From the NCBI RefSeq assembly GCF_017313765.1, contig NZ_JAFLNC010000002.1, forward strand, positions 496,001-560,000: DNA of 64,000 bases, written 5' to 3'. This DNA comes from Sneathiella sedimenti. GTDB taxonomy: Bacteria; Pseudomonadota; Alphaproteobacteria; Sneathiellales; Sneathiellaceae. Numbering within the stretch: the stretch's first letter is position 1; every line of letters starts with the position of its first letter. This document shows, one piece after another, positions 1 to 64,000 of this stretch. The position numbers were made by a program, and so were the translations under genes. The notes beneath the pieces were generated by a model. That model was given only the letters and a program-made list of their open reading frames with translations, made no database searches and was not told the DNA's origin.

Positions 1-1332
1 AAGATAGGTAATATCGAAGGAGCCCGCATGGGTCGCGCCGTCTGCGCCGACCAGGCCGGCCCGGTCCATGGCGAACCGCACCGGCAGGTTCTGGATCGAC
101 ACGTCATGCACCACCTGGTCATAGGCGCGCTGCAGGAAGGTCGAGTAGATTGCGACGAACGGCTTCAACCCCTCCGTCGCCATCCCGGCGGCGAAGGTGA
201 CTGCATGCTGCTCGGCAATCCCGACATCGAAGCAGCGGTCGGCAAATTCCTTGGCGAACTGGTCAAGGCCCGTACCATCCGGCATCGCGGCGGTCACAGC
301 GACGATCTTGTCATCCTGTCTGGCTTCCTCGATCAGGCTCTGGGCGAAAACCTTGGTGTAGGAGGGCGCGTTCGGTTTAGCTTTCGCCTGCGCGCCGGTA
401 ACAACATCGAATTTCGAGACGCCGTGATATTTGTCTGGCGCGGCCTCGGCCGGCGGGTAGCCCTTGCCCTTTTGCGTGACGCAATGGATCAGGATCGGCC
501 CGTGCTTTGATTCCCGCGCGTTCTTCAGGACCGGGATCAGATGTTCGAGGTTATGGCCATTAATCGGACCGACATAGTAAAAGCCGAGTTCCTCAAACAG
601 TGTACCTCCGGTGACCATGCCACGGGCGAATTCCTCTGCGCGCCGTGCCGTGCGTTCCAGCGGATCGGGGAGGAGGGAGGCGACCTGTTTCGCCAGTTCG
701 CGCAGGCTGCGATAAGGCTTGCCGGAAAGCAGGCGCGAAAGATAAGCGCTCATCGCACCAACCGGAGGAGCGATGGACATGTCATTATCATTAAGAATAA
801 CGATCTGGCGCGCATCCATGGCGCCGGCATTATTCATCGCCTCATAAGCCATTCCGGCGCTCAAGGCGCCGTCGCCGATAACGGACACAACATTATTGTG
901 CCGCCCCTGCAGATCGCGCCCGACAGCCATGCCGAGACCGGCAGAAATCGAGGTCGAGGAATGGGCCGCGCCGAAGGGATCATACTCGCTCTCGGCCCGC
1001 TTGGTGAAACCGGAAAGGCCACCCGGCTGGCGCAGGGTGCGGATGCGATCGCGCCGCCCGGTCAGGATCTTGTGGGGATAGCATTGATGACCGACATCCC
1101 AGATCAGTCGGTCTGTCGGGGTGTTAAAGACATGATGAAGCGCCACCGTCAACTCGACAACACCCAGACCTGCGCCCAGATGACCGCCGGTCACCGAGAC
1201 GGCACTGATTGTCTCCTGGCGCAACTCATCGGCCAGCTGCAACAGCTGGGGCAGCGTCAGGTCGCGCATATCCCTCGGATAGGCAATGGTGTCCAGTAAT
1301 GGCGTTTCCGGTCTCGTCGTCAAAATATTCAC
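1..1332 (-). CDS. dxs: 1-deoxy-D-xylulose-5-phosphate synthase (5' part; continues beyond left edge)
   Basis: Thiamine-diphosphate enzyme that condenses pyruvate and glyceraldehyde-3-phosphate, the first step of the MEP isoprenoid pathway, in the cytoplasm. The 444 visible codons show the DXS pattern: [18 protein letters not shown] near residues 49-66, [15 protein letters not shown] near 79-93, the ThDP-binding [18 protein letters not shown] near 153-170, and the transketolase-like pyrimidine-binding stretch [15 protein letters not shown] near the window edge. I start it at the GTG at 1332, six bases after the ispA stop. It is the last visible gene of a minus-strand operon HDAC-like, xseB, ispA, dxs, so substrate supply (dxs) and prenyl condensation (ispA) are co-transcribed, a common alphaproteobacterial order. 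The C-terminal third lies outside the window. Confidence 0.95.
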
Positions 1333-1338
1333 CCGTCT

Positions 1339-2229
1339 TCAGTTGCGGCGTTTAATCGCGAAGCGCGCCGCATGTCTTAACAGATCGGCCTTGGGTCCGA
1401 AAGGCTCAAGATGCTCAATCGCCTGATCAACCAGCATGGCGGCATGAATCTTTGCCTCCTCCAGCCCCATGAGCGAAACAAATGTCGCCTTGCCCGCGGC
1501 TTCGTCCTTACCGGTTGCCTTGCCCATTTCTTCCGGGCTGCCCTCAGTATCCAATATGTCATCCGCAATCTGAAAGGCCAGTCCTAAATCATGTGCGTAG
1601 GCCCTGAGCGCCTGCACCTGTGGCGGAGATGCATGCCCGAGGATGGCGCCCGCCTCACAGGCATAGGTGATAAGCGCGCCGGTCTTGAGCTGTTGCAGCC
1701 GGGTAATGGTGACAATATCGATATCATTGTTGCCGGCATAGATATCCATTGTCTGACCGCCGACCATGCCGCGCACCCCGACGGCGCGGGCCAGTGTCGA
1801 CACCAGCTTTATGCGCACTTCGGCGGAGGAATGGGTTAGGGGGTCACCGATAATCTCGAAGGCGAGAGACTGCAGCGCATCGCCCGCAAGCACAGCCGTC
1901 GCCTCGTCAAACTCCTTATGCACGGTCGGCATGCCACGGCGCATGTCATCGTCATCCATGCAGGGAAGATCGTCATGAATGAGGGAATAGCTATGAATAA
2001 TTTCAATTGCCGAGGCAACCCGCGTTGAATGCAGACGTGGTACGCCAAACAGGTCCGCGGCCTGGATGACCAGAAAAGCGCGCAGGCGCTTGCCGCCCGA
2101 GAGAACCGAATAACGCATCGCATTATACAGCTGCTTCTCCAGCCCCTCGTTCTGGGGCAGGAATTCGCGAAGTTCCCGGTCCATCAGCTCTGCTGTCTGA
2201 CGGAGGGCCTTGCCGAAATCATCTTCCAT
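1339..2229 (-). CDS. ispA: farnesyl diphosphate synthase (short-chain polyprenyl synthetase)
   Basis: Condenses DMAPP/GPP with IPP to farnesyl diphosphate. The 296-residue length fits the IspA family. The first aspartate-rich motif DDLPCMDDDD lies at 86-95 and the second, DDILD, at 223-227; the GGKRLR substrate-binding loop is at 45-50. A tyrosine five residues before the first Asp (YSLIHDD) is the aromatic chain-length stop typical of C15 synthases, in contrast to the alanine at that place in the second prenyl synthase at 49902. It lies between xseB (29-base gap) and dxs (six-base gap) on the same strand, so it is surely in one operon. Confidence 0.95.
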   Translation of the reverse strand: MEDDFGKALRQTAELMDRELREFLPQNEGLEKQLYNAMRYSVLSGGKRLRAFLVIQAADLFGVPRLHSTRVASAIEIIHSYSLIHDDLPCMDDDDMRRGMPTVHKEFDEATAVLAGDALQSLAFEIIGDPLTHSSAEVRIKLVSTLARAVGVRGMVGGQTMDIYAGNNDIDIVTITRLQQLKTGALITYACEAGAILGHASPPQVQALRAYAHDLGLAFQIADDILDTEGSPEEMGKATGKDEAAGKATFVSLMGLEEAKIHAAMLVDQAIEHLEPFGPKADLLRHAARFAIKRRN

Positions 2230-2258
2230 ATTAATGTCTCAATCCGCGGTATTCATGT

Positions 2259-2516
2259 CTATTCAACATTTGCCGGTTCGACTGACAGGTTGCCGTTCTT
2301 GCCGACGATCTTGTCGACCCGCTCCTGCGCGTTCCGGAGCTTGGCGTCGCAATGCTGTTTCAACAGGGAACCGCGGGTATAGATATCGATGGACTGATCG
2401 AGATCGACCTGGCCGGAATCAAGTTTTTCAACAATTTGCTCCAGCTCCCTCAAAGCTTCTTCAAAGCTCATTTTGGCGATATCGGCGGGGATTTCCTGGC
2501 TATTTGGGTCAGACAT
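2259..2516 (-). CDS. xseB: exodeoxyribonuclease VII small subunit
   Basis: Small subunit of the exonuclease that degrades single-stranded DNA from both ends; it acts with XseA, which is not in this window. The 85-residue protein has the family core MSFEEALRELEQIVEKLDSG at residues 16-35, followed by the DLDQSIDIYTRGSLLKQHC helix. The N-terminal extension MSDPNSQEIPADIAK is usual for alphaproteobacteria. xseB followed by ispA and dxs is a widely conserved gene order, which supports the call. Confidence 0.94.
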   Translation of the reverse strand: MSDPNSQEIPADIAKMSFEEALRELEQIVEKLDSGQVDLDQSIDIYTRGSLLKQHCDAKLRNAQERVDKIVGKNGNLSVEPANVE

Positions 2517-2547
2517 GATTTCTCCTTTGCCGTCTTATACTCTTCTC

Positions 2548-3474
2548 TTAATCCCGGAGCAATGCTTTCACATGGGCATGGGAACCATCGGCTAGGCCCT
2601 CGAGATCATATCCGCCCTCGAGGGCGGAGACAACGCGACCGGACGCATGTTTGTCCGCGAGGACCATCAGTTTCTTTGTTAGCCAGCTATAATCGGCACC
2701 AGTCAGTTTGTGATTGCCAATAGGGTCCTTTTCATGGCCGTCGAAGCCCGCGGAAATAATCACCAGTTCGGGGCGGAAGGCCTCCAGTGCCGGAAGGATC
2801 ACTGTGTCATAGGCTTCGCGAAAGGCGCGGGAGCCCGATCCGGCGGCGAGCGGAACATTGACGATATTGCCAACGCCCGTTTCACTGGCATCGCCCGTCC
2901 CGGGATAGAAGGGCGCCTGATGGGTGGACGCGTAGAACATCCCCGGATCTCTCTCGAAAATCGCCTGGGTGCCATTGCCGTGATGCACATCGAAATCGAC
3001 GACAGCGATCCGCTCAAGGCCGTATTTCTTCCGCGCGTAATAGGCCCCGACAGCGACATTGTTATAAAGGCAAAAGCCCATGGCGCGATTTGCCTCCGCA
3101 TGATGACCGGGCGGGCGGATCGCGCAAAAGGCGCTGGACTGCGGCGTCTCCATCACGGCGTCGATGGCTGCAACAACCGCGCCTGCGGCATACAGGGCCG
3201 CTGTTTGCGAGCCTGGCGACATCTTTGTATCGGGGTCGAGATCAATTATCCCGGCGACCGGCGCCCGCGCCGTGAGATGATCCAGATGGGCTTGCGTATG
3301 GGCAAGGGCCAGCTGTTCCCGCGAGGCGAGCGGGGCTTCCCGTCGCACCAACGTCGGGAAATTTTCCGGGTCCAGCTGATGCAGGACAGCGCGTAGACGA
3401 TCCGCCCGCTCCGGATGCCCGGTACCGGTGTCATGAAACAGACAATCACGATGTGTAAAAAGATAAGTCGTCAT
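2548..3474 (-). CDS. histone deacetylase family protein (acetylpolyamine amidohydrolase-like)
   Basis: Zinc-dependent deacetylase of the class II HDAC/acetoin utilisation fold; the bacterial substrate is likely a small acetylated amine or acetyl-lysine, not histone. Of 308 residues, the paired active-site histidines are in RPPGHHA (H124, H125), the zinc ligands are D162 and H164 in DFDVHHGNG plus D245 in SAGFDGH, and the catalytic tyrosine is Y289 in EGGYDLEG, so it should be active. I chose the ATG at 3474, with AGGA about 10 bases upstream; an in-frame TTG eight codons earlier has no such site. It heads the operon with xseB, ispA and dxs (31-base gap to xseB). Confidence 0.9.
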   Translation of the reverse strand: MTTYLFTHRDCLFHDTGTGHPERADRLRAVLHQLDPENFPTLVRREAPLASREQLALAHTQAHLDHLTARAPVAGIIDLDPDTKMSPGSQTAALYAAGAVVAAIDAVMETPQSSAFCAIRPPGHHAEANRAMGFCLYNNVAVGAYYARKKYGLERIAVVDFDVHHGNGTQAIFERDPGMFYASTHQAPFYPGTGDASETGVGNIVNVPLAAGSGSRAFREAYDTVILPALEAFRPELVIISAGFDGHEKDPIGNHKLTGADYSWLTKKLMVLADKHASGRVVSALEGGYDLEGLADGSHAHVKALLRD

Positions 3475-3496
3475 GCGCAGCCAATCCTGTTTTTCC

Positions 3497-3512
3497 AAAA
3501 TTGATCAATTTT
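3497..3512. promoter_or_regulatory. perfect 16-base palindrome in divergent intergenic region (operator candidate)
   Basis: AAAATTGATCAATTTT is an uninterrupted inverted repeat placed between the divergently transcribed HDAC-like operon (start 3474) and the RND efflux pair (start 3597). A perfect palindrome in a 122-base shared promoter region is where a dimeric repressor would sit. No regulator gene lies next to it, so the binding protein is unknown. Confidence 0.4.
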
Positions 3513-3596
3513 ATGTATGTGCAGATATTTTTGTTGCTTTTCAAGCAATTCAGCCTCATTTCTGTTAAGATGCGTGCAGAGTGAAATGTAATACAA

Positions 3597-4694
3597 ATGA
3601 ACAAAACAGCACAATTCGCCATCATAGTGGTAATTGCCGCGCTGGGCTATGGCGCCTGGCACTATCAGGACCAGCTCCCCTTTATTGGCGGCGGGAACGG
3701 TGAAGCACAGGCTACCAAGAAGCCCCAGCGACCACCCCAGAAGGTTATTGTTTCTGCAGTTACCAACATGGCTTTGCCCCGTACTATCACAGCGATCGGG
3801 ACAGCGAAAGCCAATGAATCAGTTGTTATAACGTCGAAAGTCTCGGGAAAAATAAACAAGCTTGATTTCGGAGAAGGCCAGAAGGTGAAGGTTGGTAAGC
3901 TGCTGGTCCAGTTGGACGATACGGAGCTTCGGGCCAACCTGACCGAATCGGAAGCGGCGCGCGACAACGCGCAGAAGCTTTATGACCGGGCGCTCAAGCT
4001 TTATGCCACCCGCAATGTGGCAAAGGCCCAGGTTGACCTGCTTCTGTCCGAACTGCAGGCGACTGAGGCCGCCGTCTCGGCCGACAAGGCGCGGATCAGC
4101 GACTACCGGATTGTGGCGCCATTCTCCGGAATTCTGGGATTTCGGGAGGTGAGTGTCGGCTCGCTTGTACAGCCCGGCGATGTCATTACAACGCTGGACG
4201 ATATGGATACGATCAAGGTCGATTTCGAGCTGCCGGAAAGCTTTATCGCGGATGTCAGCCCGGGCCTGAAATTTACGGCGAAAAGTGTGGCCTATCGCGA
4301 TCGGGTGTTTGAGGGCGAGGTAAACACCATTTCCACCCGCGTGAATGAATTCACCCGCGCCGTCCGGATACGAGGTTCCGTTCCGAATGAGGACGGGCTG
4401 TTGAAACCGGGGATGTTCCTTTCCGTCGATCTGCAGATCAGTGTCGATGAAGAAGCCCTGGTGGTATCCGAAGAAGCAGTTATCCTGACCATTGCCGGTC
4501 CGATCGTGTATCGGGTGGTTGACGGGAAAGCCGTGCGAACGCCAATTAAAATTGGTCGGCGTATCAGAGGGTTCGCAGAAGTTCTTGATGGCCTGGATGA
4601 AGGCAGTGAGGTCATTATCGAGGGGCTCCAGAAAGTTAAGGATGGTGCGCCGGTTCAAGCCAGTGCGGCAATTGCTACTTCTGAGGCGTCGTAA
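3597..4694 (+). CDS. RND efflux periplasmic adaptor (membrane fusion protein)
   Basis: Links an inner-membrane RND pump to an outer-membrane channel. The 365-residue protein has an N-terminal membrane anchor (about residues 6-22), a barrel-sandwich lipoyl-like half starting near residue 80 (GKINKLDFGEGQKVKVGKLLVQLDD), a short coiled-coil hairpin (about 105-150), the second lipoyl half (YRIVAPFSGILGF) and a beta-barrel plus membrane-proximal domain. No lipobox is seen, so it is anchored by its N-terminal helix. Its stop overlaps the start of the RND permease by one base, showing translational coupling. The drug or lipid exported cannot be told from sequence. No outer-membrane TolC gene follows. 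Confidence 0.92.
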   Translation: MNKTAQFAIIVVIAALGYGAWHYQDQLPFIGGGNGEAQATKKPQRPPQKVIVSAVTNMALPRTITAIGTAKANESVVITSKVSGKINKLDFGEGQKVKVGKLLVQLDDTELRANLTESEAARDNAQKLYDRALKLYATRNVAKAQVDLLLSELQATEAAVSADKARISDYRIVAPFSGILGFREVSVGSLVQPGDVITTLDDMDTIKVDFELPESFIADVSPGLKFTAKSVAYRDRVFEGEVNTISTRVNEFTRAVRIRGSVPNEDGLLKPGMFLSVDLQISVDEEALVVSEEAVILTIAGPIVYRVVDGKAVRTPIKIGRRIRGFAEVLDGLDEGSEVIIEGLQKVKDGAPVQASAAIATSEAS

Positions 4695-7600
4695 TGCGGT
4701 TACCCGATCTCGCCATTAAACGTCCGGTTCTGGCCATCGTTTTTTCGGCGGTTCTGGTCCTTTTCGGCCTGTTTTCCTATCAATCCCTGAGCGTTCGTGA
4801 ATATCCGGATATCGACAGCCCGAACGTCTCGATCCAGACCGGTTATCGGGGCGCGTCGGCGGAAATTATCGAAAGCCAGATAACCCAGGTGATCGAGGAT
4901 GCGGTTGCCGGAATCAGCGGTGTTGAGCGTATTTCCTCCACCAGTCGCGAGGAATATTCGACAGTCAATGTGGAGTTTGCGCTCAGTCGGGATATCGAAT
5001 CTGCAACGAACGATGTGCGTGACCGGATTTCCCGCGTTGTCAACCAACTGCCTGAAGAGGCAGATTCCCCGCGCATCTCAAAGTCCGAGAGTGACGCCCG
5101 GCCGATCCTCTGGTTGTCGCTGACCAGCAACCGGTTGAACCAGCTGGAACTGACCGATTATGCGGAGCGGAACCTTGTCGATCCCCTGTCGACCGTGGAT
5201 GGTGTCGCGCAGATTCGTATCGGCGGGGCCCGCCGCTATGCCATGCGAATATGGCTCAATACGTCGGCCATGGCGGCGCGCGGCATAACGATTTCCGATA
5301 TTGAATATGCCATTCGCGAACAGAATGTCCAGATTCCCTCCGGCCGGATTGAATCGAACATGCGTGAATTCAGCATCAAGACGCAGTCCGACCTGAGAAC
5401 GCCCGAGGAATTCCGCCAGATCATCGTCTATGATTATGGGGAAGGGCGGGTGCGGCTCGGGGACGTGGCCGAGGTTGAGGTCGCCGCGGAGAATGACCGC
5501 ACAAACCTTCGGGTGAACGGACAATCGGCTATTGGCCTCGGCGTGATCCGGCAATCCGGCGCCAATGTGCTGGAAGTTGCCAATGGGGCGAAAAAGATTG
5601 TCGCGCAGTTGCAGAACAATCTCCCCCCTGGCCTGAATATCAAGGTGTCCTACGACCAGTCGGTCTTTATCAGCCAGTCAATCAAGGAAGTGTTCTTTGC
5701 CCTCGGCATTGCCATGGTGCTGGTTATCCTGGTCATTTTCTTCTTTTTGCGATCAATTGCGGCGACCTTTATCCCGGCCGTCGCCATTCCGGTGTCGATC
5801 ATTGCCACGCTGACCATCCTTGGCGCGCTCGATTATTCGGTGAATGTGCTGACTTTGCTCGCCCTGGTGCTGGCAATCGGCCTTGTCGTGGATGACGCGA
5901 TTGTCGTGTTGGAGAATATTCACCGCCGTATCGAGGAGGGGGAGCCGCCGCTTCTCGCCGCGAGCCGGGGGGCGAAGCAGGTGGCGTTCGCCGTGGTAGC
6001 GACGACGATCGTCTTGATCGCTGTCTTTATCCCGATATCCTTTCTTGATGGCACGACGGGCCGTCTGTTCCGGGAATTCGGTGTTGCCGTTGCCGCCGCA
6101 GTGATGTTTTCCTCCTTCGTTGCGTTGACCCTGACACCGATGCTCTGCTCGAAGCTGCTGGTAGAGGCGAACAAGGAAGGCTGGTTCTATAAGTCAACTG
6201 AACGGCTTTTTACTGGCCTCGCTAGAATGTACGGAAGCGCTCTGAAATGGACGCTGAAAATACCGTTTGTGATCGTGGCGATCGCCATCGGATTCTCGGC
6301 GTTGGCCTTTAATTTTTATGAGATTATCCCCAAGGAGTTTGCTCCGACGGAAGATCGCGGTGTCTTTTACATGCCCGTGAAGGGCCCTGAAGGGGCCACC
6401 ATGGAGTATACGCGCAATAACGTCGACAAGGTGGAGGCTGTCCTGAAACCTCTCCAGGAAAGCGGGGAGGCGTCTCGGCTTTTTGCCTTCCTTGGCACTT
6501 TCCGCCAGCCGGGACCCGTGAATGAGGCGTTCATGCTGGTCGGGCTCGTCCCCTGGGAAAAGCGGGAACGCTCACAGCAGGAAATCGTCAATGAGGTATT
6601 TCCCAAGCTGCTCGCCATCCCCGGCGTCCGGGTTTATGCGATCAATCCGGCCAGTCTCGGCCAGCGGGGATTTTCCGCGCCGGTCCAGGTTATTGTGGGA
6701 GGTCCGTCCTATGACGTGATCAATGAGTGGGTGGATCGGGTGATTGCGCGTGCGGAGGAGAATCCGCAACTGCTTAACGTCGACAAGGATTTTGAGGAAA
6801 CCCAGCCGCAGATTCATGTGGAAATTGACCGGGCCCGTGCCTCCAATCTCGGAGTCACCATCGAGACCATTGGCCGGACGCTGGAAACCCTGATGGGCGC
6901 GCGGAACGTCACCACCTATGATCAGGGGGGCAAGCAGTATGAAGTGATCGTTCAGGCCCGAAAAGAGGACCGCAGCAGCCGGGATGATCTGTCAAACGTC
7001 TATGTCCGCTCCGAGGTGGCTGACAAGCTCATTCCGATTTCGGGGTTCGTGACTTTGAGTGAGGAGGCAGGGCCGGGTGAACTTAATCGCACGGACCGGT
7101 TGCGCACGGTCCAGATTTCGGCATCGCTTGGACCCGACTATACGCTGGAAGAGGCCCTTAACTACCTGGAGACCATCATCCGGGAAGAAGCCGGGGAAGA
7201 CGCGAAAATCTCCTATGGCGGACTCAGCCGATCCTACAAGGATTCCAACCAGGCGCTGATCTTTACCTTTGTCACCGCACTTCTGGTGGTGTTTCTAGCC
7301 CTTGCCGCGCAGTTCGAAAGCTTCATCCATCCGATGATCATCATGACGACGGTGCCTCTGGCGATTACGGGGGCGCTCGGCTCGATCCTGCTGGCCGGAT
7401 TGACGCTCAATATCTACAGCCAGATCGGGATGATCATGCTGATCGGGTTGACGGCGAAAAACGCGATCCTGATTGTCGAGTTCGCCAACCAGCTCCGGGA
7501 TGAGGGCGCCGATATCCTCTCTGCAATTCAGGAAGCAGCGATTATCCGGCTCCGGCCCATCCTGATGACGACGATTTCAACGGCGCTGGGGGCAGTGCCG

Positions 7601-7804
7601 CTTGCCGTTGCGACCGGTGCGGGCGCGGAAAGCCGGGAGGCGATCGGCATTGTCATCATCGGTGGCATGATATTCTCGACCATTCTGTCGCTGTTCGTGG
7701 TGCCGGTGGTGTATATCCTGTTGGCCCGGTTCAGCCGCCCCTCCGGGTACCTCGCGGCCAAGCTCAACGAGCTTGAAACCGCTCATTCCGATGTTCATAA
7801 GTAA
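4694..7804 (+). CDS. RND efflux transporter permease (AcrB/MexF-like, HAE1 family)
   Basis: Proton-driven exporter of 1036 residues, full length for the hydrophobe/amphiphile efflux group. It opens with the family start MRLPDLAIKRPVLAIVFSAVLVLFG. The proton-relay residues are present: the Asp pair D400-D401 in GLVVDDAIVVLENIHRR and the lysine K922 in LIGLTAKNAILIVEF. Twelve membrane segments are arranged as one N-terminal helix, six central ones, two large periplasmic loops and the C-terminal set. It is coupled to the adaptor at 3597. A third outer-membrane component is missing locally, so it probably shares a chromosomal TolC. Substrate is unknown. Confidence 0.95.
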   Translation: MRLPDLAIKRPVLAIVFSAVLVLFGLFSYQSLSVREYPDIDSPNVSIQTGYRGASAEIIESQITQVIEDAVAGISGVERISSTSREEYSTVNVEFALSRDIESATNDVRDRISRVVNQLPEEADSPRISKSESDARPILWLSLTSNRLNQLELTDYAERNLVDPLSTVDGVAQIRIGGARRYAMRIWLNTSAMAARGITISDIEYAIREQNVQIPSGRIESNMREFSIKTQSDLRTPEEFRQIIVYDYGEGRVRLGDVAEVEVAAENDRTNLRVNGQSAIGLGVIRQSGANVLEVANGAKKIVAQLQNNLPPGLNIKVSYDQSVFISQSIKEVFFALGIAMVLVILVIFFFLRSIAATFIPAVAIPVSIIATLTILGALDYSVNVLTLLALVLAIGLVVDDAIVVLENIHRRIEEGEPPLLAASRGAKQVAFAVVATTIVLIAVFIPISFLDGTTGRLFREFGVAVAAAVMFSSFVALTLTPMLCSKLLVEANKEGWFYKSTERLFTGLARMYGSALKWTLKIPFVIVAIAIGFSALAFNFYEIIPKEFAPTEDRGVFYMPVKGPEGATMEYTRNNVDKVEAVLKPLQESGEASRLFAFLGTFRQPGPVNEAFMLVGLVPWEKRERSQQEIVNEVFPKLLAIPGVRVYAINPASLGQRGFSAPVQVIVGGPSYDVINEWVDRVIARAEENPQLLNVDKDFEETQPQIHVEIDRARASNLGVTIETIGRTLETLMGARNVTTYDQGGKQYEVIVQARKEDRSSRDDLSNVYVRSEVADKLIPISGFVTLSEEAGPGELNRTDRLRTVQISASLGPDYTLEEALNYLETIIREEAGEDAKISYGGLSRSYKDSNQALIFTFVTALLVVFLALAAQFESFIHPMIIMTTVPLAITGALGSILLAGLTLNIYSQIGMIMLIGLTAKNAILIVEFANQLRDEGADILSAIQEAAIIRLRPILMTTISTALGAVPLAVATGAGAESREAIGIVIIGGMIFSTILSLFVVPVVYILLARFSRPSGYLAAKLNELETAHSDVHK

Positions 7805-7935
7805 GCACATAAAACAGGGCAGCCCGATACTATTCTGCGATGGGCGGTAATCACTGTTCCATCGCGGGCCCTGCGCGGGTATGATAGGCGGGGCCTTAAA
7901 CTTTGGGCTCCTTAATTATTCAAGGAACGGATTAC

Positions 7936-8673
7936 ATGTCGGACAAGGGGAAAGTTCTTTTGCTGACCGGCGCGAGCCGGGGAATTGGCCACGCTACGGT
8001 CAAACGTTTTAGTGCCGCGGGGTGGCGAGTGCTAACGGTGTCGCGCCAGGAATTTTCCGAATATTGCCCTTGGGAAGGCGGCGAGAAGGACCATTTGCAG
8101 ATCGATCTGTCTGATATTGCCGCCTTGCCGACTGCAATCGAGGAAATCCGTGAAAAGCTGGCGGGCTCTCCCTTGCATGCGCTGGTGAATAACGCAGGAG
8201 TGTCGCCAAAGGGGCCAGACGGAGCGCGGTTCAATACGCTCAACTCCTCTTACGCCGACTGGCTGCATGTCTACAATGTCAATCTTTTCGCGCCGCTTAT
8301 GCTGGCACAGGGGTTGTTTGACGAACTGGTTGCCGCCAAAGGCGCGATTGTCAATGTGACCTCGATCGCAGGCGGGCGGGTCCATCCCTTTGCAGGCTCG
8401 GCCTATGGCACATCGAAAGCGGCCCTTTCCGCGCTCACGCGGGAAATGGCGGCGGATTTCGGTCCCCATGGGGTGCGGGTCAATGCCATTGCGCCCGGCG
8501 AGATTGACACGTCGATCCTGTCTCCGGGTACGGAGGACATGATTGAGGATATCCCGCTCCGGCGTCTGGGAAAACCGGAGGAAGTCGCCTCCACCATTTA
8601 TTTCCTCTGCGATGCGCCCTCATCCTATGTCACCGGCGCGGAAGTCCATATCAACGGCGGCCAGCATGTATAG
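7936..8673 (+). CDS. SDR family NAD(P)-dependent oxidoreductase
   Basis: Classical short-chain dehydrogenase/reductase of 245 residues. The cofactor motif TGASRGIG is at 11-18, NNAG at 85-88, and the catalytic set is S143, Y157 and K161 (YGTSK), with the C-terminal YVTGAEVHINGG typical of the FabG-like classical group. The ATG at 7936 is preceded by AAGGAA at a good distance; an in-frame TTG 11 codons earlier lacks a ribosome site. Downstream, a SnoaL-like gene starts 14 bases after the stop, so the two are likely one transcript. The substrate (a hydroxy or keto acid or alcohol) is not predictable. Confidence 0.88.
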   Translation: MSDKGKVLLLTGASRGIGHATVKRFSAAGWRVLTVSRQEFSEYCPWEGGEKDHLQIDLSDIAALPTAIEEIREKLAGSPLHALVNNAGVSPKGPDGARFNTLNSSYADWLHVYNVNLFAPLMLAQGLFDELVAAKGAIVNVTSIAGGRVHPFAGSAYGTSKAALSALTREMAADFGPHGVRVNAIAPGEIDTSILSPGTEDMIEDIPLRRLGKPEEVASTIYFLCDAPSSYVTGAEVHINGGQHV

Positions 8674-8687
8674 CCGGGAATGAGACG

Positions 8688-9122
8688 TTGAAAAGTCCTG
8701 AAAACTATCTGACACGGTTGATCGAGCGGTTCTATCATGAGGCATGGAACGCGAAGGACGAGGACTGCGCGCGCGAGATTTTGCACAAGGATTTCGATTT
8801 CCGGGGGTCGCTGGGGCCGGTTCGGACCGGGCCGGAAGGGTTTATCCAGTATATGCACGAGCTGTGGGTCGGCCTTCCCGATTTCCGGTGCGATATCGAG
8901 GATGTGGTGGACGCGGGTGATAGCGCCGCCGCCCGGATGAGATTTTCCGGCACCCATAAGGGCATGTTCTACGGCGTTCCCGGTTCGGGCAAGACAATCA
9001 TCTGGGCGGGCGGTGCCTTCTTCAAGGGCGATGGGAAGCAGATCACGGCGCTTTGGGTGCTCGGCGATATTGACTCCATAAAGCGGCAGCTTGGCCCGTC
9101 GGCCAGCTCAGACTTTGTCTGA
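8688..9122 (+). CDS. SnoaL-like / ester cyclase family protein
   Basis: A 144-residue NTF2-fold protein. The pattern RFYHEAWNAKDEDCAREILHKDFDFRG followed by GPEGFIQYMHELWVGLPDFRCDIEDVV and FSGTHKGMFYGVPGSGKTIIWAG is characteristic of SnoaL-like cyclases and related hydratase-type proteins. The start appears to be TTG at 8688, since the nearby ATG at 8680 is out of frame and stops at once. It sits 14 bases behind the SDR gene, so both may act on the same small molecule. Members of this family have widely different substrates, so the function remains open. Confidence 0.75.
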   Translation: MKSPENYLTRLIERFYHEAWNAKDEDCAREILHKDFDFRGSLGPVRTGPEGFIQYMHELWVGLPDFRCDIEDVVDAGDSAAARMRFSGTHKGMFYGVPGSGKTIIWAGGAFFKGDGKQITALWVLGDIDSIKRQLGPSASSDFV

Positions 9123-9146
9123 TCCCGAGGCGCCTCGCGACCGTCT

Positions 9147-9557
9147 TTAGGCGTTAAAGGCTTTAAGTGCCGTCATCGCGATATGCGGGTTGTCAATGAT
9201 GGCCTGGTCAGTGAAGCGGCCGTTCTTGATATGGACGAACCCGGGGATCTTGGCCAGATCGTCCGCATTGACCGCGCGATACCCCATCGACCAGCCCGGA
9301 AAGTTGCGCTTTTCTGTTTTGCCCTTGCGCAGCAGGATAAGCCCCTCATGGCGGGGATCCTGCCCGATCCGGGCATAGGTCATTTCGATAGCTTCCGCAC
9401 GCCCTTCCAGCACCTGCATGAAGCTCCCCCCCTTGTAGAGCAACATGCCGGTGATATTGTCGGCGGTATTGCGGGACCGACTTTTTTCCAGGATCGCCAT
9501 CAGCTCCGCCTCATTCAAAAGATGGCGGGCTGTACTCACATAAACGAGATAGTGCAT
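9147..9557 (-). CDS. BLUF-domain blue-light sensor (single domain)
   Basis: Short flavin photoreceptor of about 136 residues, consisting of one BLUF domain and a short C-terminal helix with no output domain. All photocycle residues are present: Y6 in LVYVS, N30 in RSRNTADNITGMLLY, Q48 in FMQVLEG, and W89/M91 in PGWSMGY. Their spacing matches exactly that of PixD/Slr1694 (Y8, N32, Q50, W91, M93). I prefer the ATG at 9557, which has AGGAG seven bases upstream; a GTG two codons earlier would crowd that site. Such single-domain BLUF proteins act by binding a separate partner. No obvious partner (PixE-like regulator or GGDEF/EAL gene) is adjacent. Confidence 0.92.
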   Translation of the reverse strand: MHYLVYVSTARHLLNEAELMAILEKSRSRNTADNITGMLLYKGGSFMQVLEGRAEAIEMTYARIGQDPRHEGLILLRKGKTEKRNFPGWSMGYRAVNADDLAKIPGFVHIKNGRFTDQAIIDNPHIAMTALKAFNA

Positions 9558-9593
9558 GTTCACGCTCCTCTCGTGGCGGCGGGATAGAAAAGC

Positions 9594-10997
9594 TTAGACT
9601 TCCTGCCAGTTCTCCCTGAACGCCATCGCGGCGACGTCGTCAAGGCCCTTGGTAAAGCGGTCGAACATCTCGTCGATTTCGCTTTCCGTGATGATCAGTG
9701 GCGGACAGAGCGCGAGGTTGTCGCCGGCGACGGCCCGACTGATAACGCCGGCGTCCTGCATGGCCTGTGCGGTTTTCGGGCCCGCCTTGTATTTCGGATC
9801 GAAGGACCGCTTTGTCTTCTTGTCGGCCACCAGCTCGATCGCGCCGATCAGGCCCATTGAGCGGACTTCCCCGACAAGCGGATGATCGGCAAGGGCATTG
9901 AACCGTTCGTTAAAGCGTTTGGAGACATGGCGCACATGGCCAAGGATATTGCGTTCCTCCATCAGCTCCATGGTCCGCATGCCGACAGCCGCCGGCACTG
10001 GATGGCCGGAATAGGTGAAGCCATGGGCGAAGGCACCATGCTTCTCGCTCTGCTTAACCATTCCATCGAATATATCCTGCGATACCATCACCGCCGAAAT
10101 TGGCAGGTACGCGCTGGAAAGGGCTTTCGCGCAGGACAGGATATCCGGCTGTATATCGAAGGTCTGCGATCCCCACATCTGTCCCGTCCGGCCAAAGCCG
10201 CAGATCACTTCATCCGCGATCATCAGGACGTCATACTTGCGCAGCACTGCCTGGATCTTCTCGAAATAGGTGGCAGGCGGGATGATCACGCCCCCGGCGC
10301 CCATGATCGGCTCGGCGATAAAGGCGGCGACAGTGTCCGGCCCTTCCTTCAGGATCAGCTGTTCGAGGTCATCGGCGCAGCGGGCGGCGAATTCCTCCTC
10401 CGTCTCGCCATCCTTGCCATAGCGGTAGTAATGCGGGCAGGAGGTATGCAGGATATTCTTTATCGGCAGGTCGAAGTCATTATGCAGCGGCGGCAGGCCG
10501 GTCAGACTCGCCGCGGCGACGGTGACGCCGTGATAAGCCTTCTGGCGGGAGATGATCTTCTTTTTCTCCGGCAGACCGCGGCTGTTGTTGTAATACCAGA
10601 CCAGCTTTACGACCGTGTCGTTCGCTTCCGATCCGGAATTGGCGAAAAAGACTTTCGAGAAGGGGGCCGGGGCAATCTCGAGCAGTTTTTCCGCGAGGCG
10701 GATTCCGGGCTGCGTCGATTTGCTGGCGAAGGAATGATAGAAGGGCAGCTTGCGCATCTGCTGGATGGCGGCTTCGATCAGTTCTTCCTCGCCGAAACCG
10801 AAGGAGGCGCACCACAGACCGGCCAGCCCCTCGATATACTCCTTGCCGTTTTCATCGAAGACATTGATGCCCTTGCCCGTCTCGATAATCAGCGGGCCAT
10901 CGGTGAGATGGGTGGAAAGGTTTGTATAGGCATGGATCAGGCTTTTCGCATCGCGGGCGGCAAGCGAATTTCCCTGAAGAAGGCTAGGGCTGGTCAT
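9594..10997 (-). CDS. class III aminotransferase (omega-amino acid:pyruvate or polyamine type)
   Basis: PLP-dependent transaminase of 467 residues. The PLP region shows DEVICGFGRTGQMWGSQTFDIQPDILSCAK with Schiff-base lysine K291 in the CAKALSSAYLPISAV motif. N-terminal HLTDGPLIIETGKGINVFDENGKEYIEGLAGLWC is typical of omega-amine or beta-alanine:pyruvate/putrescine transaminases. GAGGA seven bases before the ATG at 10997 fixes the start. Divergent from the alpha/beta hydrolase at 11140. With the semialdehyde dehydrogenase at 13175 it could form a route from an omega-amino acid or diamine to a dicarboxylate, but the two genes are not adjacent, so this is inference. Confidence 0.9.
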   Translation of the reverse strand: MTSPSLLQGNSLAARDAKSLIHAYTNLSTHLTDGPLIIETGKGINVFDENGKEYIEGLAGLWCASFGFGEEELIEAAIQQMRKLPFYHSFASKSTQPGIRLAEKLLEIAPAPFSKVFFANSGSEANDTVVKLVWYYNNSRGLPEKKKIISRQKAYHGVTVAAASLTGLPPLHNDFDLPIKNILHTSCPHYYRYGKDGETEEEFAARCADDLEQLILKEGPDTVAAFIAEPIMGAGGVIIPPATYFEKIQAVLRKYDVLMIADEVICGFGRTGQMWGSQTFDIQPDILSCAKALSSAYLPISAVMVSQDIFDGMVKQSEKHGAFAHGFTYSGHPVPAAVGMRTMELMEERNILGHVRHVSKRFNERFNALADHPLVGEVRSMGLIGAIELVADKKTKRSFDPKYKAGPKTAQAMQDAGVISRAVAGDNLALCPPLIITESEIDEMFDRFTKGLDDVAAMAFRENWQEV

Positions 10998-11139
10998 CAC
11001 AAAGTCCTCAGTTAAGAATTAGGAACGTTGTTATATTTGTAGAGCTAATATCAAGCTGCTGTCAAAGGACGTTTACAACTATCTTGTCTCCCTTTCCGGT
11101 CCATGGCTTAATAGGCGAAATAATCGGGGAAGTGGTCGT

Positions 11140-12063
11140 ATGAGTGAGTATTTTACCTATTCCGGTGCAGACGGGCTGCCCATCCATGTGTACCGATGGA
11201 TGGGCGAGAAGAAACCAAAGGCGATTGTACAGATTGCACATGGCATGGCGGAACATGGGGCCCGTTATGAGCGTTTCGCCCAGGCCCTGAATGAATTCGG
11301 ATATATTGTCTATGCCAATGACCATCGCGGCCATGGCCATACAATCCCAGAGGGGGACGCGCCGGGTCATATGGGCGATCAGGATGGCTGGAACAAGGCG
11401 GTGGAGGATCTCTATCTGCTCAACCGGAATATCGCGGTGGAACATCCGGGTCTGCCCATCCTGATGCTCGGTCATTCGATGGGCTCCTTCATGGTGCAGC
11501 AATATATGAGGCAACATGGCGAGACGATCGCTGGCGCCGCGCTCTCCGCCACCAACGGGCCACCGGGGGCGCTGGGGCGGATCGGCCAGCTCGTTACCCG
11601 GTTTGAGAGGCTGCGGGTGAGCGCCAGGGGACACAGCCCGGTTATGGCGGGAATGACCTTCAAGGCCTTTAACAAGCCCTTCGCGCCCAACCGGACGGAA
11701 TTCGACTGGCTCTCCCGCGATGAGGCAGAGGTGGATAAATATGTCGACGACCCGCTCTGCGGCTTTGATTGTACTGTAGCTACTTGGCTCGGGCTGCTGG
11801 ATGCGCTGACGCGGGTTGCAAGCCCGGCCGCGATGAAGAAGATGAACAGGCAGATGCCGATATTTGTCTTCAGCGGCAGTGAGGATCCGGTAGGGGAGAA
11901 CACGACCGGCGTGAAGCGACTGCTCGCGGCCTATCATCGGCACGGCTTTACGCGGGTCACGCATAAATTCTATATCGGCGGACGGCATGAGATGCTGAAC
12001 GAAACCAACCGCGATGAAGTGACGACGGATTTTATCGCCTGGGCCAACAGCGTCATCGGCTGA
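11140..12063 (+). CDS. alpha/beta hydrolase, monoacylglycerol lipase-like (serine lysophospholipase)
   Basis: Cytoplasmic serine hydrolase of 307 residues, no signal peptide. The oxyanion motif HGMAEHGARY, the strand YANDHRGHGHT, and the nucleophile elbow GHSMGS with S113 are the classical pattern of the PldB/monoglyceride lipase group. The acid is in FSGSEDPVG and the base His in GGRHEML near the C-terminus. ATG at 11140 follows GGGGA at about five bases. It likely cleaves monoacylglycerols or lysophospholipids. Transcription is divergent from the aminotransferase. Confidence 0.88.
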   Translation: MSEYFTYSGADGLPIHVYRWMGEKKPKAIVQIAHGMAEHGARYERFAQALNEFGYIVYANDHRGHGHTIPEGDAPGHMGDQDGWNKAVEDLYLLNRNIAVEHPGLPILMLGHSMGSFMVQQYMRQHGETIAGAALSATNGPPGALGRIGQLVTRFERLRVSARGHSPVMAGMTFKAFNKPFAPNRTEFDWLSRDEAEVDKYVDDPLCGFDCTVATWLGLLDALTRVASPAAMKKMNRQMPIFVFSGSEDPVGENTTGVKRLLAAYHRHGFTRVTHKFYIGGRHEMLNETNRDEVTTDFIAWANSVIG

Positions 12064-12157
12064 TACATTTCGCCTATATCGTGTTGTTTGTTGCGCTGGA
12101 CAGTGATTGATCGATGCCATAAAGTTTTTCCGCCCTCAATAAACAAGGAAAAACAAT

Positions 12158-13171
12158 ATGAGCGGACAGACCCAGGATCGTTACACCCTCATTGGCGGCA
12201 ACGCCTCTCCCTATTCGCTGAAAATGCGTTCCCATATGCATTATCGGCGACTGCCTTTTAACTGGATTCTCCGGACCACGGAAAATGATCACCTTCTGGA
12301 GGGATTGCGTCCGGTACTCGTGCCGGTATTGCAACTGCCGGAGGATGGCAGCCTGCATCTCGACAGCACGCGGCTCATCTACATGCTGGAGGAACGGCAC
12401 CCGGATGGCCGCTCCGTCATTCCCGATCATCCCGCCCATGCCTTCCTTGCGCATCTGGTTGAGGATTTGGCGGATGAGTGGGTCACCAAGATGATGTTCC
12501 ATTACCGCTGGACCTATGACGCGGATATCCATTACGCCAGCCGCTGGATCGCCGATGATCGGTCCCCCGGCGATACAGAGGAGGAGCGGGAGAAATTCGC
12601 GGCATTCTTCGCCGACCGTCAGATCGGTCGTATGCCGCTTGTTGGCTGCACCCCGGAAAACGCCCCGGTCATCGAGGCGGGCTTCCATCATATCCTGGCG
12701 CTGCTGCATGCGGATGTCGGCCAGTATAAATATCTGTTCGGGACGCGACCTTCCATTGCCGAGTTTGGGCTCTATGGGCAGCTACGGACGCTCTCCATCG
12801 ACCCAACCCCGATGTCGATTATGCGGAAAGAGGCGCAGCGGGCGGAAAGTTGGCTGAGACAGCTCGATGACGCGTCGGGCATTGAAGGGGACTGGTATGC
12901 TGTTGGGGACCTGCCGCCGATGACGAAGGGGCTGATCACCTATAGCGCGGAGGTTTATCTGCCGTTCCTCGCTGCCAATGCGGCTGCTATCGGACGGGAC
13001 GAGGAAACCTTCTCGGTCGAGCTTGATGGCAGGACCTATTCGCAAGGGGTCTTTAGATATCAGGTGAAATGCCTTGGCGAATTGAAGGCGCGTTATAAAG
13101 CGCTCCCCGAGGAGGCCAAAGACATTGTGGGTGACCTGATCGGGGAGGCGGGCATTAAAATTCTCAGCTAG
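12158..13171 (+). CDS. glutathione S-transferase family protein
   Basis: A 337-residue protein, longer than typical 200-230 residue GSTs. The N-terminal thioredoxin-like domain (about 8-85) carries YTLIGGNASPYSLKMRSHMHYRRLP, then VPVLQLPEDGSLHLDSTRLIYMLEERHP, where the cis-Pro and the ESxAI-like DSTRL glutathione-binding turn are recognisable. The helical C-terminal domain is extended, with a tail of about 90 residues (YQVKCLGELKARYKALPEEAKD). No Cys or Ser in the usual CPYC/S position is obvious, so catalysis is uncertain. It stands alone between the hydrolase and the convergent dehydrogenase, whose stop is three bases away. Confidence 0.78.
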   Translation: MSGQTQDRYTLIGGNASPYSLKMRSHMHYRRLPFNWILRTTENDHLLEGLRPVLVPVLQLPEDGSLHLDSTRLIYMLEERHPDGRSVIPDHPAHAFLAHLVEDLADEWVTKMMFHYRWTYDADIHYASRWIADDRSPGDTEEEREKFAAFFADRQIGRMPLVGCTPENAPVIEAGFHHILALLHADVGQYKYLFGTRPSIAEFGLYGQLRTLSIDPTPMSIMRKEAQRAESWLRQLDDASGIEGDWYAVGDLPPMTKGLITYSAEVYLPFLAANAAAIGRDEETFSVELDGRTYSQGVFRYQVKCLGELKARYKALPEEAKDIVGDLIGEAGIKILS

Positions 13172-13174
13172 GCT

Positions 13175-14602
13175 CTAAATTGAGAAGCCGCCAAGCTTGG
13201 TTTCAAGATATTCCATGATCCCTTCCTTGGCGCCTTCACGACCAAGCCCGCTGTCCTTCATGCCGCCGAAGGGGGCAGCGGCGCTGGTCGGGTTGATATC
13301 GTTAATGCCGATGATCCCGAACCGAAGCCCTTCGAACATCCGCATGGCGCGGGAGATGTCGCGGGTATAGACATAGGCCGCGAGGCCGTATTCCGTATCA
13401 TTCGCCTTTTCCAGCACTTCGGCCTCACTCTCGAAGCGGATGATCGGCGCGACGGGGCCGAAGGTTTCCTCGCGATAGATCAGCATGTCTTCCGTGACAT
13501 TGGCGAGCACGGTCGGTGCATAGAAATAGCCCTTATCGAGATTGTTCGATTTGAGTGCGACACCGCCGGTCACCAGCTCGGCGCCTTTGCTGATGGCGTC
13601 CTGCACCTGCCGGTCCACCTTGTCGATGGCGGCCTGATTGACGAGCGGGCCGATGGCGACCCCATCCTCGAACCCGCTGCCGGCTTTCATCTTGGAGACC
13701 CGCTCCTCGAACGTGGCGACGAACTGGTCGTAGGAACCGTTCTGCACGAAGAAGCGGTTCGGGCTGATGCAGGCCTGTCCGGTGTTGAGGAACTTGACGA
13801 GGGAGCCGCCTTTGGCCGCATGGGCCGGGTCCACATCCTCGAACACCACAAACGGCGCATGACCGCCGAGTTCGGCCGAGACGCGCTTCATGTTGGCGCT
13901 GGCCTGCCCGGCAAGCATCTTGCCGACATTGGTGGAGCCGGTGAAGGTGAGCTTGCGGACGGACGGATGGCTGGTGAACACCTCACCAATCGGTTTCGGG
14001 TCCGCTGTGGTCACGAGATTAACCACCCCTGGCGGAAGGCCCGCAGCCTCGAAAATCTCGAACATGGCGATGGCGCAGAGCGGTGTGGCTTCAGCCGGTT
14101 TCAGGACGATGGTACAGCCAGCCGCAAGCGCCGGGCCGGCTTTGCGGGTAATCATGGAGATCGGGTAGTTCCAGGGGGTCACTGCCGCCACCACGCCGAC
14201 CGGCTGATGCAGCACCATGAACCGCTGATCCCCGCGAGAGGAGGGGAGGATTTCGCCGTTCACGCGCTTGGCTTCCTCGGCATACCAGAGCAGGAAATCG
14301 GCGCCATACTGTACTTCATTGCGGGCAGCTTTCAGTGGCTTGCCCTGTTCCTCGGTCATGATGCGGGCAAGATCCTCTTTCCGCTCGATCATGATCTGGT
14401 AGGCTTTATAGAGATAGGCGCTGCGCTGGTAGGCGGTGGTTTTCGACCAGTCCCGGAAGGCCGCATCGGCGGCCTCAACGGCGCGGGTTGCTTCGGCGGC
14501 GCCACCATCGGCCACGGACTTGATCACCTCTCCCGTTGCGGGATTAAAAACATCGAAGCTGTTGCCGCTGTCCGCCGCAATCCATTTTCCATCAATATAC
14601 AT
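13175..14602 (-). CDS. NAD(P)-dependent aldehyde dehydrogenase, succinate-semialdehyde dehydrogenase type
   Basis: A 475-residue aldehyde dehydrogenase. Catalytic C278 lies in LNTGQACISPNRF, the general-base Glu in AELGGHAPF, the cofactor-binding TFTGSTNVGK loop upstream, and the C-terminal FGGMKDSGLGREGAKEGIMEYLETK is the hallmark of the GabD/SSADH subgroup. AGGA is five bases before the ATG. It oxidises semialdehydes such as succinate semialdehyde from GABA or polyamine breakdown. Convergent with the GST gene with practically no gap. The aminotransferase 2 kb away might feed it, but that link is inferred. Assigned to family with confidence, to exact substrate less so. Confidence 0.9.
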   Translation of the reverse strand: MYIDGKWIAADSGNSFDVFNPATGEVIKSVADGGAAEATRAVEAADAAFRDWSKTTAYQRSAYLYKAYQIMIERKEDLARIMTEEQGKPLKAARNEVQYGADFLLWYAEEAKRVNGEILPSSRGDQRFMVLHQPVGVVAAVTPWNYPISMITRKAGPALAAGCTIVLKPAEATPLCAIAMFEIFEAAGLPPGVVNLVTTADPKPIGEVFTSHPSVRKLTFTGSTNVGKMLAGQASANMKRVSAELGGHAPFVVFEDVDPAHAAKGGSLVKFLNTGQACISPNRFFVQNGSYDQFVATFEERVSKMKAGSGFEDGVAIGPLVNQAAIDKVDRQVQDAISKGAELVTGGVALKSNNLDKGYFYAPTVLANVTEDMLIYREETFGPVAPIIRFESEAEVLEKANDTEYGLAAYVYTRDISRAMRMFEGLRFGIIGINDINPTSAAAPFGGMKDSGLGREGAKEGIMEYLETKLGGFSI

Positions 14603-14690
14603 ATTATCCTGAGACCTTTCGCATCGGCAGGGAACTTGTGTGGTTGAATTTTCGCGCAGTCTAATGATTTATCCGCGCCAGTAAAGCATA

Positions 14691-15602
14691 TCAATCTGCG
14701 GCATCAGCCGTTTGCCCCGCCAGTCGTATCCGCTCGCGCTCCTTGATCATCCGGGAGGTGAGGCGGGAGCCATCCTCGCTCCAGCCGGGCGGACCAAAGA
14801 TATACATAAAGGCGGCCTTGAAGCTCTTTGCATGGAAAAGATCGCTGAATATCCCGACCCATTCATGAAAGGCGATGATCAGCGGGTTAAAACTCGCGAT
14901 CTGCTTGACAATACCATAGCGGCAGGGCTCGGCCTTGTCTTCGGGGACGAAGCTGCCGAACAGCTTGTCCCAGATGATGAAAATGCCGGCGTAGTTTGCG
15001 TCGAGATATTTCGGGTTGGTCGCGTGATGTACCCGGTGGTGGGACGGTGTGTTCATCACGGCCTCAACCGGTTTCCACATCCTGTCGATGGCCTCGGTAT
15101 GGATCCAGAACTGGTAGACGAGGCTGATCCCCTTCTGGAAAAGGATCAGCGCGAGTGGAAAGCCGATGAAGGATAGCAGCAGCCAGGGTATCCAGGTGCC
15201 GATAAATGCGCCGGTCCATGTCTGGCGGAGGGCTGTGGTCAGATTGTAATATTGCGAGGAATGATGATTGATATGCGCCGCCCACCAGATGCGATGCTCA
15301 TGGCTGAGACGGTGGAACCAGTAATAGACGAAATCCTCGGCGAACAGGATCAGCACAAAGGCCCACCAGTGATAGCCGATGTCAAACAGGCGATACTGAT
15401 AGACCCAGAGCGCCACCGCCCCGACAATCCCGAAATTCACGAGCCCTATGGCGAAATTGCCGAGGCCCATCAGGAGGGAAGCGGCGGAATCGTGCATCTC
15501 GTAATTGGATTTCTTTGGTGCATAGCGACCGATCGCTGTCTCGATCAGGATCAGCAGGACAAAGGCCGGGATGGCGAAGGTGACCGGGTCAGGCAGCTGC
15601 AT
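14691..15602 (-). CDS. fatty acid hydroxylase / sterol desaturase family membrane protein
   Basis: Integral-membrane di-iron oxygenase of 303 residues. The histidine clusters are all present: HRLSHEH (HxxxH-type), HINHHSS (HxxHH), and HHRVHHATN near residue 190, the usual eight-histidine set. Hydrophobic helices cover residues 6-26, 40-72 and 75-95 and a central pair near 130-165. The family hydroxylates or desaturates lipids (sterols, fatty acids, alkylglycerols). The start overlaps the end of the small membrane protein gene at 15589 by 14 bases, so they are co-transcribed. Confidence 0.9.
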   Translation of the reverse strand: MQLPDPVTFAIPAFVLLILIETAIGRYAPKKSNYEMHDSAASLLMGLGNFAIGLVNFGIVGAVALWVYQYRLFDIGYHWWAFVLILFAEDFVYYWFHRLSHEHRIWWAAHINHHSSQYYNLTTALRQTWTGAFIGTWIPWLLLSFIGFPLALILFQKGISLVYQFWIHTEAIDRMWKPVEAVMNTPSHHRVHHATNPKYLDANYAGIFIIWDKLFGSFVPEDKAEPCRYGIVKQIASFNPLIIAFHEWVGIFSDLFHAKSFKAAFMYIFGPPGWSEDGSRLTSRMIKERERIRLAGQTADAAD

Positions 15603-16017
15603 CTTTTTCCCCCTTTAAATAGTCCTTCACCATCTGGCGGTCTGCTTCCCCGACCGCGAATTTCACCGGCGGAAAGGCAAACCCTTGCCGCGGGATTGAG
15701 AGGATGGTCGTGCCCTCACGCCAGTCGCATTTTAAAAGCATATCCTGTCCCAGCATCTGCAGCACCATCTTGGCTCCGAAACTGCGGATGAGTCCGATCC
15801 CCTTACCATTCTGCCATTCGACGAGCGCGTAACGCCTATCCTCGCTGATAACGAAACTGACAATTTTCTCGCCAGGTTCCTGCCCGGCAAGAAATTGCGC
15901 CAATGTTTCGGGCGCCAGTTCAGCCTCCCGCCGCCCTGCAATCAGCCGGATGGCAATGATCAGCAATAGCACGGCGCCTGCCGCCGCAGGCAGAAGGATC
16001 AGCGGATCAATGGCCAT
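15589..16017 (-). CDS. small membrane-anchored protein of unknown function
   Basis: A 142-residue protein with one N-terminal transmembrane helix (about 6-27, LILLPAAAGAVLLLIIAIRL), followed by a cytoplasmic beta-rich domain (EKIVSFVISEDRRYALVEWQ, KMVLQMLGQDMLLKCDW, TTILSIPRQGFAFPPVKFAV). I do not recognise a family. It overlaps the downstream desaturase start by 14 bases on the same strand, so translation is probably coupled and it may be an accessory to that membrane oxygenase. Confidence 0.7.
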   Translation of the reverse strand: MAIDPLILLPAAAGAVLLLIIAIRLIAGRREAELAPETLAQFLAGQEPGEKIVSFVISEDRRYALVEWQNGKGIGLIRSFGAKMVLQMLGQDMLLKCDWREGTTILSIPRQGFAFPPVKFAVGEADRQMVKDYLKGEKDAAA

Positions 16018-16239
16018 TCCCGGTGTCCCATGATTCTTGGTTTTCGGCGCTATTGTTACAAAAATTACAGCGGTTTGACAAAATTCGCGAGACCAGGCTG
16101 ACGAAAGCTCGCCAATCCCCTACGTAAACCTGTCCGGCCGGCGGTGAATCCTCGCGAATCTCAAAGAGCCTTTACCTGACGCGAGTGCGGTTTTATGCTG
16201 ACTTTATAGTCTAACAAAAACAAACATGGGATGAACTTA

Positions 16240-17868
16240 ATGCTAGGTCTTATTCAGGATCGGCCGCTGCTGATTTCTTCTTTAATCGAATACTCCGGTC
16301 TTAATCATGGCGACGTGGAAATTGTCTCGCGTTCGGTTGAGGGGCCTATCCATCGCACCAATTACCGCAATGTGAACCTGCGGGCAAAAAAGCTGGCGCA
16401 GGCCCTGGGGAAACTCGGTGTGGAGATTGGCGACCGGATCGGTACGATTGCCTGGAATGGCTACCGCCATATAGAGATTTACTTCGGTGTATCCGGTATG
16501 GGCGCCGTTTGCCATACAATCAATCCGCGCCTGTTTCCCGAGCAGATTGCCTATATCGTCAATCATGCCGAGGATAAGTATATCTTCGTCGATTTGACCT
16601 TCATTCCGCTGATCGAGGCACTGAAGGAGCATCTCAAGAATGTGAAGGGCTTTATCGTGATGACCGATGAGGCCCATATGCCCGACAGCAGCCTTGATAA
16701 CCTGCTCTGCTACGAAACTCTGGTCGGGGCGGAGGACGGCGATTATGCCTGGCCGCAGTTTGACGAGATGACGGCCTCCTCGCTCTGCTATACCTCGGGC
16801 ACGACGGGCAATCCGAAGGGCGTGCTCTATGCCAACCGCTCGACCGTACTGCATAGCTATTGTGTCTGCGCCAATGACGGGCTTGGCGTCAGCAACCGGG
16901 ATTCCATCCTGGCCGTGGTGCCGATGTTTCATGCCAATGCTTGGGGCCTGCCCTATGCGGCGGCAATGTGCGGTGCGAAAATGGTGATGCCGGGCGCCGC
17001 CATGGACGGCGCCTCGCTCTATGAACTGATGGAAGCGGAAGGCGTGACGCTCTCCGCCGGAGTGCCGACCATCTGGATGATGCTGCTGGGTCATGTGAAG
17101 GAGAATAACCTCAAATTCTCAACCATGCAGCGGACGGTGATTGGCGGGTCCGCCGCGCCACGCTCGATGATCGAGACCTTTGTCGAGGGTCATGGGGTCG
17201 AGGTAATCCATGCCTGGGGCATGACCGAAACAAGCCCGCTCGGCACGACGGGTAACCTCCTCAAGAAGCATGAAAACCTCTCCGAGAAAAAGAAAACCGA
17301 TATCCGCGTCAAACAGGGCCGGATTGTCTTTGGGGTCGAGCTCAAAATCACCGGGGATGACGGAAAGGAACTGCCACGCGACGGTGTTGCCTTCGGTGAT
17401 CTCAAGGTGCGCGGGCCCTGGATCACCAATGGTTATTTCAAGGGTGAGGGGGGGAACGTTCTTGATGAGGATGGCTGGTTCACCACCGGTGATGTCGGCA
17501 CCATTGATCCCGATGGCTATATGCAGATCACCGACCGCTCCAAGGATGTGATCAAGTCCGGTGGCGAGTGGATTTCCTCCATCGATGTGGAGAATGAGGC
17601 GCTCGGCTGCCCCGGCATTGTCGAGGCGGCGGTGATCGCCATTCCCCATCCGAAGTGGGATGAGCGCCCGCTGGTCATCGCGGTGAAGGAAAAGGGCCAT
17701 CCGGTGAGCCGCGACGACGTGATCAGGCATCTGGAAAGCACACTCGCCAAATGGCAGCTTCCCGATGACGTGGTTTTCGTCGATGAACTGCCGCATACGG
17801 CGACGGGCAAGCTCCTGAAGACCAAGCTCCGCGAGGACTTCAAGGACTACAAGCTGCCAACGGCCTGA
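16240..17868 (+). CDS. fatty-acyl-CoA synthetase (AMP-forming, long-chain type)
   Basis: ANL-superfamily ligase of about 542 residues that activates fatty acids via an acyl-adenylate. Motifs: [19 protein letters not shown] (ATP loop), [13 protein letters not shown], the hinge and core [32 protein letters not shown], and the catalytic lysine in [14 protein letters not shown] favour the ATG at 16240, preceded by GGGA eight bases away; the ATG nine bases earlier has a G-run directly touching it. It is closest to the medium/long-chain FadD3/AlkK-like group. It is followed at once by a strong hairpin terminator, so it is probably monocistronic. Confidence 0.92.
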
Positions 17869-17886
17869 CACTGCCGCAATCTTTTG

Positions 17887-17915
17887 AAAAGCCGGGATTT
17901 CCCGGCTTTTCTTTT
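17887..17915 (+). terminator. rho-independent terminator after acyl-CoA synthetase
   Basis: Ten-base perfect stem AAAAGCCGGG / CCCGGCTTTT (17887-17896 with 17901-17910), four-base loop ATTT, then CTTTTT. It lies 18 bases after the stop at 17868. Confidence 0.9.
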
Positions 17916-18011
17916 TGATTAACGGCTTCAGGCAGTTTTACATACTCAATGTGTTGATTGTTCGGGCGAGACGATTTAATATCTCGAAAAAATAGATTTG
18001 GGTGTCGTCCA

Positions 18012-19079
18012 ATGTTACTTTCTCGGGTTTTATCTCTTTTTATAGCTTTTACTCTTCCTATCATGGTATCCGCCTGCGCGCCTACCTTTACCGAAAGCAA
18101 GACCGCGAGTGGCGGAAGTGCGGGTACGGTCGCCGCGACGTCTAATGGAGAAACGCCGTCCCTTTCTGACATTCGTGATATGAATGAAGGGTCCGCGCCG
18201 ACAATTCAACCTGCAAAAGAAGTGACGGAGGGCGAAATAGGAGCCGGTAACGAAATTCGTATCAAGATGCTGCCAGGATTTGGCAAAGAGACCTGGTTAT
18301 GTGATGCGGACGGAGACTGTGCGCCGGTTCATGTTAATGCCGCGACGAATGCCAATGACATTTCTGGTGAACGCAAGCCCGGGACCAGTGCCAGACCAGC
18401 AGACAATATCATCGGAGACGTAGAACTTAGCGATGAAACATTGAAACTTGTCGGCAAGAAGATAGACGGCGGGTTGAACGGGAAAAAGATCCTGATCATG
18501 ACGCCTGATGTGGAACTGAGCCTGCTCACTGCCGGCGGGTTGACAGAGCCGCATGCTCTTTGGACGTCGGCGGCCAAGGGCTACGTCACCGAATTCATGG
18601 CGCAGTATTTTACGGATATGGGCTATGGCGTGGCCATCCACTCCGACGACGCGCAGCTTGTCTCGACGGAGATTGCGCAGGACCTGATTGATCTGCATGA
18701 AGATGTTGGAAAATCAATCTTTCTGTATCAGTACAACACGCTCTTTCAACTGCCGACAAAAAAGGATGGTAGTTTTAACTGGAAGCTGGGCAAAACGGCG
18801 CAGGAACTGAAAAAGGCCTACGGGGCGGATCTTGGCGTCTTCGTTTATATGCGCGATTCCTATTCCAGCGGATCGCGCGTTGCCGCACAATTTCTGGCGG
18901 CTGCTATTCTGGGGGTAGGGATACAGGGGGGTCAGCAAGTCGGGTTTATCTCGCTGGTCGATCTCGAGACCGGTAATATCCTGTGGTATAACCGTCTGGT
19001 CTCGGGCGGCGGTGATCTTCGCACCTTTGAGCCCGCTTTCGATGCGACGGAGAATCTATTGGAAGATATTCCTTTATGA
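18012..19079 (+). CDS. lipoprotein of unknown function (first gene of lipoprotein operon)
   Basis: A 355-residue protein with a signal peptide and a lipobox ending at C22 (LPIMVSAC), so it is exported and lipidated. I start it at the ATG at 18012, which places the hydrophobic signal at the N-terminus; a start 18 codons upstream would prepend a charged leader. A low-complexity region follows (about 24-80) and then a globular half with DNIIGDVELSDETLKLVGKKIDGGLNGKKILIMTPDVELSLLTAGG and, near the C-terminus, a Gly-rich hydrophobic segment (RVAAQFLAAAILGVGIQGGQQVGFISLVDLETGNILWYNRL). The last part resembles lipoproteins that assemble at the outer membrane, but I cannot name a family. Its stop overlaps the M48 gene start. 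Confidence 0.82.
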   Translation: MLLSRVLSLFIAFTLPIMVSACAPTFTESKTASGGSAGTVAATSNGETPSLSDIRDMNEGSAPTIQPAKEVTEGEIGAGNEIRIKMLPGFGKETWLCDADGDCAPVHVNAATNANDISGERKPGTSARPADNIIGDVELSDETLKLVGKKIDGGLNGKKILIMTPDVELSLLTAGGLTEPHALWTSAAKGYVTEFMAQYFTDMGYGVAIHSDDAQLVSTEIAQDLIDLHEDVGKSIFLYQYNTLFQLPTKKDGSFNWKLGKTAQELKKAYGADLGVFVYMRDSYSSGSRVAAQFLAAAILGVGIQGGQQVGFISLVDLETGNILWYNRLVSGGGDLRTFEPAFDATENLLEDIPL

Positions 19080-20242
19080 GACTTGGCAAGGCCGCTGTTG
19101 GGTTGAGTTTACTGGTTTCGGCATGTGCGGGTACGGGCCCGGTCGGTGACGTAAAACCGGGTGACGAGCCGGAGCTGACCACAGTAGAGGCCGGCCTGCG
19201 CATGAAGATGGATGAGGCGGAACGAAGTTTCGCCGCCAGTGCCTTGATTATCAAGGATCCTGAACTGCAGGACTATCTCGACGGGATTGTCTGCCGACTG
19301 GCAGAGAAAATTTGCCCGGATATCCGTCTCTATATTGTCAAAATCCCCTACTTCAACGCGTCCATGGCGCCGAATGGCGTTATGCAGGTCTGGACTGGAC
19401 TGTTGTTGCGGGCGGAAAACGAGGCGCAACTCGCGACGGTTCTCGCGCATGAATTGGCTCATTACAAAAAACGCCATTCCATCAAGATGTGGAACAGCAC
19501 CCGGAATACGACGGATTTTCTGGCCTTTTTTTCGATCGCCACGGGCGGTATCGGATATGGCTTTGTAGGCCTTGCCGCGGGTCTTGGCGCCGCCGGGTCC
19601 ATTCAGGCTTATTCGCGGGATCTGGAAAATGAAGCGGATGAAATCGGTCAGGATTACCTTTATGACGCCGGTTACGATCCGGTGGAGGCAGGCCAGCTTT
19701 GGGAGAAGATAAAAGGTGAGGCGGACGCAGGAGATCGTGAGTCTACGGCCATTTTCTTTGCGTCACACCCGCCGGCCGAGGATCGGATAGAGAATCTGAA
19801 GTCAAGAGCGGAAGCCTACCCGGCGCGCCCGCTTCAGGCGCAGCAGAGAGCTGACGAAAAGTTTCGCAAACTTGTTGATGCCCGCTGGCAAGGCTGGGTT
19901 GAGGACTTGATCGATACGGGATCATATGAAGAGACGCTGTTTGTCATCGACAATCTGGAAAAGCGGGAGTTCAGCCCGGCGGCACTTGATTTCTACCGCG
20001 GCGATGTATACCGCCGGCGGAGCAATGAGGGCGATCTCGACAAGGCGAAGGAAGCCTACCTCACGGCAGCGAAATCGCCTGAAGCACCCGCCAAAACATA
20101 TAAAAACCTTGGCCTTGTTGCCAAGCGTCAGAAGGAAGATGGCAAGGCCATCGAGTATTTCGAAATTTACCTCGCTCGCTATCCGGAAGCATCAGATCGC
20201 TTTTTGGTCGAGTCATACATCAAGCAATTGAGGCAATCATGA
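19076..20242 (+). CDS. M48 family metalloprotease lipoprotein with C-terminal TPR-like repeats
   Basis: Periplasmic zinc metalloprotease of 388 residues in the BepA/LoiP-like M48C group, which act in outer-membrane protein quality control. Lipobox cysteine C17 (LLVSAC). Zinc site H125-E-x-x-H129 in LAHELAHYKKRHS, with the third ligand in the ENEADEIGQDYLYDAGYDP motif. A Gly-rich helix (FSIATGGIGYGFVGLAAGLGAAG) follows, and TPR-like repeats near 310-380 (KEAYLTAAKSPEAPAKTYKNLGLVAKRQKEDGKAIEYFEIYLARYPEASD). It overlaps the preceding gene by four bases (ATGA) and the following one similarly, so all three are translationally coupled. Confidence 0.9.
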   Translation: MRLGKAAVGLSLLVSACAGTGPVGDVKPGDEPELTTVEAGLRMKMDEAERSFAASALIIKDPELQDYLDGIVCRLAEKICPDIRLYIVKIPYFNASMAPNGVMQVWTGLLLRAENEAQLATVLAHELAHYKKRHSIKMWNSTRNTTDFLAFFSIATGGIGYGFVGLAAGLGAAGSIQAYSRDLENEADEIGQDYLYDAGYDPVEAGQLWEKIKGEADAGDRESTAIFFASHPPAEDRIENLKSRAEAYPARPLQAQQRADEKFRKLVDARWQGWVEDLIDTGSYEETLFVIDNLEKREFSPAALDFYRGDVYRRRSNEGDLDKAKEAYLTAAKSPEAPAKTYKNLGLVAKRQKEDGKAIEYFEIYLARYPEASDRFLVESYIKQLRQS

Positions 20243-20814
20243 GACATTTTTTCATCCTGCTGCTTACCCTGACGATCGCCAGCTGCGCACCGACGTTCCA
20301 GCTCAAACAAACCGGTCATAGTTCCATGTGGAACAGCTATTCCGTGGCGACATCGGAATATATCAATGAACTGAAGACTGATAAATCCGTCATGTGGACG
20401 CAGGACGGGCCCATACTGGAAAGAGTGGAATTTTGGGCCCCGATATCGGATGGGGGGAAATTGCCATTTATCTTTATTGCCGGGAATGAGGAGCGCGCGG
20501 AAACCTTCCGTTCCGATATGACACCGGAAGAGATTGTCGAACTGGTTCGGAACGGTTTCTCCCTGACGCCGTCAACACCCACCTTCATCGGTAATCTCCA
20601 GCCGGCACCGTTCGGTAATAAGCAGGGATATATGATAGACCTCAATCTATCGTCCAAGGACGGATCGGACTTTAAGGGAAATCTCCTGTTCGCGACAATA
20701 AACGGCAAGTTAATGGCGGTCTTTTTCGCGGCCCGGGAAACGCATTACTATGAAGCACGGCGCCCTTATTTTGACAGCGTTGTCCAATCCATAAAAGTGA
20801 GCGGCGACGCTTAA
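20239..20814 (+). CDS. small lipoprotein of unknown function (third gene of lipoprotein operon)
   Basis: A 191-residue lipoprotein with signal peptide and lipobox cysteine C16 (TIASC). The mature part is mixed alpha/beta, with ISDGGKLPFIFIAGNEERAETFRSDMTPEEIVELV and repeated FxGNL-type segments (TFIGNLQPAPFG, FKGNLLFATING), ending in a helix YYEARRPYFDSVVQSIKVSG as seen in many small periplasmic proteins. I do not recognise a family. The ATG overlaps the stop of the M48 gene by four bases. A terminator follows 20 bases later, closing the operon. Confidence 0.82.
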   Translation: MRHFFILLLTLTIASCAPTFQLKQTGHSSMWNSYSVATSEYINELKTDKSVMWTQDGPILERVEFWAPISDGGKLPFIFIAGNEERAETFRSDMTPEEIVELVRNGFSLTPSTPTFIGNLQPAPFGNKQGYMIDLNLSSKDGSDFKGNLLFATINGKLMAVFFAARETHYYEARRPYFDSVVQSIKVSGDA

Positions 20815-20836
20815 TCTATTACAAGGGGCAAGCAGG

Positions 20837-20865
20837 AAAGCCGGGATTTCCCGGCTTTTCTTTTT
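20837..20865 (+). terminator. rho-independent terminator closing the lipoprotein operon
   Basis: Stem AAAGCCGGG / CCCGGCTTT (20837-20845 with 20850-20858), loop ATTT, then TCTTTTT. The core AAAGCCGGGATTTCCCGGC is the same as in the terminator at 17887. Confidence 0.9.
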
Positions 20866-20950
20866 AGGGGCGACGTTGCTTGTTTTCTGTGGTTGTATCC
20901 ATATCTGTTAGAAGCGCAGATTACACATACAGAAAATGACGGGAAATGAC

Positions 20951-21961
20951 ATGTCGACTATGAACAAGCAATATCGTCTTGCCGCACGTCCGGTGGGCGT
21001 CCCGAAAGACAGTGACTGGCAATTTGCAAGCGAAGCCCTTCCCGAAATCGGCGCCGATGAGGTGCTGGTAAAAAATCATTATGCGTCCCTCGATCCGGCC
21101 ATGCGCGGTTGGATGAATGAGGGAAGATCCTATATTCCGCCGGTCAAGATCGGCGAAGTGATGCGCGCCGGCACGGTGGGTGAGGTGGTTGCTTCCAACA
21201 GTCCGGATTTCAAGGCCGGTGATTTTGTGAGCGGGATGCTCGGCATCCAGCAATATGGCAAGGCGCTGGCGAAGGACCTGACGCGGATCGATCCCAATCT
21301 CGCGCCAATCGAAACCTATCTCGGAGGTCTCGGCATGCCGGGACTGACCGCTTATTTCGGCTTGCTCGATGTGGGCGCGGTGAAAGAAGGCGACACGGTG
21401 CTTGTTTCCGGCGCGGCCGGCGCTGTCGGCTCGGTTGTCGGGCAGATCGCCAAGATCAAGGGCGCCCGGGCCGTCGGTATCGCGGGCGGAGCCGAGAAAT
21501 GCGCCTATGTGGTCGATGACCTCGGCTTTGACGCCTGCCTCGACTACAAGTCGGAGTCCTTCCTCAAGGATCTGAAGGAACCGCTCAAGACCGGTGTCGA
21601 TGTCTACTTCGATAATGTTGGTGGCGAGATCCTGGATATCGCGCTGGCGCGCATCAATCGCCACGCGCGGATCGTGATTTGCGGCGCCATCTCGCAATAT
21701 AACAATACGACGCCCATGCGCGGCCCGCAGAACTATATCAATCTGCTGGTGCATCATGCCCGCATGGAAGGCTTCGTCGTCTTCGACTATATCAAGCGCT
21801 ATGGCGAAGGGGTCCAGGAACTGGCGAAATGGTATTCCGAAGGCAAACTCAAGTTCCGCACCCAGGAAGAGACCGGCATTGAAAATTTCCCCTCGGTTCT
21901 TTTGAAACTGTTCAAGGGCGAAAATACCGGAAAATTAGTCCTGAAGCTCCTAGACGACTGA
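20951..21961 (+). CDS. NADP-dependent medium-chain reductase (prostaglandin reductase/2-alkenal reductase group)
   Basis: Zinc-free MDR-superfamily enzyme of 336 residues. The cofactor loop VSGAAGAVGSVVGQIAKIKGARAVGIAGGAEKC and the motif YFDNVGGEILDIAL are typical of leukotriene B4 dehydrogenase-like alkenal/one reductases; MRGWMNEGRSYIPPVKIGEVMRAGTVGEVV in the N-terminal GroES-like half supports this. These enzymes reduce alpha,beta-unsaturated carbonyls with NADPH. I choose the ATG at 20951 because GGGA lies six bases upstream; the ATG at 20936 lacks a site. It follows the lipoprotein terminator and is a separate transcription unit. Confidence 0.9.
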   Translation: MSTMNKQYRLAARPVGVPKDSDWQFASEALPEIGADEVLVKNHYASLDPAMRGWMNEGRSYIPPVKIGEVMRAGTVGEVVASNSPDFKAGDFVSGMLGIQQYGKALAKDLTRIDPNLAPIETYLGGLGMPGLTAYFGLLDVGAVKEGDTVLVSGAAGAVGSVVGQIAKIKGARAVGIAGGAEKCAYVVDDLGFDACLDYKSESFLKDLKEPLKTGVDVYFDNVGGEILDIALARINRHARIVICGAISQYNNTTPMRGPQNYINLLVHHARMEGFVVFDYIKRYGEGVQELAKWYSEGKLKFRTQEETGIENFPSVLLKLFKGENTGKLVLKLLDD

Positions 21962-22069
21962 CAAAAAAGAGTTTTTACACTATGATAGAGGTGTCGTCGA
22001 TTTCCGGCGGCACCTTTTCTCTATAAGCTGTTCCAGAGATGTTGCGTCGCGTAGTATGAAAGTTGGTTG

Positions 22070-23305
22070 ATGGAGTCACTCGAGCTAATCCTCATATTGG
22101 TATCCTTCCTTTTCCTGATCGGTTGTCTGCTGACACCCGTCGCCGACCGGTTGGGCGCGCCATTCCTGCTTCTTTTCCTCTGTATCGGCATGCTTATGGG
22201 CGAGGATGGCATCGGCGGGGTTAGCTTCGATGATTTCAACCTTGCCTACAGTATCGGGTCCATCGCGCTTGCCCTGATCCTTTTTTCCGGCGGTCTCGAT
22301 ACCAGCCGGGAGATCTTCCGAAAAGCGGCCGCACCCGCAATGGCTCTGGCCACTTTTGGGGTGGTGGCTACCACGGTCATTGTCGGCGTCCTGATCCATG
22401 TCCTCTTTGATTTGCCGATGGCCATTGCCCTGCTGTTGGGCGCGGTGGTCGGCTCGACCGATGCGGCGGCGACCTTCCTTCTGCTCAGGCAGCGAAATAT
22501 CAAGCTGAAAAACGGTCTTGGCGAAACCCTGATGGTGGAGGCGGGGATCAACGATCCGATGGCTATCTTCCTGACCATTACCATGGTGGCGATCGTTGAT
22601 AACGACCTGCCGATCGATCTGCCGACGCTGATCAGTTTTCTGCCGGAACTTGCCCGGCAACTCGGCTTTGGTCTTGTCGCGGGCATTATCGGCGGCTTCG
22701 TAACGGCGTTCCTGATCAACCGGGTCAAGATGCCGGTCAGTCTGTTCGCCCCCTTCGCCATGGCGGCGGCCCTGTTGCTGTTCAACCTGACTGCCCTTGG
22801 CGGCGGAAGCGGGTTCCTCGCTGTCTATATCTGCGGCGCCGTCCTGCGTGACCGGATGACCCACCAGACCGAGCGGGTGCGGCAGTTCCATGATGGTCTT
22901 TCCTGGATATGCCAGATCGTCCTCTTCCTGATGCTGGGGCTGCTTGTCTCGCCGACCGAGGTTCTGTCCCAGGTTCCACTCGGGCTGGGCGTTGCCGCCC
23001 TGTTGATTTTCGTTGCCCGGCCGCTGGCGACGACCCTCTCGCTGACACCGTTCGGCGTCGGTTGGCGTCAGCAAATGTTCGTTGGCTGGGTGGGGCTACG
23101 TGGTGCCGTGCCGATTTTCCTCGCCATTATTCCGGTGATCAGCCCGGGCCCGCTCAGTACAGGCTTTTTTGACGTGGTTTTCGTGGTGGTGGTTACCTCG
23201 CTCTTGCTGCAGGGCTGGACGCTCTCGCTCGTAGCGGGCTGGCTTGGCCTTGTCGCGGAGACGGAGGAGGAACCATCGCAGTCTCTCAGCGAAGGCAAGG
23301 ATTGA
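22070..23305 (+). CDS. potassium/proton antiporter, CPA1/NhaP2 type
   Basis: Inner-membrane cation/proton exchanger of about 411 residues. The Na_H_Exchanger pattern is clear: about 12 membrane helices and the conserved ALILFSGGLDTSREIFRKAAAPA, GAVVGSTDAAATFLLLRQRNIKLKNGLGETLMVEAGINDPMAIFLTI (with the ion-binding ND pair), and GLRGAVPIFLAIIPV. NhaP2 proteins usually carry a C-terminal cytosolic TrkA_C-like regulatory domain of about 180 residues; this protein ends after the membrane part (acidic tail AETEEEPSQSLSEGKD), so gating differs. ATG 22070 is used; a TTG directly before it would add one codon only. Confidence 0.88.
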   Translation: MESLELILILVSFLFLIGCLLTPVADRLGAPFLLLFLCIGMLMGEDGIGGVSFDDFNLAYSIGSIALALILFSGGLDTSREIFRKAAAPAMALATFGVVATTVIVGVLIHVLFDLPMAIALLLGAVVGSTDAAATFLLLRQRNIKLKNGLGETLMVEAGINDPMAIFLTITMVAIVDNDLPIDLPTLISFLPELARQLGFGLVAGIIGGFVTAFLINRVKMPVSLFAPFAMAAALLLFNLTALGGGSGFLAVYICGAVLRDRMTHQTERVRQFHDGLSWICQIVLFLMLGLLVSPTEVLSQVPLGLGVAALLIFVARPLATTLSLTPFGVGWRQQMFVGWVGLRGAVPIFLAIIPVISPGPLSTGFFDVVFVVVVTSLLLQGWTLSLVAGWLGLVAETEEEPSQSLSEGKD

Positions 23306-23419
23306 TTTTTACCGGAAAAAGCCTTATTTAGGCGCGAGCCCGCGACGAGGAATTTCCCACCGCTGGCTCTTTTTTTAATCCCGTGGCGGGCCGATCCCGC
23401 GCGGGGATCAGGATATATC

Positions 23420-25009
23420 ATGACGATGCTGGAAGAACGGGTCGCCAACCGGCGGACCTTCGCGATTATTGCCCATCCCGACGCGGGCAAGACGACATTG
23501 ACCGAGAAGCTGCTGTTGTTCGGTGGTGCCATTCAGCTTGCCGGTGCGGTAAAGACGCGCGGTGAACAGCGGCGCGCACGCTCAGACTGGATGAAGGTGG
23601 AGCGTGAGAGGGGCATTTCCGTTGCCTCCTCCGTCATGACATTTGATTACCGCGATAAAACCTTCAACCTGCTCGACACCCCGGGCCATGAGGATTTCAG
23701 CGAGGATACCTACCGCACGCTGACCGCGGTCGACAGCGCCGTCATGGTGCTCGACGGCGCGAAGGGTATTGAAAGCCAGACCCGCAAGCTGTTCGAGGTG
23801 TGTCGCCTGCGGGATATGCCGATCACCACCTTTATCAACAAGTTCGACCGTGAGGCGCTGGACCCGTTCGACCTTCTGGATGATATCGAGCAGACGCTGG
23901 CGCTGGACGTTGTTCCGGCAAGCTGGCCCATCGGCATGGGCCGGAATTTCCTCGGATGCTATGATCTCTTTAATGACCGGCTGGTACTGGTTTCCAAGGG
24001 CAAGGAAAACCATCTTGACGACGGGGTGACCTGTAACGGCCTCGATGACCCGAAACTTGATGAACTGCTCCCCGCCGCGGATGTCGCCAAGTTGCGCGAG
24101 GATATCGAGATGGTGCGCGGCCTCTGCCCGGAATTCGATATGCAGGCCTTTCTGGAAGGGACCATGACCCCGGTCTATTTCGGCAGTGCCATCAATAACT
24201 TTGGTGTGGAAACCCTGCTGAACGGGCTTACCGAAGCGGCGCCGAGCCCCCGGGCGGCTCCTTCTGCAGGGCGGGCGATTTCCCCGCTTGAGAGCAAGGT
24301 CAGCGGCTTTATTTTCAAGATCCAGGCGAATATGGATCCCAAGCATCGCGACCGCATTGCCTTCATGCGGCTGGTGTCCGGCCATTTCAAGCGCGGCGCG
24401 AAACTGAAGCATGTGCGCAGTGACAAGATCATGAATATCCATAACCCGGTATTGTTCCTTGCGCAGGACCGGGAACTCGCGGAGGAAGCCTGGCCCGGTG
24501 ATATCATCGGAATCCCGAACCACGGAAACCTGCGCATTGGTGACGCCCTGACGGAGGGCGAGGAAATCCGCTTTACCGGCATCCCGAGCTTCGCGCCGGA
24601 ACTGCTCCAGAAAGTGCGCCCCGTCGATCCGATGCGGGCAAAACATCTGGGACGGGCCCTTATCCAGCTCGCGGAGGAGGGGGCAGCCCGTACCTTCAAG
24701 ACGCGCATGGGTTCCGAGTGGGTGGTCGGTGTTGTCGGTGCGCTGCAGTTTGAGGTGCTGGCGGACCGTATCCGGACGGAGTATGATATCCCGGTTAACT
24801 TCCAGCAGACCGAGCTGTATACCGCGCGCTGGGTCGAATGTGATGATCCACGGGAGATGAAAAAATTCCTTGATGGCAACCAGGCGTCCCTCGCCGAGGA
24901 TCACGACGATGCGCCGGTCTTCCTCGCCCGGAACAGCTGGCATCTGGAGCGGGCCGAGAAAGACTGGCCGAAAATCAAGTTTCTGAAGACGAAAGAACAG
25001 TCCGCGTAA
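23420..25009 (+). CDS. prfC: peptide chain release factor 3
   Basis: Translational GTPase that removes RF1/RF2 from the ribosome after termination. The 529-residue length is standard. G1 HPDAGKTTLTEKLL is at 19-32, the switch-I region has KVERERGISVASSVMTF, G3 DTPGHEDF, G4 NKFDRE, and the C-terminal MGSEWVVGVVGALQFEVLADRIRTEYDIP is specific to RF3. ATG 23420 is preceded by AGGA eight bases upstream. It precedes yajQ by 28 bases, so these two may be co-transcribed. Confidence 0.97.
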   Translation: MTMLEERVANRRTFAIIAHPDAGKTTLTEKLLLFGGAIQLAGAVKTRGEQRRARSDWMKVERERGISVASSVMTFDYRDKTFNLLDTPGHEDFSEDTYRTLTAVDSAVMVLDGAKGIESQTRKLFEVCRLRDMPITTFINKFDREALDPFDLLDDIEQTLALDVVPASWPIGMGRNFLGCYDLFNDRLVLVSKGKENHLDDGVTCNGLDDPKLDELLPAADVAKLREDIEMVRGLCPEFDMQAFLEGTMTPVYFGSAINNFGVETLLNGLTEAAPSPRAAPSAGRAISPLESKVSGFIFKIQANMDPKHRDRIAFMRLVSGHFKRGAKLKHVRSDKIMNIHNPVLFLAQDRELAEEAWPGDIIGIPNHGNLRIGDALTEGEEIRFTGIPSFAPELLQKVRPVDPMRAKHLGRALIQLAEEGAARTFKTRMGSEWVVGVVGALQFEVLADRIRTEYDIPVNFQQTELYTARWVECDDPREMKKFLDGNQASLAEDHDDAPVFLARNSWHLERAEKDWPKIKFLKTKEQSA

Positions 25010-25037
25010 ACTCACGCGGTAATGAAGGAGAGACCCC

Positions 25038-25523
25038 ATGCCCTCATTTGATATTGTGTCGAAAACCGATATGGCGGAAGTCGATAACGCGCTGAACAAC
25101 ATCCGCCGGGAAATCGAGACCCGGTATGATTTCAAAGGCAGCCATTGCACGATCGAGCGGGCGGAGCAGGCCATCACCATCCATGCGGATGATGACCTCA
25201 AGCTGAAACAGATGCATGAACTGCTGGCGGCGCATCTGACCCGCCGCAAGGTCGACGCCGGGGTTCTCGATTACCAGACGCCGGAGAAGTCAGCCGGGCA
25301 GAGCGTGCGACAGGTGGTTGTCGTCCGTCAGGGGATCGACAAGGATCTGGCAAAGAAGCTGGTAAAGGAGATCAAGGGCTCCAAGATCAAGGTCCAGGTT
25401 TCAATTCAGGGGGATGAACTGCGCGTTACCGGCAAGAAGCGTGACGATCTTCAGGAAACCATCGCCTTCTGCAAGGGGCTCAAGCAGGAACTTCCCCTGC
25501 AGTATGTGAATTTCCGCGACTAG
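25038..25523 (+). CDS. YajQ family cyclic-di-GMP/nucleotide-binding protein
   Basis: A 161-residue member of the UPF0234/YajQ family, matching along its full length: [40 protein letters not shown] at the start and [31 protein letters not shown]...[17 protein letters not shown] at the end. Family members bind RNA or nucleotides, and one Xanthomonas homolog binds c-di-GMP; the ligand here is unknown. A ribosome site (AAGGAGAGA) precedes the ATG. It follows prfC by 28 bases. Confidence 0.92.
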   Translation: [161 protein letters not shown]

Positions 25524-25534
25524 GACAGGGGCGC

Positions 25535-26050
25535 TTACAGCGTACCCTTGCCGCCGAAATTGCGAAGCTCGATATTCGGTGGCCCACTGTCATGGACGCG
25601 CATGATGGCAATCTCGCCATATATGTTGGGTTCGCGATCGCGGCCGCCAAGCTGCCCGTAGATGCTCTGCAGGTTATCCGTATTGCCGACCCACATCACC
25701 GTCTTGCCGGGATTTTCCTTGATCAGCCGTTCGGCGACATTACTGACATCAATCACCCGGAGCTCGATCCCGCGCTGCTCGATCAGCGGCTTGACTGTAT
25801 CGAGATTGCGCTTCTTGTCGGGGCTATAGATCACGTCGATATCAAGGTCGGCAACGGCGGCGGGCAGGGCCAAAGCACGTGCCTTGCCTTTTTCATTGAG
25901 CTCGGTATGAAGCGGTGTTCGATCCGCATGGCGGAGGAGAATGATCGTCGTTGTCGTGCCCGGCGGTGAATTATAGGTGCTGCAGGCCGCCAAAAACCCC
26001 AGACAGATGGTGGTCAGTCCAAGAATAACTACTCTGCGTCCGATATTCAT
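25535..26050 (-). CDS. histidine-phosphatase fold lipoprotein, probably inactive
   Basis: A 171-residue exported protein with a signal peptide and a lipobox cysteine C23 (LGFLAAC). The phosphoglycerate-mutase fold is seen from LLRHADRTPL (R40, H41 of the RHG-like motif, here RHA), through IYSPDKKRNLDTVKPL with R81 in place of the second active-site Arg. The second catalytic histidine is expected in VGHS but reads VGNT (N123), so phosphohydrolase activity is doubtful. It is transcribed with the MBL-fold gene upstream on the same strand (20-base gap). Such lipidated, catalytically poor family members may act as binding proteins. Confidence 0.82.
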   Translation of the reverse strand: MNIGRRVVILGLTTICLGFLAACSTYNSPPGTTTTIILLRHADRTPLHTELNEKGKARALALPAAVADLDIDVIYSPDKKRNLDTVKPLIEQRGIELRVIDVSNVAERLIKENPGKTVMWVGNTDNLQSIYGQLGGRDREPNIYGEIAIMRVHDSGPPNIELRNFGGKGTL

Positions 26051-26070
26051 ATTTCCCCCCTCTTTATTAT

Positions 26071-26967
26071 CTACTTCAAGGCATAGAGTGCCGTGACCGT
26101 CGCGTCCCCCCCAGCATCAATCTCGCCACTCTCGACCATATGCAGGATATGGGCATAGACCGACCGGGCGGCGGCCGGATGCAGGTTCTCCGGCACATCG
26201 ATATACATTCTTTTGACCATGTCGGGGATGGTCATCGGGCCGGAGCCCAGGCAGCTGCGGATCTGATCCATGCGTTCCTGCCGATGGGCGATCAGCGCCT
26301 CGACAAAAGGTTTCGTGTCCGTAATCGCGGGGCCATGGGTCGGCCAGTAGGTGTGGTAATCAAAGTCCAGCAGCTTCTCGAGACTGCGCATATAGGCGCT
26401 CATATTGCCGTCAGGCGGGGAGACAACCGTCGTCGACCAGCCCATTACATGATCGCCGGTAAAGAGGGTGTTTTCCTCCCGCAGGCCAAAGCAGACATGG
26501 TTGGAAAGATGTCCCGGGGTATGAATGGCATCAACCGTCCAGCCATTGCCGAGGATTACGTCGCCGTCTTCCAGCTTTACATCGGGGACAAAGTCGGTAT
26601 CGCCGCCTTCCTCAATCTTGAAGTCGGACACACCGCCGCCATGTGGGCCAAATCCATATGTTTTGGCGCCGGTGAGTTGTTTCAGGGGTTCTGCGGCCGG
26701 CGAATGGTCATGATGGGTATGGGTGATCAGGATATGGGTGACCATCTCGCCCTTGAGGGCCGCCATCAGCGCGCCGACATGGGCGCCGTCGAGCGGGCCG
26801 GGATCAACCACAGCCACTTCGCCCTTGCCAATGATATAGGTGCCGGTGCCGTGAAAGGTAAAGGCGCTCGGGTTCTTGGCGATCACCCGGCGGATAAGCG
26901 GGCTGAGGCTTTCCGCCACGCCATATTCAAACTCCAAGTCTTTTTTGAAGGGGACCTTAACTGCCAT
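26071..26967 (-). CDS. MBL-fold metallo-hydrolase (LACTB2-like)
   Basis: A 298-residue protein with the metallo-beta-lactamase fold and the metal-binding set H83-x-H85-x-D87-H88 (THTHHDHSP), followed by a bridging Asp/His region in VDAIHTPGHLSNHVCF and GDHVMGW. The C-terminal part (SCLGSGPMTIPDMVKRMYIDVPENLHPAAARSVYAHILHMVESGEI) is the LACTB2/glyoxalase-II-like winged helix. Family members act as endoribonuclease or thioester hydrolases; which applies here is not visible. It starts the pair with the histidine-phosphatase lipoprotein. Confidence 0.88.
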   Translation of the reverse strand: MAVKVPFKKDLEFEYGVAESLSPLIRRVIAKNPSAFTFHGTGTYIIGKGEVAVVDPGPLDGAHVGALMAALKGEMVTHILITHTHHDHSPAAEPLKQLTGAKTYGFGPHGGGVSDFKIEEGGDTDFVPDVKLEDGDVILGNGWTVDAIHTPGHLSNHVCFGLREENTLFTGDHVMGWSTTVVSPPDGNMSAYMRSLEKLLDFDYHTYWPTHGPAITDTKPFVEALIAHRQERMDQIRSCLGSGPMTIPDMVKRMYIDVPENLHPAAARSVYAHILHMVESGEIDAGGDATVTALYALK

Positions 26968-27221
26968 ATTCCTGCTTTCCGGTTTTTAGGTAATTGTACT
27001 GATAAGAACCCGAGCGGCAACAGGAAGTTTCGTGAATTTTTCCCGGGTCTGGAATCGACCGGAAAACCGCGCCTGTCTGCTTGTTACGAAGGCCGTATTT
27101 TCAGAATCCCAAGGCCCGGAGAGTCCAACATGTATCGCAATATCCGAGTTTCCTTGTGGCCGCGCCCATTACCATACGCCTACTGCCGGCATTTACAAGG
27201 ATATCAAGCATGAGCAGTCAA

Positions 27222-27659
27222 TCACCTGTTTTTGATGGCTATCTCGATCCTGGCGTGAATATAGTTTTCTGCCTCCGTCATATTTTCACAATACACCGTG
27301 TGTGATTCCAAAGTTTTCAGCTTGGCAACCGCACGCGCGAGTTTGAGAATATTTTCATATCCCGACTCTCTTGTGATAATGGCCCCGTAAATACGCTTGA
27401 TCCCCGCCTCCAGAAGAATATCGCTGATGGTGATCATGTCGTCATAGGAAAAATCGTCCTCATGCCCGCGCTGATTATCGAGAATGATGAAATAGTCCGA
27501 GGAGGGATTGGTTTTGAGCGTCAAATAGTAAAAGGGGACGCGATGAGCGCGGTTGATCGGTCCGGTCACTTTCATGACATGGATATGCTCGCCGTTATAT
27601 TTCCATGTTTCATGGTTAATATTGGCGAACGAGCCGGAGGAGATCAGTTGCCCTTTCAT
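27222..27659 (-). CDS. STAS-like/SpoIIAA-like protein of unknown function (paralog 1)
   Basis: A 145-residue cytoplasmic protein with no signal or membrane helix. It aligns end to end with the gene at 27989: shared patterns include SGSFxNIxxET near residue 8, GExxHxxxxxGPxNRxxRxPxxxxTL, FxILDNxRG near residue 62, and ANKLKxLE/AE-YIxx at the end. The alternating beta/alpha pattern with a conserved Asn-rich DNQRG turn resembles the STAS/SpoIIAA fold, but I could not confirm family membership. Paralogs separated by 330 bases, same strand. Their closeness to the signalling operon at 28663 suggests a partner role; no direct evidence. Confidence 0.75.
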   Translation of the reverse strand: MKGQLISSGSFANINHETWKYNGEHIHVMKVTGPINRAHRVPFYYLTLKTNPSSDYFIILDNQRGHEDDFSYDDMITISDILLEAGIKRIYGAIITRESGYENILKLARAVAKLKTLESHTVYCENMTEAENYIHARIEIAIKNR

Positions 27660-27988
27660 TTAAATTTCTGCTTTAGCCAATTATATATAAGTAAAAATAT
27701 CCCAGACAGCATATGTATGTGCCCGGAAGAAGCAATTCTTGAATGAATATTTATTGAGCGGTGTTTTTATTGCCGCTTGCCGGAGTTTTGTTCGTGTATC
27801 GTTTTGCCCTTGCCTGCTGCTTTCCGGATATCGGTAATAAAGACATTCTGAAACAACCCCCTTCCATAAGAACGGGCTGTTTCCTTAATTGGCGATGGTT
27901 CTTATTGAAACGGAACGGGAGACCGCCGATCCAAGGGTAAAAACAAAGCCTCGCCGAATATCCTTGCGGTTACAGGGCGCAATATCGG
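27660..27988. other. 329-base spacer between the two STAS-like genes
   Basis: No convincing gene. It holds an 8-base inverted repeat ATAAGAAC (27866-27873) / GTTCTTAT (27898-27905) with a 24-base interval and otherwise unremarkable AT-rich DNA that probably contains the promoter of the 27222 gene. Confidence 0.4.
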
Positions 27989-28426
27989 CTAGCTCTGCTT
28001 TACCTGATCCAATATGTGCGACTGGATAAATTTTTCCGCCGTCACAAAATCAGGGGTCGACATCGCTTCAATCTCCAATGCTTTCACCATTGAGATTGCC
28101 TTGATCAGCTTGATCGTTTTTTCATATGCCGGATCAAAGGTGACGACCGCATAGAAAAAGCGATTGATGCCGTTGGATACGAGCATATCGCCGTAATTGG
28201 ACATGTCGGCCAGGGACAGGATACTTTCCTTGCCCCTGCGATTGTCCAGGATGCAGAAATAATTGCCTGATTTGGTCAGGGCCAGCGTTTCTTCAAAAAC
28301 CGGGCGGCGGCTTTCTCTGTTCAGCGGACCGTCTTGAGTCACGATATGCAGGAACTCTCCACCATATTCCTTTGTCTCATATCGAATATTCGTGAACGAC
28401 CCCGACGCTACTTTACGCCATTTCAT
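27989..28426 (-). CDS. STAS-like/SpoIIAA-like protein of unknown function (paralog 2)
   Basis: A 145-residue paralog of the gene at 27222, same length and same strand. Shared features: SGSFTNIRYET, GEFLHIVTQDGPLNRESRRPVFEETL, YFCILDNRRGKESILS, and a C-terminal helix FVTAEKFIQSHILD. AAGG precedes the ATG by seven bases. Its promoter faces away from the DUF3365-kinase operon at 28663, so the two are divergently arranged across a 236-base gap and could be co-regulated. Confidence 0.78.
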   Translation of the reverse strand: MKWRKVASGSFTNIRYETKEYGGEFLHIVTQDGPLNRESRRPVFEETLALTKSGNYFCILDNRRGKESILSLADMSNYGDMLVSNGINRFFYAVVTFDPAYEKTIKLIKAISMVKALEIEAMSTPDFVTAEKFIQSHILDQVKQS

Positions 28427-28515
28427 ACATCAACCTTCCTACATCTTAAAGATTGCCGCCACCAAGCAACATCGGGCAAAATCAAAGTGATTCCTTGGAC
28501 ATTATGCGAAACTCG

Positions 28516-28549
28516 GAAACGTTTCAAGCATCTCTGCAAAGGGATGCTT
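28516..28549. promoter_or_regulatory. palindrome and adjoining hairpin in the divergent region upstream of the DUF3365 gene
   Basis: GAAACGTTTC (28516-28525) is a perfect 10-base palindrome, followed directly by AAGCATC / GATGCTT (28526-28532 with 28543-28549), a seven-base stem with a ten-base loop. They sit between divergent transcription units (STAS-like 28426 and DUF3365 28663), as expected for an operator or 5'-UTR element. Function is unknown. Confidence 0.35.
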
Positions 28550-28662
28550 TACGGATTGACCGTGAGTTGATAGGCTTTCAACTGTAGAATGCCATGAGTT
28601 GTCCTTTGGCTGTTCGGCAGCCAGCAACCCTCGGCATTGAACTTCAGAATAGGGGAAACAAG

Positions 28663-29424
28663 ATGGCTCAGACGGGACTGCTGAAACTATTGGCGACCCT
28701 GCTATGTACCTTGTCTTTGATCCTGCCGTCCTTGGTGCTCGCCGAGGAGAAAGCCAGCGAGTACGACATTGCGATCGACCTGGCGACCATGCTGCAATCC
28801 GCCCGCTCAATCATTGGCGAGAATCAGGATTTGATTAATGATCCGACGATCGGCGACAAGGGCCTCAGTGCCGACGTCGTGCGGGAACGGGCGCTTGAGA
28901 AGTTCAAGACGGCCAAAGGCGGCGTCGAACCGAATTTAACCGGCGACACCCTGAAAAGCCGGCTGTTGAAGGCACAGGTTGACGCGATCTCCAAGGTTAT
29001 GGAAGAGCATCAGGAGACGATCAACCAGTCCGGTGTTGCCTTCAAGGGGTTTGTGCCGGCAGTTTTCGCCCGCCTTGTGAACGAGGAATTCAAGCGGACA
29101 ATGGGGGAGGAGGCCGAAGTCAAGGTGACCGCACCCCCTGAACTGATCCGCAACCGCAAGGCCCGACCCGATGACTGGGAAATTGGCGCCATTCGCACCC
29201 ATCTTTCGGCGGCAGACTGGGAAAAAGGTGCGATATTCTCCGCCGAGGCGCCAGATAGCGGTCGTCCGGCCTTTCGTGTGCTGGTCCCGGAATATTACGG
29301 CCAGGGATGCCTCGCCTGCCATGGTGAACCGAAAGGGGAGCTGGACGTAACCGGTTATCCAAAGGAGGGCGGTAGTCTTGGCGATCTTGGTGGTGTGATC
29401 AGTGTAACGCTGTTCCGCAATTAA
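28663..29424 (+). CDS. DUF3365 (Tll0287-like) exported haem-binding protein
   Basis: A 253-residue exported protein: signal peptide (about residues 5-24, cleavage near LVLAEE) and a DUF3365/Tll0287-like domain. A c-type haem attachment motif C216-L-A-C219-H220 ([34 protein letters not shown]) sits in the C-terminal third, as in this family, which includes haem-based sensor domains of kinases. I start at the ATG at 28663, where AGGGGAAAC precedes the codon; 23 codons upstream is a non-signal extension. Its gene lies 28 bases before the kinase at 29453, so the exported haem protein is probably the sensory input. Confidence 0.88.
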
Positions 29425-29452
29425 CACGATTGCGCAGAAGGCGGGGACCTTG

Positions 29453-32221
29453 ATGAGCAACTTATCCATTCTCACCCGGTTGTCGATCCTTAGCGTAGTG
29501 CTTCTTGCGATCCTGATCGGGTCCAACCTGTTTCTTGATAACCGTTTGACGCAAAACGCCCGGACAATCGCCAATGAGGCGGTACTTGTCAGCCGGATAA
29601 CAACGGCCAATGCCGCCAGCAAGTCCTTCGGGGACCTGAAATTCTGGCTTGCCGACCTTGCCGTCAGCCTGCTCACCCTGTCTGAGCGTAACGCGGATGC
29701 GGCGCTGAAGTCCCTGCAGGAAAAACTTGAAGAATTGAAGGTATATGATCCTGATCGGGTGGCCCTGATCGATCAGGAGCTTGGTCTCCTGATGGATGCG
29801 GCGCTCCTCGCCGTTGATGCCTATACGGATGAACGCCGTGTGATCGGCAATTCGCTGATGGCGAAGGCACGGGTGCATATTCAGGCGATTGACGAACAGC
29901 TATCCAGCATTGTCGACGAGCTTGAAGCGGAATCGCGGATGCGCAGCAGCGCCGGCCTTGCCTCGGCGCGTGAGGCCGTCACCCTGTCCCATATCATCAT
30001 AATTGTCGGCGCATTCGTCGGCCTGTTGCTGACAATCCTCGTCCTGCGATCGATCCGCACGCCGCTGTCGCGACTGGTGACCGCCATGCGGTCAATTTCC
30101 AAGGGCGACCTGACAGTCGAGATACCGGCTGCCGGACGAGATGAAATCGGTGAAATGGCGCAGACGCTGGCCCTGTTTCGCGATAGCCTGATCGAGCGGG
30201 ACCGCCTCGCCAAGGAGCGGGAGGAAGCACAGGCCGAAGCCCGCGGCGCGCAGGAAAAGCTGCTTGAGGCGATTGAGGCAGTAACCGATGCCTTCGCCCT
30301 TTACGATGCCGATGACCGGCTTGTCATCGCCAACAGCAAATACCGGGAAATGTATGAACATCTCGGGCTGTCCATCGAGAGGGGGATCAGCTACGAGGAA
30401 ATCATCTCGGCCGCGGTTGAGAAGAAGATGATCGTCGCCGCGCAGGATAATTCGGAGCAATGGCTGAAAGAGCGGATCGTGCGTCACCGGAACCCGACCG
30501 GGCCGTATGAGCATTACCGCGCCGATGGGCGATGGCTTCGCATCAATGAGCAGAAAACGGCGGATGGCGGCATTGTCGGTGTCTTTACCGACATCACCGA
30601 AGCCAAGGCGCGCGAGACGGAACTTGGCGAAATGGTGGACCGGCTGGCCGAGGCGCGCGATGTCGCGATGAAGGCGACCCGGACCAAGAGCCAGTTCCTT
30701 GCCAACATGAGCCATGAACTCCGGACGCCGCTCAACGCGGTGATCGGTATTACCGAAATGCTGGAGGAGGACGCGGTCGAGGAAGGTGATGAAGACCTGA
30801 TCGAGCCATTGCAGCGGATCAGCCGGGCGGGCAAGCATCTTCTCAAGCTGATCAATGACATTCTCGACCTGTCCAAGATCGAGGCCGGGAAGATGGAACT
30901 GCATGTGGAGAGTTTCGATCTGGCGGCCGTGGTCCGCGACTGCGTCGATATGGCCGCGCCGCTTGCAACGCCCAATAACAATAACATTGATGTCAGCCTG
31001 CCCGACGACATGCCGCGGATGACATCCGATGTCACGCGGGTCCGTCAGGTTGTCTTTAACCTGCTCAGCAATGCCTGCAAATTCACGGAGAACGGCACGG
31101 TCGGCATTGCCGTTACCCTCACGGACGAGGATATGATCAAGATCGATGTATCCGATACGGGCATTGGCATGTCGCCCGAACAGCTCGAGCGCCTGTTCAG
31201 CGATTTCTCGCAGGCGGATTCCTCGACCACCCGTAAATATGGCGGCACCGGGCTGGGGCTTGCTATTTCCCAGCGGTTCTGCCGGATGATGGGCGGGGAT
31301 GTCACGGTGGAAAGCACGCCGGGGGAGGGGTCCGTTTTCAAGGTGAGCCTGCCACGGGAAATCCCCTCTGAACCGCAGTTGGGCCCGATGGAGCCAACGT
31401 CAACCACGCGCGATTCCGCAGACGGGAAACCCGGCGAGGCTATGGAATCGGGTGGAAATGTCGTGCTGGTCGTCGATGACGACCCGGTCGCCCGCGATAT
31501 TCTAAGCCGCTTCCTTGAGGCGGAAGGTTATGAGGTGGCGACTGCCATCGACGGGGTGGATGGGCTTGAAAAGGCCCGCGCCCTCCGCCCGGCCGTCATC
31601 ACGCTGGATGTGGTGATGCCGGGGAAAGACGGCTGGACGCTGCTGAAGGAGCTGAAAGATGATCCGGCGCTCAAGGATATCCCGGTTCTGATGGTCTCGA
31701 TCGTTGATGACAAGCATAAAGGCTTTTCGCTGGGGGTTGCCGACTATATGACCAAGCCGGTTGACCGCAAACGCCTGTTGACCCTGCTGGAGCGGTACAA
31801 GCTCAATGGCAGTGGCGGCAATGTCCTCATTGTCGAGGATGACGGCGCCACCCGCCAGCAGATGCGCCGGGTCTTTGTGAGTGAGGGCTGGCGCGTACGC
31901 GAGGCCGTGAACGGCCGGGCCGGCCTGCTGCTGGTCCAGGATGCCATTCCCGACCTGATTCTGCTCGACCTGATCATGCCGGAGATGGACGGCTTTGAAT
32001 TTGTTGATTCCCTGAAAACAATTCCGGAAGGGAAAGGCGTACCGGTTGTGGTGATTACGGGCGCCGATCTCACTGATGACGACCGGAAGCGTCTTAATGG
32101 TGGGGTTGAGCAGATTATCAAGAAATCGGAGGATGGGGCGCCGGCTTTCCTTGAAGAGGTTCGCCGCTATGTTAGTCAGCATCTGTCGGCCCGTACTGCA
32201 ACATCTGGAGAAACAGAATGA
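29453..32221 (+). CDS. hybrid sensor histidine kinase with HAMP, PAS and two receiver domains
   Basis: A 922-residue inner-membrane kinase. Order: membrane helix (about 8-28), a periplasmic helical segment (about 30-180), second helix (about 182-200), HAMP (about 202-255), PAS with a C-terminal PAC (about 270-390), HisKA with phosphoacceptor H421 ([14 protein letters not shown]), HATPase (N box [11 protein letters not shown] boxes DTGIGM and GTGLGLAI), then two tandem receivers with phosphoacceptors D719 and D839. The TTG just before the ATG at 29453 is ignored. Periplasmic input domain is helical and small, so ligand detection may depend on the DUF3365 protein upstream. Overlaps the next gene by four bases. 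Confidence 0.95.
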
Positions 32222-32595
32222 CGAAGATCCTCTATGTCGAAGACAATGAGGACAATATCTACATGTTGTCCCGCCGCCTGAAGCGTAAGGGCTTCGAGGT
32301 GGTGATCGCGGGGGATGGCATCGCCGGGATCGAGGCCGCCCGCCGGGAAAGGCCGTCGCTTATCCTGATGGACCTCAGCCTGCCGAAAATGGACGGCTGG
32401 GAGGCGACGCGACAATTGAAGGCCGCGGAGGAGACCAAAACCATTCCGATAATTGCGTTGTCGGCCCATGCGCTGGAAGGGGAGCGGGAGAAGGCGCTGG
32501 AGGCCGGCTGCAATGATTTCGACACCAAACCCGTTGAATTTGCCCGTCTTATGGAGAAGATCGAGGGCTTTCTGAAGACGGGAGGGACGCCGTGA
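32218..32595 (+). CDS. single-domain response regulator (DivK-like)
   Basis: A 125-residue receiver with no output domain. Acidic pocket at the start ([10 protein letters not shown]), phosphoacceptor D52 in [13 protein letters not shown], Thr/Ser in IALSAHA, and Lys104 region in FDTKPVEF. It overlaps the kinase by ATGA and the cyclase by four bases, so it is part of one tightly coupled operon. As a stand-alone receiver it likely acts as a phosphate relay or sink between the kinase's receivers and the cyclase. Confidence 0.93.
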
Positions 32596-33638
32596 ATCTG
32601 GAAGACGCCCGCATCCTGGTCGTCGATGACAACGAGGATAACCGCTTTACCCTGGTAAGGCGGCTCAAAAAGCTCGGCTACCGGGAGCCGGAAATCGCGG
32701 TCAACGGGCGCGATGCGCTGGATAAGTTGGCGGCGCGGCCCTTCGACCTCGTGCTGCTTGATATCATGATGCCCGAAATGGATGGCTATGAGGTGCTGGA
32801 AACGGTCAAGAAGGACATGCGGCTCCGTCATATCCCCATCATCATGATCTCGGCGGCGGACCAGCTCGAAAGTGTTGTTAAATGCATCGAGCTCGGGGCG
32901 GAGGATTTCCTGCCCAAACCGTTTAACGCCACCCTATTGCGCGCGCGCGTCACCGCCTCGCTGGAGAAAAAGGCGCTTCGGGACCAGGAAACGGCATACC
33001 GCGCCCAGATTGTCGCCGAGAAAAAACGTACCGATGACCTGCTGCATGCGATCATCCCGGCACTGGCTGTGCAGGAATTGAAGCAAACCGGCATGGTGCG
33101 CCCCCGCACCTTCAATGCTGTTGGGATACTGTTCTGCGATATCGTCGGCTTTACGGCCTATTGCGACCGTAACTTGCCCGAAACGGTTGTTGCCCATCTG
33201 CAGGCGCTGATCGAGGCGTTTGAGAAGATTGTCGATGCGCACCATATGGAGAAAATCAAGACCATCGGCGACGCCTTCATGGCGACCAGCGGCCTGCTGC
33301 GTCCGGTGGATGCGCCACTCTTGACCGCGGTGCGCTGCGGGCTTGAGATGTCCCGTGCTGCCCGGGAGATGGAGCCGAACTGGGAAGTGCGTATCGGGCT
33401 GCATTTCGGGCCTGTGGTTGCGGGCGTTGTCGGCAAGCAGCAATTCCTGTTCGATGTCTGGGGGGATACCGTGAATATTGCGGCGCGGCTCGTCGAACAT
33501 AGCTCACCCGGTGCAGTTGCCATGACAGCCGCGGCGTGGCAGGAAATCCAGGATGAATGTGAGGCCCGTTCGCTGGGTATCATTGATATCAAGGGCAAAG
33601 GGAAACTTGATCTTGTCGAGGCCTATGCGCTCAGATAA
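32592..33638 (+). CDS. response regulator-class III adenylate cyclase
   Basis: A 348-residue protein with an N-terminal receiver (about 1-120; D57 in LVLLDIMMPEMDG) joined by a coiled linker (about 123-150) to a class III nucleotidyl cyclase. The catalytic residues are visible: metal-binding Asp in FCDIVGFT, adenine-selecting Lys in MEKIKTIGDAFM, Asp in VWGDTVN, and transition-state N and R in NIAARL. The Lys-Asp pair indicates ATP, hence cAMP, as substrate. The GTG start overlaps the previous gene's stop. It is the evident output of this operon: a signal converted into cAMP under phosphorylation control. Confidence 0.94.
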   Translation: MNLEDARILVVDDNEDNRFTLVRRLKKLGYREPEIAVNGRDALDKLAARPFDLVLLDIMMPEMDGYEVLETVKKDMRLRHIPIIMISAADQLESVVKCIELGAEDFLPKPFNATLLRARVTASLEKKALRDQETAYRAQIVAEKKRTDDLLHAIIPALAVQELKQTGMVRPRTFNAVGILFCDIVGFTAYCDRNLPETVVAHLQALIEAFEKIVDAHHMEKIKTIGDAFMATSGLLRPVDAPLLTAVRCGLEMSRAAREMEPNWEVRIGLHFGPVVAGVVGKQQFLFDVWGDTVNIAARLVEHSSPGAVAMTAAAWQEIQDECEARSLGIIDIKGKGKLDLVEAYALR

Positions 33639-33684
33639 GGGGCGGGCAGACTGATTCAGATTTAACGTATAGAAGGATAGCAGA

Positions 33685-34110
33685 ATGCAGAGACGTTTAT
33701 TCTTGAAGGGGTTGGGTCTGGTTGGCGTTGCAACTTCATTGACCAGTCCGGGAATAGCGATGGCGGGCGGCATGCTCGATCCGATGCAGTCAAGGTTCGC
33801 GGGGGCGCTGTTCTACACGATGGACGCGCCGGGACGCTGGGCCGGGAAGGAAGCCGGTCACGTCCCCATGATCGAGCGGAGCGGAAATATGATCGAGGTG
33901 ACAACCGGCCACGAAATGGACGGTTACACCCATTACATCGTCAAGCATATCCTGCTCGATGAAAATCTCGACTTTGTTGCCGAGACGATGTTTAACCCCG
34001 AGACCGACGCACCGATCTCGACTTATGACATCACCGGCATGGCCAATGCCCTTTATGCAGTATCCCTGTGCAACAAGCATGACGCCTGGCTCAACAGGCT
34101 GTCACTTTAA
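33685..34110 (+). CDS. Tat-exported small protein of unknown function
   Basis: A 141-residue protein with a twin-arginine signal: QRRLFLKGLGLVGVATSLTSPGIAMA, cleavage near residue 27. The mature part has paired Trp/Gly positions and an unusual TTGHEMDGYTHYIVKHILLDENLDFV segment. No family recognised. It starts 46 bases after the cyclase stop with a good ribosome site (GAAGGATAGCAGA), so it may be the last gene of the signalling operon. Tat export implies folding or cofactor loading in the cytoplasm, which would fit an exported haem or metal sensor partner; that is inference. Confidence 0.75.
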   Translation: MQRRLFLKGLGLVGVATSLTSPGIAMAGGMLDPMQSRFAGALFYTMDAPGRWAGKEAGHVPMIERSGNMIEVTTGHEMDGYTHYIVKHILLDENLDFVAETMFNPETDAPISTYDITGMANALYAVSLCNKHDAWLNRLSL

Positions 34111-34135
34111 TCGTACAGGCACACTTATTTCCCGT

Positions 34136-34160
34136 ATACTGAGAAATATATTCTCAGTAT
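34136..34160. promoter_or_regulatory. 25-base perfect inverted repeat upstream of the Cys/His-rich peptide (operator or stem-loop)
   Basis: Ten-base arms ATACTGAGAA and TTCTCAGTAT (34136-34145 and 34151-34160) around ATATA, immediately before the ribosome site AGAGG (34161-34165) of the gene at 34171. The position suggests an operator overlapping the promoter/leader or an RNA hairpin controlling translation initiation. Confidence 0.5.
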
Positions 34161-34170
34161 AGAGGTGGGC

Positions 34171-34362
34171 ATGAGAGGGATTTTGATTGTGGCCGTTGGC
34201 CTGTTGTTTTGCGTTCCGGTGGGGGCGGGATATGAGAACACGCCCGGGTTCCCGCATTTTCAGAATGACGTTGTGGAACATGGTGGAGGCTGCCGGAAAA
34301 GCTCCCCGCCGGGCCAATGCTGTCATATGAACCGCAAAACCGGGGTGGTTCACTGCCACTGA
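34171..34362 (+). CDS. small secreted Cys/His-rich protein
   Basis: A 63-residue protein with a signal peptide (residues 1 to about 20, MRGILIVAVGLLFCVPVGAG). The 43-residue mature peptide carries Cys41, Cys50, Cys51 and Cys62 plus His29, His37, His52, His61 and His63, with the pattern GGGCRKSSPPGQCCH...VVHCH. That density of metal- or disulfide-forming residues suggests metal binding or a disulfide-rich fold. The ATG at 34171 is chosen because AGAGG lies five bases upstream; a GTG two codons earlier would sit in that site. Family not recognised. Confidence 0.7.
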   Translation: MRGILIVAVGLLFCVPVGAGYENTPGFPHFQNDVVEHGGGCRKSSPPGQCCHMNRKTGVVHCH

Positions 34363-34527
34363 TCTCTCTGCCGATTTCGGGACAAATTATCGCGCCAACG
34401 GCGTGCGGGAAGGCTGCCCCAAGATTTTGTCCGTTTCCGGTTCAAGAACTGAATTCATGAATGCATCTAATCTGCGTGTTCAAGACTGCTTTCTGGCGCG
34501 GAACGGATCATTGTGAGATAATAGCGC

Positions 34528-36078
34528 ATGTCTGCACAAGAAATTGAACTGAAGCTGACCCTGTCGGAGTCGGATACTCGTGCGCTCGCGACAAGCCCCG
34601 GTTTCGCGGAGTTGGCCGGCGATGGCGCCGTTACGCGCCTGTTGCGGTCCGTCTATTTCGATACGCCCGATGCGGCCCTGGGCCGTGAGAGAATCTCCTT
34701 GCGCATCCGGGACAACGGGGAAGCCCGGGTCCAGACAGTGAAGCTGGATGGCGGGCTCGACAAGGGCCTGTCGCAAACGCTGGAATATGAAAACGAGATT
34801 GCCGCTGAGGTGCCGGACCTTCGCCTGATAACGGATGACAAGGTGAGGGAGCGGATTGAAAAAGCCCTTGCGGGTCAGGTGCCTGTACCGCTTTTTGAAA
34901 CGCGTATCGAGCGCACCGCCGCCCTCATCGACATTGCCGGAGAAGGGACGATCGAGCTGGCGATCGACAGGGGAGATGTCCGTGCCGGGGACAAGAGCGC
35001 GCCGCTCAATGAGGTCGAGCTGGAGCTTAAATCGGGCGCGCCATTTGCCATGCTAAGCGCGGCGGAGAAACTTTTCACTGACGTGGCAGTGACACCGAGC
35101 AAGCTGCACAAGGCGCGGCGCGGATTTGCCCTGATCGGGCTCGCAGAGGCCACGCCACCGCCTGTTCCCGCCCTGTCAAAGAAGACGAGAATAACGCGGA
35201 AGATGACGGGGGTAACGGCGCTGCGGTCCGTCGGAAATGCGGCCGCTGACCAGATCCTGCAAAACTGGGAGTTCGTGCTTGCCGATTCCGAACCGGCGGG
35301 GCCGCATATGCTGCGTGTTGGTCTGCGCCGCCTGCGCACGGCGCTGCATATGTTGAACGCGAAGAAGCTGGGGCCCGAGTTTGTGGCCTTTGAAGAGCTG
35401 GCGCAGCGGTTTGGGGCCACTGTGGGCGAACTCCGCGATGCGGACGTGCTGCTGAGCGATATTTTCCTGCCGGCGGCGCGTCGGCTTGCAGATACGCCCA
35501 AATGCGTCGCGCTTCACGATGCTCTCATTGCGCATAACGCCGGGAAGCGTAAGGCCGTGCGCGATAGCCTGCAAAGCGCCGATTGGACCCGGCTGAAACT
35601 GTACTGCCTGTTCTTTGATCTGCTGGTTGACCGGGCCCTTGCGCGCTCTGGCGCGGAATTTAGGGACCCCGGTGTTCTGGAACATGCGGACAAGGCGCTG
35701 GCGAAGTGCTGGCGCCGGGTAAGCCGCTGGGGCAAGCGGATCGATACGCTGACGGAGGAGGAACGTCACAGCATGCGCAAGAGCCTGAAATCGCTCCGCT
35801 ATGTCACGGAATTTTTCCTGCCGCTATATTCCGCAAAGAAGGCGAAACCGTTCCTGAAAAAGCTAGAACGGCTGCAGGATGTGTTCGGATATCTCAATGA
35901 TGTCACGATGAGCCGGGAACTCCTCGCCATTGTCAGGCACCAACGGGCGGCAGGGCCGGACCTGACACTGGAGGCTTCCGCCATCTGCCACTGGCATCTC
36001 GGTCGGGCTGATATGGCCTGGCAGGACGCCCGGAAATACTGGAAAAAGCTCTCAAAAACCGCCCGCTTCTGGGAGTGA
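34528..36078 (+). CDS. CYTH and CHAD domain protein (triphosphate-tunnel metalloenzyme, inorganic triphosphatase type)
   Basis: A 516-residue protein. The CYTH domain (about 1-200) begins with the tunnel signature EIELKL (E5, E7, K9) and has the expected YFDTPDAALGRERISLRIR and RKRRGFALIGL-type regions. The C-terminal CHAD domain (about 215-515) is histidine- and lysine-rich helical, with LRVGLRRLRTALHMLNAKKLG and ERHSMRKSLKSLRYVTEFFLPLY. CYTH enzymes act on triphosphates or polyphosphate; CHAD binds polyphosphate. It stands alone with no operon partners. Confidence 0.92.
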   Translation: MSAQEIELKLTLSESDTRALATSPGFAELAGDGAVTRLLRSVYFDTPDAALGRERISLRIRDNGEARVQTVKLDGGLDKGLSQTLEYENEIAAEVPDLRLITDDKVRERIEKALAGQVPVPLFETRIERTAALIDIAGEGTIELAIDRGDVRAGDKSAPLNEVELELKSGAPFAMLSAAEKLFTDVAVTPSKLHKARRGFALIGLAEATPPPVPALSKKTRITRKMTGVTALRSVGNAAADQILQNWEFVLADSEPAGPHMLRVGLRRLRTALHMLNAKKLGPEFVAFEELAQRFGATVGELRDADVLLSDIFLPAARRLADTPKCVALHDALIAHNAGKRKAVRDSLQSADWTRLKLYCLFFDLLVDRALARSGAEFRDPGVLEHADKALAKCWRRVSRWGKRIDTLTEEERHSMRKSLKSLRYVTEFFLPLYSAKKAKPFLKKLERLQDVFGYLNDVTMSRELLAIVRHQRAAGPDLTLEASAICHWHLGRADMAWQDARKYWKKLSKTARFWE

Positions 36079-36091
36079 TACAGGCGGCGTC

Positions 36092-37411
36092 TCAGGCGGC
36101 TTTGGGCAGGGTGAAATGAAAGGTCGTTCCCTTTTCCTGCTCACTTTCCACCCGAATGCTGCCCCGGTTCAACTCAATCATCTCCTTACAGAGCGGCAGG
36201 CCGAGACCGGTTCCGATTTCCCCGTCCGTGCCGGGAGTGGTCGTCTTTCTGTCGATTGCGAAGGTATCTTCCAGGATTTCCGCCGGAATCCCGACACCGG
36301 TATCCGTAACCGAGATTTTGACCATATCTCCCTCGCGGTCCGCAGTTATCTCTATGCGGCCGCCGGTAGGGGTGAATTTGATGGCATTTGAAATCAGGTT
36401 GCGAATGACAAGAAGAATCATGTTCCGGTCGGCTTCAACAGTCAGTTTAGGGATTTGACTGGAGAGCGTGATGTTCTTGCTGGCCGCGCAGGAGTTTAAC
36501 AGGGACAGGCTTTCCGTCACCAGATCTGGCAGATGGAGCGGCACAGGCTGCATATCACCCTTTTCCATTTGGAAACGCCCCCATTCAAGGAGGTTTTCAA
36601 GCAGCTCAAAGAGGGTCTTGCTGGAGAGGTTGATCATCGACGCATATTCGACAATCTCTTCCGGTGTCAATTTATCGGCCCGTTTTGCCAGAAAGTCGGA
36701 AAATCCAAGCAGGGAATTGAACGGACTTTTCAAGTCATGGGCGATGATGGAAAAGAAGCGGTCCTTGATCGCGATTTCCCGTGTGAGCTCGCTTTTCAGG
36801 CGGGCTTCATTCTCTGCAAGTTCGACCAGTGCGACGCCCTGCATCTCCAGCCGCTCCTGGGTATCCATCAGTTCCGCGATCTTGCTTTCAAGAATTTCGT
36901 TGTTTTTAAGTGCTTCCTGACGGGCCCGGCGCAGTTCCATTTCGTCAATAACGATACTGGCAAGTTCCTTCAGTAATGTTTCGTGATCATCGCTCAATTC
37001 CCGTGGTTTGCGATCAATGGCGCAGAGCGTGCCAATCTTAAAGCCATCCGGTGTGATGAGGGGCGCACCGGCATAAAAGCGGATAGAGGGATCCCCGGTA
37101 ACCAGCGGGTTATCATGGAATCGGACATCTTCAAGGGCATTCTCTACGACGAGAACCTCTTCATGAAGAATGGCATGGGCACAGAAGGCCATGTCGCGGG
37201 ACGTTTCCCGTACATCGACTCCATAATGTGATTTGAACCATTGGCGATGCTCATCCACCAGGCTCACCAGGGAAATGGGAACGCCGATGGTTTTGGAAAT
37301 TATCCGTGTAATACTGTCGAAACTGGTTTCCTGCGCTGTATCGAGGATATTATACCCTCTCAATCGCTCAAGCCGTTGGTCCTCGTTTTTTGGCAGATTG
37401 GCTATTTCCAT
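36092..37411 (-). CDS. GAF-domain sensor histidine kinase
   Basis: A 439-residue soluble kinase without membrane segments. GAF domain about 25-160 (LVSLVDEHRQWFKSHYGVDVRETSRDMAFCAHAI, FYAGAPLITPDGFKIGTLCAIDR), coiled coil about 160-215, then HisKA with H225 (IIAHDLKSPFNSLLGF) and a HATPase with VIRNLISNAIKFTPTGG, DTGVGIP and GTGLGLPL. It ends 14 bases from the CYTH-CHAD gene on the opposite strand. The GAF domain is of the two-Cys-free type; its ligand is unknown. No response regulator is adjacent. Confidence 0.92.
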   Translation of the reverse strand: MEIANLPKNEDQRLERLRGYNILDTAQETSFDSITRIISKTIGVPISLVSLVDEHRQWFKSHYGVDVRETSRDMAFCAHAILHEEVLVVENALEDVRFHDNPLVTGDPSIRFYAGAPLITPDGFKIGTLCAIDRKPRELSDDHETLLKELASIVIDEMELRRARQEALKNNEILESKIAELMDTQERLEMQGVALVELAENEARLKSELTREIAIKDRFFSIIAHDLKSPFNSLLGFSDFLAKRADKLTPEEIVEYASMINLSSKTLFELLENLLEWGRFQMEKGDMQPVPLHLPDLVTESLSLLNSCAASKNITLSSQIPKLTVEADRNMILLVIRNLISNAIKFTPTGGRIEITADREGDMVKISVTDTGVGIPAEILEDTFAIDRKTTTPGTDGEIGTGLGLPLCKEMIELNRGSIRVESEQEKGTTFHFTLPKAA

Positions 37412-37763
37412 GCAGGCTCCCCAAGCTTATCCTGTGCAAACAGATCATATATGTCCGTTCGTCATAATTTTCCAAGAAAATCCCCGAACAAACTTACGTT
37501 CAACAGGATTAAACACCCACAGATTCTAGGGTTGAAATGGATAATTTTTCGTTAATTAGTTTTATCATGAATTGAGGGCAAACCCAGGTTGTATAAGGTT
37601 TTCGAAGGTCTTTGAGGCCACAAATGGGAGGGTCTATCCCGGCGTCACCTCGCTTCAAAGGTTTGCAGCAGTTTAGGACCGGTTACCTTGGCTTGGACAC
37701 AGCGGTCCGCGCCTAAGATGGCACCCCACATCAGAGTAATTAATTGCCCAACTCTCTCGATTG
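37412..37763. other. 352-base intergenic region, no gene seen
   Basis: Between the GAF kinase promoter and the end of the lipoprotein gene at 37764. AT-rich at 37540-37580 (likely kinase promoter or upstream sequence) and otherwise unremarkable. No convincing gene, hairpin terminator or repeat found. Confidence 0.4.
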
Positions 37764-38744
37764 CTAGCTCGCGGACTCCGCCTGGTTCGCCGTATTATAA
37801 AGGCCGATCAGCTTCTCATTAGTCAGCAGCTTGCTGAAAAAGCCGCCATCTTCCTTCTCTTTTGGCGTAAACACGGCCTTCACCCAGAAGGACTTGTCGG
37901 TGGCAAGAGAAAACCGGCCCGGGACAATGCCGGTGACCCAGCCATTGTCGTGGAGCACATAACGGCTGTCGTCCGCGAATCCTTCGGTGCTGTCCTTTAC
38001 GGCACTGATACGGACCTCGAACTTGTCGCCCTCCAGAATCCGGTCCATGACGAAGGTGACAACGCTGTAATCCTCCATGTTCCCGGATACGGCCGGACCG
38101 CCGGTCGAGACAGCGTGGGAGAGGATGTGGCTGCGGAATGTTCCGTAATCGCGCGCCCTTGCCTCATCTAGCTCCTCCATGGCGTTAAGCGGAACAATAT
38201 AGGTTTCCACCACGGGGTCTTCCGCGCGGGCATAGCCCCATTGGTGGCCCTTCAGAATAACCTTGTCGTCGATGATCTCATAGTCGGCGACGAAGGATAC
38301 CCCGAGCCGACGACCCGTCGGATCAACAAGGATCAGGCGTGCGCCGAGACGGTTAACGTCCGGGGCGTCTTCGGGGCGAAAGAAGTCGTTGATCTGGACA
38401 TTCTGGACGCCGAACCCGGCAAGATTGCTGTTTTCATCCGTGGCTATTCCGGCGCTGCCGACCAGGCTGAATTGGGCATCAATAGTTTCCGGTTCTTCGT
38501 TCTTCAGGCGCAGGACTGTTGCCGCGACGGTGGATTGAATGTGCCACGGGATTTCCTGGGCATTCAGGTCCACCACATTGATAACGTCTTTTTTAGAGTC
38601 CTCACTTGAGCCGAATGGGTTGCTGATAATGCTACCGACCGAGTCAGACACGCTGCCTTCGCAGCCCGCGAGGAGAAGCGGAGCCAACAGGGCGGCCACC
38701 GTCAGGAAACGCCGGCTGGAGATCAGATGCAGTGTCATTTTCAT
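37764..38744 (-). CDS. lipoprotein of unknown function (distal gene of a two-gene envelope operon)
   Basis: A 326-residue lipoprotein with lipobox cysteine C28 (APLLLAGC). The mature protein is beta-rich: FVADYEIIDDKVILKGHQWGYARAEDPVVETYIVPL, VVTFVMDRILEGDKFEVRISAVKD, WVTGIVPGRFSLATDKSFWVKAVFTPKE. AGGAGG is placed well before the ATG at 38744. It follows the membrane protein at 38757 (12-base gap), so the two are co-transcribed. No family recognised. Confidence 0.82.
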   Translation of the reverse strand: MKMTLHLISSRRFLTVAALLAPLLLAGCEGSVSDSVGSIISNPFGSSEDSKKDVINVVDLNAQEIPWHIQSTVAATVLRLKNEEPETIDAQFSLVGSAGIATDENSNLAGFGVQNVQINDFFRPEDAPDVNRLGARLILVDPTGRRLGVSFVADYEIIDDKVILKGHQWGYARAEDPVVETYIVPLNAMEELDEARARDYGTFRSHILSHAVSTGGPAVSGNMEDYSVVTFVMDRILEGDKFEVRISAVKDSTEGFADDSRYVLHDNGWVTGIVPGRFSLATDKSFWVKAVFTPKEKEDGGFFSKLLTNEKLIGLYNTANQAESAS

Positions 38745-38756
38745 ATCATTGCCCTC

Positions 38757-39353
38757 CTAATTGCCGCTTCGGCCAGCAGCCTGGTTCGCAAGCGCTTTGG
38801 CAACGGCGTCCCGTACTTCCGGCGTTGCATAATCGAGATATCGCTGGGCGACTTCCGGATCGCGCAGCGCGCCCTGAACGGCCCTGTTGATCAGGTCCTG
38901 CTTTTCCTTTTCCTCGTCTTTCGCCTCAACATTCGTCATAACATCGGGGTTGGAGGCACTCCAAAGCCCCGTCTGGGCTTCCTCGGGCGTTGCCGTCGTC
39001 TTACTGGCGGGGCTTTGCGGTGAGAAAAATAAAGGAAGAGTTACGGTGTAGAGGAAATACATCGCAAACTCGATCATCATGCGCTGAAAATAGGCAAGGG
39101 TGTACGACGCTGTTAAGGTCAGGGTTGCCCGGGCTCTCATCCGAGGCGGTAATTGATTGATGAGCGGCGCAAAAAAGGTGCTGACGAAAACATAATTGAC
39201 CAATAATACAGTCGTGAACAGGGTTGGTTTTGAATAGGCGGAAATCGCGTTGAGGATAACTATCCCGCCTCCGTCGCCGCCGCTAGCCGCTGCGAAGCGC
39301 GCTGGCATGGACAGCATTACAAAAATCAACATGACAGTGACAAATTTTCGCAT
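38757..39353 (-). CDS. exported/membrane protein of unknown function (first gene of envelope operon)
   Basis: About 198 residues: N-terminal signal (RKFVTVMLIFVMLSMPARFAAA), a hydrophobic region near 45-65 (LFTTVLLVNYVFVSTFFAPL) and a second near 93-115, then a cytosolic or periplasmic helical tail with AQRYLDYATPEVRDAVAKALANQAAGRSGN. I use the ATG at 39353, preceded by GAGAGGG; an in-frame TTG two codons earlier lies inside that site. No family recognised. Confidence 0.72.
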   Translation of the reverse strand: MRKFVTVMLIFVMLSMPARFAAASGGDGGGIVILNAISAYSKPTLFTTVLLVNYVFVSTFFAPLINQLPPRMRARATLTLTASYTLAYFQRMMIEFAMYFLYTVTLPLFFSPQSPASKTTATPEEAQTGLWSASNPDVMTNVEAKDEEKEKQDLINRAVQGALRDPEVAQRYLDYATPEVRDAVAKALANQAAGRSGN

Positions 39354-39655
39354 TTGCAATCCCTCTCTATGTTGTATTTCTAATATTAGGCGGCGAAAGT
39401 AATTGAGTCAAATTTTCATACAATACTTTCCTGTTTTAAAATCCAGATTTAATCTCAAATTCAAATCCGCAAATTTTTACTTGTCAATCGGGAGTGGTAA
39501 TAGGAATTGCGCTGAAATTATTCGTATGGAGTAAAATTTGAATTATCGGCGAGTACGCATTCGGCGGAAAATACGGCGTAGTCAGGGCTTGCGTCGCTGC
39601 AGGGCGGGACGTTCGTTCCCAGCAAGAGGATCTGTCAGTTAGCCGCCAACTGAGC
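39354..39655. other. 302-base intergenic region, no gene seen
   Basis: AT-rich near 39400-39500, then GC-rich near 39590-39620. Presumed promoter of the envelope pair at the right. No RNA gene or repeat could be supported. Confidence 0.4.
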
Positions 39656-40093
39656 TCAGCTCCACTCCGCGAGTTCGACGGTGATCCCTTCCGGACCGGT
39701 GATAAAGAAAAGCTGGCGACTGTGGAAGTTTTTAAGCTCGCTCCTGACTTCGACCCCCTTGGACTTAAGCCGGCGGACCATGGCTTCCGCCTCCTTCACC
39801 GCGAAGCAGATATGATTGAATCCGAGCTTGTCGAGGCGCGGGTCGTTCTTCGCCATCGTCGCTGCCTCCGGCGTGCGGAAATGCAGCACTTGTACCTCGA
39901 ACCGGGGCGAGACGCCCGGAACGGCGAGAGTTACATGATCCGCGTCGATATCCGGGACGCCCATATAGCTGCTGAAAGGCTCGTCCTTGATGACCACCCT
40001 TTTATCCTCCTCAAAGCCGAGAAGGGCGAAAAAATCGATCGCCGGTTGAAGGTCGCGCACGGCGACGGTGACATGGTCAAAATGGGTAATCAT
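39656..40093 (-). CDS. VOC family protein (glyoxalase/bleomycin resistance fold)
   Basis: A 145-residue vicinal-oxygen-chelate protein with two beta-alpha-beta-beta-beta halves: ITHFDHVTVAVRDLQPAIDFFALLGFEEDKRVVIKDEPF at the start and RLDKLGFNHICFAVKEAEAMVRRLKSKGVEVRSELKNFHSRQLFFITGPEGITVELAEW at the end. Metal ligands His6, His in FNHICF and Glu in VELAEW are visible. Function is not predictable beyond the fold. Alone, minus strand, with a ribosome site GGAAAAGAG. Confidence 0.85.
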   Translation of the reverse strand: MITHFDHVTVAVRDLQPAIDFFALLGFEEDKRVVIKDEPFSSYMGVPDIDADHVTLAVPGVSPRFEVQVLHFRTPEAATMAKNDPRLDKLGFNHICFAVKEAEAMVRRLKSKGVEVRSELKNFHSRQLFFITGPEGITVELAEWS

Positions 40094-40325
40094 CTCTTTT
40101 CCTTATCAGTTGGGAAGACAACTGTGCAGGCTATCTCTGCGTCTACTCCCGGAATTGGTCCAACTTTCAGATGTGCCGTTCCCGCTTACTGGCTGCAAAT
40201 TGCGTAAACAATACTCGCCGGGGATGATAGTACGACGAGGCTTTTCCGCTATCAAGTGTTTGGGGGAGGGGGCGCTCTCGTTTTCACCCATTGAGAGCAG
40301 CCACATGATCGGTCGTGGTGATACC

Positions 40326-41222
40326 CTAGCAATTCTTGCTTAAACGCCGAGCGTCCAGGACGGCGGTGACCCAGTCTATCGGCTGTTCCTGGGGAAGATT
40401 ATGCCCGATATTTGCAAAAATCCGATGTTCGTGGGGACCGGTAAATTTTCTTGCATGATGGCCGGTGCCGTAATTCACGCCGTCTGCATCCCCGTCTATG
40501 GTGATTGCGGGCACGGTGATGTCAGGCTGCGCGGCCAACCGTGCCTCAATATCGGCAACGGCCGGGTCCCCGGGCACCAAGCCATAGCGATGCCGGTAGG
40601 AATGGATGACAACGTCAACGAAGTCCGGATTTTCAAAGGCGGGCGCCATCTGGTTAAAGGTTTCTTCGTCAAAGTTCCATGTAGGCGACCACATTTTCCA
40701 CAGGAGATGCGCGATGCCGTTGCGATCTTCCGCGAGGCCGCGACGCCCGCGCTCTGAATGAAAATAATACTGATACCACAAGCTGGCTTCGACAGCTGGT
40801 GACGCCGGCTCCAGGGACCGGGCAATGTTCTGGATATTATAGGAATTTCCCGAAATCAGGGCGACAACGCGTTCGGGCCATAGCGCCGATACAATGCAGG
40901 CGGCGCGTCCACCCCAGTCATAGCCGCCAACAATGGCCCTCTCGATTTTTAGCGCATCCATTAAGGCGAGCAGGTCAAATCCGAGTGCCGCCTGCTCACC
41001 TGAGCGGAGTGTTTCCCGCGACAGGAATTCGGTAGGGCCATAGCCGCGGAGGAAGGGAACAATCACGCGCGCGCCTGCGTCGGCCAATCGGGGCGCTACT
41101 TCGGAATAAACGTGAACATCATAGGGAAATCCATGGCACATGATGGCAGGCCAACCGTCGGCTGGTCCATAGTCATAATAGGAAATCTTCAGGACGCCGG
41201 CATTGATAGTTTTCAGTTCCAT
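40326..41222 (-). CDS. alpha/beta hydrolase, epoxide hydrolase-like
   Basis: A 298-residue hydrolase. The oxyanion motif HGFP (30-33), nucleophile D102 in GGYDWGGRAA (Asp rather than Ser, as in epoxide hydrolases and haloalkane dehalogenases), acid region DGDADGVNYG and the catalytic His in IGHNLPQEQP. It could cleave epoxides or related esters. Transcribed alone, divergent from dmdA (start 41461) across a 240-base gap. Confidence 0.87.
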   Translation of the reverse strand: MELKTINAGVLKISYYDYGPADGWPAIMCHGFPYDVHVYSEVAPRLADAGARVIVPFLRGYGPTEFLSRETLRSGEQAALGFDLLALMDALKIERAIVGGYDWGGRAACIVSALWPERVVALISGNSYNIQNIARSLEPASPAVEASLWYQYYFHSERGRRGLAEDRNGIAHLLWKMWSPTWNFDEETFNQMAPAFENPDFVDVVIHSYRHRYGLVPGDPAVADIEARLAAQPDITVPAITIDGDADGVNYGTGHHARKFTGPHEHRIFANIGHNLPQEQPIDWVTAVLDARRLSKNC

Positions 41223-41460
41223 AAGCGAGAGCTTTCTCCTGTTCTTTGCACTCTAGCCTAATCCAAAATCCAGATAGTGTCATGATCGCGGTTTTGACCT
41301 GTCCAATCGAAGAACGGATCGGGGCGAGTGGGTATGAGTCCTTGACCCCGCCGTTCCGGTACGCCCGAAAACTCCCTGTGGATATATCAAGAAAAAACTA
41401 ATATAAACAATCGCTAGGTCGTGCTTGCTTGCGACGGTCATGTATTGGGAAGGATAAGCC

Positions 41461-42570
41461 ATGAATTCACCGGTGCTCTCGATCTCCCGGCGAACCCGCC
41501 AGACGCCATTTACGAACCGGGTGACGGAGAACGGGGTGAAGGCTTATTCCGTTTATAACCATATGCTTCTGCCCACCGTGTTTGACTCGGTCGAGGCCGA
41601 CTACCGCCACCTGAAGGACCATGTCCAGCTATGGGATGTAGCCTGTGAGCGGCAGGTCGAGGTCCGCGGTCCCGACGCCGCCCGGTTGCTGCAGATGCTG
41701 ACGCCGCGTGACCTCGGCACGCTGCAGGTCGGGCAGTGCTATTACACGCCGATGGTCGACGAGACCGGCGGGATGCTGAACGATCCACTGACCCTGAAAC
41801 TGGCGGCCGACAGGTACTGGATCTCGGTCGCCGACAGTGATTTGCTATACTGGATCAAGGGGCTGGCATATGGCCTGCGGCTTGAGGTGGATGTTGACGA
41901 GCCCGATGTTTCCCCGCTCGCCATTCAGGGGCCGAAGGCGGATGACCTCGCGGCGCGGGTGTTCGGGGAAGCCGTGCGCGATATCCGGTTTTTCCGATTT
42001 GCCAGATTGCCGTTTGAGGGGCATGAGTTGATTGTCGCCCGGTCGGGATACTCGAAACAGGGCGGCTTCGAGATTTATGTAGACGACTCGGATCTGGGTG
42101 AGCCGCTCTGGGACGCGTTGTTTGCGGCGGGCGCGGACCTTGGCGTGCGGGCCGGGGGGCCGAACCTGATTGAACGGATAGAAGCCGGGCTCCTTTCCTA
42201 CGGCAATGACATGACGCGGGAAAATACGCCCCATGAATGCGGGCTTGGAAAATTCTGTCAAACGCAGTCCGCGATTGGCTGTGTCGGGCGGGATGCGCTG
42301 CTTCGTGTCGCCGTCGAGGGCCCGATCCGGCAAATTCGCAGCCTGTCGATCGCGGGGGAGGCGGTGCCGCCCTGCACCGGTCCGTGGACTGTCTTCGCGG
42401 GCAGGGAAAAGGTTGGCCGCGTGACCTCGGCGGCCTGGTCGCCGGATTTTGAAACGAATGTGGCAATCGGAATGATCCGGATGACTCATTGGAATCCTGG
42501 CACGGAGGTCGAGGTCGACACCCCCGACGGCATGAGACCCGCAACCATTAGGGACAGCAGCTTTATCTGA
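41461..42570 (+). CDS. dmdA: dimethylsulfoniopropionate demethylase (GcvT-like)
   Basis: Tetrahydrofolate-dependent enzyme that removes a methyl group from DMSP to give methylmercaptopropionate. The 369-residue length equals that of DmdA. Recognisable segments are SVYNHMLLPTVFDSVEADYRHLKDHVQLWDVACERQVEVRGPDAARLLQMLTPRDL, VSPLAIQGPKADDLAARVFGEAVRDIRFFRF and LIERIEAGLLSYGNDMTRENTPHECGLGKFC, which I know as DmdA-type rather than glycine-cleavage T-protein. Ribosome site AAGGATAAG before the ATG. No other dmd genes lie nearby. Its stop is 35 bases before the att repeat of the island, so its 3' flank is the element's left junction. Confidence 0.88.
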   Translation: MNSPVLSISRRTRQTPFTNRVTENGVKAYSVYNHMLLPTVFDSVEADYRHLKDHVQLWDVACERQVEVRGPDAARLLQMLTPRDLGTLQVGQCYYTPMVDETGGMLNDPLTLKLAADRYWISVADSDLLYWIKGLAYGLRLEVDVDEPDVSPLAIQGPKADDLAARVFGEAVRDIRFFRFARLPFEGHELIVARSGYSKQGGFEIYVDDSDLGEPLWDALFAAGADLGVRAGGPNLIERIEAGLLSYGNDMTRENTPHECGLGKFCQTQSAIGCVGRDALLRVAVEGPIRQIRSLSIAGEAVPPCTGPWTVFAGREKVGRVTSAAWSPDFETNVAIGMIRMTHWNPGTEVEVDTPDGMRPATIRDSSFI

Positions 42571-42605
42571 CGCTGTTTAAATCACGGGCTTAAAGATACT
42601 GAGAG

Positions 42606-42634
42606 AGAAATGGTCGGGGTGAGAGGATTCGAAC
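42606..42634 (+). repeat. att left: 29-base direct repeat, truncated copy of tRNA-Pro 3' end
   Basis: Identical over 29 bases with 49708-49736; the next base differs (T here, C at the tRNA). It includes the CCA and acceptor 3' half plus part of the T arm of tRNA-Pro on the minus strand. Confidence 0.93.
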
Positions 42635-42679
42635 TCTATTTACTTAATCTATTGATATTATGTTCATAATTATAATCAT

Positions 42680-42717
42680 ATGTAAGGGTTTTACCGGAGT
42701 GAGGCTACCTTACATGT
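42680..42717. promoter_or_regulatory. candidate integrase arm-type sites at left end
   Basis: ATGTAAGG (42680-42687) and its inverted copy CCTTACATGT (42708-42717). The core ACATGTAAGGT also lies at 49638-49648 in the opposite orientation near the integrase start. Arm-type integrase or excisionase sites would be repeated at both ends of the element. Confidence 0.45.
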
Positions 42718-42889
42718 CCTTTAAGCGTTCGTCCACATACTTTAAGAACCCATCGGCTTATTTAGTTTTGGGGTATTCATAATGGACTCAGGTAATGCTA
42801 GAGCTTTATTTAGATAAATGAGAGATTCAGTATTTAGCATAAATTGAACCTTTGATATGGGCGAACTGCTTAACTCAGGGACAACAAGT

Positions 42890-43474
42890 ATGAGTACGGC
42901 AAATGATCAGCATAAGGAGTTTGCTTTGAGTGCACATCCTCAAAGCTGGTTCATTGTAGCTGACAATCTTCACAGTCAAGCGTTCAAGTTATATGGCCAG
43001 CGCGGTATGTCATATTATAGTTTGCGTATAGGAGATGAGGTTCGCCGCTGGGATGCCATAAGCAAGTCTGTTTTTCTATTATGTGGATTCGCGCTGGAGA
43101 ATGCTATTAAAGCTTTCCTTGTGTTTGAGAATCCGCAGTGGGTGTCTAATGGAAGGCTTGCAAAGCAGTTGAAAAATCACTCACTTACTGAGCTGTCTAG
43201 TCTTAGTGATACGATCCCATATAAATATAAGTACAATCGCATACTAAGAGTATTCGAAAGTGGTCTTGAAAGTTGGGCTCGGTATCCGTGCACACTTACC
43301 ATTGACACTCTAAAAGAAGAACCTCAAAACTTGGAAGAAGTATGGCCAAGCTATTGTAAACTAATTACCGCTTATGGACGAAGACTTGAACGGCTCTTGG
43401 GAACTGAGTGGGTCGGCCCACATGGGATCACAGGCTCAGTTGAAACCTCGGGCCATTTTTTCAGCATAAAATAG
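42890..43474 (+). CDS. HEPN-like domain protein
   Basis: A 194-residue protein with the HEPN pattern of two-long-helix segments: LLCGFALENAIKAFLVFENPQWVSNGR and, in the next helix, AKQLKNHSLTELSSLSDTIPYKYKYNRILRVFESGLESWARYP. The LENxIKAFL plus HSLTEL combination is typical of HEPN-like proteins, which include abortive-infection and toxin RNases. The catalytic Rx4-6H motif is not clear, so RNase activity is uncertain. Start at the ATG at 42890 (AGGGA eight bases upstream). Its neighbour is an Mrr-type nuclease 203 bases downstream, on the same strand. Confidence 0.6.
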   Translation: MSTANDQHKEFALSAHPQSWFIVADNLHSQAFKLYGQRGMSYYSLRIGDEVRRWDAISKSVFLLCGFALENAIKAFLVFENPQWVSNGRLAKQLKNHSLTELSSLSDTIPYKYKYNRILRVFESGLESWARYPCTLTIDTLKEEPQNLEEVWPSYCKLITAYGRRLERLLGTEWVGPHGITGSVETSGHFFSIK

Positions 43475-43677
43475 AATATGTCTTCATGCATCATAGGGTT
43501 TGATAGCGAACACTATTATGACCTAGTTTGGGCGATACTTTGCCTTGTCGATCTCGAATCGCGCAGTTCTTGTGATCGAGACACGTGTCGTTGTGCTAAG
43601 AATTTGTTTCGATATTGTGGCTCGATAACATCCATAACTTCGGTGCCTTTTCGCAGCCAAGCCTTTGAGGAAAAACA

Positions 43678-44676
43678 ATGACAATGACCAAAAAGGTAAT
43701 TAGGGCGAACATACACAGGTATATTAAGAGTGGGAAGTTGGTCGCTGTTTATGGTGCGGTTAAGGGCGTGGGTGTAACTGTGCTCGAGTTATCCGATGAT
43801 ATGACCGCTATCACTAAAATACGAACTCCTAAATACCTACAGTACAGCAAACTAGCTCCGACAAAATATTTGCTCGAGATTGAGGAGACGCCTCTGCCTG
43901 ACAATATGCGATCAATCCACCGCATAAGAACTTTGACAGAGGCCGATACGGAAAAAAAACGTTGGGCGAAAACAGAGTCACTTGAAGACTTACCTGTATC
44001 ACCTCATGAGGAAGTTACAGAAGAGGAATTAGTTTGGGCAGGGAAAAGGGAAGGTAATCTATTTTGCAAAGCCGTTTTAGTATTGGTTTCTGGTGTAACA
44101 GCATATTGGGCATACTCTGGTCTCTCTGAGAATGGCTACTATAGTTTATATTGGTTGTTAGCCACAGCAATTGCTGGCTGGTTTTGCATTGTAGTTCCTT
44201 GGAAGTTCTCTAAAGCGCCAAAGGAAGAAAAACTTGCTCAGTTGAAGGAGTATAAATCATGGCTTCGGCAAAAGGCTAGTGATCGTGACTTGGCCTTTTT
44301 AACAGACTTTGAGAGATCTCTAAAAGACTATTCTACTTGGAAAAATCTGTCTCCTATGGAGTTTGAATTTGCGATATCACTTAGGCTGAACAATGAAGGC
44401 TATAGTACTAAGGTTACGCAATACTCCAATGATGGTGGTATAGATTTGGAAGGCTTTGATAATCATGGCAATCCAGTAATTGTGCAGGTAAAACAATTTA
44501 ATAACAAAGTAGGTGTTGCTGTGGTCCGGGAGATGATTGGTATCAGAAAGAATCGTAATGAAAATCCGAGGACAATTATTTATTCACTATTAGGATTTAC
44601 TAGGGGGGCTATAGATTTGGCTCAGAAGGAAAATATTGAGCTGCGAAATATAAAAGCAGAAATACTAGATGTATAA
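43678..44676 (+). CDS. membrane-anchored Mrr-type restriction endonuclease-like protein
   Basis: A 332-residue protein with two membrane helices (about 127-146 and 152-172) and a C-terminal PD-(D/E)xK nuclease domain of Mrr type. Catalytic set: E228/E230 in SPMEFEFAISLRL, D256 in NDGGIDLEG, and Q270-x-K272 in IVQVKQF, which is the QxK variant of the Mrr catalytic core, followed by VGVAVVREMIGI. The nuclease is thus tethered to the membrane with the catalytic domain likely in the cytoplasm. GAGGAAAAACA precedes the ATG. No methyltransferase is adjacent, so it is probably a modification-dependent or membrane-triggered nuclease. Confidence 0.85.
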   Translation: MTMTKKVIRANIHRYIKSGKLVAVYGAVKGVGVTVLELSDDMTAITKIRTPKYLQYSKLAPTKYLLEIEETPLPDNMRSIHRIRTLTEADTEKKRWAKTESLEDLPVSPHEEVTEEELVWAGKREGNLFCKAVLVLVSGVTAYWAYSGLSENGYYSLYWLLATAIAGWFCIVVPWKFSKAPKEEKLAQLKEYKSWLRQKASDRDLAFLTDFERSLKDYSTWKNLSPMEFEFAISLRLNNEGYSTKVTQYSNDGGIDLEGFDNHGNPVIVQVKQFNNKVGVAVVREMIGIRKNRNENPRTIIYSLLGFTRGAIDLAQKENIELRNIKAEILDV

Positions 44677-44777
44677 TGGAATGTTTTATCCTTAAGCGGC
44701 CCCTAAATACTTAACCAGTAAAAAAACAGTGCATCAGGGGTCCCCACAATGATCACAATACAATTTTGCCAGTGTAG

Positions 44778-45323
44778 TCAGTATTTCAAGATACGATAAA
44801 CTGAAGCTCTGCCAATCCCAAGTTCTTTGGCGATCTCAGTAGGTTTCTTCCCTTCACGTACGAGCTTATTCACTTCATCCGCTTTCGCCCTCGCAGTAGG
44901 TTTCCGCCCCTTGTATTTCCCTTCACTCTTAGCCTTGGCTATACCCTCTCTCTGTCTTTCCAGCATGATCTGTCTCTCAAACTGGCTAACTGCTCCGAGT
45001 AGGTTTAGCACAAGCTCTCCAGTAGCATTGCTTGTATCTATCCCGAGGTTGAGAATTTGTAGGTGAGCGCCCTTGGCCTTTATGGCCTCAACGATTTCCC
45101 CAAGGTGCCTCATAGAGCGGGCTAGGCGGTCTAACTTGGTTACCACCAGGCTATCGCCCTCCCTTAGGTAATCAAGGGCCTGTGAGAGCTCCTGACGCTC
45201 TTCTACAGACGATACCTGCTCCTTGTAGACCTTCTCGCAGCCGTGAGCCTTAAGCTCCTCTAACTGGGCTTCGAAGCCCGCGACCTGTTCAAGAGTCGAC
45301 GTTCTTGCATAACCAACCTTCAT
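44778..45323 (-). CDS. serine recombinase (resolvase/invertase family)
   Basis: A 181-residue small serine recombinase of the Tn3-resolvase/Hin/Gin class. Nucleophile S9 in GYARTSTLEQ, the motif DSLVVTKLDRLARSMRHL, and the C-terminal helix-turn-helix VNKLVREGKKPTEIAKELGIGRASVYRILKY. I start at the ATG at 45323; the upstream TTG at 45389 belongs to a TTGACA promoter box. It could invert a segment of the element or resolve a cointegrate. No matching inverted target pair was found. Confidence 0.93.
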   Translation of the reverse strand: MKVGYARTSTLEQVAGFEAQLEELKAHGCEKVYKEQVSSVEERQELSQALDYLREGDSLVVTKLDRLARSMRHLGEIVEAIKAKGAHLQILNLGIDTSNATGELVLNLLGAVSQFERQIMLERQREGIAKAKSEGKYKGRKPTARAKADEVNKLVREGKKPTEIAKELGIGRASVYRILKY

Positions 45324-45359
45324 GATCACATAATCCCCGCATGTACCAATAGATTCAAG

Positions 45360-45389
45360 ACTATGTGAGATTATTGTCTCAAATGTCAA
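45360..45389 (-). promoter_or_regulatory. sigma-70-like promoter and operator of the serine recombinase
   Basis: TTGACA (45389-45384), 18-base spacer, CATAGT (45365-45360). The spacer holds the inverted repeat TGAGAN6TCTCA (45366-45381), with a further GTCTCA on the minus strand at 45407-45402. Such a cluster around the promoter suggests autoregulation or a recombination (res-like) site. Confidence 0.5.
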
Positions 45390-45482
45390 ATACTATTTAT
45401 ATGAGACACTATCGGGATGCGATTAAACTGTATCAATAGGGCAGGAGCCAATGGGAATGCACAATGCTCAATATTGCTAGTG

Positions 45483-45677
45483 CTAGAGAGTTCCCTTAAA
45501 ACGCCGAATAACGCCTCTCGCGTTGTATCGCCACCGGTGATCACTGGGCGAGCAAGGCATAAACACGGTACCTTGCTGACACCTTACTGCCCAATGTTTG
45601 CCGCGTGACTCAGTCCCTAATATGGTAAGCCCTTCTTCCGCACACAACTTGATGCACTCTCTAAAATGCTTACGCAT
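45483..45677 (-). CDS. small protein, HicA-like
   Basis: A 64-residue protein with RGKHWAVRCQQGTVFMPCSPSDHRWRYNARGVIRRF, a His-containing strand and RxxIRR-type helix reminiscent of HicA-like RNA-binding toxins and small phage proteins. GGAGGG lies eight bases before its ATG at 45677, which supports a real gene. No HicB partner is next to it, so toxin function is unproven. The RAMA-like gene at 45693 begins 15 bases away on the same strand. Confidence 0.5.
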   Translation of the reverse strand: MRKHFRECIKLCAEEGLTILGTESRGKHWAVRCQQGTVFMPCSPSDHRWRYNARGVIRRFKGTL

Positions 45678-45692
45678 TTTGTTACCCTCCCC

Positions 45693-46160
45693 CTAGCCGC
45701 GAAGATCGTTGGCGAACTTCCAACCACCTTCCCCTGGAAAGTTAATATAGATGTCGCGCCAAGCATTACGACTAGTGTTATTGGCGACCTTTCGAGCAAA
45801 TTCTGATGGCGTCACACTGTCTCCATTGAAGAGCAATTTTTCATGATGAACTTCAGCATAATAATGGGTGCCGCGATAGGTCATACGTATGCGTGTTCCG
45901 TTAGGTAAGAACACTTTCTGCCATTGAAACCCCCTGTTAGGATTTCCGTATTTGTCCAGATATTCTTCATCCTGTTGCTCGGTGTGTTTTTCTATATATT
46001 CCGCCGACCAAATATTCGGATCTCCTTCAGTTGCCTCAAGAAATCCCTCAATCTGATTTTCAATGTAGTTCGCCACATTGGCACGCCCTGAGCGCCGAAC
46101 AAGTTCAGCATACAAGTCTACATGGAGGGGGACGTAAATGTAATCTGTTGGCTGCGTCAT
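45693..46160 (-). CDS. RAMA/DUF4357-like protein of unknown function
   Basis: A 155-residue protein. The C-terminal half NGTRIRMTYRGTHYYAEVHHEKLLFNGDSVTPSEFARKVANNTSRNAWRDIYI has the small beta-hairpin plus SPSEFA helix of the RAMA/DUF4357 domains, which are found next to restriction or methylation systems. The N-terminal helix region (YVPLHVDLYAELVRRSGRANVANYIENQIEGFL) looks like a ribbon-helix-helix DNA-binding segment. It is transcribed from a promoter overlapping the four repeats at 46176-46254, so it is a good candidate for the repeat-binding autoregulator. Confidence 0.6.
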   Translation of the reverse strand: MTQPTDYIYVPLHVDLYAELVRRSGRANVANYIENQIEGFLEATEGDPNIWSAEYIEKHTEQQDEEYLDKYGNPNRGFQWQKVFLPNGTRIRMTYRGTHYYAEVHHEKLLFNGDSVTPSEFARKVANNTSRNAWRDIYINFPGEGGWKFANDLRG

Positions 46161-46175
46161 GATTGATCTCCATTG

Positions 46176-46254
46176 CTGTTAATAGTCCATAATAGAACTG
46201 TAAATAGCAAAAAAGGAATATACTGTCAATAGGCAGATTGAGAACTGTGAATAG
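46176..46254. repeat. four iteron-like CTGTNAATAG repeats
   Basis: Copies at 46176-46185 (CTGTTAATAG), 46198-46207 (CTGTAAATAG), 46223-46232 (CTGTCAATAG) and 46245-46254 (CTGTGAATAG). They are in direct orientation with start-to-start spacing of 22, 25 and 22 bases, about two turns of the helix. Only the fifth base varies, and it takes all four nucleotides. Confidence 0.9.
46201..46229 (-). promoter_or_regulatory. promoter overlapping two of the iteron-like repeats
   Basis: TTGACA (46229-46224), exact 17-base spacer, TATTTA (46206-46201), reading toward the 46160 gene. The -35 box lies inside the third repeat and the -10 box inside the second, so a repeat-binding protein would cover the promoter. 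Confidence 0.6.
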
Positions 46255-46623
46255 TAATTAATTCATGGCTGGCAAATCCAGTTAAAATTTGTGCTTGAAG
46301 TTTAGTCTGCAAAGTAAGATTTGGATATCATCTCGGCAATTTCTTGGGAGTCCAACGGCACTTAGCCTCACGCTAGGAAACCTTGTGTAGTTCTAATGAA
46401 GTAGGGGGGTATGGGGGAAACTGACAAATGGGCAAGAGGCAATATGCCCTCATGAGTTTTTCTGTTAAAAATAATCGGTTCCTACACTAAAGAAACTTTA
46501 CTGTTTGTGACCTTCTAGAAGCCGCAGCTATCATAGAGTTTCCACGTTTCCTCCCTAGTAGAGTAAAGAAACATGGAAACTCCTGCTCCGGCTTAAGCAC
46601 CGGAGCCCACAAATGAGCTGCAA

Positions 46624-47628
46624 CTAAAAGTCATCTAGCCCTTCATCATCTTCTTTTACGCTCTTGGCTTCATCGAAACAGGTGTCGACCTCCTCCCTTG
46701 TTATCAGGTTTGCTTCATAGGCCTTCTTAAGCTGCTTCGACACCTCCCCCTTGGACCAGCCAAGGCCCTCGGCCACTTCTCTTTGATTGGTATAATTACG
46801 TGTCCGTATTGCCCGAGCGACATCATATGCTTTCCCTACCGCGAGTATATCGTAACTCCATCGACCATCTTCATCCAACTGGACGCCACGAGTTTCAGTC
46901 TCAGCCGACCTCATTCCCCTGTACTTCTGAAAGACCACCTTAAATGAGGCTCCGCCAGACGACTGGGCTCCTTCGGGCGCTTCTAGCATTATGTTTGAAC
47001 TTAAGAGAACACTCAGGATTTGAGAGCCCCTATAACCATCACTATTTACACTATTCCCCTTCCGGCTATGGTGAACCATAATCGGGGTGCATCCCAGCCT
47101 TTTGATCTTTCTCAGGAGTTCGTTTACCGGACGCCATGCTGATGCATCATTTTCGTTCTCTACTCCAGCCAGCGTCGATAGATTGTCTAGGATGACTAAG
47201 TCTATCTTTTCATTCTTAATCCGATTGATGATCCTTTGATGGTCGTCTGGTTCCGCTAGATCGGGCCAGTTCACATTGTCCGCTTGACCTTGAAAGGGTA
47301 AAAAGGAAAGGTTCGAGCTTGCTGCCTTGAGGTCTAGATTTTCAATGGATCCTGAAAGCAATATAGCTCTATCCCTGAGATCACTCATATCCATCTCTCC
47401 GTCGACAATTAGAACTTTGCTACAACCGTCAGCTTTCCAGCCCAGGTATTCTCCGCCTCCTGCAACTGCGATAGCAATAGACATTGCAAACATGGATTTA
47501 CCCACGCCGCTAGGGGCATAGATCATATTAATTTGCTGGTTTGTCAGCCAACTACCAAGCAATGGTTTGGGGTTAGGGATGTCAGTATTCATTAGTTCGC
47601 CCATGGTTTGATAGGTGAGGTCTGTCAT
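46624..47628 (-). CDS. RepA-like AAA ATPase (plasmid replication helicase-like)
   Basis: A 334-residue RecA-fold ATPase of the AAA_25/RepA-helicase group. Walker A IYAPSGVGKSMFAMSIAIAVAGGGEYLGW starting at 36, Walker B LVILDNLSTLAG, and motif CTPIMVHHSRKGNSVNSDGYRGSQIL, which is the RepA/DnaB-type segment. A C-terminal winged-helix-like part (TNQREVAEGLGWSKGEVSKQLKKAYEANL) probably binds DNA. It supports autonomous replication of the excised element. A ribosome site AAGGAAAAGC precedes its ATG. The four repeats lie 370-450 bases downstream of its stop. Confidence 0.85.
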   Translation of the reverse strand: MTDLTYQTMGELMNTDIPNPKPLLGSWLTNQQINMIYAPSGVGKSMFAMSIAIAVAGGGEYLGWKADGCSKVLIVDGEMDMSDLRDRAILLSGSIENLDLKAASSNLSFLPFQGQADNVNWPDLAEPDDHQRIINRIKNEKIDLVILDNLSTLAGVENENDASAWRPVNELLRKIKRLGCTPIMVHHSRKGNSVNSDGYRGSQILSVLLSSNIMLEAPEGAQSSGGASFKVVFQKYRGMRSAETETRGVQLDEDGRWSYDILAVGKAYDVARAIRTRNYTNQREVAEGLGWSKGEVSKQLKKAYEANLITREEVDTCFDEAKSVKEDDEGLDDF

Positions 47629-47935
47629 ATGCTTTTCCTTCTCTCTTTAAAGACAAACGCCCCACTTCAGCCAGCGAGAAAGAAGCTGACAAAAGTAGGG
47701 CGTTAAGAGCTCTAGCCAGTGATCAGGTGGCGAGCCGGGGTTAATGTATTAATTGAGCAAGGGCATTGTCGTGATCGGCTCCTTGTTCATTAGGAGTACA
47801 TTCAATTTGTCTTCAGAATGAGTACGGCTAATAGTGGAGAACCTTGACTATGTGAATCACACATTGGTAGAACCAAGTCATTGATCGATTTTAAGTTTTA
47901 CCGACGCGCGAAATAGAAAAGACTGAGGGAATGGA
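47629..47935. other. 307-base divergent intergenic region inside the element
   Basis: Between the divergently transcribed RepA-like gene and the small lipoprotein. No gene is seen. It probably holds both promoters. Confidence 0.4.
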
Positions 47936-48241
47936 ATGAGAAGGGTTTCTGTATTGTTGTGTAGTTTGTTTCTGACCGCTTGTGCTACTTCAGGCGAACC
48001 TCAGGACACTCACGGAGTAATCATTACAACCAATGTAGAGATCGCGAAATGTGAGCCGATTGGAAAGTTCTTTGGTCATAGCAGCGCCTATGGAGTGTTT
48101 GCAGGAAGCGGCTTTGCTGCTGCTAAAGAATCCGCTATGAAACAAGCGGCAGCCAATGGAGCAACCCATATAACTTGGGAAGAGGAAACAGTTAGATATG
48201 GATCAACAAGCGTTACTGGTATTGCAGGAAAATGTAGCTAG
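47936..48241 (+). CDS. DUF4156-like small lipoprotein
   Basis: A 101-residue lipoprotein with signal peptide and lipobox cysteine C16 (LFLTAC). The mature part carries KCEPIGKFFGHSSAYGVFAGSGFAAAKESAMKQAAANGATHITWEEE, the small envelope-protein pattern of DUF4156-like lipoproteins. It probably has no role in transfer; a cargo gene with envelope function such as superinfection exclusion is possible but unproven. It lies between the RepA-like gene and the convergent integrase gene. Confidence 0.72.
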   Translation: MRRVSVLLCSLFLTACATSGEPQDTHGVIITTNVEIAKCEPIGKFFGHSSAYGVFAGSGFAAAKESAMKQAAANGATHITWEEETVRYGSTSVTGIAGKCS

Positions 48242-48284
48242 ATAGTCGCGTTTGGTGCCAACTGACGAGTTTGTAAAGTCCTCC

Positions 48285-49637
48285 CTAGCTTTTCCATATT
48301 GCGCTTAGTTCCCCTAGTTCCGGATCAATCTTCTTGATGTACTCGAGTATCCTATCTTCGTCTTGATATCCTCTGTTATAGACAGAAGATGCTAGAGTAG
48401 GTAGGGAATGCCCCATTAGGCGCGCCCAGTGGATCGGATTGGTCCCAGCTTTTTCACAAGCAATGCTGAAGGCTCGTCTCAAGGAATGAAAATCTACTGG
48501 CTCGTCTTTTAGAGCTTCACGCCGAAGCCGGTTTATTACTTTCTGTAGTCGCTCGTATCGCTTGCCGCCTCGCTTAGCGGGTTTTACATCTGCGAAAATA
48601 GGGTGCTCCGGATCGGCGCTGCTGCGCCTTCTAAGCACATCTAATGCCTCCTCGCTTATGACAGGCATGACGCGTTCATTGTTATCGGTCTTTCCTCCAG
48701 TAATATGGAGCCAAATGCATCCTCTACCTTTGTCTACTTTAAGTTTTCCAGAGGTGAGACTACAGATATCTTCAGCTCGTACTCCAGTATGCCACCCTAG
48801 AATAATCATATCGATCATTGCTTGGCTATATTTGCTTGAAGATGCTTTTGCAGCCTCGATCCACACCTGAGCTTCCCTTTTTGTCAGCGCCCTTTTCTGT
48901 ACCCTGCTTTCTCTGATGCTGCTAACGGTCCTGTATTGCCTTCGCCATATGTCAGTCTTTCCCTCCTCAATCAATTGATAATGGTCCAACCATTCCCAGA
49001 ACCCGATTAACGCTGTAATTTTCTTTTTTAGTGTACGGACGGCTAGTAGTTTTCCCGTCTTGTTGCTTGGGGTTTCTTTAAGAAACGCTATGAACGAGCT
49101 GGCAGTATTTCTATCAATATCCTGTACTGGTATATCGTTACTCCAAGCTTTAAAGGCTTCCACGGTGGTCCTATAGTCGTCAACGGTATGGCCTTTTCGG
49201 CCATCTCTCATGATCTCGTTCAGCCAATTTTCGGCATGAACGGAAACAGGGACGGCTTGCTTGGTAGCAATCCTGTAATAAGCCTGTGCGGCTGTTAGGC
49301 CCTTTCGCTGCTCGTAAGCGGCCGCAAAATCACTAATGATAAAAGGATGCTCTTCATTCTTGGGATCATAGTCCTTGGCGAGCTCTAAGGGGTCTGGAAT
49401 TTCGTTTTTATCGAGCGCTGCTAAAGCGGAGTTGATCTGACCTATTGCGTCAAGCTTTCGCTTGTTGGCTTCCGCAAGGTCCCTTGTCCCAAGGCCTCTA
49501 ACGATTTCCTTCTTAATGCCTGAGGTGGACCCGAAATGCGCTGCGGCTTTCTTCTGGAGTCGTTTGGGGACGGTAACAACTACGGCCCAGCCTTTGCCGC
49601 GTTTCCTGAGGTATCTTGTGTTCATATCGTCGCTCAT
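48285..49637 (-). CDS. tyrosine recombinase integrase (tRNA-associated)
   Basis: A 450-residue phage-type integrase. N-terminal domain of DUF6538 type (RYLRKRGKGWAVVVTVPKRLQKKAAAHFG), SAM-like core-binding region about 120-215, then the catalytic domain: Arg in WHTGVRAEDICSLT, HxxR in FHSLRRAFSIACEKAG, GH in MGHSLPTLASSVYNRG with nucleophile Tyr. The ATG at 49637 is chosen; a TTG at 49658 also exists but is further into the att side. It is 70 bases from the tRNA-Pro repeat, which is its expected attachment site. It overlaps with the candidate arm site at 49638. Confidence 0.95.
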   Translation of the reverse strand: MSDDMNTRYLRKRGKGWAVVVTVPKRLQKKAAAHFGSTSGIKKEIVRGLGTRDLAEANKRKLDAIGQINSALAALDKNEIPDPLELAKDYDPKNEEHPFIISDFAAAYEQRKGLTAAQAYYRIATKQAVPVSVHAENWLNEIMRDGRKGHTVDDYRTTVEAFKAWSNDIPVQDIDRNTASSFIAFLKETPSNKTGKLLAVRTLKKKITALIGFWEWLDHYQLIEEGKTDIWRRQYRTVSSIRESRVQKRALTKREAQVWIEAAKASSSKYSQAMIDMIILGWHTGVRAEDICSLTSGKLKVDKGRGCIWLHITGGKTDNNERVMPVISEEALDVLRRRSSADPEHPIFADVKPAKRGGKRYERLQKVINRLRREALKDEPVDFHSLRRAFSIACEKAGTNPIHWARLMGHSLPTLASSVYNRGYQDEDRILEYIKKIDPELGELSAIWKS

Positions 49638-49648
49638 ACATGTAAGGT
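49638..49648. promoter_or_regulatory. integrase arm-type site at right end (inverted copy of left site)
   Basis: ACATGTAAGGT, the reverse complement of ACCTTACATGT at 42707-42717. It lies immediately before the integrase start. An 11-base match at both ends of a 7 kb element is unlikely by chance within 100 bases of each att. Confidence 0.5.
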
Positions 49649-49707
49649 TACAGTACAAATCCCTACACGTACAATCGAAATTATATGAATAACATCAATA
49701 TCTTAGA

Positions 49708-49789
<82 letters not shown>

Positions 49790-49901
49790 ACCGTGCCGGC
49801 CCGTGTTAAGTTGGGCTCGGCGAGAGCAGAAGCGTTATAATCAGGTTTGGGCGAGTTCTGCAAGGGCGAAATGATGCCGCCGCCCAAATTCGCTTAAAAA
49901 A

Positions 49902-50924
49902 TCAGAACGCCCGCTCGATGGAGAAATCGACGGCCTCCAGAAGCGCGTCCTTGATCTCGCTGTCCTCAAAGATGCCGAGGGCGTCTTTCGCCATGGCGCC
50001 GTAATGGCGGGCGCGCTCGATAGTGTCCTCAAGCGCGGTATGCTTGCGGATAATCTCAAGCGCACGCTCCAGGTCGCCATCCTGCTGGTCGCCGTCCTCG
50101 ACAACCCGTTTCCAGAAGTCACGTTCCTCCGCATTGCCGCGGCGGAAGGCGAGGAGGATGGGAAGCGTTACTTTTCCTTCACGGAAATCATCGCCGATGG
50201 CCTTGCCGAGTGCCTGCTGTTCGGCGGAGTAATCGAGCGCGTCGTCGACAAGCTGGAAGGCGATGCCGAGATTGCGGCCGTAGCTCTCGAGCGCCTGGGC
50301 CTCGGCTTTCGGCCGGTTCGCGACCACGGCGCCCACCTCGCAGGCCGCGGCAAAGAGGGCGGCGGTCTTGGAGGAAATGACCTGCAGGTAGCTGTCCTCG
50401 GTGGTGCTGGTATCGCCGACATTCATCAGCTGCATCACTTCGCCCTCGGCGATGACGGCCGACGCGTTGGAGAGGATGGAAAGCACTTCCAGTGAGCCGT
50501 CCTCGACCATCAGCTGGAACGACCGGCTGAACAGGAAATCACCGACAAGGACGCTCGCCTGGTTGCCCCACAGGACATTGGCCGTCTCGTTCCCGCGGCG
50601 GAGATCGCTCTCGTCCACCACATCGTCATGCAGCAGGGTCGCCGTATGGATAAACTCGACACAGGCCGCGAGCTTCTTCGCGCGGTTCCCCTCATAGCCG
50701 CAGAGCCGCGCGGCGCCGAGGGTGAGGACCGGGCGCAATCGTTTGCCGCCGGCCGCGATCAGGTGCCGTGCCAGCGTCGGGATCAGCTCCACCTCGCTAT
50801 GCATCCGTTCCAGGATAATCTCGTTGGTGTCAGCAAGGTCCGCGTCGACAATCTTGAGCAAGCGTTTCAGGGTCGCTTTTGCGGGCTGTTCTTTTCTTTC
50901 GTCCAGGTTTACGATAATGGCCAA
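49902..50924 (-). CDS. ispB: long-chain polyprenyl diphosphate synthase (octaprenyl/decaprenyl type)
   Basis: About 340 residues. First aspartate-rich motif HTATLLHDDVVDESDLRRG has an alanine five residues before the first Asp, which permits long products as in IspB, unlike the tyrosine in IspA at 1339. The second motif VDDALDY is present. Product is a C40-C50 chain for ubiquinone. No upstream ATG fits; the TTG at 50924 (GAGG five bases upstream) is the best start, another TTG at 50999 is possible but has no site. Divergent from the DUF2007 gene at 51040. Confidence 0.9.
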   Translation of the reverse strand: MAIIVNLDERKEQPAKATLKRLLKIVDADLADTNEIILERMHSEVELIPTLARHLIAAGGKRLRPVLTLGAARLCGYEGNRAKKLAACVEFIHTATLLHDDVVDESDLRRGNETANVLWGNQASVLVGDFLFSRSFQLMVEDGSLEVLSILSNASAVIAEGEVMQLMNVGDTSTTEDSYLQVISSKTAALFAAACEVGAVVANRPKAEAQALESYGRNLGIAFQLVDDALDYSAEQQALGKAIGDDFREGKVTLPILLAFRRGNAEERDFWKRVVEDGDQQDGDLERALEIIRKHTALEDTIERARHYGAMAKDALGIFEDSEIKDALLEAVDFSIERAF

Positions 50925-51039
50925 AGCTGCCTCATTCAAAGGGTCGCGGAATCGTTTAAAAGGTTCGGGTGAGCATAGCTTAAGATGGCGTCGGGTCAAG
51001 TGATGGCGGTCATATCCGGCCGGGGATAAGGGGAATTTT

Positions 51040-51258
51040 GTGAAAGAACTGATACGGTGTAATGATCCGGTGCTGATCTCCTATATTCTTGCCTTGTTCG
51101 AGGACGAGGATATCGACGCCGTCGTGCTTGACGAGCATACCTCGATTCTGGAGGGGAGCATCAACGCGATCCAGCGGCGGATTATGGTAACGGAGGAAGA
51201 TCACGGTCGCGCCAAGCAGATTCTCGTGGATATCGGCGAGGGAGAGGCGCAAGGCTGA
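51040..51258 (+). CDS. DUF2007 family putative signal-transducing protein
   Basis: A 72-residue protein with the compact DUF2007 fold: VKELIRCNDPVLISYILALFEDEDIDAVVLDEHTSILEGSINAIQRRIMVTEEDHGRAKQILVDI. Starts with GTG at 51040, preceded by AAGGGG. Function of the family is unknown. It is followed two bases after its stop by the TrmN6-like gene, so they are in one operon. Confidence 0.85.
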   Translation: MKELIRCNDPVLISYILALFEDEDIDAVVLDEHTSILEGSINAIQRRIMVTEEDHGRAKQILVDIGEGEAQG

Positions 51259-51260
51259 CC

Positions 51261-52070
51261 ATGACGATCGATCATTCCGGTGGATCCGTCCGGGACGCGT
51301 CCTCCTATACGGAAGACCATTTCCTGGGCAACGCCCTTCATATCACCCAGCCGAGAGACGGGTTCCGCGCCGGATCAGACGCAGTGCTGCTGGCGGCGAT
51401 GATCTCTGCCAGGGCGGGGGAGAGCCTGCTGGATGTCGGCTGTGGTGTCGGGACGGCAGGTTTCTGCGCGCTGAACCGCTTGCCGGATTGCCGGTTGTGG
51501 GGAATTGAGCTGCAATCGGAGCTGGCCACGCTCGCCCGGCTGAATGCGGAAAATAACGGCTTTGCAGAGCAGGCACGATTTGTCGAGGCCGATATCGGGG
51601 AGCGGGCCTCCTTCCGGTCAGAGACAGGGCCGGGTGACAAAGCGTTTCTGGAGGCGGGATTTGACCACGTTTTCACCAACCCGCCCTTTTATGGCAAGGG
51701 GCGAGCGCGCGTCGCCAAGACGGAAACCAAGACCCTCGCGCATATCGAGGGGAGCGTGGCCCTGCCCGAATGGCTGCAATTCTGCGTGGCACGGGCGAAA
51801 TCGAAGGGGACGGTCACGGTAATCCACCGGGCGGACCGGCTCGGCGATATCCTTTCCGTCCTGCAGAAGGGATGCGGCCGGTTGAGGATCGTGCCCCTCT
51901 GGCCCGAGGCGGGGCAGTCGGCGAAGCGGGTGATTGTGCAGGGGATCAAGGGGGACAAGAGCCCATTGGAGCTGACCCGCGGCCTGGTGCTGCATGAAAA
52001 AGACGGATCGCCGACAGCGGCGGCCACCGCCATCGCCCGCAAGGGGGCGACACTACAATCTGTAATGTAA
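51261..52070 (+). CDS. tRNA1(Val) (adenine-N6)-methyltransferase, TrmN6/YfiC-like
   Basis: SAM-dependent N6-adenine methyltransferase of 269 residues. SAM motif LLDVGCGVGTAGF at 57-68, the catalytic N140-P-P-F143 in VFTNPPFYG, and a C-terminal ALPEWLQFCVARAKSKGTVTVIHRADRLGDIL. YfiC/TrmN6 modifies A37 of tRNA-Val in E. coli; its function here follows from family membership. Operon with DUF2007. Confidence 0.85.
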   Translation: MTIDHSGGSVRDASSYTEDHFLGNALHITQPRDGFRAGSDAVLLAAMISARAGESLLDVGCGVGTAGFCALNRLPDCRLWGIELQSELATLARLNAENNGFAEQARFVEADIGERASFRSETGPGDKAFLEAGFDHVFTNPPFYGKGRARVAKTETKTLAHIEGSVALPEWLQFCVARAKSKGTVTVIHRADRLGDILSVLQKGCGRLRIVPLWPEAGQSAKRVIVQGIKGDKSPLELTRGLVLHEKDGSPTAAATAIARKGATLQSVM

Positions 52071-52114
52071 CGAAAAAACTTGTACGGCGCGGTTAAATCC
52101 TTACCTTTACGGCC

Positions 52115-52978
52115 ATGAAAATAGTCGACTTCCTCAAGAAAACGCCGCTTAAGCGGTTTTTCGAAAGATCGCCGCAGGTGGCCGTGTTGCCGCTCTATGG
52201 CGTGATTGCGCCCGGTGGCAACAAGCTGCGCGGAGAAAACCTCAATCTTGCCAATCTGGCGGAGCAGATAGAGACTGCATTCAAGACCAAGCATCTGTGC
52301 GCGGTGGCACTTGCGATCAACTCGCCGGGCGGCTCGCCGGTGCAGTCCTCGCTCATCTTCGACCGTATCCGCCAGCTTGCGGATGAGAAGGAGATCCCGG
52401 TTTATGCCTTCGCCGAGGATGTGATGGCGTCGGGTGGCTACTGGCTCGGCCTTTGCGCCGATGAGATCTATATCAACAAGAATTCTGTCGTGGGCTCCAT
52501 CGGCGTTGTTTCGGCAGGGTTCGGCTTTCCGGGACTGCTGGAGAAGGTCGGTGTTGACCGGCGGCTCTATTCGGCGGGGGAGAACAAGGTCAAGCTTGAT
52601 CCTTTCAGCCCCGAAAAAGAGGATGACATTCTCTGGCTCAAGAAAATCCAGGGCGATATCCATGACAATTTCAAGGAACTGGTGAAAACCCGGCGCGGCG
52701 AGCGGCTCAAGAAGCGCAAAGACAAGGAGCTGTTCTCCGGCGATGTCTGGATCGGCGAAAAGGCCGTCGATCTTGGCCTTGTCGACGGGATCGCCGATCT
52801 GCGATCCTTCTGCCGCGAGAAGTTCGGGGAGAAGGTCCGCTTTAACCGTGTCGAGGGGCGTCAGGGCTTCCTCGCCAAGAAGCTGGGCCTTGAGCAGCAG
52901 GCCATCGGCACTGACGCGGTTGAGGCGCTGATTGCCGCCGTCCGCAACCAGTCCGTCTGGGGCCGTTTCGGCCTGTGA
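52115..52978 (+). CDS. S49 family serine peptidase (SppA/SohB-like)
   Basis: Signal-peptide-peptidase-type protease of 287 residues. Nucleophile S106 in DVMASGGYWLG and general-base lysine K158 in YSAGENKVKLDPFSPE; their 52-residue spacing is that of known single-domain SppA proteins. The NSPGGSPVQSSL oxyanion segment is at 69-80. No clear signal peptide is present, so it may be anchored through its N-terminal amphipathic segment or be cytoplasmic. Confidence 0.9.
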   Translation: MKIVDFLKKTPLKRFFERSPQVAVLPLYGVIAPGGNKLRGENLNLANLAEQIETAFKTKHLCAVALAINSPGGSPVQSSLIFDRIRQLADEKEIPVYAFAEDVMASGGYWLGLCADEIYINKNSVVGSIGVVSAGFGFPGLLEKVGVDRRLYSAGENKVKLDPFSPEKEDDILWLKKIQGDIHDNFKELVKTRRGERLKKRKDKELFSGDVWIGEKAVDLGLVDGIADLRSFCREKFGEKVRFNRVEGRQGFLAKKLGLEQQAIGTDAVEALIAAVRNQSVWGRFGL

Positions 52979-53010
52979 TTCGGGCGCGAAGGAAAGGGTA
53001 GGGTCTAGGG

Positions 53011-53232
53011 ATGTTCTCACCGATCAAAATCATTCTGATTGTTCTCGTGCTGATTGGTGTGTTCTTCGCCCACCGTTTCTATCGCAACACGATTGCACCA
53101 TCCCTTGACAAATCAAGGAAGAACGGGGAATTCAAGGGCCGGTCCTCCGACAAAATGCTCGATCTGGAGGAATGTCCGCGCTGTGGCGCGTTCGTTGCCG
53201 ACCTCAATGAGCATAGCTGCAAGGATAAATAG
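53011..53232 (+). CDS. small membrane protein with a zinc-ribbon-like tail (PP0621-like)
   Basis: A 73-residue protein with one N-terminal membrane helix (about 4-20, IKIILIVLVLIGVFFAHRF) and a C-terminal CPRCGAFVADLNEHSC segment suggestive of a two-Cys zinc ribbon. Family PP0621-like small membrane proteins carry this pattern. It starts 32 bases after the S49 peptidase stop. Confidence 0.8.
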   Translation: MFSPIKIILIVLVLIGVFFAHRFYRNTIAPSLDKSRKNGEFKGRSSDKMLDLEECPRCGAFVADLNEHSCKDK

Positions 53233-53320
53233 CGCAAAGCTGGCTGAGGCCGGTTGACCCATCCGGTGCGGGGCTTTATGTTGCACCGCGAATTCTCTCA
53301 AAGCAGTGTGGTCTGTAATT

Positions 53321-54214
53321 ATGGCGGGTAATCTGGCCTCCGCGCCGTCCAATTCCTTTCAGGACTTGATCCTGACCCTACAACATTTCTGGTCTTCGAA
53401 GGGCTGCGTGATATTGCAGCCCTATGACATGGAAGTGGGTGCCGGTACGTTTCACCCGGCGACGACCCTGCGCGCGCTCGGCCCGGAGCCGTGGAAAGCC
53501 GCCTATGTGCAGCCCTCGCGCCGCCCGACCGACGGCCGCTATGGTGAGAACCCCAACCGCACGCAGCATTACTACCAGTTCCAGGTTCTCCTGAAACCGT
53601 CCCCGGACAATATCCAGGAGCTGTACCTTGAGAGCATCTATGCCCTCGGGATTGATCCAAAGAACCACGACATCCGCTTTGTCGAGGATGACTGGGAGAG
53701 CCCGACGCTGGGCGCCTGGGGCCTTGGCTGGGAAGTCTGGTGCGACGGGATGGAAGTCAGCCAGTTCACCTTTTTCCAGCAGGTCGGCGGCTATGAATGC
53801 AGCCCGGTTTCGGGCGAGCTGACCTACGGGCTTGAACGTCTCGCCATGTATGTGCAGGGCGTCGATCGCATGTTCGACCTGAAATGGAACAGCGAAGGCG
53901 TCACCTATGGCGATGTCTTCCTGCAGAACGAGAAGGAATTCTCCGCCTATAATTTTGAGCATTCCAACGTAGATATCCTGCTCCGTCATTTCGAGGATGC
54001 GGAAATCCAGTGCCAGGAAATTCTGGCCGAGGGGCTCGCACTGCCGGCCTATGACCAATGCATGAAGGCGAGCCATATTTTCAACCTTCTCGATGCCCGC
54101 GGCGTCATCAGCGTGACCGAGCGTGCCGCCTATATCGGGCGGGTGCGGGCGCTGGCCAAGGGCTGTGCGACGGCGTGGCTCAAGGGCCGCGGCCATCTGG
54201 CGGAGGAGGCGTAA
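53321..54214 (+). CDS. glyQ: glycyl-tRNA synthetase alpha subunit
   Basis: Catalytic half of the bacterial heterotetrameric (alpha2-beta2) GlyRS. The 297-residue protein shows class II signature [45 protein letters not shown] and [22 protein letters not shown] at 53321 is used; the GTG five codons earlier is possible but adds no conserved residues. It ends with the glyS start one base later, a fixed order. Confidence 0.97.
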
Positions 54215-56272
54215 ATGGCGGAACTGTTGCTGGAGCTTTTCTCCGAGGAAATCCCTGCACGTATGCAGAACAAGGCGGCGGATGATCTGGTCCGTCTGGT
54301 CAGTGCCGGGCTGAAAGACGCCGGGCTCGCATTCGAAAGCGCCCGTGGCTTTGCGACGGCGCGGCGCCTTGCGCTTGTCATCGAGGGCCTGCCAATTTCG
54401 CAAGAGGACACTTCTGAAGAACGGCGCGGTCCCCGTGTTGGCGCGCCGGACAAGGCGGTGGAAGGGTTCCTGAAATCCGCCGGGCTCTCCCGCGACCAGC
54501 TTGAGGAACGGGAAACCGAGAAGGGCAGCTTTTACTACGCCGTGATCGAGTCCAAGGGACGCCCAACGATTGAGGTCTTGCCCGCACTCCTGAATGCGGC
54601 GATCTCCGCCGTGCCCTGGCCAAAGCCAATGAAATGGGGCAGTTATTCCGCGCGCTGGGTGCGCCCGCTCCATAATATACTCTGCCTGTTCGACGGTAAG
54701 ACGGTCCCTTTGAGCTGGGAGCATCTGACGGCCAATGACCAGACCTTCGGTCATCGTTTCATGGCGCCGGAGGCGATAACGGTGAAAGATTTCGCTGATT
54801 ATCAGGCGCGTCTTAAAACCGCCCTTGTCGTGCTGGATGCGACGGAGCGAGAGAGAATTATCGCGGCAGATGCCGGTCGACTCGCAGAAGACGAGGGGCT
54901 GACGCTCATTGATGATCCGGCATTGCTGACCGAAGTGGCCGGCCTCGTTGAATGGCCCGAAAGCCTGATCGGCTCGATCGATACCAGCTTTCTTGAGGTG
55001 CCGCAGGAGGCCCTGATCTCCGCCATGCGCAGTCACCAGAAATATTTCTCGCTGGCTGGGAAAGACGGCAAGATGGCGCCGCGCTTTATCGTGGTGGCGA
55101 ACCTCCGCGCGGAAGATGGCGGCAAGCTGATCACCGCCGGGAACGAGCGGGTGCTGAGCGCGCGCCTTTCGGACGCCAAGTTCTTCTGGGACAAGGACCG
55201 GGAGAAAACCCTCGAAAGCCGTGTGCCGGATCTCGAAAAAATCATCTTCCATGCCAAGCTCGGCACGGTGCGCGAAAAAGTGGAGCGGGTTATCAAACTT
55301 ACCGCCGAGATTGCGCCCTATGTGCCGAATGCCGATGCGGATCTGGCTGCGCGGGCAGCCTTGCTTGCAAAAGCCGACCTGACCACCGAGATGGTCGGCG
55401 AGTTTGCCGACCTGCAAGGGCTGATGGGCCGCTATTACGCATCGCATGACGGGGAGAATGCGGCCGTCGCCACGGCGATTGAGGAGCATTATTCCCCCCT
55501 CGGGCCGAACGATAGCTGTCCGTCCGAACCGACAAGTGTCATCGTCGCGCTCGCCGACAAGATCGACACCTTGACCGGCTTCTATGCGATCAACGAAAAA
55601 CCGACAGGATCGAAGGACCCCTATGCGCTTCGCCGCGCCGCGCTCGGCGTAATCCGGCTGGTGCTGGAGAATAATCTCCGTCTGCCGCTGCTGGAGATTT
55701 TCAAGAAGGCCGGCGCGCTGCAATCGGTGCCCGACACGTTGGATGCCAACGAGTTGCTGGCATTCTTTGCCGACCGGCTGAAGGTTCACCTGAAGGAACA
55801 GAACGTCCGCCATGACTATATCAGTGCCGCGTTCGGGCAGGGTGGGGAGGATGACCTTGTCCGCCTGATGGCGCGGGTTGAGGCGCTCTCAAACTTCCTT
55901 GGGTCAGATGACGGGGCGAACCTGTTGATTGCTTACCGCCGTGCGGCCAATATCCTCCGCATCGAGGAAAAGAAGGACGGCGTCTCCTATGACCAGCCGG
56001 TGGAGGAAGGGCTGCTTGCCGATCCCGCCGAGACAGCGTTGCAGGAACGGATTACGGAAGTTACTGGCCTTGTTTCCGGTGCGCTTGCCCAAGACGGGTT
56101 CGAGGCGGCGGGAACGGCTGCGGCGACATTACGAAAGCCTGTTGATGCGTTCTTTGACAAGGTCACCGTGAACGCAGAAGACAGTGCGCTTCGGGCGAAC
56201 CGCCTGCGGCTTCTCTCCACCATCCGCAACCTGTTGGATCAACTCGCGGATTTATCGAAAATAGAAGGCTAA
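54215..56272 (+). CDS. glyS: glycyl-tRNA synthetase beta subunit
   Basis: A 685-residue subunit that binds the tRNA; it starts [21 protein letters not shown], has the [12 protein letters not shown] segment and C-terminal [17 protein letters not shown] anticodon-binding region. It follows glyQ without a gap and precedes ppdK by 78 bases. glyQ-glyS-ppdK is a well-known alphaproteobacterial arrangement. Confidence 0.97.
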
Positions 56273-56350
56273 TTTTTACTTTTTACGCGTATGAGCATCT
56301 GTATGACACTGAAAAGTGAGTGAATTTAACATCAGAAGGGCGATATCGAG

Positions 56351-59029
<2,679 letters not shown>

Positions 59030-59052
59030 TCGACTGAGAGTCCAGTCAAAAG

Positions 59053-59080
59053 AAAAGCCCGGATTTTTCCGGGCTTTTTT
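59053..59080. terminator. terminator between convergent ppdK and mrp
   Basis: Ten-base stem AAAAGCCCGG / CCGGGCTTTT (59053-59062 with 59069-59078), loop ATTTTT, with a T run on the plus strand and an A run upstream, so it can end transcription in both directions. Confidence 0.85.
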
Positions 59081-59081
59081 G

Positions 59082-60203
59082 TTACTCGATGACGATTTTC
59101 GGGCCGGAAGGGGCGCCGAGGCTGGCCTCGATCCTTTCCTGAACCTTCGCGGCAAGGGCGCGATAGATCTTGGCGTGGGCGCTGTCCGGCTCGGTGGCGG
59201 TGATCGGCGTTCCGGCGTCGGAAGTTTTGCGGATATCCATATGCAGCGGTACTTCACCGAGGAAATCGACGCCGAGTTCATTGGCGGTTTCATGGGCGCC
59301 GCCATGACCAAAGATATCCGACCGATCGCCACAGGACGGGCAGAGGAAATAGCTCATATTCTCGATAATTCCAAACACTGGCACATCGACTTTCCGGAAC
59401 ATATTCAATCCCTTACGGGCGTCAATTAACGCAATGTCCTGAGGTGTCGAGACGATCACCGCGCCGGTCAGCGGGACCCGCTGCGCCAGCGTCAATTGGG
59501 CATCGCCGGTGCCGGGAGGCATGTCGACGACAAGGACATCAAGCGTGCCCCAATCCACATCGAACACCATCTGCTGCAGCGCGCTCATGATCATCGGGCC
59601 GCGCCAGATCATCGGCGTGTCCTCCTCGACGAGGAAGCCCATGGACATGACTTTCAGGCCCCACTTCTCCATCGGGATCAGTTTCTTGCCATCTTTGGAG
59701 TCCGGCTTGCCTTTGAGTCCCAGCATGCGCGGGAGGGAGGGGCCGTAGACATCGGCGTCCAGCATCCCGACCTTCAGGCCCAGGGCGGCAAGGCCGAGCG
59801 CGAGATTGACGGCGCAGGTGGACTTGCCAACGCCCCCCTTGCCAGAGGCGACGGCGACAATCGCGGCAACGCCCGGGACATCCGGTTTTTGCGCCGGCTG
59901 CTGAGGTTGTTGCTGCTGTTTGGGTTGGGGGCGGGACGGCGCCGGTTGTGCGGCCTGTTCCGCCGTCAGCACGACGCTCGCCGATTTCACGCCGGGCAGG
60001 CCGAAGACCGCATCCTCGCATTTCCGGCGCAGGATTTCCATCTCGCCCGCGTCCTTCGGGTTGATTTCAAGCGCGAAACCGACATTGCCGTCCTTGATCA
60101 CCAGACCGGCAATCATGCCGAGCGCCACCACGCTTTTGCCCGACTTTTCATCGATGATCTTATCGAGGCAATTGAGGATGATTTGCTCATTTATCGCTGA
60201 CAT
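59082..60203 (-). CDS. apbC: P-loop iron-sulfur cluster carrier protein (Mrp/ApbC)
   Basis: A 373-residue cytosolic scaffold that transfers Fe-S clusters to apoproteins. N-terminal DUF59/MIP18-like domain (SAINEQIILNCLDKIIDEKSG), a Pro/Gln-rich linker (about 88-110), then the MinD-like P-loop GKGGVGKST (121-129) and the C288-x-x-C291 pair (FLCPSCG) that binds the cluster. ATG 60203 is the start; a start 42 codons upstream would lack conservation. Convergent with ppdK. Confidence 0.93.
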   Translation of the reverse strand: MSAINEQIILNCLDKIIDEKSGKSVVALGMIAGLVIKDGNVGFALEINPKDAGEMEILRRKCEDAVFGLPGVKSASVVLTAEQAAQPAPSRPQPKQQQQPQQPAQKPDVPGVAAIVAVASGKGGVGKSTCAVNLALGLAALGLKVGMLDADVYGPSLPRMLGLKGKPDSKDGKKLIPMEKWGLKVMSMGFLVEEDTPMIWRGPMIMSALQQMVFDVDWGTLDVLVVDMPPGTGDAQLTLAQRVPLTGAVIVSTPQDIALIDARKGLNMFRKVDVPVFGIIENMSYFLCPSCGDRSDIFGHGGAHETANELGVDFLGEVPLHMDIRKTSDAGTPITATEPDSAHAKIYRALAAKVQERIEASLGAPSGPKIVIE

Positions 60204-60394
60204 GCTTGAAAACTCCGCTTCGGACACAAAATGGTAGGCATATAATAAAAAGTCTGCAGGATCACGGGTTGGGAGAAATAAAGCACCTCTCTTGACCGTG
60301 TTACGTTGCAGAATGTTGCAGGGTGTCATATAACGCGACTAGATAAAGTTAGCAAACGCGCAAATCAGCGTATCAATGAAGGAGATGCAATTCT

Positions 60395-61489
60395 ATGCCT
60401 TGGAGTAATCAGGGTGGCAACGACGGAGGCTGGCAAGGCGGCGGTGGTAACCGCGGACCTTGGGGGCAGGGGCCGAGCGGTCAGCAGCCCCCCAATCTGG
60501 AAGATATCATCAAGAAGGGCCAGGATCGGTTGAGAGATATCATCCCCGGTGGCGGTGGCGGCAAGATCGGCATCATCATTCTTTTGCTGGTTATTCTGTG
60601 TGCATGGCTGATCAGCGGCTTTTACAAGGTTGAGACCACAGAGCAGGGCGTTGTTCTTCGCTTCGGCAAATGGTCGGAAACAACCCAGCCCGGCCTGAAC
60701 TATCATCTGCCGTATCCGATTGAGACGGTGCTGACGCCTGAGGTAACGAAGGTTAACAGTGTCGAGATCGGCTTCCGCCCGACGCGCGGTGGCGGATCGA
60801 CTCCGGTTGAGGCGGAAAGTCTGATGCTGACCGGCGACGAGAATATCGTCGATGTCGGCTTTACGGTACTCTGGCGGATCGCCGATGCCGGCAAGTTCCT
60901 CTTTAACGTCGATCAGCCGGAGCTCACCATCAAGGCAGTAGGCGAGAGCGCCATGCGTGAGGTAATCGGGCGCACGGACCTGACGGCGGCCATTACCGAA
61001 GGCCGGCTATTGGTCGAGACGGAAGTGTTGAAACGGCTTCAGGAAGTGCTCGACGAATATGGCGCGGGCGTTTCCATTCTGCAGGTACAGCTTAAAAATG
61101 CGGAACCACCGAGTCAGGTGATTGCCGCGTTCCGCGATGTGCAGGCCGCCGAGGCCGACAAGGAGCGGGCGCAGAACGAAGCGCTGGCCTACGCCAACGA
61201 CATCATCCCGCGGGCCCGTGGTCAGGCGGAAATGATCCGTCAGGAAGCCGAAGGTTATAAGCAGCGTGTGATTGCCGAAGCCGAAGGTGAGGCGGCGCGC
61301 TTTATTTCCATCTATAACGAATATGCCAAGGCGCCTTATGTGACGCGTCAGCGTATCTATCTTGAGACGCTGCAGGAAGTGTTCACAGGTAAGCAGAAAA
61401 TGATCATTGATATTGGTAAGGACGGAGCGCAAGGCGTTGTTCCCTACCTGCCGCTCAATGAACTGCAGAAAGGGGCGATCAAGAAATGA
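60395..61489 (+). CDS. hflK: FtsH modulator HflK (SPFH domain)
   Basis: Inner-membrane SPFH protein of 364 residues. Gly-rich N-terminus (PWSNQGGNDGGWQGGGGNRGPWGQ), membrane helix about 56-74 (IGIIILLLVILCAWLISGFYKV), then the SPFH/stomatin core ETTEQGVVLRFGKWSETTQPGLNYHLPYP and coiled coil EADKERAQNEALAYANDIIPRARGQAEM. It forms a complex with HflC that modulates FtsH. Ribosome site GAAGGAGAT. Overlaps hflC by ATGA. Confidence 0.96.
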   Translation: MPWSNQGGNDGGWQGGGGNRGPWGQGPSGQQPPNLEDIIKKGQDRLRDIIPGGGGGKIGIIILLLVILCAWLISGFYKVETTEQGVVLRFGKWSETTQPGLNYHLPYPIETVLTPEVTKVNSVEIGFRPTRGGGSTPVEAESLMLTGDENIVDVGFTVLWRIADAGKFLFNVDQPELTIKAVGESAMREVIGRTDLTAAITEGRLLVETEVLKRLQEVLDEYGAGVSILQVQLKNAEPPSQVIAAFRDVQAAEADKERAQNEALAYANDIIPRARGQAEMIRQEAEGYKQRVIAEAEGEAARFISIYNEYAKAPYVTRQRIYLETLQEVFTGKQKMIIDIGKDGAQGVVPYLPLNELQKGAIKK

Positions 61490-62370
61490 ATAAGACAGTT
61501 TTGACAGTTATCGCCATTTTGCTGGTGGCTATCGGTGTGGTTGCTTCCAGTGCCCTCTTTACCGTTTATCAGACTGAGCAGGCGATCGTCATGCAGTTTG
61601 GTAAGCCGCAAAAGGTTATCCAGGAACCGGGGCTTAACTTCAAGCTCCCCTTCGTGCAGGATGTTGTCTATGTGGACAAGCGTGTCCTGTCCGTCAGCAC
61701 ACAGCGTGAAGAAGTCGTGACACGGGACCAGAAGCGCCTGATGGTGGATAGCTTTGCCCGGTTCCGTATCGCCAACCCGCTGCAGTATTACCAGTCCTAT
61801 GGCAATATCCAGATCGCCTATGCGCGACTGGAAACGATCCTGAACTCGCAGCTCCGGCAGAACCTCGGTCGCCAGTCCCTGAACAATATCGTTTCGGGCG
61901 AGCGGTCTAACCTGATGAACCAGATCCGGGAACAGGTGAACACGGAAGCCAAGGCATCCGGCATTGACGTGATCGATGTGCGGATCGTTCGGGCCGACCT
62001 GCCGAAGGAAAACAGCGAGAAGGTCTTTGACCGGATGCGGTCCCAGCGTGAGCAGGAAGCCAAGGAAATCCGGGCAACGGGTGCGGAAATCGCCCAGCGG
62101 ATCACGGCCAATGCAGACAAGGAACGCACGGTCCTGATCGCCAATGCCCGGAAGGATTCAGAAATCCTGCGTGGTGAAGGCGATGGGGAAAAGAACCGTA
62201 TCTTCGCTGACGCGTTCGGCAAGGACGAGGATTTCTTCGCCTTCTACCGCTCCATGCAGGCCTATCGCGGATCGATGTCGGACTCAGACACAACCATGGT
62301 GCTGTCACCGACATCGCAGTTCTTCAAATATTTCGATCGACAGAGTGTCACCTCTGAAGAAGACAAATAG
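61486..62370 (+). CDS. hflC: FtsH modulator HflC (SPFH domain)
   Basis: A 294-residue partner of HflK. Membrane helix at residues about 5-24, SPFH core VYQTEQAIVMQFGKPQKVIQEPGLNFKLPFVQDVVYVDKRV, typical C-terminal coil KEIRATGAEIAQRITANADKERTVLIANARKDSEILRGEGDGEKN, ending in the alpha-rich FYRSMQAYRGSMSDSDTTMVLSPTSQFFKYF. Start overlaps the stop of hflK. A terminator follows. Confidence 0.96.
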   Translation: MNKTVLTVIAILLVAIGVVASSALFTVYQTEQAIVMQFGKPQKVIQEPGLNFKLPFVQDVVYVDKRVLSVSTQREEVVTRDQKRLMVDSFARFRIANPLQYYQSYGNIQIAYARLETILNSQLRQNLGRQSLNNIVSGERSNLMNQIREQVNTEAKASGIDVIDVRIVRADLPKENSEKVFDRMRSQREQEAKEIRATGAEIAQRITANADKERTVLIANARKDSEILRGEGDGEKNRIFADAFGKDEDFFAFYRSMQAYRGSMSDSDTTMVLSPTSQFFKYFDRQSVTSEEDK

Positions 62371-62381
62371 GTAACAGTTTT

Positions 62382-62415
62382 AAAACGGCCCGTATCTGAC
62401 TGCGGGCCGTTTTTT
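62382..62415 (+). terminator. rho-independent terminator after hflC
   Basis: Eleven-base stem AAAACGGCCCG / CGGGCCGTTTT (62382-62392 with 62403-62413) with a ten-base loop and following T residues. It separates hflC from the DUF2065 gene. Confidence 0.88.
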
Positions 62416-62431
62416 ACAAGAGGCGGGACGC

Positions 62432-62620
62432 GTGGTAACGGATATTTTGCTGGCGGCGGCGTTGGTGCTGTTTTTTGAAGGCGCGCTCTATGCCCTGTTT
62501 CCCGACGGCATGAAGCGGATGATGGTTTCGGCACTTAATACTCCAAGCCATCTCTTGCGTATTTTCGGCCTGGTTTCGGCGATCCTCGGCGTCGTTTTCG
62601 TCTGGCTTATCCGCGGATAG
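62432..62620 (+). CDS. DUF2065 small membrane protein
   Basis: A 62-residue protein with two membrane helices (about 3-20 and 41-59). Pattern TDILLAAALVLFFEGALYALFPDGMKRMM and LLRIFGLVSAILGVVFVWLIRG is the DUF2065/YjeT family, which usually lies beside hflK-hflC. Starts with GTG at 62432, just after the hflC terminator. Function is unknown. Confidence 0.88.
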   Translation: MVTDILLAAALVLFFEGALYALFPDGMKRMMVSALNTPSHLLRIFGLVSAILGVVFVWLIRG

Positions 62621-62842
62621 CGCGGGTATGTGATTTGAAATTAATGGAATTTTGCATTTAACCAACATTTCTTGACAAACGGGTTTCAATTGCACATTTC
62701 TGCCTTAATTGATTTCTAGGTACATACAGCACAATGCACCGGACAATAGCGCTGGTGGATAAAAAAGAGGGGCTAATATTGTCAGTTGATCCTCTGCTCG
62801 CGATCTTTGGACCCCGGCAGAGAATCGAATTATAGAAGGAAG

Positions 62843-64000
62843 ATGGACTTGTATAACCGATACTCAGCACTGCCAAAATCGGCGGAGATTGATGCTCGAG
62901 CCATAGCGGATCATGCGCAGCGTGCGCGTAAATATGGTGCGGTCATCATATCAACCTTGACGGTTCTCACATTGATGACCGTTTTTTCATTTAATGTGAA
63001 GGCGCGGCCGGCGCCGGACAGTTTTGCCGATCTCGTGGAGAAGCTCTCCCCGGCGGTTGTCAATATCTCGACGACCCAGACCGTAAAAGGTCCAAGCGGC
63101 GGCTTCCCGAAACTTCCCGATGGTCATCCGTTCGAGGATTTCTTCAAGGAATTCGGAAACAAGGACAAGAATGGCGAGCAGCGCGAACGCAAGGCCACGT
63201 CCCTCGGCTCCGGTTTCGTGATCGATGCGAAGGATGGTTATGTGATTACCAATAATCACGTGATTGACGGCGCAGAAGAGATCAAGGTCATTTTCAAGGA
63301 TGGCGAGAAGTTGGCGGCCACCGTGGTCGGGACAGACCCGAAAACAGACATCGCGGTTCTGAAGATTGATCCCAAGGAATATCCGCTGGTCGATGTCGGC
63401 TGGGGTGACAGTGATGATTCCCGCGTCGGCGACTGGGTGCTGGCCATCGGGAACCCCTATGGTCTTGGCGGCACGGTGACGGCAGGTATTATCTCGGCGC
63501 GCGGTCGCGATATCCGCTCCGGCCCCTATGATGACTATATTCAGACGGACGCCTCCATCAACAAGGGCAACTCCGGCGGTCCGCTGTTCAACATGGACGG
63601 TGAGGTTATCGGCATCAACACAGCGATTTTCTCCCAGTCCGGTGGCAGCATCGGCATTGGCTTCGCGGTTCCATCCGAACTGGCGGTCCCGGTCGTTGCG
63701 CAGCTTATCGAGTTTGGCAAGACCAGCCGTGGCTGGCTCGGCGTTGTTATTCAGCCGGTGACCGAGGAAATTGCCGAAGGGCTTGACCTGAAAGATACCG
63801 ACGGCGTTCTCGTTGCCGGTGTTCCGGAGGATGGCCCTGCGTTCAAGGCGGGCGTCAAGGCCGGTGACGTGATCCTGAAGTTCAACGGCGAAAAGGTCGG
63901 CGAACCACGGGAACTTTCCCGCTTGGTGGCGGAATCCAAGGTTGGCTCCGAGGTGAAGGTAGAACTGTGGCGGAGCGGCGAGATCGTGACCAAGGAAGTG
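62843..64000 (+). CDS. Do family serine endopeptidase DegP/DegQ-like (5' part; continues beyond right edge)
   Basis: Periplasmic HtrA protease; 386 codons are visible, so the C-terminal PDZ2 part lies outside. A signal-anchor (about 32-50) precedes the catalytic triad H139 (ITNNHVID), D169 (KTDIAV) and S244 (GNSGGPLF). The first PDZ begins near GWLGVVIQPVTEEIAEGL. A disordered acidic stretch (KDKNGEQRERKATS) precedes the protease core, as in DegP. ATG at 62843 follows AGAAGGAAG. Location behind hflKC and DUF2065 is a known order, joining two membrane-quality systems. Confidence 0.93.
   Translation, partial: MDLYNRYSALPKSAEIDARAIADHAQRARKYGAVIISTLTVLTLMTVFSFNVKARPAPDSFADLVEKLSPAVVNISTTQTVKGPSGGFPKLPDGHPFEDFFKEFGNKDKNGEQRERKATSLGSGFVIDAKDGYVITNNHVIDGAEEIKVIFKDGEKLAATVVGTDPKTDIAVLKIDPKEYPLVDVGWGDSDDSRVGDWVLAIGNPYGLGGTVTAGIISARGRDIRSGPYDDYIQTDASINKGNSGGPLFNMDGEVIGINTAIFSQSGGSIGIGFAVPSELAVPVVAQLIEFGKTSRGWLGVVIQPVTEEIAEGLDLKDTDGVLVAGVPEDGPAFKAGVKAGDVILKFNGEKVGEPRELSRLVAESKVGSEVKVELWRSGEIVTKEV

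Follow-up and report, generated by a model that had tools for sequence, protein, structure and literature searches.

The window, by which we mean the whole stretch of 64,000 nucleotides analysed here, encodes a protein that is probably a membrane-tethered Mrr-type nuclease with a defensive role. It is a variant of the known 2TM-Mrr proteins, not a wholly new enzyme, and what sets it apart from them appears, from its sequence, to be a new N-terminal domain. The full reading, in which a defence nuclease travels as cargo of a small integrative element, is tethered to the inner membrane by a hairpin and cuts DNA with its Mrr-type core, has in our judgement about an even chance of being right.

The open reading frame of the nuclease starts with ATG, and GAGG lies 7 nt upstream. 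Its product consists of a beta-rich N-terminal domain, a disordered stretch, a hydrophobic hairpin, linker helices and a C-terminal Mrr_cat domain. The latter matches the Pfam profile PF04471 over residues 222-324 (E 1.3e-16, 61.1 bits versus a cut-off of 21). In the AlphaFold2 model, computed from an alignment of 18 sequences (the window protein and 17 relatives), this region forms an alpha-beta-beta-beta-alpha-beta core with pLDDT of about 80-97. Foldseek and VIA-align place it closest to AF1548 (Z 12.2) and EndoMS/NucS (Z 11.8) in the PDB, with further matches to AspBHI (Z 9.9), LlaBIII (Z 9.7) and MspJI (Z 9.4). These PDB matches are PD-(D/E)xK nucleases, and the Mrr-type PD-(D/E)xK core claimed in the sequence-only reading holds. 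Weak Pfam matches to RRG7 and NucS reflect the shared fold only. Most of the catalytic set proposed earlier (E228/E230, D256 and QxK) is equally firm: E230, D256, Q270 and K272 are identical in 18 out of 18 aligned sequences. By contrast, position 228 is occupied by N, T or Q in most of them, and 'E228/E230' should accordingly be E230 alone. By each feature tested (profile, fold and catalytic residues), the window protein is a member of Mrr_cat.

Table. Features of the nuclease, of the element that carries it and of paired genes in relatives. Coordinates refer to the window unless a locus is named.
Feature	Coordinates	Strand	Evidence or remark
Membrane-tethered Mrr-type nuclease gene (probable)	43678..44676	+	332 aa; ORF list, Pfam, AF2 model, conservation
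N-terminal beta-rich domain, residues 4-86	43687..43935	+	AF2 six strands, pLDDT about 46-73
First membrane helix (predicted), residues 128-146	44059..44115	+	KD 1.56; AF2 helix
Second membrane helix (predicted), residues 154-178	44137..44211	+	KD 1.75; AF2 helix
Mrr_cat PD-(D/E)xK core, residues 222-324	44341..44649	+	Pfam, fold matches, conservation of E230, D256, Q270, K272
29-bp direct repeat, left end of element	42606..42634	+	exact copy of 49708-49736
205-aa helical protein, no named family	42857..43474	+	HEPN-like by eye only; no Pfam or PADLOC match
67-aa open frame	43478..43681	+	coordinates alone; opposite strand also open
Serine recombinase (resolvase/invertase) of element	44778..45389	-	PF00239 E 9.4e-39
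155-aa protein, weakly similar to PADLOC PDC-S57	45693..46160	-	E 0.0022
AAA_25 ATPase, replication type	46624..47628	-	PF13481 E 2.8e-28; PHROG primase/helicase matches
Tyrosine integrase of element	48285..49658	-	PF00589 E 2.4e-13; PHROG 1 E 3.1e-30
29-bp direct repeat, right end of element, at tRNA-Pro 3' end	49708..49736	+	
tRNA-Pro(CGG), integration site	49713..49789	-	ARAGORN
2TM-Mrr + NYN-LOTUS loci	L009 3857-5386; L104 4836-6356; L097, L098, L110, L126, L127, L135, L136, L162		

Two membrane helices in the N-terminal half, as the first reading had it, are supported by the AlphaFold2 helices, by hydropathy and by the relatives in the model alignment, 16 of which have two helices before Mrr_cat and the seventeenth one. 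Such a pair is not unusual and not unique to the window protein. A simple hydropathy rule, applied to the 84 other distinct Mrr_cat frames found in 289 genomes from the class, gives eight with at least one helix ahead of the core and four with two, and the closest relatives are strongly enriched: plasmid proteins of Alteromonas, Providencia and Pseudomonas have one to three. In a genome scan with a four-sequence alignment as the query (the alignment of the whole TM group is too diverse to search with), nearly all relatives outside Streptomyces have at least one helix, mostly two, whereas scans with single-protein patterns retrieved no relative from genome contigs, viral contigs or the phage collection. 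The 2TM-Mrr_cat proteins, annotated as 'restriction endonuclease' or 'DUF2034' and found in Alteromonas, on Providencia plasmids, in Dyella, Rhodobacteraceae and Phycisphaerae (L096), share with the window protein the two helices, the FE...D...QxK set and the charge bias, K/R being scarce between the helices and more frequent on either side. They are about 20-37% identical to the window protein, mostly over the core. The majority carry a C-terminal zinc ribbon of the Top1 type, which the window protein lacks, and are devoid of its N-terminal domain. The nearest in layout is the Phycisphaerae protein, with CxxC zinc-ribbon-like pairs, recognised by eye, at its N-terminus, followed by a short hairpin, a long linker and Mrr_cat. 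Thus, the search for this architecture elsewhere succeeded for the two helices before Mrr_cat, but no relative combining the N-domain, the hairpin and Mrr_cat was found. A Rhodobacteraceae contig (L111 588-2549) contains tandem Mrr_cat genes, the second one with a membrane hairpin.

The N-terminal domain distinguishes the window protein also from classical Mrr. In E. coli Mrr, the N-terminal domain is a winged helix that binds DNA (PMC12707154). The Mrr_cat domain with its QxK active site is common to the window protein, E. coli Mrr and type IV modification-dependent enzymes, but E. coli Mrr is without the membrane part and the window protein is without a detected winged helix. The absence of this helix and its replacement by a soluble domain were correctly anticipated: the nuclease has no Pfam match to Mrr_N at E up to 1, and residues 4-86 are modelled as a beta-rich fold, so that identity with classical Mrr was rejected. 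Searches of plasmids, the PDB, the class sample and 398 genomes from the phylum turned up nothing that could credibly be called a homologue of this domain. A match at E 0.009 in a protein that reads by eye as an M16-type peptidase and sub-threshold PDB matches to CHD1 were taken as chance; the PDB structure comparison was swamped by matches of the nuclease core and says little about the fold of the N-domain. Further along the model, residues 93-131 are of low confidence and two additional helices lie between the hairpin and residue 214. The same anatomy would fit a membrane-tethered abortive-infection effector, in which damage to the membrane, or some signal, would be detected by the N-domain or the hairpin and would trigger cleavage that extends to host DNA, so that the cell is killed or stalled. 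The nucleotide-activated nucleases Card1, Can2 and Cdn1 are among the fold neighbours of the core, and the 205-aa protein encoded upstream is a possible RNase-like neighbour. However, fold likeness of the core tells nothing about activation and no known sensor or signal-binding domain was found in the N-domain by Pfam and PDB searches, and we consider such an effector unlikely.

The nuclease gene is cargo of a small integrative element, which spans 7,102 bp between two exact 29-bp repeats; no such repeat pair is expected in shuffles. GC content of the element is 44.7%, versus 56-58% around it. Genomes of the same genus have the right flank and the tRNA-Pro end but not the element, the sole element-like match being 132 bp at 78% in L190, inside the recombinase gene. 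A 64-aa frame on the minus strand (45483-45677) matches PHROG 2089, a group of unknown function (E 3e-6). The 205-aa gene lies upstream of the nuclease gene in the same direction. Its product is helical in a single-sequence fold (pLDDT 38) and matches none of the HEPN families of Pfam at E values up to 1. One homologue (51% identical) is encoded on a Bradyrhizobium plasmid, where the genes nearby include a nucleotidyltransferase, a WYL protein and a ThiF/multiubiquitin cluster. A second one (49%; L195 4956-5573) comes from a viral contig of 42 kb with neighbours that are Mu-like by eye, and the 205-aa protein is taken as mobile cargo. Since no Mrr gene lies beside either homologue, the 205-aa gene may be independent cargo rather than a fixed partner of the nuclease. 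The 67-aa frame between the two genes begins 3 nt past the stop of the 205-aa gene and shares four bases with the start of the nuclease gene; it may be a short coupled gene or a spurious frame.

No recognised defence system is present on the element. Strong PADLOC matches to different systems are found in eight of the 16 relative loci with scanned flanking genes: OloA/OloB of Olokun (L098), an MkoA-like protein with a cytosine methyltransferase (L104), a type IV enzyme (L112), DndF of Dnd (L118), DrmD of DISARM (L126), a type I methyltransferase of type I RM (L135), HamB of Hachiman (L173) and IetA (L096). As a rough control, ten large window genes outside the element gave two weak partial PADLOC matches, this control set being small and of another lineage than the relatives' loci. 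The Alteromonadaceae loci are not fully independent, as they may share one hotspot. Nevertheless, the variety of defence systems beside the relatives supports a defence role. In ten loci, counting the plasmid, the Alteromonadaceae 2TM-Mrr-zinc-ribbon gene is followed directly by a gene with NYN and OST-HTH/LOTUS domains, and the pair is likely a two-gene module of a membrane DNase and an RNase in defence islands. The same genomic contexts bear on the possibility that the nuclease is a maintenance or exclusion factor of the element, directed at rival plasmids or satellites, or involved in the processing of DNA of the element itself. Its location among an integrase, a resolvase and an AAA_25 ATPase and the similar TM-Mrr genes on conjugative plasmids point in this direction, but the relatives are mostly chromosomal and lie beside defence genes rather than an integrase/resolvase/AAA_25 set, which makes such a function improbable.

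Kyte-Doolittle means peak at 1.56 (residues 128-146) and 1.75 (residues 155-173). The pair of peaks is not decisive alone, since both are reached in 26 of 5000 shuffles of the nuclease protein, and the first helix is marginal on its own, with rough insertion energies, from approximate scale values, of about +0.8 for helix 1 and -1.4 for helix 2. The hairpin is also poorly modelled (pLDDT about 47-65). As for topology, K and R are absent from the loop between the helices, the 25 residues that follow the second one contain seven, and both ends of the hairpin are therefore predicted to be cytoplasmic. With about 127 soluble residues ahead of them, the helices lie inside the protein and are not a cleavable N-terminal signal, which answers the objection that they might be cleaved. 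Hydropathy and charges predict that the hairpin anchors the nuclease in the inner membrane, which we regard as very likely, and that the N-domain and the nuclease are cytoplasmic. That the protein is instead a soluble Mrr-type restriction enzyme, its hydrophobic helices forming an internal packing or dimerisation hairpin, would accord with the marginal first segment, its low pLDDT and the shuffles, but is very unlikely given a clearly hydrophobic second helix and the retention in relatives of such a pair, for the most part more hydrophobic and with the same charge bias.

The tethered Mrr-type nuclease has parallels among known systems. SNIPE is a membrane-held nuclease shown to cut entering phage DNA (Nature 2026, PMC13190303). 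The window protein resembles SNIPE in being a single polypeptide and in the high variability of the N-terminal parts, and a membrane anchor with a cytoplasmic nuclease, as in SNIPE (PMC13190303), is predicted for it. It differs in its nuclease, which is Mrr_cat instead of GIY-YIG with DUF4041; the window nuclease has no Pfam match to GIY-YIG and none to DUF4041 at E up to 1, and membership in SNIPE was rejected. The C-terminal Mrr-like domains of the PADLOC candidate PDC-S02 and of ZorD align to the window protein as well (E 7e-10 and 6e-9, respectively). Membership in PDC-S02 would call for alignment along most of a model of 324-390 aa; it was rejected because the best model is matched just at positions 172-298 out of 334, by residues 203-326 of the window protein. 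Membership in ZorD was rejected because the nuclease part alone aligns, with no helicase. The novelty implied by the sequence-only reading was overstated, as Mrr_cat is widely preceded by two helices and the idea of a 'guardian against foreign DNA' had been put forward for the membrane PD-(D/E)xK proteins of COG4741 already in 2005 (PMC1189080). COG4741 resembles the window protein in joining a membrane helix to a cytosolic nuclease, but its core is minimal, related to YraN and built around an ExK motif, and its single helix is N-terminal (PMC1189080).

According to the defence reading, the two-helix hairpin would hold the nuclease at the inner membrane with the N-domain and core facing the cytoplasm, and the Mrr-type PD-(D/E)xK core would, in its presumed defence role, cut incoming DNA. 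The tether may spare the chromosome, being away from the nucleoid, and place the enzyme at the envelope. By analogy, cleavage of DNA at the entry point is plausible. The intact core, the charge pattern of the hairpin, the location on mobile cargo, the equally tethered relatives beside defence systems and the SNIPE parallel support this reading, and it is weakened by the low-confidence model of the N-domain, the marginal first helix, the failure to find a relative of the same full layout, the limits of the control set and of the Alteromonadaceae loci, and an island of its own without a recognised defence system. A bolder and rather doubtful proposal sees in the N-domain a new module for sensing invaders or the membrane. 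The tethered Mrr would then be a counterpart of SNIPE in defence at the entry point, assembled from entirely different components, and would form with the Alteromonadaceae 2TM-Mrr + NYN-LOTUS pair a broad uncharacterised class of membrane Mrr defences.

In the literature found, there is apparently no experimental test of 2TM-Mrr proteins in defence islands. If the defence reading is true, membrane tethering of nucleases against entering DNA would be a testable example of convergence, since no fewer than two unrelated folds (GIY-YIG and Mrr) would have been put to this use. The 2TM-Mrr class as a whole, rather than this single copy, is the attractive target and would be easy to assay.

Follow-up and report, generated by a model that had tools for sequence, protein, structure and literature searches.

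The window, by which we mean the whole 64-kb stretch of Sneathiella sedimenti DNA that was analyzed, contains a 7.1-kb element at tRNA-Pro(CGG) (49713 to 49789, minus strand), its integration target. The element is bracketed by identical 29-nt att repeats, one on the tRNA side (49708 to 49736) and the other on the distal side (42606 to 42634, 100% identical). Its content includes a tyrosine integrase (48285 to 49658), a RepA-like AAA_25 ATPase related to the RSF1010-type RepA helicase (46624 to 47628), a 155-aa regulator (45693 to 46160), a 64-aa HicA-like protein (45483 to 45677) that starts 15 nt after the regulator, and a serine recombinase/resolvase (44778 to 45389), all encoded on the minus strand, along with an Mrr-type endonuclease and unknown proteins. 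Many relatives of the genus keep the right flank in synteny at tRNA-Pro but do not have the left flank beside it, so the left end of the element is placed by the repeat alone, and an empty tRNA-Pro site is only half shown.

Upstream of the regulator gene, CTGTNAATAG occurs four times without a mismatch, at positions 46176, 46198, 46223, and 46245 (array 46176 to 46254). The copy spacing is 22/25/22 and N is T, A, C, and G in turn, exactly as claimed in a preliminary description of this DNA, which had noted four repeats whose variable base takes all four nucleotides. There was no further exact copy in the 64-kb window, and across the whole 3.58-Mb genome the paired CTGTNAATAG pattern was found at the array locus only. 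Four-copy clusters of any one-wildcard decamer were absent from 20 shuffles of the window and from 3000 dinucleotide shuffles of the local 230 bp; the array is far beyond chance. In IMG/VR, the exact two-box pattern returned 33 stretches that were coding- or tandem-repeat-like on inspection, and no related array.

Each box is a pseudo-palindrome, CTRT-NN-AYAG, and all 4 occurrences of CTRTNNAYAG in the 64 kb fall inside the array, which sits 16 to 94 bp ahead of the 155-aa gene. In the orientation of that gene (minus strand), the boxes read CTATTNACAG, with starts at -94, -72, -47, and -25 relative to the ATG. These are box 1 (CTATTCACAG, 46245 to 46254, -94 to -85), box 2 (CTATTGACAG, 46223 to 46232, holding the predicted -35 hexamer), box 3 (CTATTTACAG, 46198 to 46207, holding the predicted -10 hexamer), and box 4 (CTATTAACAG, 46176 to 46185, -25 to -16).

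The alphaproteobacterial promoter consensus is CTTGAC-N17-CTATAT (PMC2873474). Compared with it, ATTGAC (46230 to 46225), followed after 17 nt by CTATTT (46207 to 46202), matches at 5/6 and 5/6 positions, and we predict a minus-strand promoter here (46202 to 46230) whose elements sit inside boxes 2 and 3. The consensus TTGACA and TATTTA boxes described earlier thus stand as a predicted promoter of the alphaproteobacterial type, but as an E. coli -10, TATTTA falls short of the consensus, with three of six positions matching. This poor fit explains why the TTGACA/TATTTA pair was absent from the list given by an E. coli-style promoter scan. A transcription start near 46195, as this prediction would have it, would set box 4 just downstream and box 1 upstream of the -35.

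No Pfam or NCBIfam model matched the 155-aa window protein, which is predicted to consist of a ribbon-helix-helix-like N-terminal domain and a C-terminal RAMA/CcrM-like domain. In the monomer model (mean pLDDT, 88), helices at residues 14 to 24 and 29 to 44 lie in ribbon-helix-helix register, and the segment ahead of the first helix is able to form a dimer strand. This predicted fold fits the ribbon-helix-helix-like N terminus previously suggested for the protein, for which region neither a family model nor a PDB match was found. For the C-terminal beta domain, the best PDB match was CcrM (6pbd; probability, 0.99; E = 0.054). Weak matches to Pfam RAMA were seen in 9 of 18 family members (best E = 6e-4), the window protein not among them, and a profile search of the PDB gave as its sole match an anti-CRISPR protein (E = 0.58). 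The weak Pfam matches and the structural match to CcrM liken this domain to known RAMA domains (the CcrM C-terminal domain and MPND), but here it is joined to a ribbon-helix-helix-like domain, and the whole is a small stand-alone regulator bearing the signature T-[SNA]-RNAW-x-D. Published RAMA domains touch the DNA backbone but do not read the bases (PMC9963953), which would leave recognition of specific bases to the N-terminal domain. Two uncharacterized PADLOC candidates, PDC-S57 and PDC-S14, also weakly matched 5 and 4 family members, respectively; on the window protein, PDC-S57 aligns with residues 54 to 134 only, the C-terminal part.

Relatives of the regulator were identified at 17 loci besides the window, for which an alignment-based search was needed; single-sequence searches of genome, viral, and phage collections found nothing. 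These relatives are mostly from alphaproteobacteria, with one Rhodocyclales bin, two viral contigs, and one Rhizobium plasmid. W80, G88, Y95, and T-x-RNAW-x-D are invariant in all 18 aligned members.

We then compared the 150 bp upstream of 17 family genes, consisting of the 16 relatives with usable starts and the window. The top-ranked 5-mer was CTATT/AATAG, with 30 observed occurrences against 7.6 expected from shuffles, and it was still the top 5-mer when the window was left out (25 versus 6.8 expected). At least two CTATT copies were present in 9/17 family promoters (window included) versus 2/90 intergenic controls from the same loci. The enrichment was strong by rank test (p of about 4e-10, and 6e-9 once the window and its closest relative were removed), although these p values overstate independence because the homologues are related. 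Some of the signal may also be promoter sequence, given how similar CTATT is to the alphaproteobacterial -10, although promoters taken as controls from the same genomes lack it.

In L047, the nearest relative (65% identity), four boxes that each match at 7/8 positions or better lie at -89, -67, -41, and -19, with a spacing of 22/26/22, where 0.07 such boxes are expected by chance per 130 bp. Two of its four boxes are inverted, which is compatible with a pseudo-palindrome. Because MAFFT did not keep the two upstream regions in register, the boxes were compared by position: between the window and L047, they match at 7 to 10 of 10 bases, whereas 13/39 positions agree between boxes. Beyond this relative, a single full box is seen in each of L052 and L060, the ten-base palindrome is mostly reduced to a CTATT/CTAT core, and no CTATT was found upstream of the L048 and L058 genes. 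The operator sequence thus seems to drift with the protein. Conservation of the repeats upstream of homologous genes, on which the preliminary description had staked its reading, was in this way found both as an enriched core and, in L047, as a four-box array.

Because the boxes, and in L047 also their spacing, recur before related genes, the array is most likely the regulator's own off-switch and not an origin. Four repeated palindromic sites extend from -94 to -16 over the predicted promoter of the regulator gene, and we consider it very probable, judging from sequence, that the array is the autoregulatory operator of the 155-aa regulator, a member of a new two-domain family, which would bind these boxes. 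This was one of two proposals in the preliminary description, and both the core enrichment and the L047 boxes argue for it. If so, a regulator family outside the Pfam and NCBIfam models gains a candidate DNA target with conserved geometry. Alternatively, the serine recombinase, through its helix-turn-helix, or a host protein could read the array, making it the operator of another regulator of the element or host. We regard this as very unlikely, as the core motif accompanies the regulator gene from genome to genome even where the neighbors differ, and the genome of the window contains a single such array.

The other proposal was that the array is the element's origin. Here, the repeats would be iterons bound by RepA or by an unseen initiator, in keeping with their regular 22-bp spacing, the RepA-helicase relative encoded by the element, and the proximity of the repA gene. 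The distance of 370 bases to the RepA-like ATPase given before is correct, but it is measured to the 3' end of repA. RepA of RSF1010 is a helicase and not an iteron binder, and the boxes overlap a predicted promoter. Additionally, none of the 17 regulator loci had a RepA relative within the locus DNA searched, yet most carry the CTATT core. Iterons would be expected to travel with their replication gene, but an element near tRNA-Thr in a genome of the same genus (G005), which has the most similar RepA found (58% identical) and a related serine recombinase, has neither the regulator nor the array. The origin reading is thus unsupported, and we give it very little chance; of the suggestion that the helical spacing is that of iterons or operators, the operator part is supported.

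What the G005 element does keep is an inverted repeat, GAGTTTCCACGTTTC...GAAACATGGAAACTC (46536 to 46582), which lies outside the operator and is linked to repA. Window positions 46522 to 46584 are 90.6% identical to G005, while the repA genes agree at 61% of aligned bases. The 43-bp core of the repeat (46538 to 46580, 3' of repA) occurs as a single, nearly identical copy in three genomes of the genus, in every case next to a repA that is whole or decayed, is better conserved than repA, and was not found in the other genera sampled. Compared with shuffles, the inverted repeat folds better in the window (z of about -4 to -5) and in G004, and less so in G005. A search of viral contigs for RepA found nothing. 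We suggest that this inverted repeat, and not the array, is the better candidate for the origin or for an initiation hairpin, and that the element's origin is best sought at this strongly conserved site. In G004, decayed repA fragments are still beside an intact 43-bp core (L076, 6260 to 6648).

For the array as the regulator's operator, the following mechanism can be proposed. The regulator would repress its own promoter through the array, with dimers formed by the N-terminal ribbon-helix-helix domain each gripping one CTRT-NN-AYAG box. A separation of 22 bp places boxes on the same DNA face, so that neighboring dimers could cooperate within pairs 1-2 and 3-4. With the predicted -35 in box 2 and the predicted -10 in box 3, occupancy of these two boxes would block RNA polymerase. 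The C-terminal RAMA-like domain probably contributes nonspecific DNA or partner contacts. The predicted fold, the repeated short palindromes over its own promoter, and the operon partner are reminiscent of the ribbon-helix-helix autorepressors and antitoxins RelB, YpHicB3, ParD, and CopG, and the main hicAB3 operator of Yersinia pestis also overlaps a -10 box (PMC11594946). Unlike these proteins, the window regulator has a C-terminal RAMA/CcrM-like domain in place of the usual toxin-binding tail. Mechanisms of this kind are well known; what looks new, within the libraries searched, is the architecture of the protein and the geometry of the operator.

Known ribbon-helix-helix partition adaptors bind arrays overlapping their own promoters. 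The same layout could therefore describe a centromere-like partition site, with the regulator as an adaptor of the ParG/omega type and autoregulation as a secondary role. There is only a slight chance of this, in our view, as no cognate ParA/ParM partner was found among the eight element proteins scanned and several regulator homologues adjoin toxin-like genes.

Under the operator reading, a single transcript would carry the regulator and the 64-aa HicA-like protein, probably as an antitoxin-first, toxin-antitoxin-like operon. The pair is found in the window, at L053 (16-nt gap), and at L008 (overlapping). A single-sequence search for the 64-aa protein across 385 genomes of the class returned the window and the L008 genome only, in both cases adjoining the regulator. 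A weak third match came from G171, and plasmids and phages gave no match to the protein. HicA toxins are proteins of 50 to 100 aa, nucleases with a double-stranded RNA-binding domain (dsRBD) fold and a key histidine (PMC11594946). The 64-aa protein is modeled as a helix, three strands, and a helix, G26-K27-H28 is invariant in all three 64-aa proteins, and PADLOC HicA-like matches were obtained for 3/3 of them (best E = 3e-4; E = 7e-4 was also recorded). These features, the invariant histidine among them, liken the pair to HicAB. Pfam HicA did not match the 64-aa protein, and Foldseek gave weak matches only, dsRBDs among them. In HicB, a partial RNase H fold comes first and the DNA-binding domain is C-terminal (PMC11594946), the latter being helix-turn-helix or ribbon-helix-helix. 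The predicted regulator differs in its domain order and in its second domain, and does not fit the HicB pattern.

There was some diversity in the genes next to other family members. At L057, a PIN-domain gene (6648 to 7034; E = 1.5e-13) starts 2 nt after the regulator. Small genes overlap the regulator at L048 (DUF4258-like, E = 0.09) and L055 (DUF4258-like by inspection alone), and L047 has a resolvase (serine recombinase) directly after it. Several relatives have no obvious toxin next to the regulator. At L049, a nucleotidyltransferase/HepT pair (6775 to 7466) lies about 300 bp after the regulator homologue.

The antitoxin-first order, the short gap or overlap, and the repeated pairing are those of type II toxin-antitoxin systems, and the operon looks toxin-antitoxin-like. 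Whether it would also work as such, with toxicity in the 64-aa protein and neutralization by the regulator, we judge to be about an even chance from the gene order and predicted folds. More broadly, these loci might form a new toxin-antitoxin-like class in alphaproteobacterial mobile elements, with a ribbon-helix-helix plus RAMA-like antitoxin that autorepresses via paired CTRT-NN-AYAG boxes and has exchangeable partners (HicA-like, PIN, and perhaps DUF4258-like). This proposal is tentative, and we think it somewhat more apt to fail than to hold. The family also links RAMA-type domains, known from DNA methyltransferases, to small, putatively autoregulated operons with toxin-like partners.

The second densest CTATT/AATAG cluster in the window (45348 to 45439) is located upstream of the serine recombinase, and the 155-aa regulator may also control that gene. 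The Mrr-type endonuclease (43678 to 44676), which has PADLOC matches to PDC-S02 and ZorD nuclease domains, is possibly defense cargo. Elsewhere in the genus, additional copies, either tRNA-Pro-like or of the 3' end, were observed 1 to 5 kb from tRNA-Pro (L081, 474 to 539; G004:C14:94314; G008:C1:1505606), which suggests that the tRNA-Pro site has been repeatedly used for integration. In G006 (L090), a serine recombinase beside the tRNA-Pro region has a C-terminal part 77% identical to that of the window's serine recombinase.
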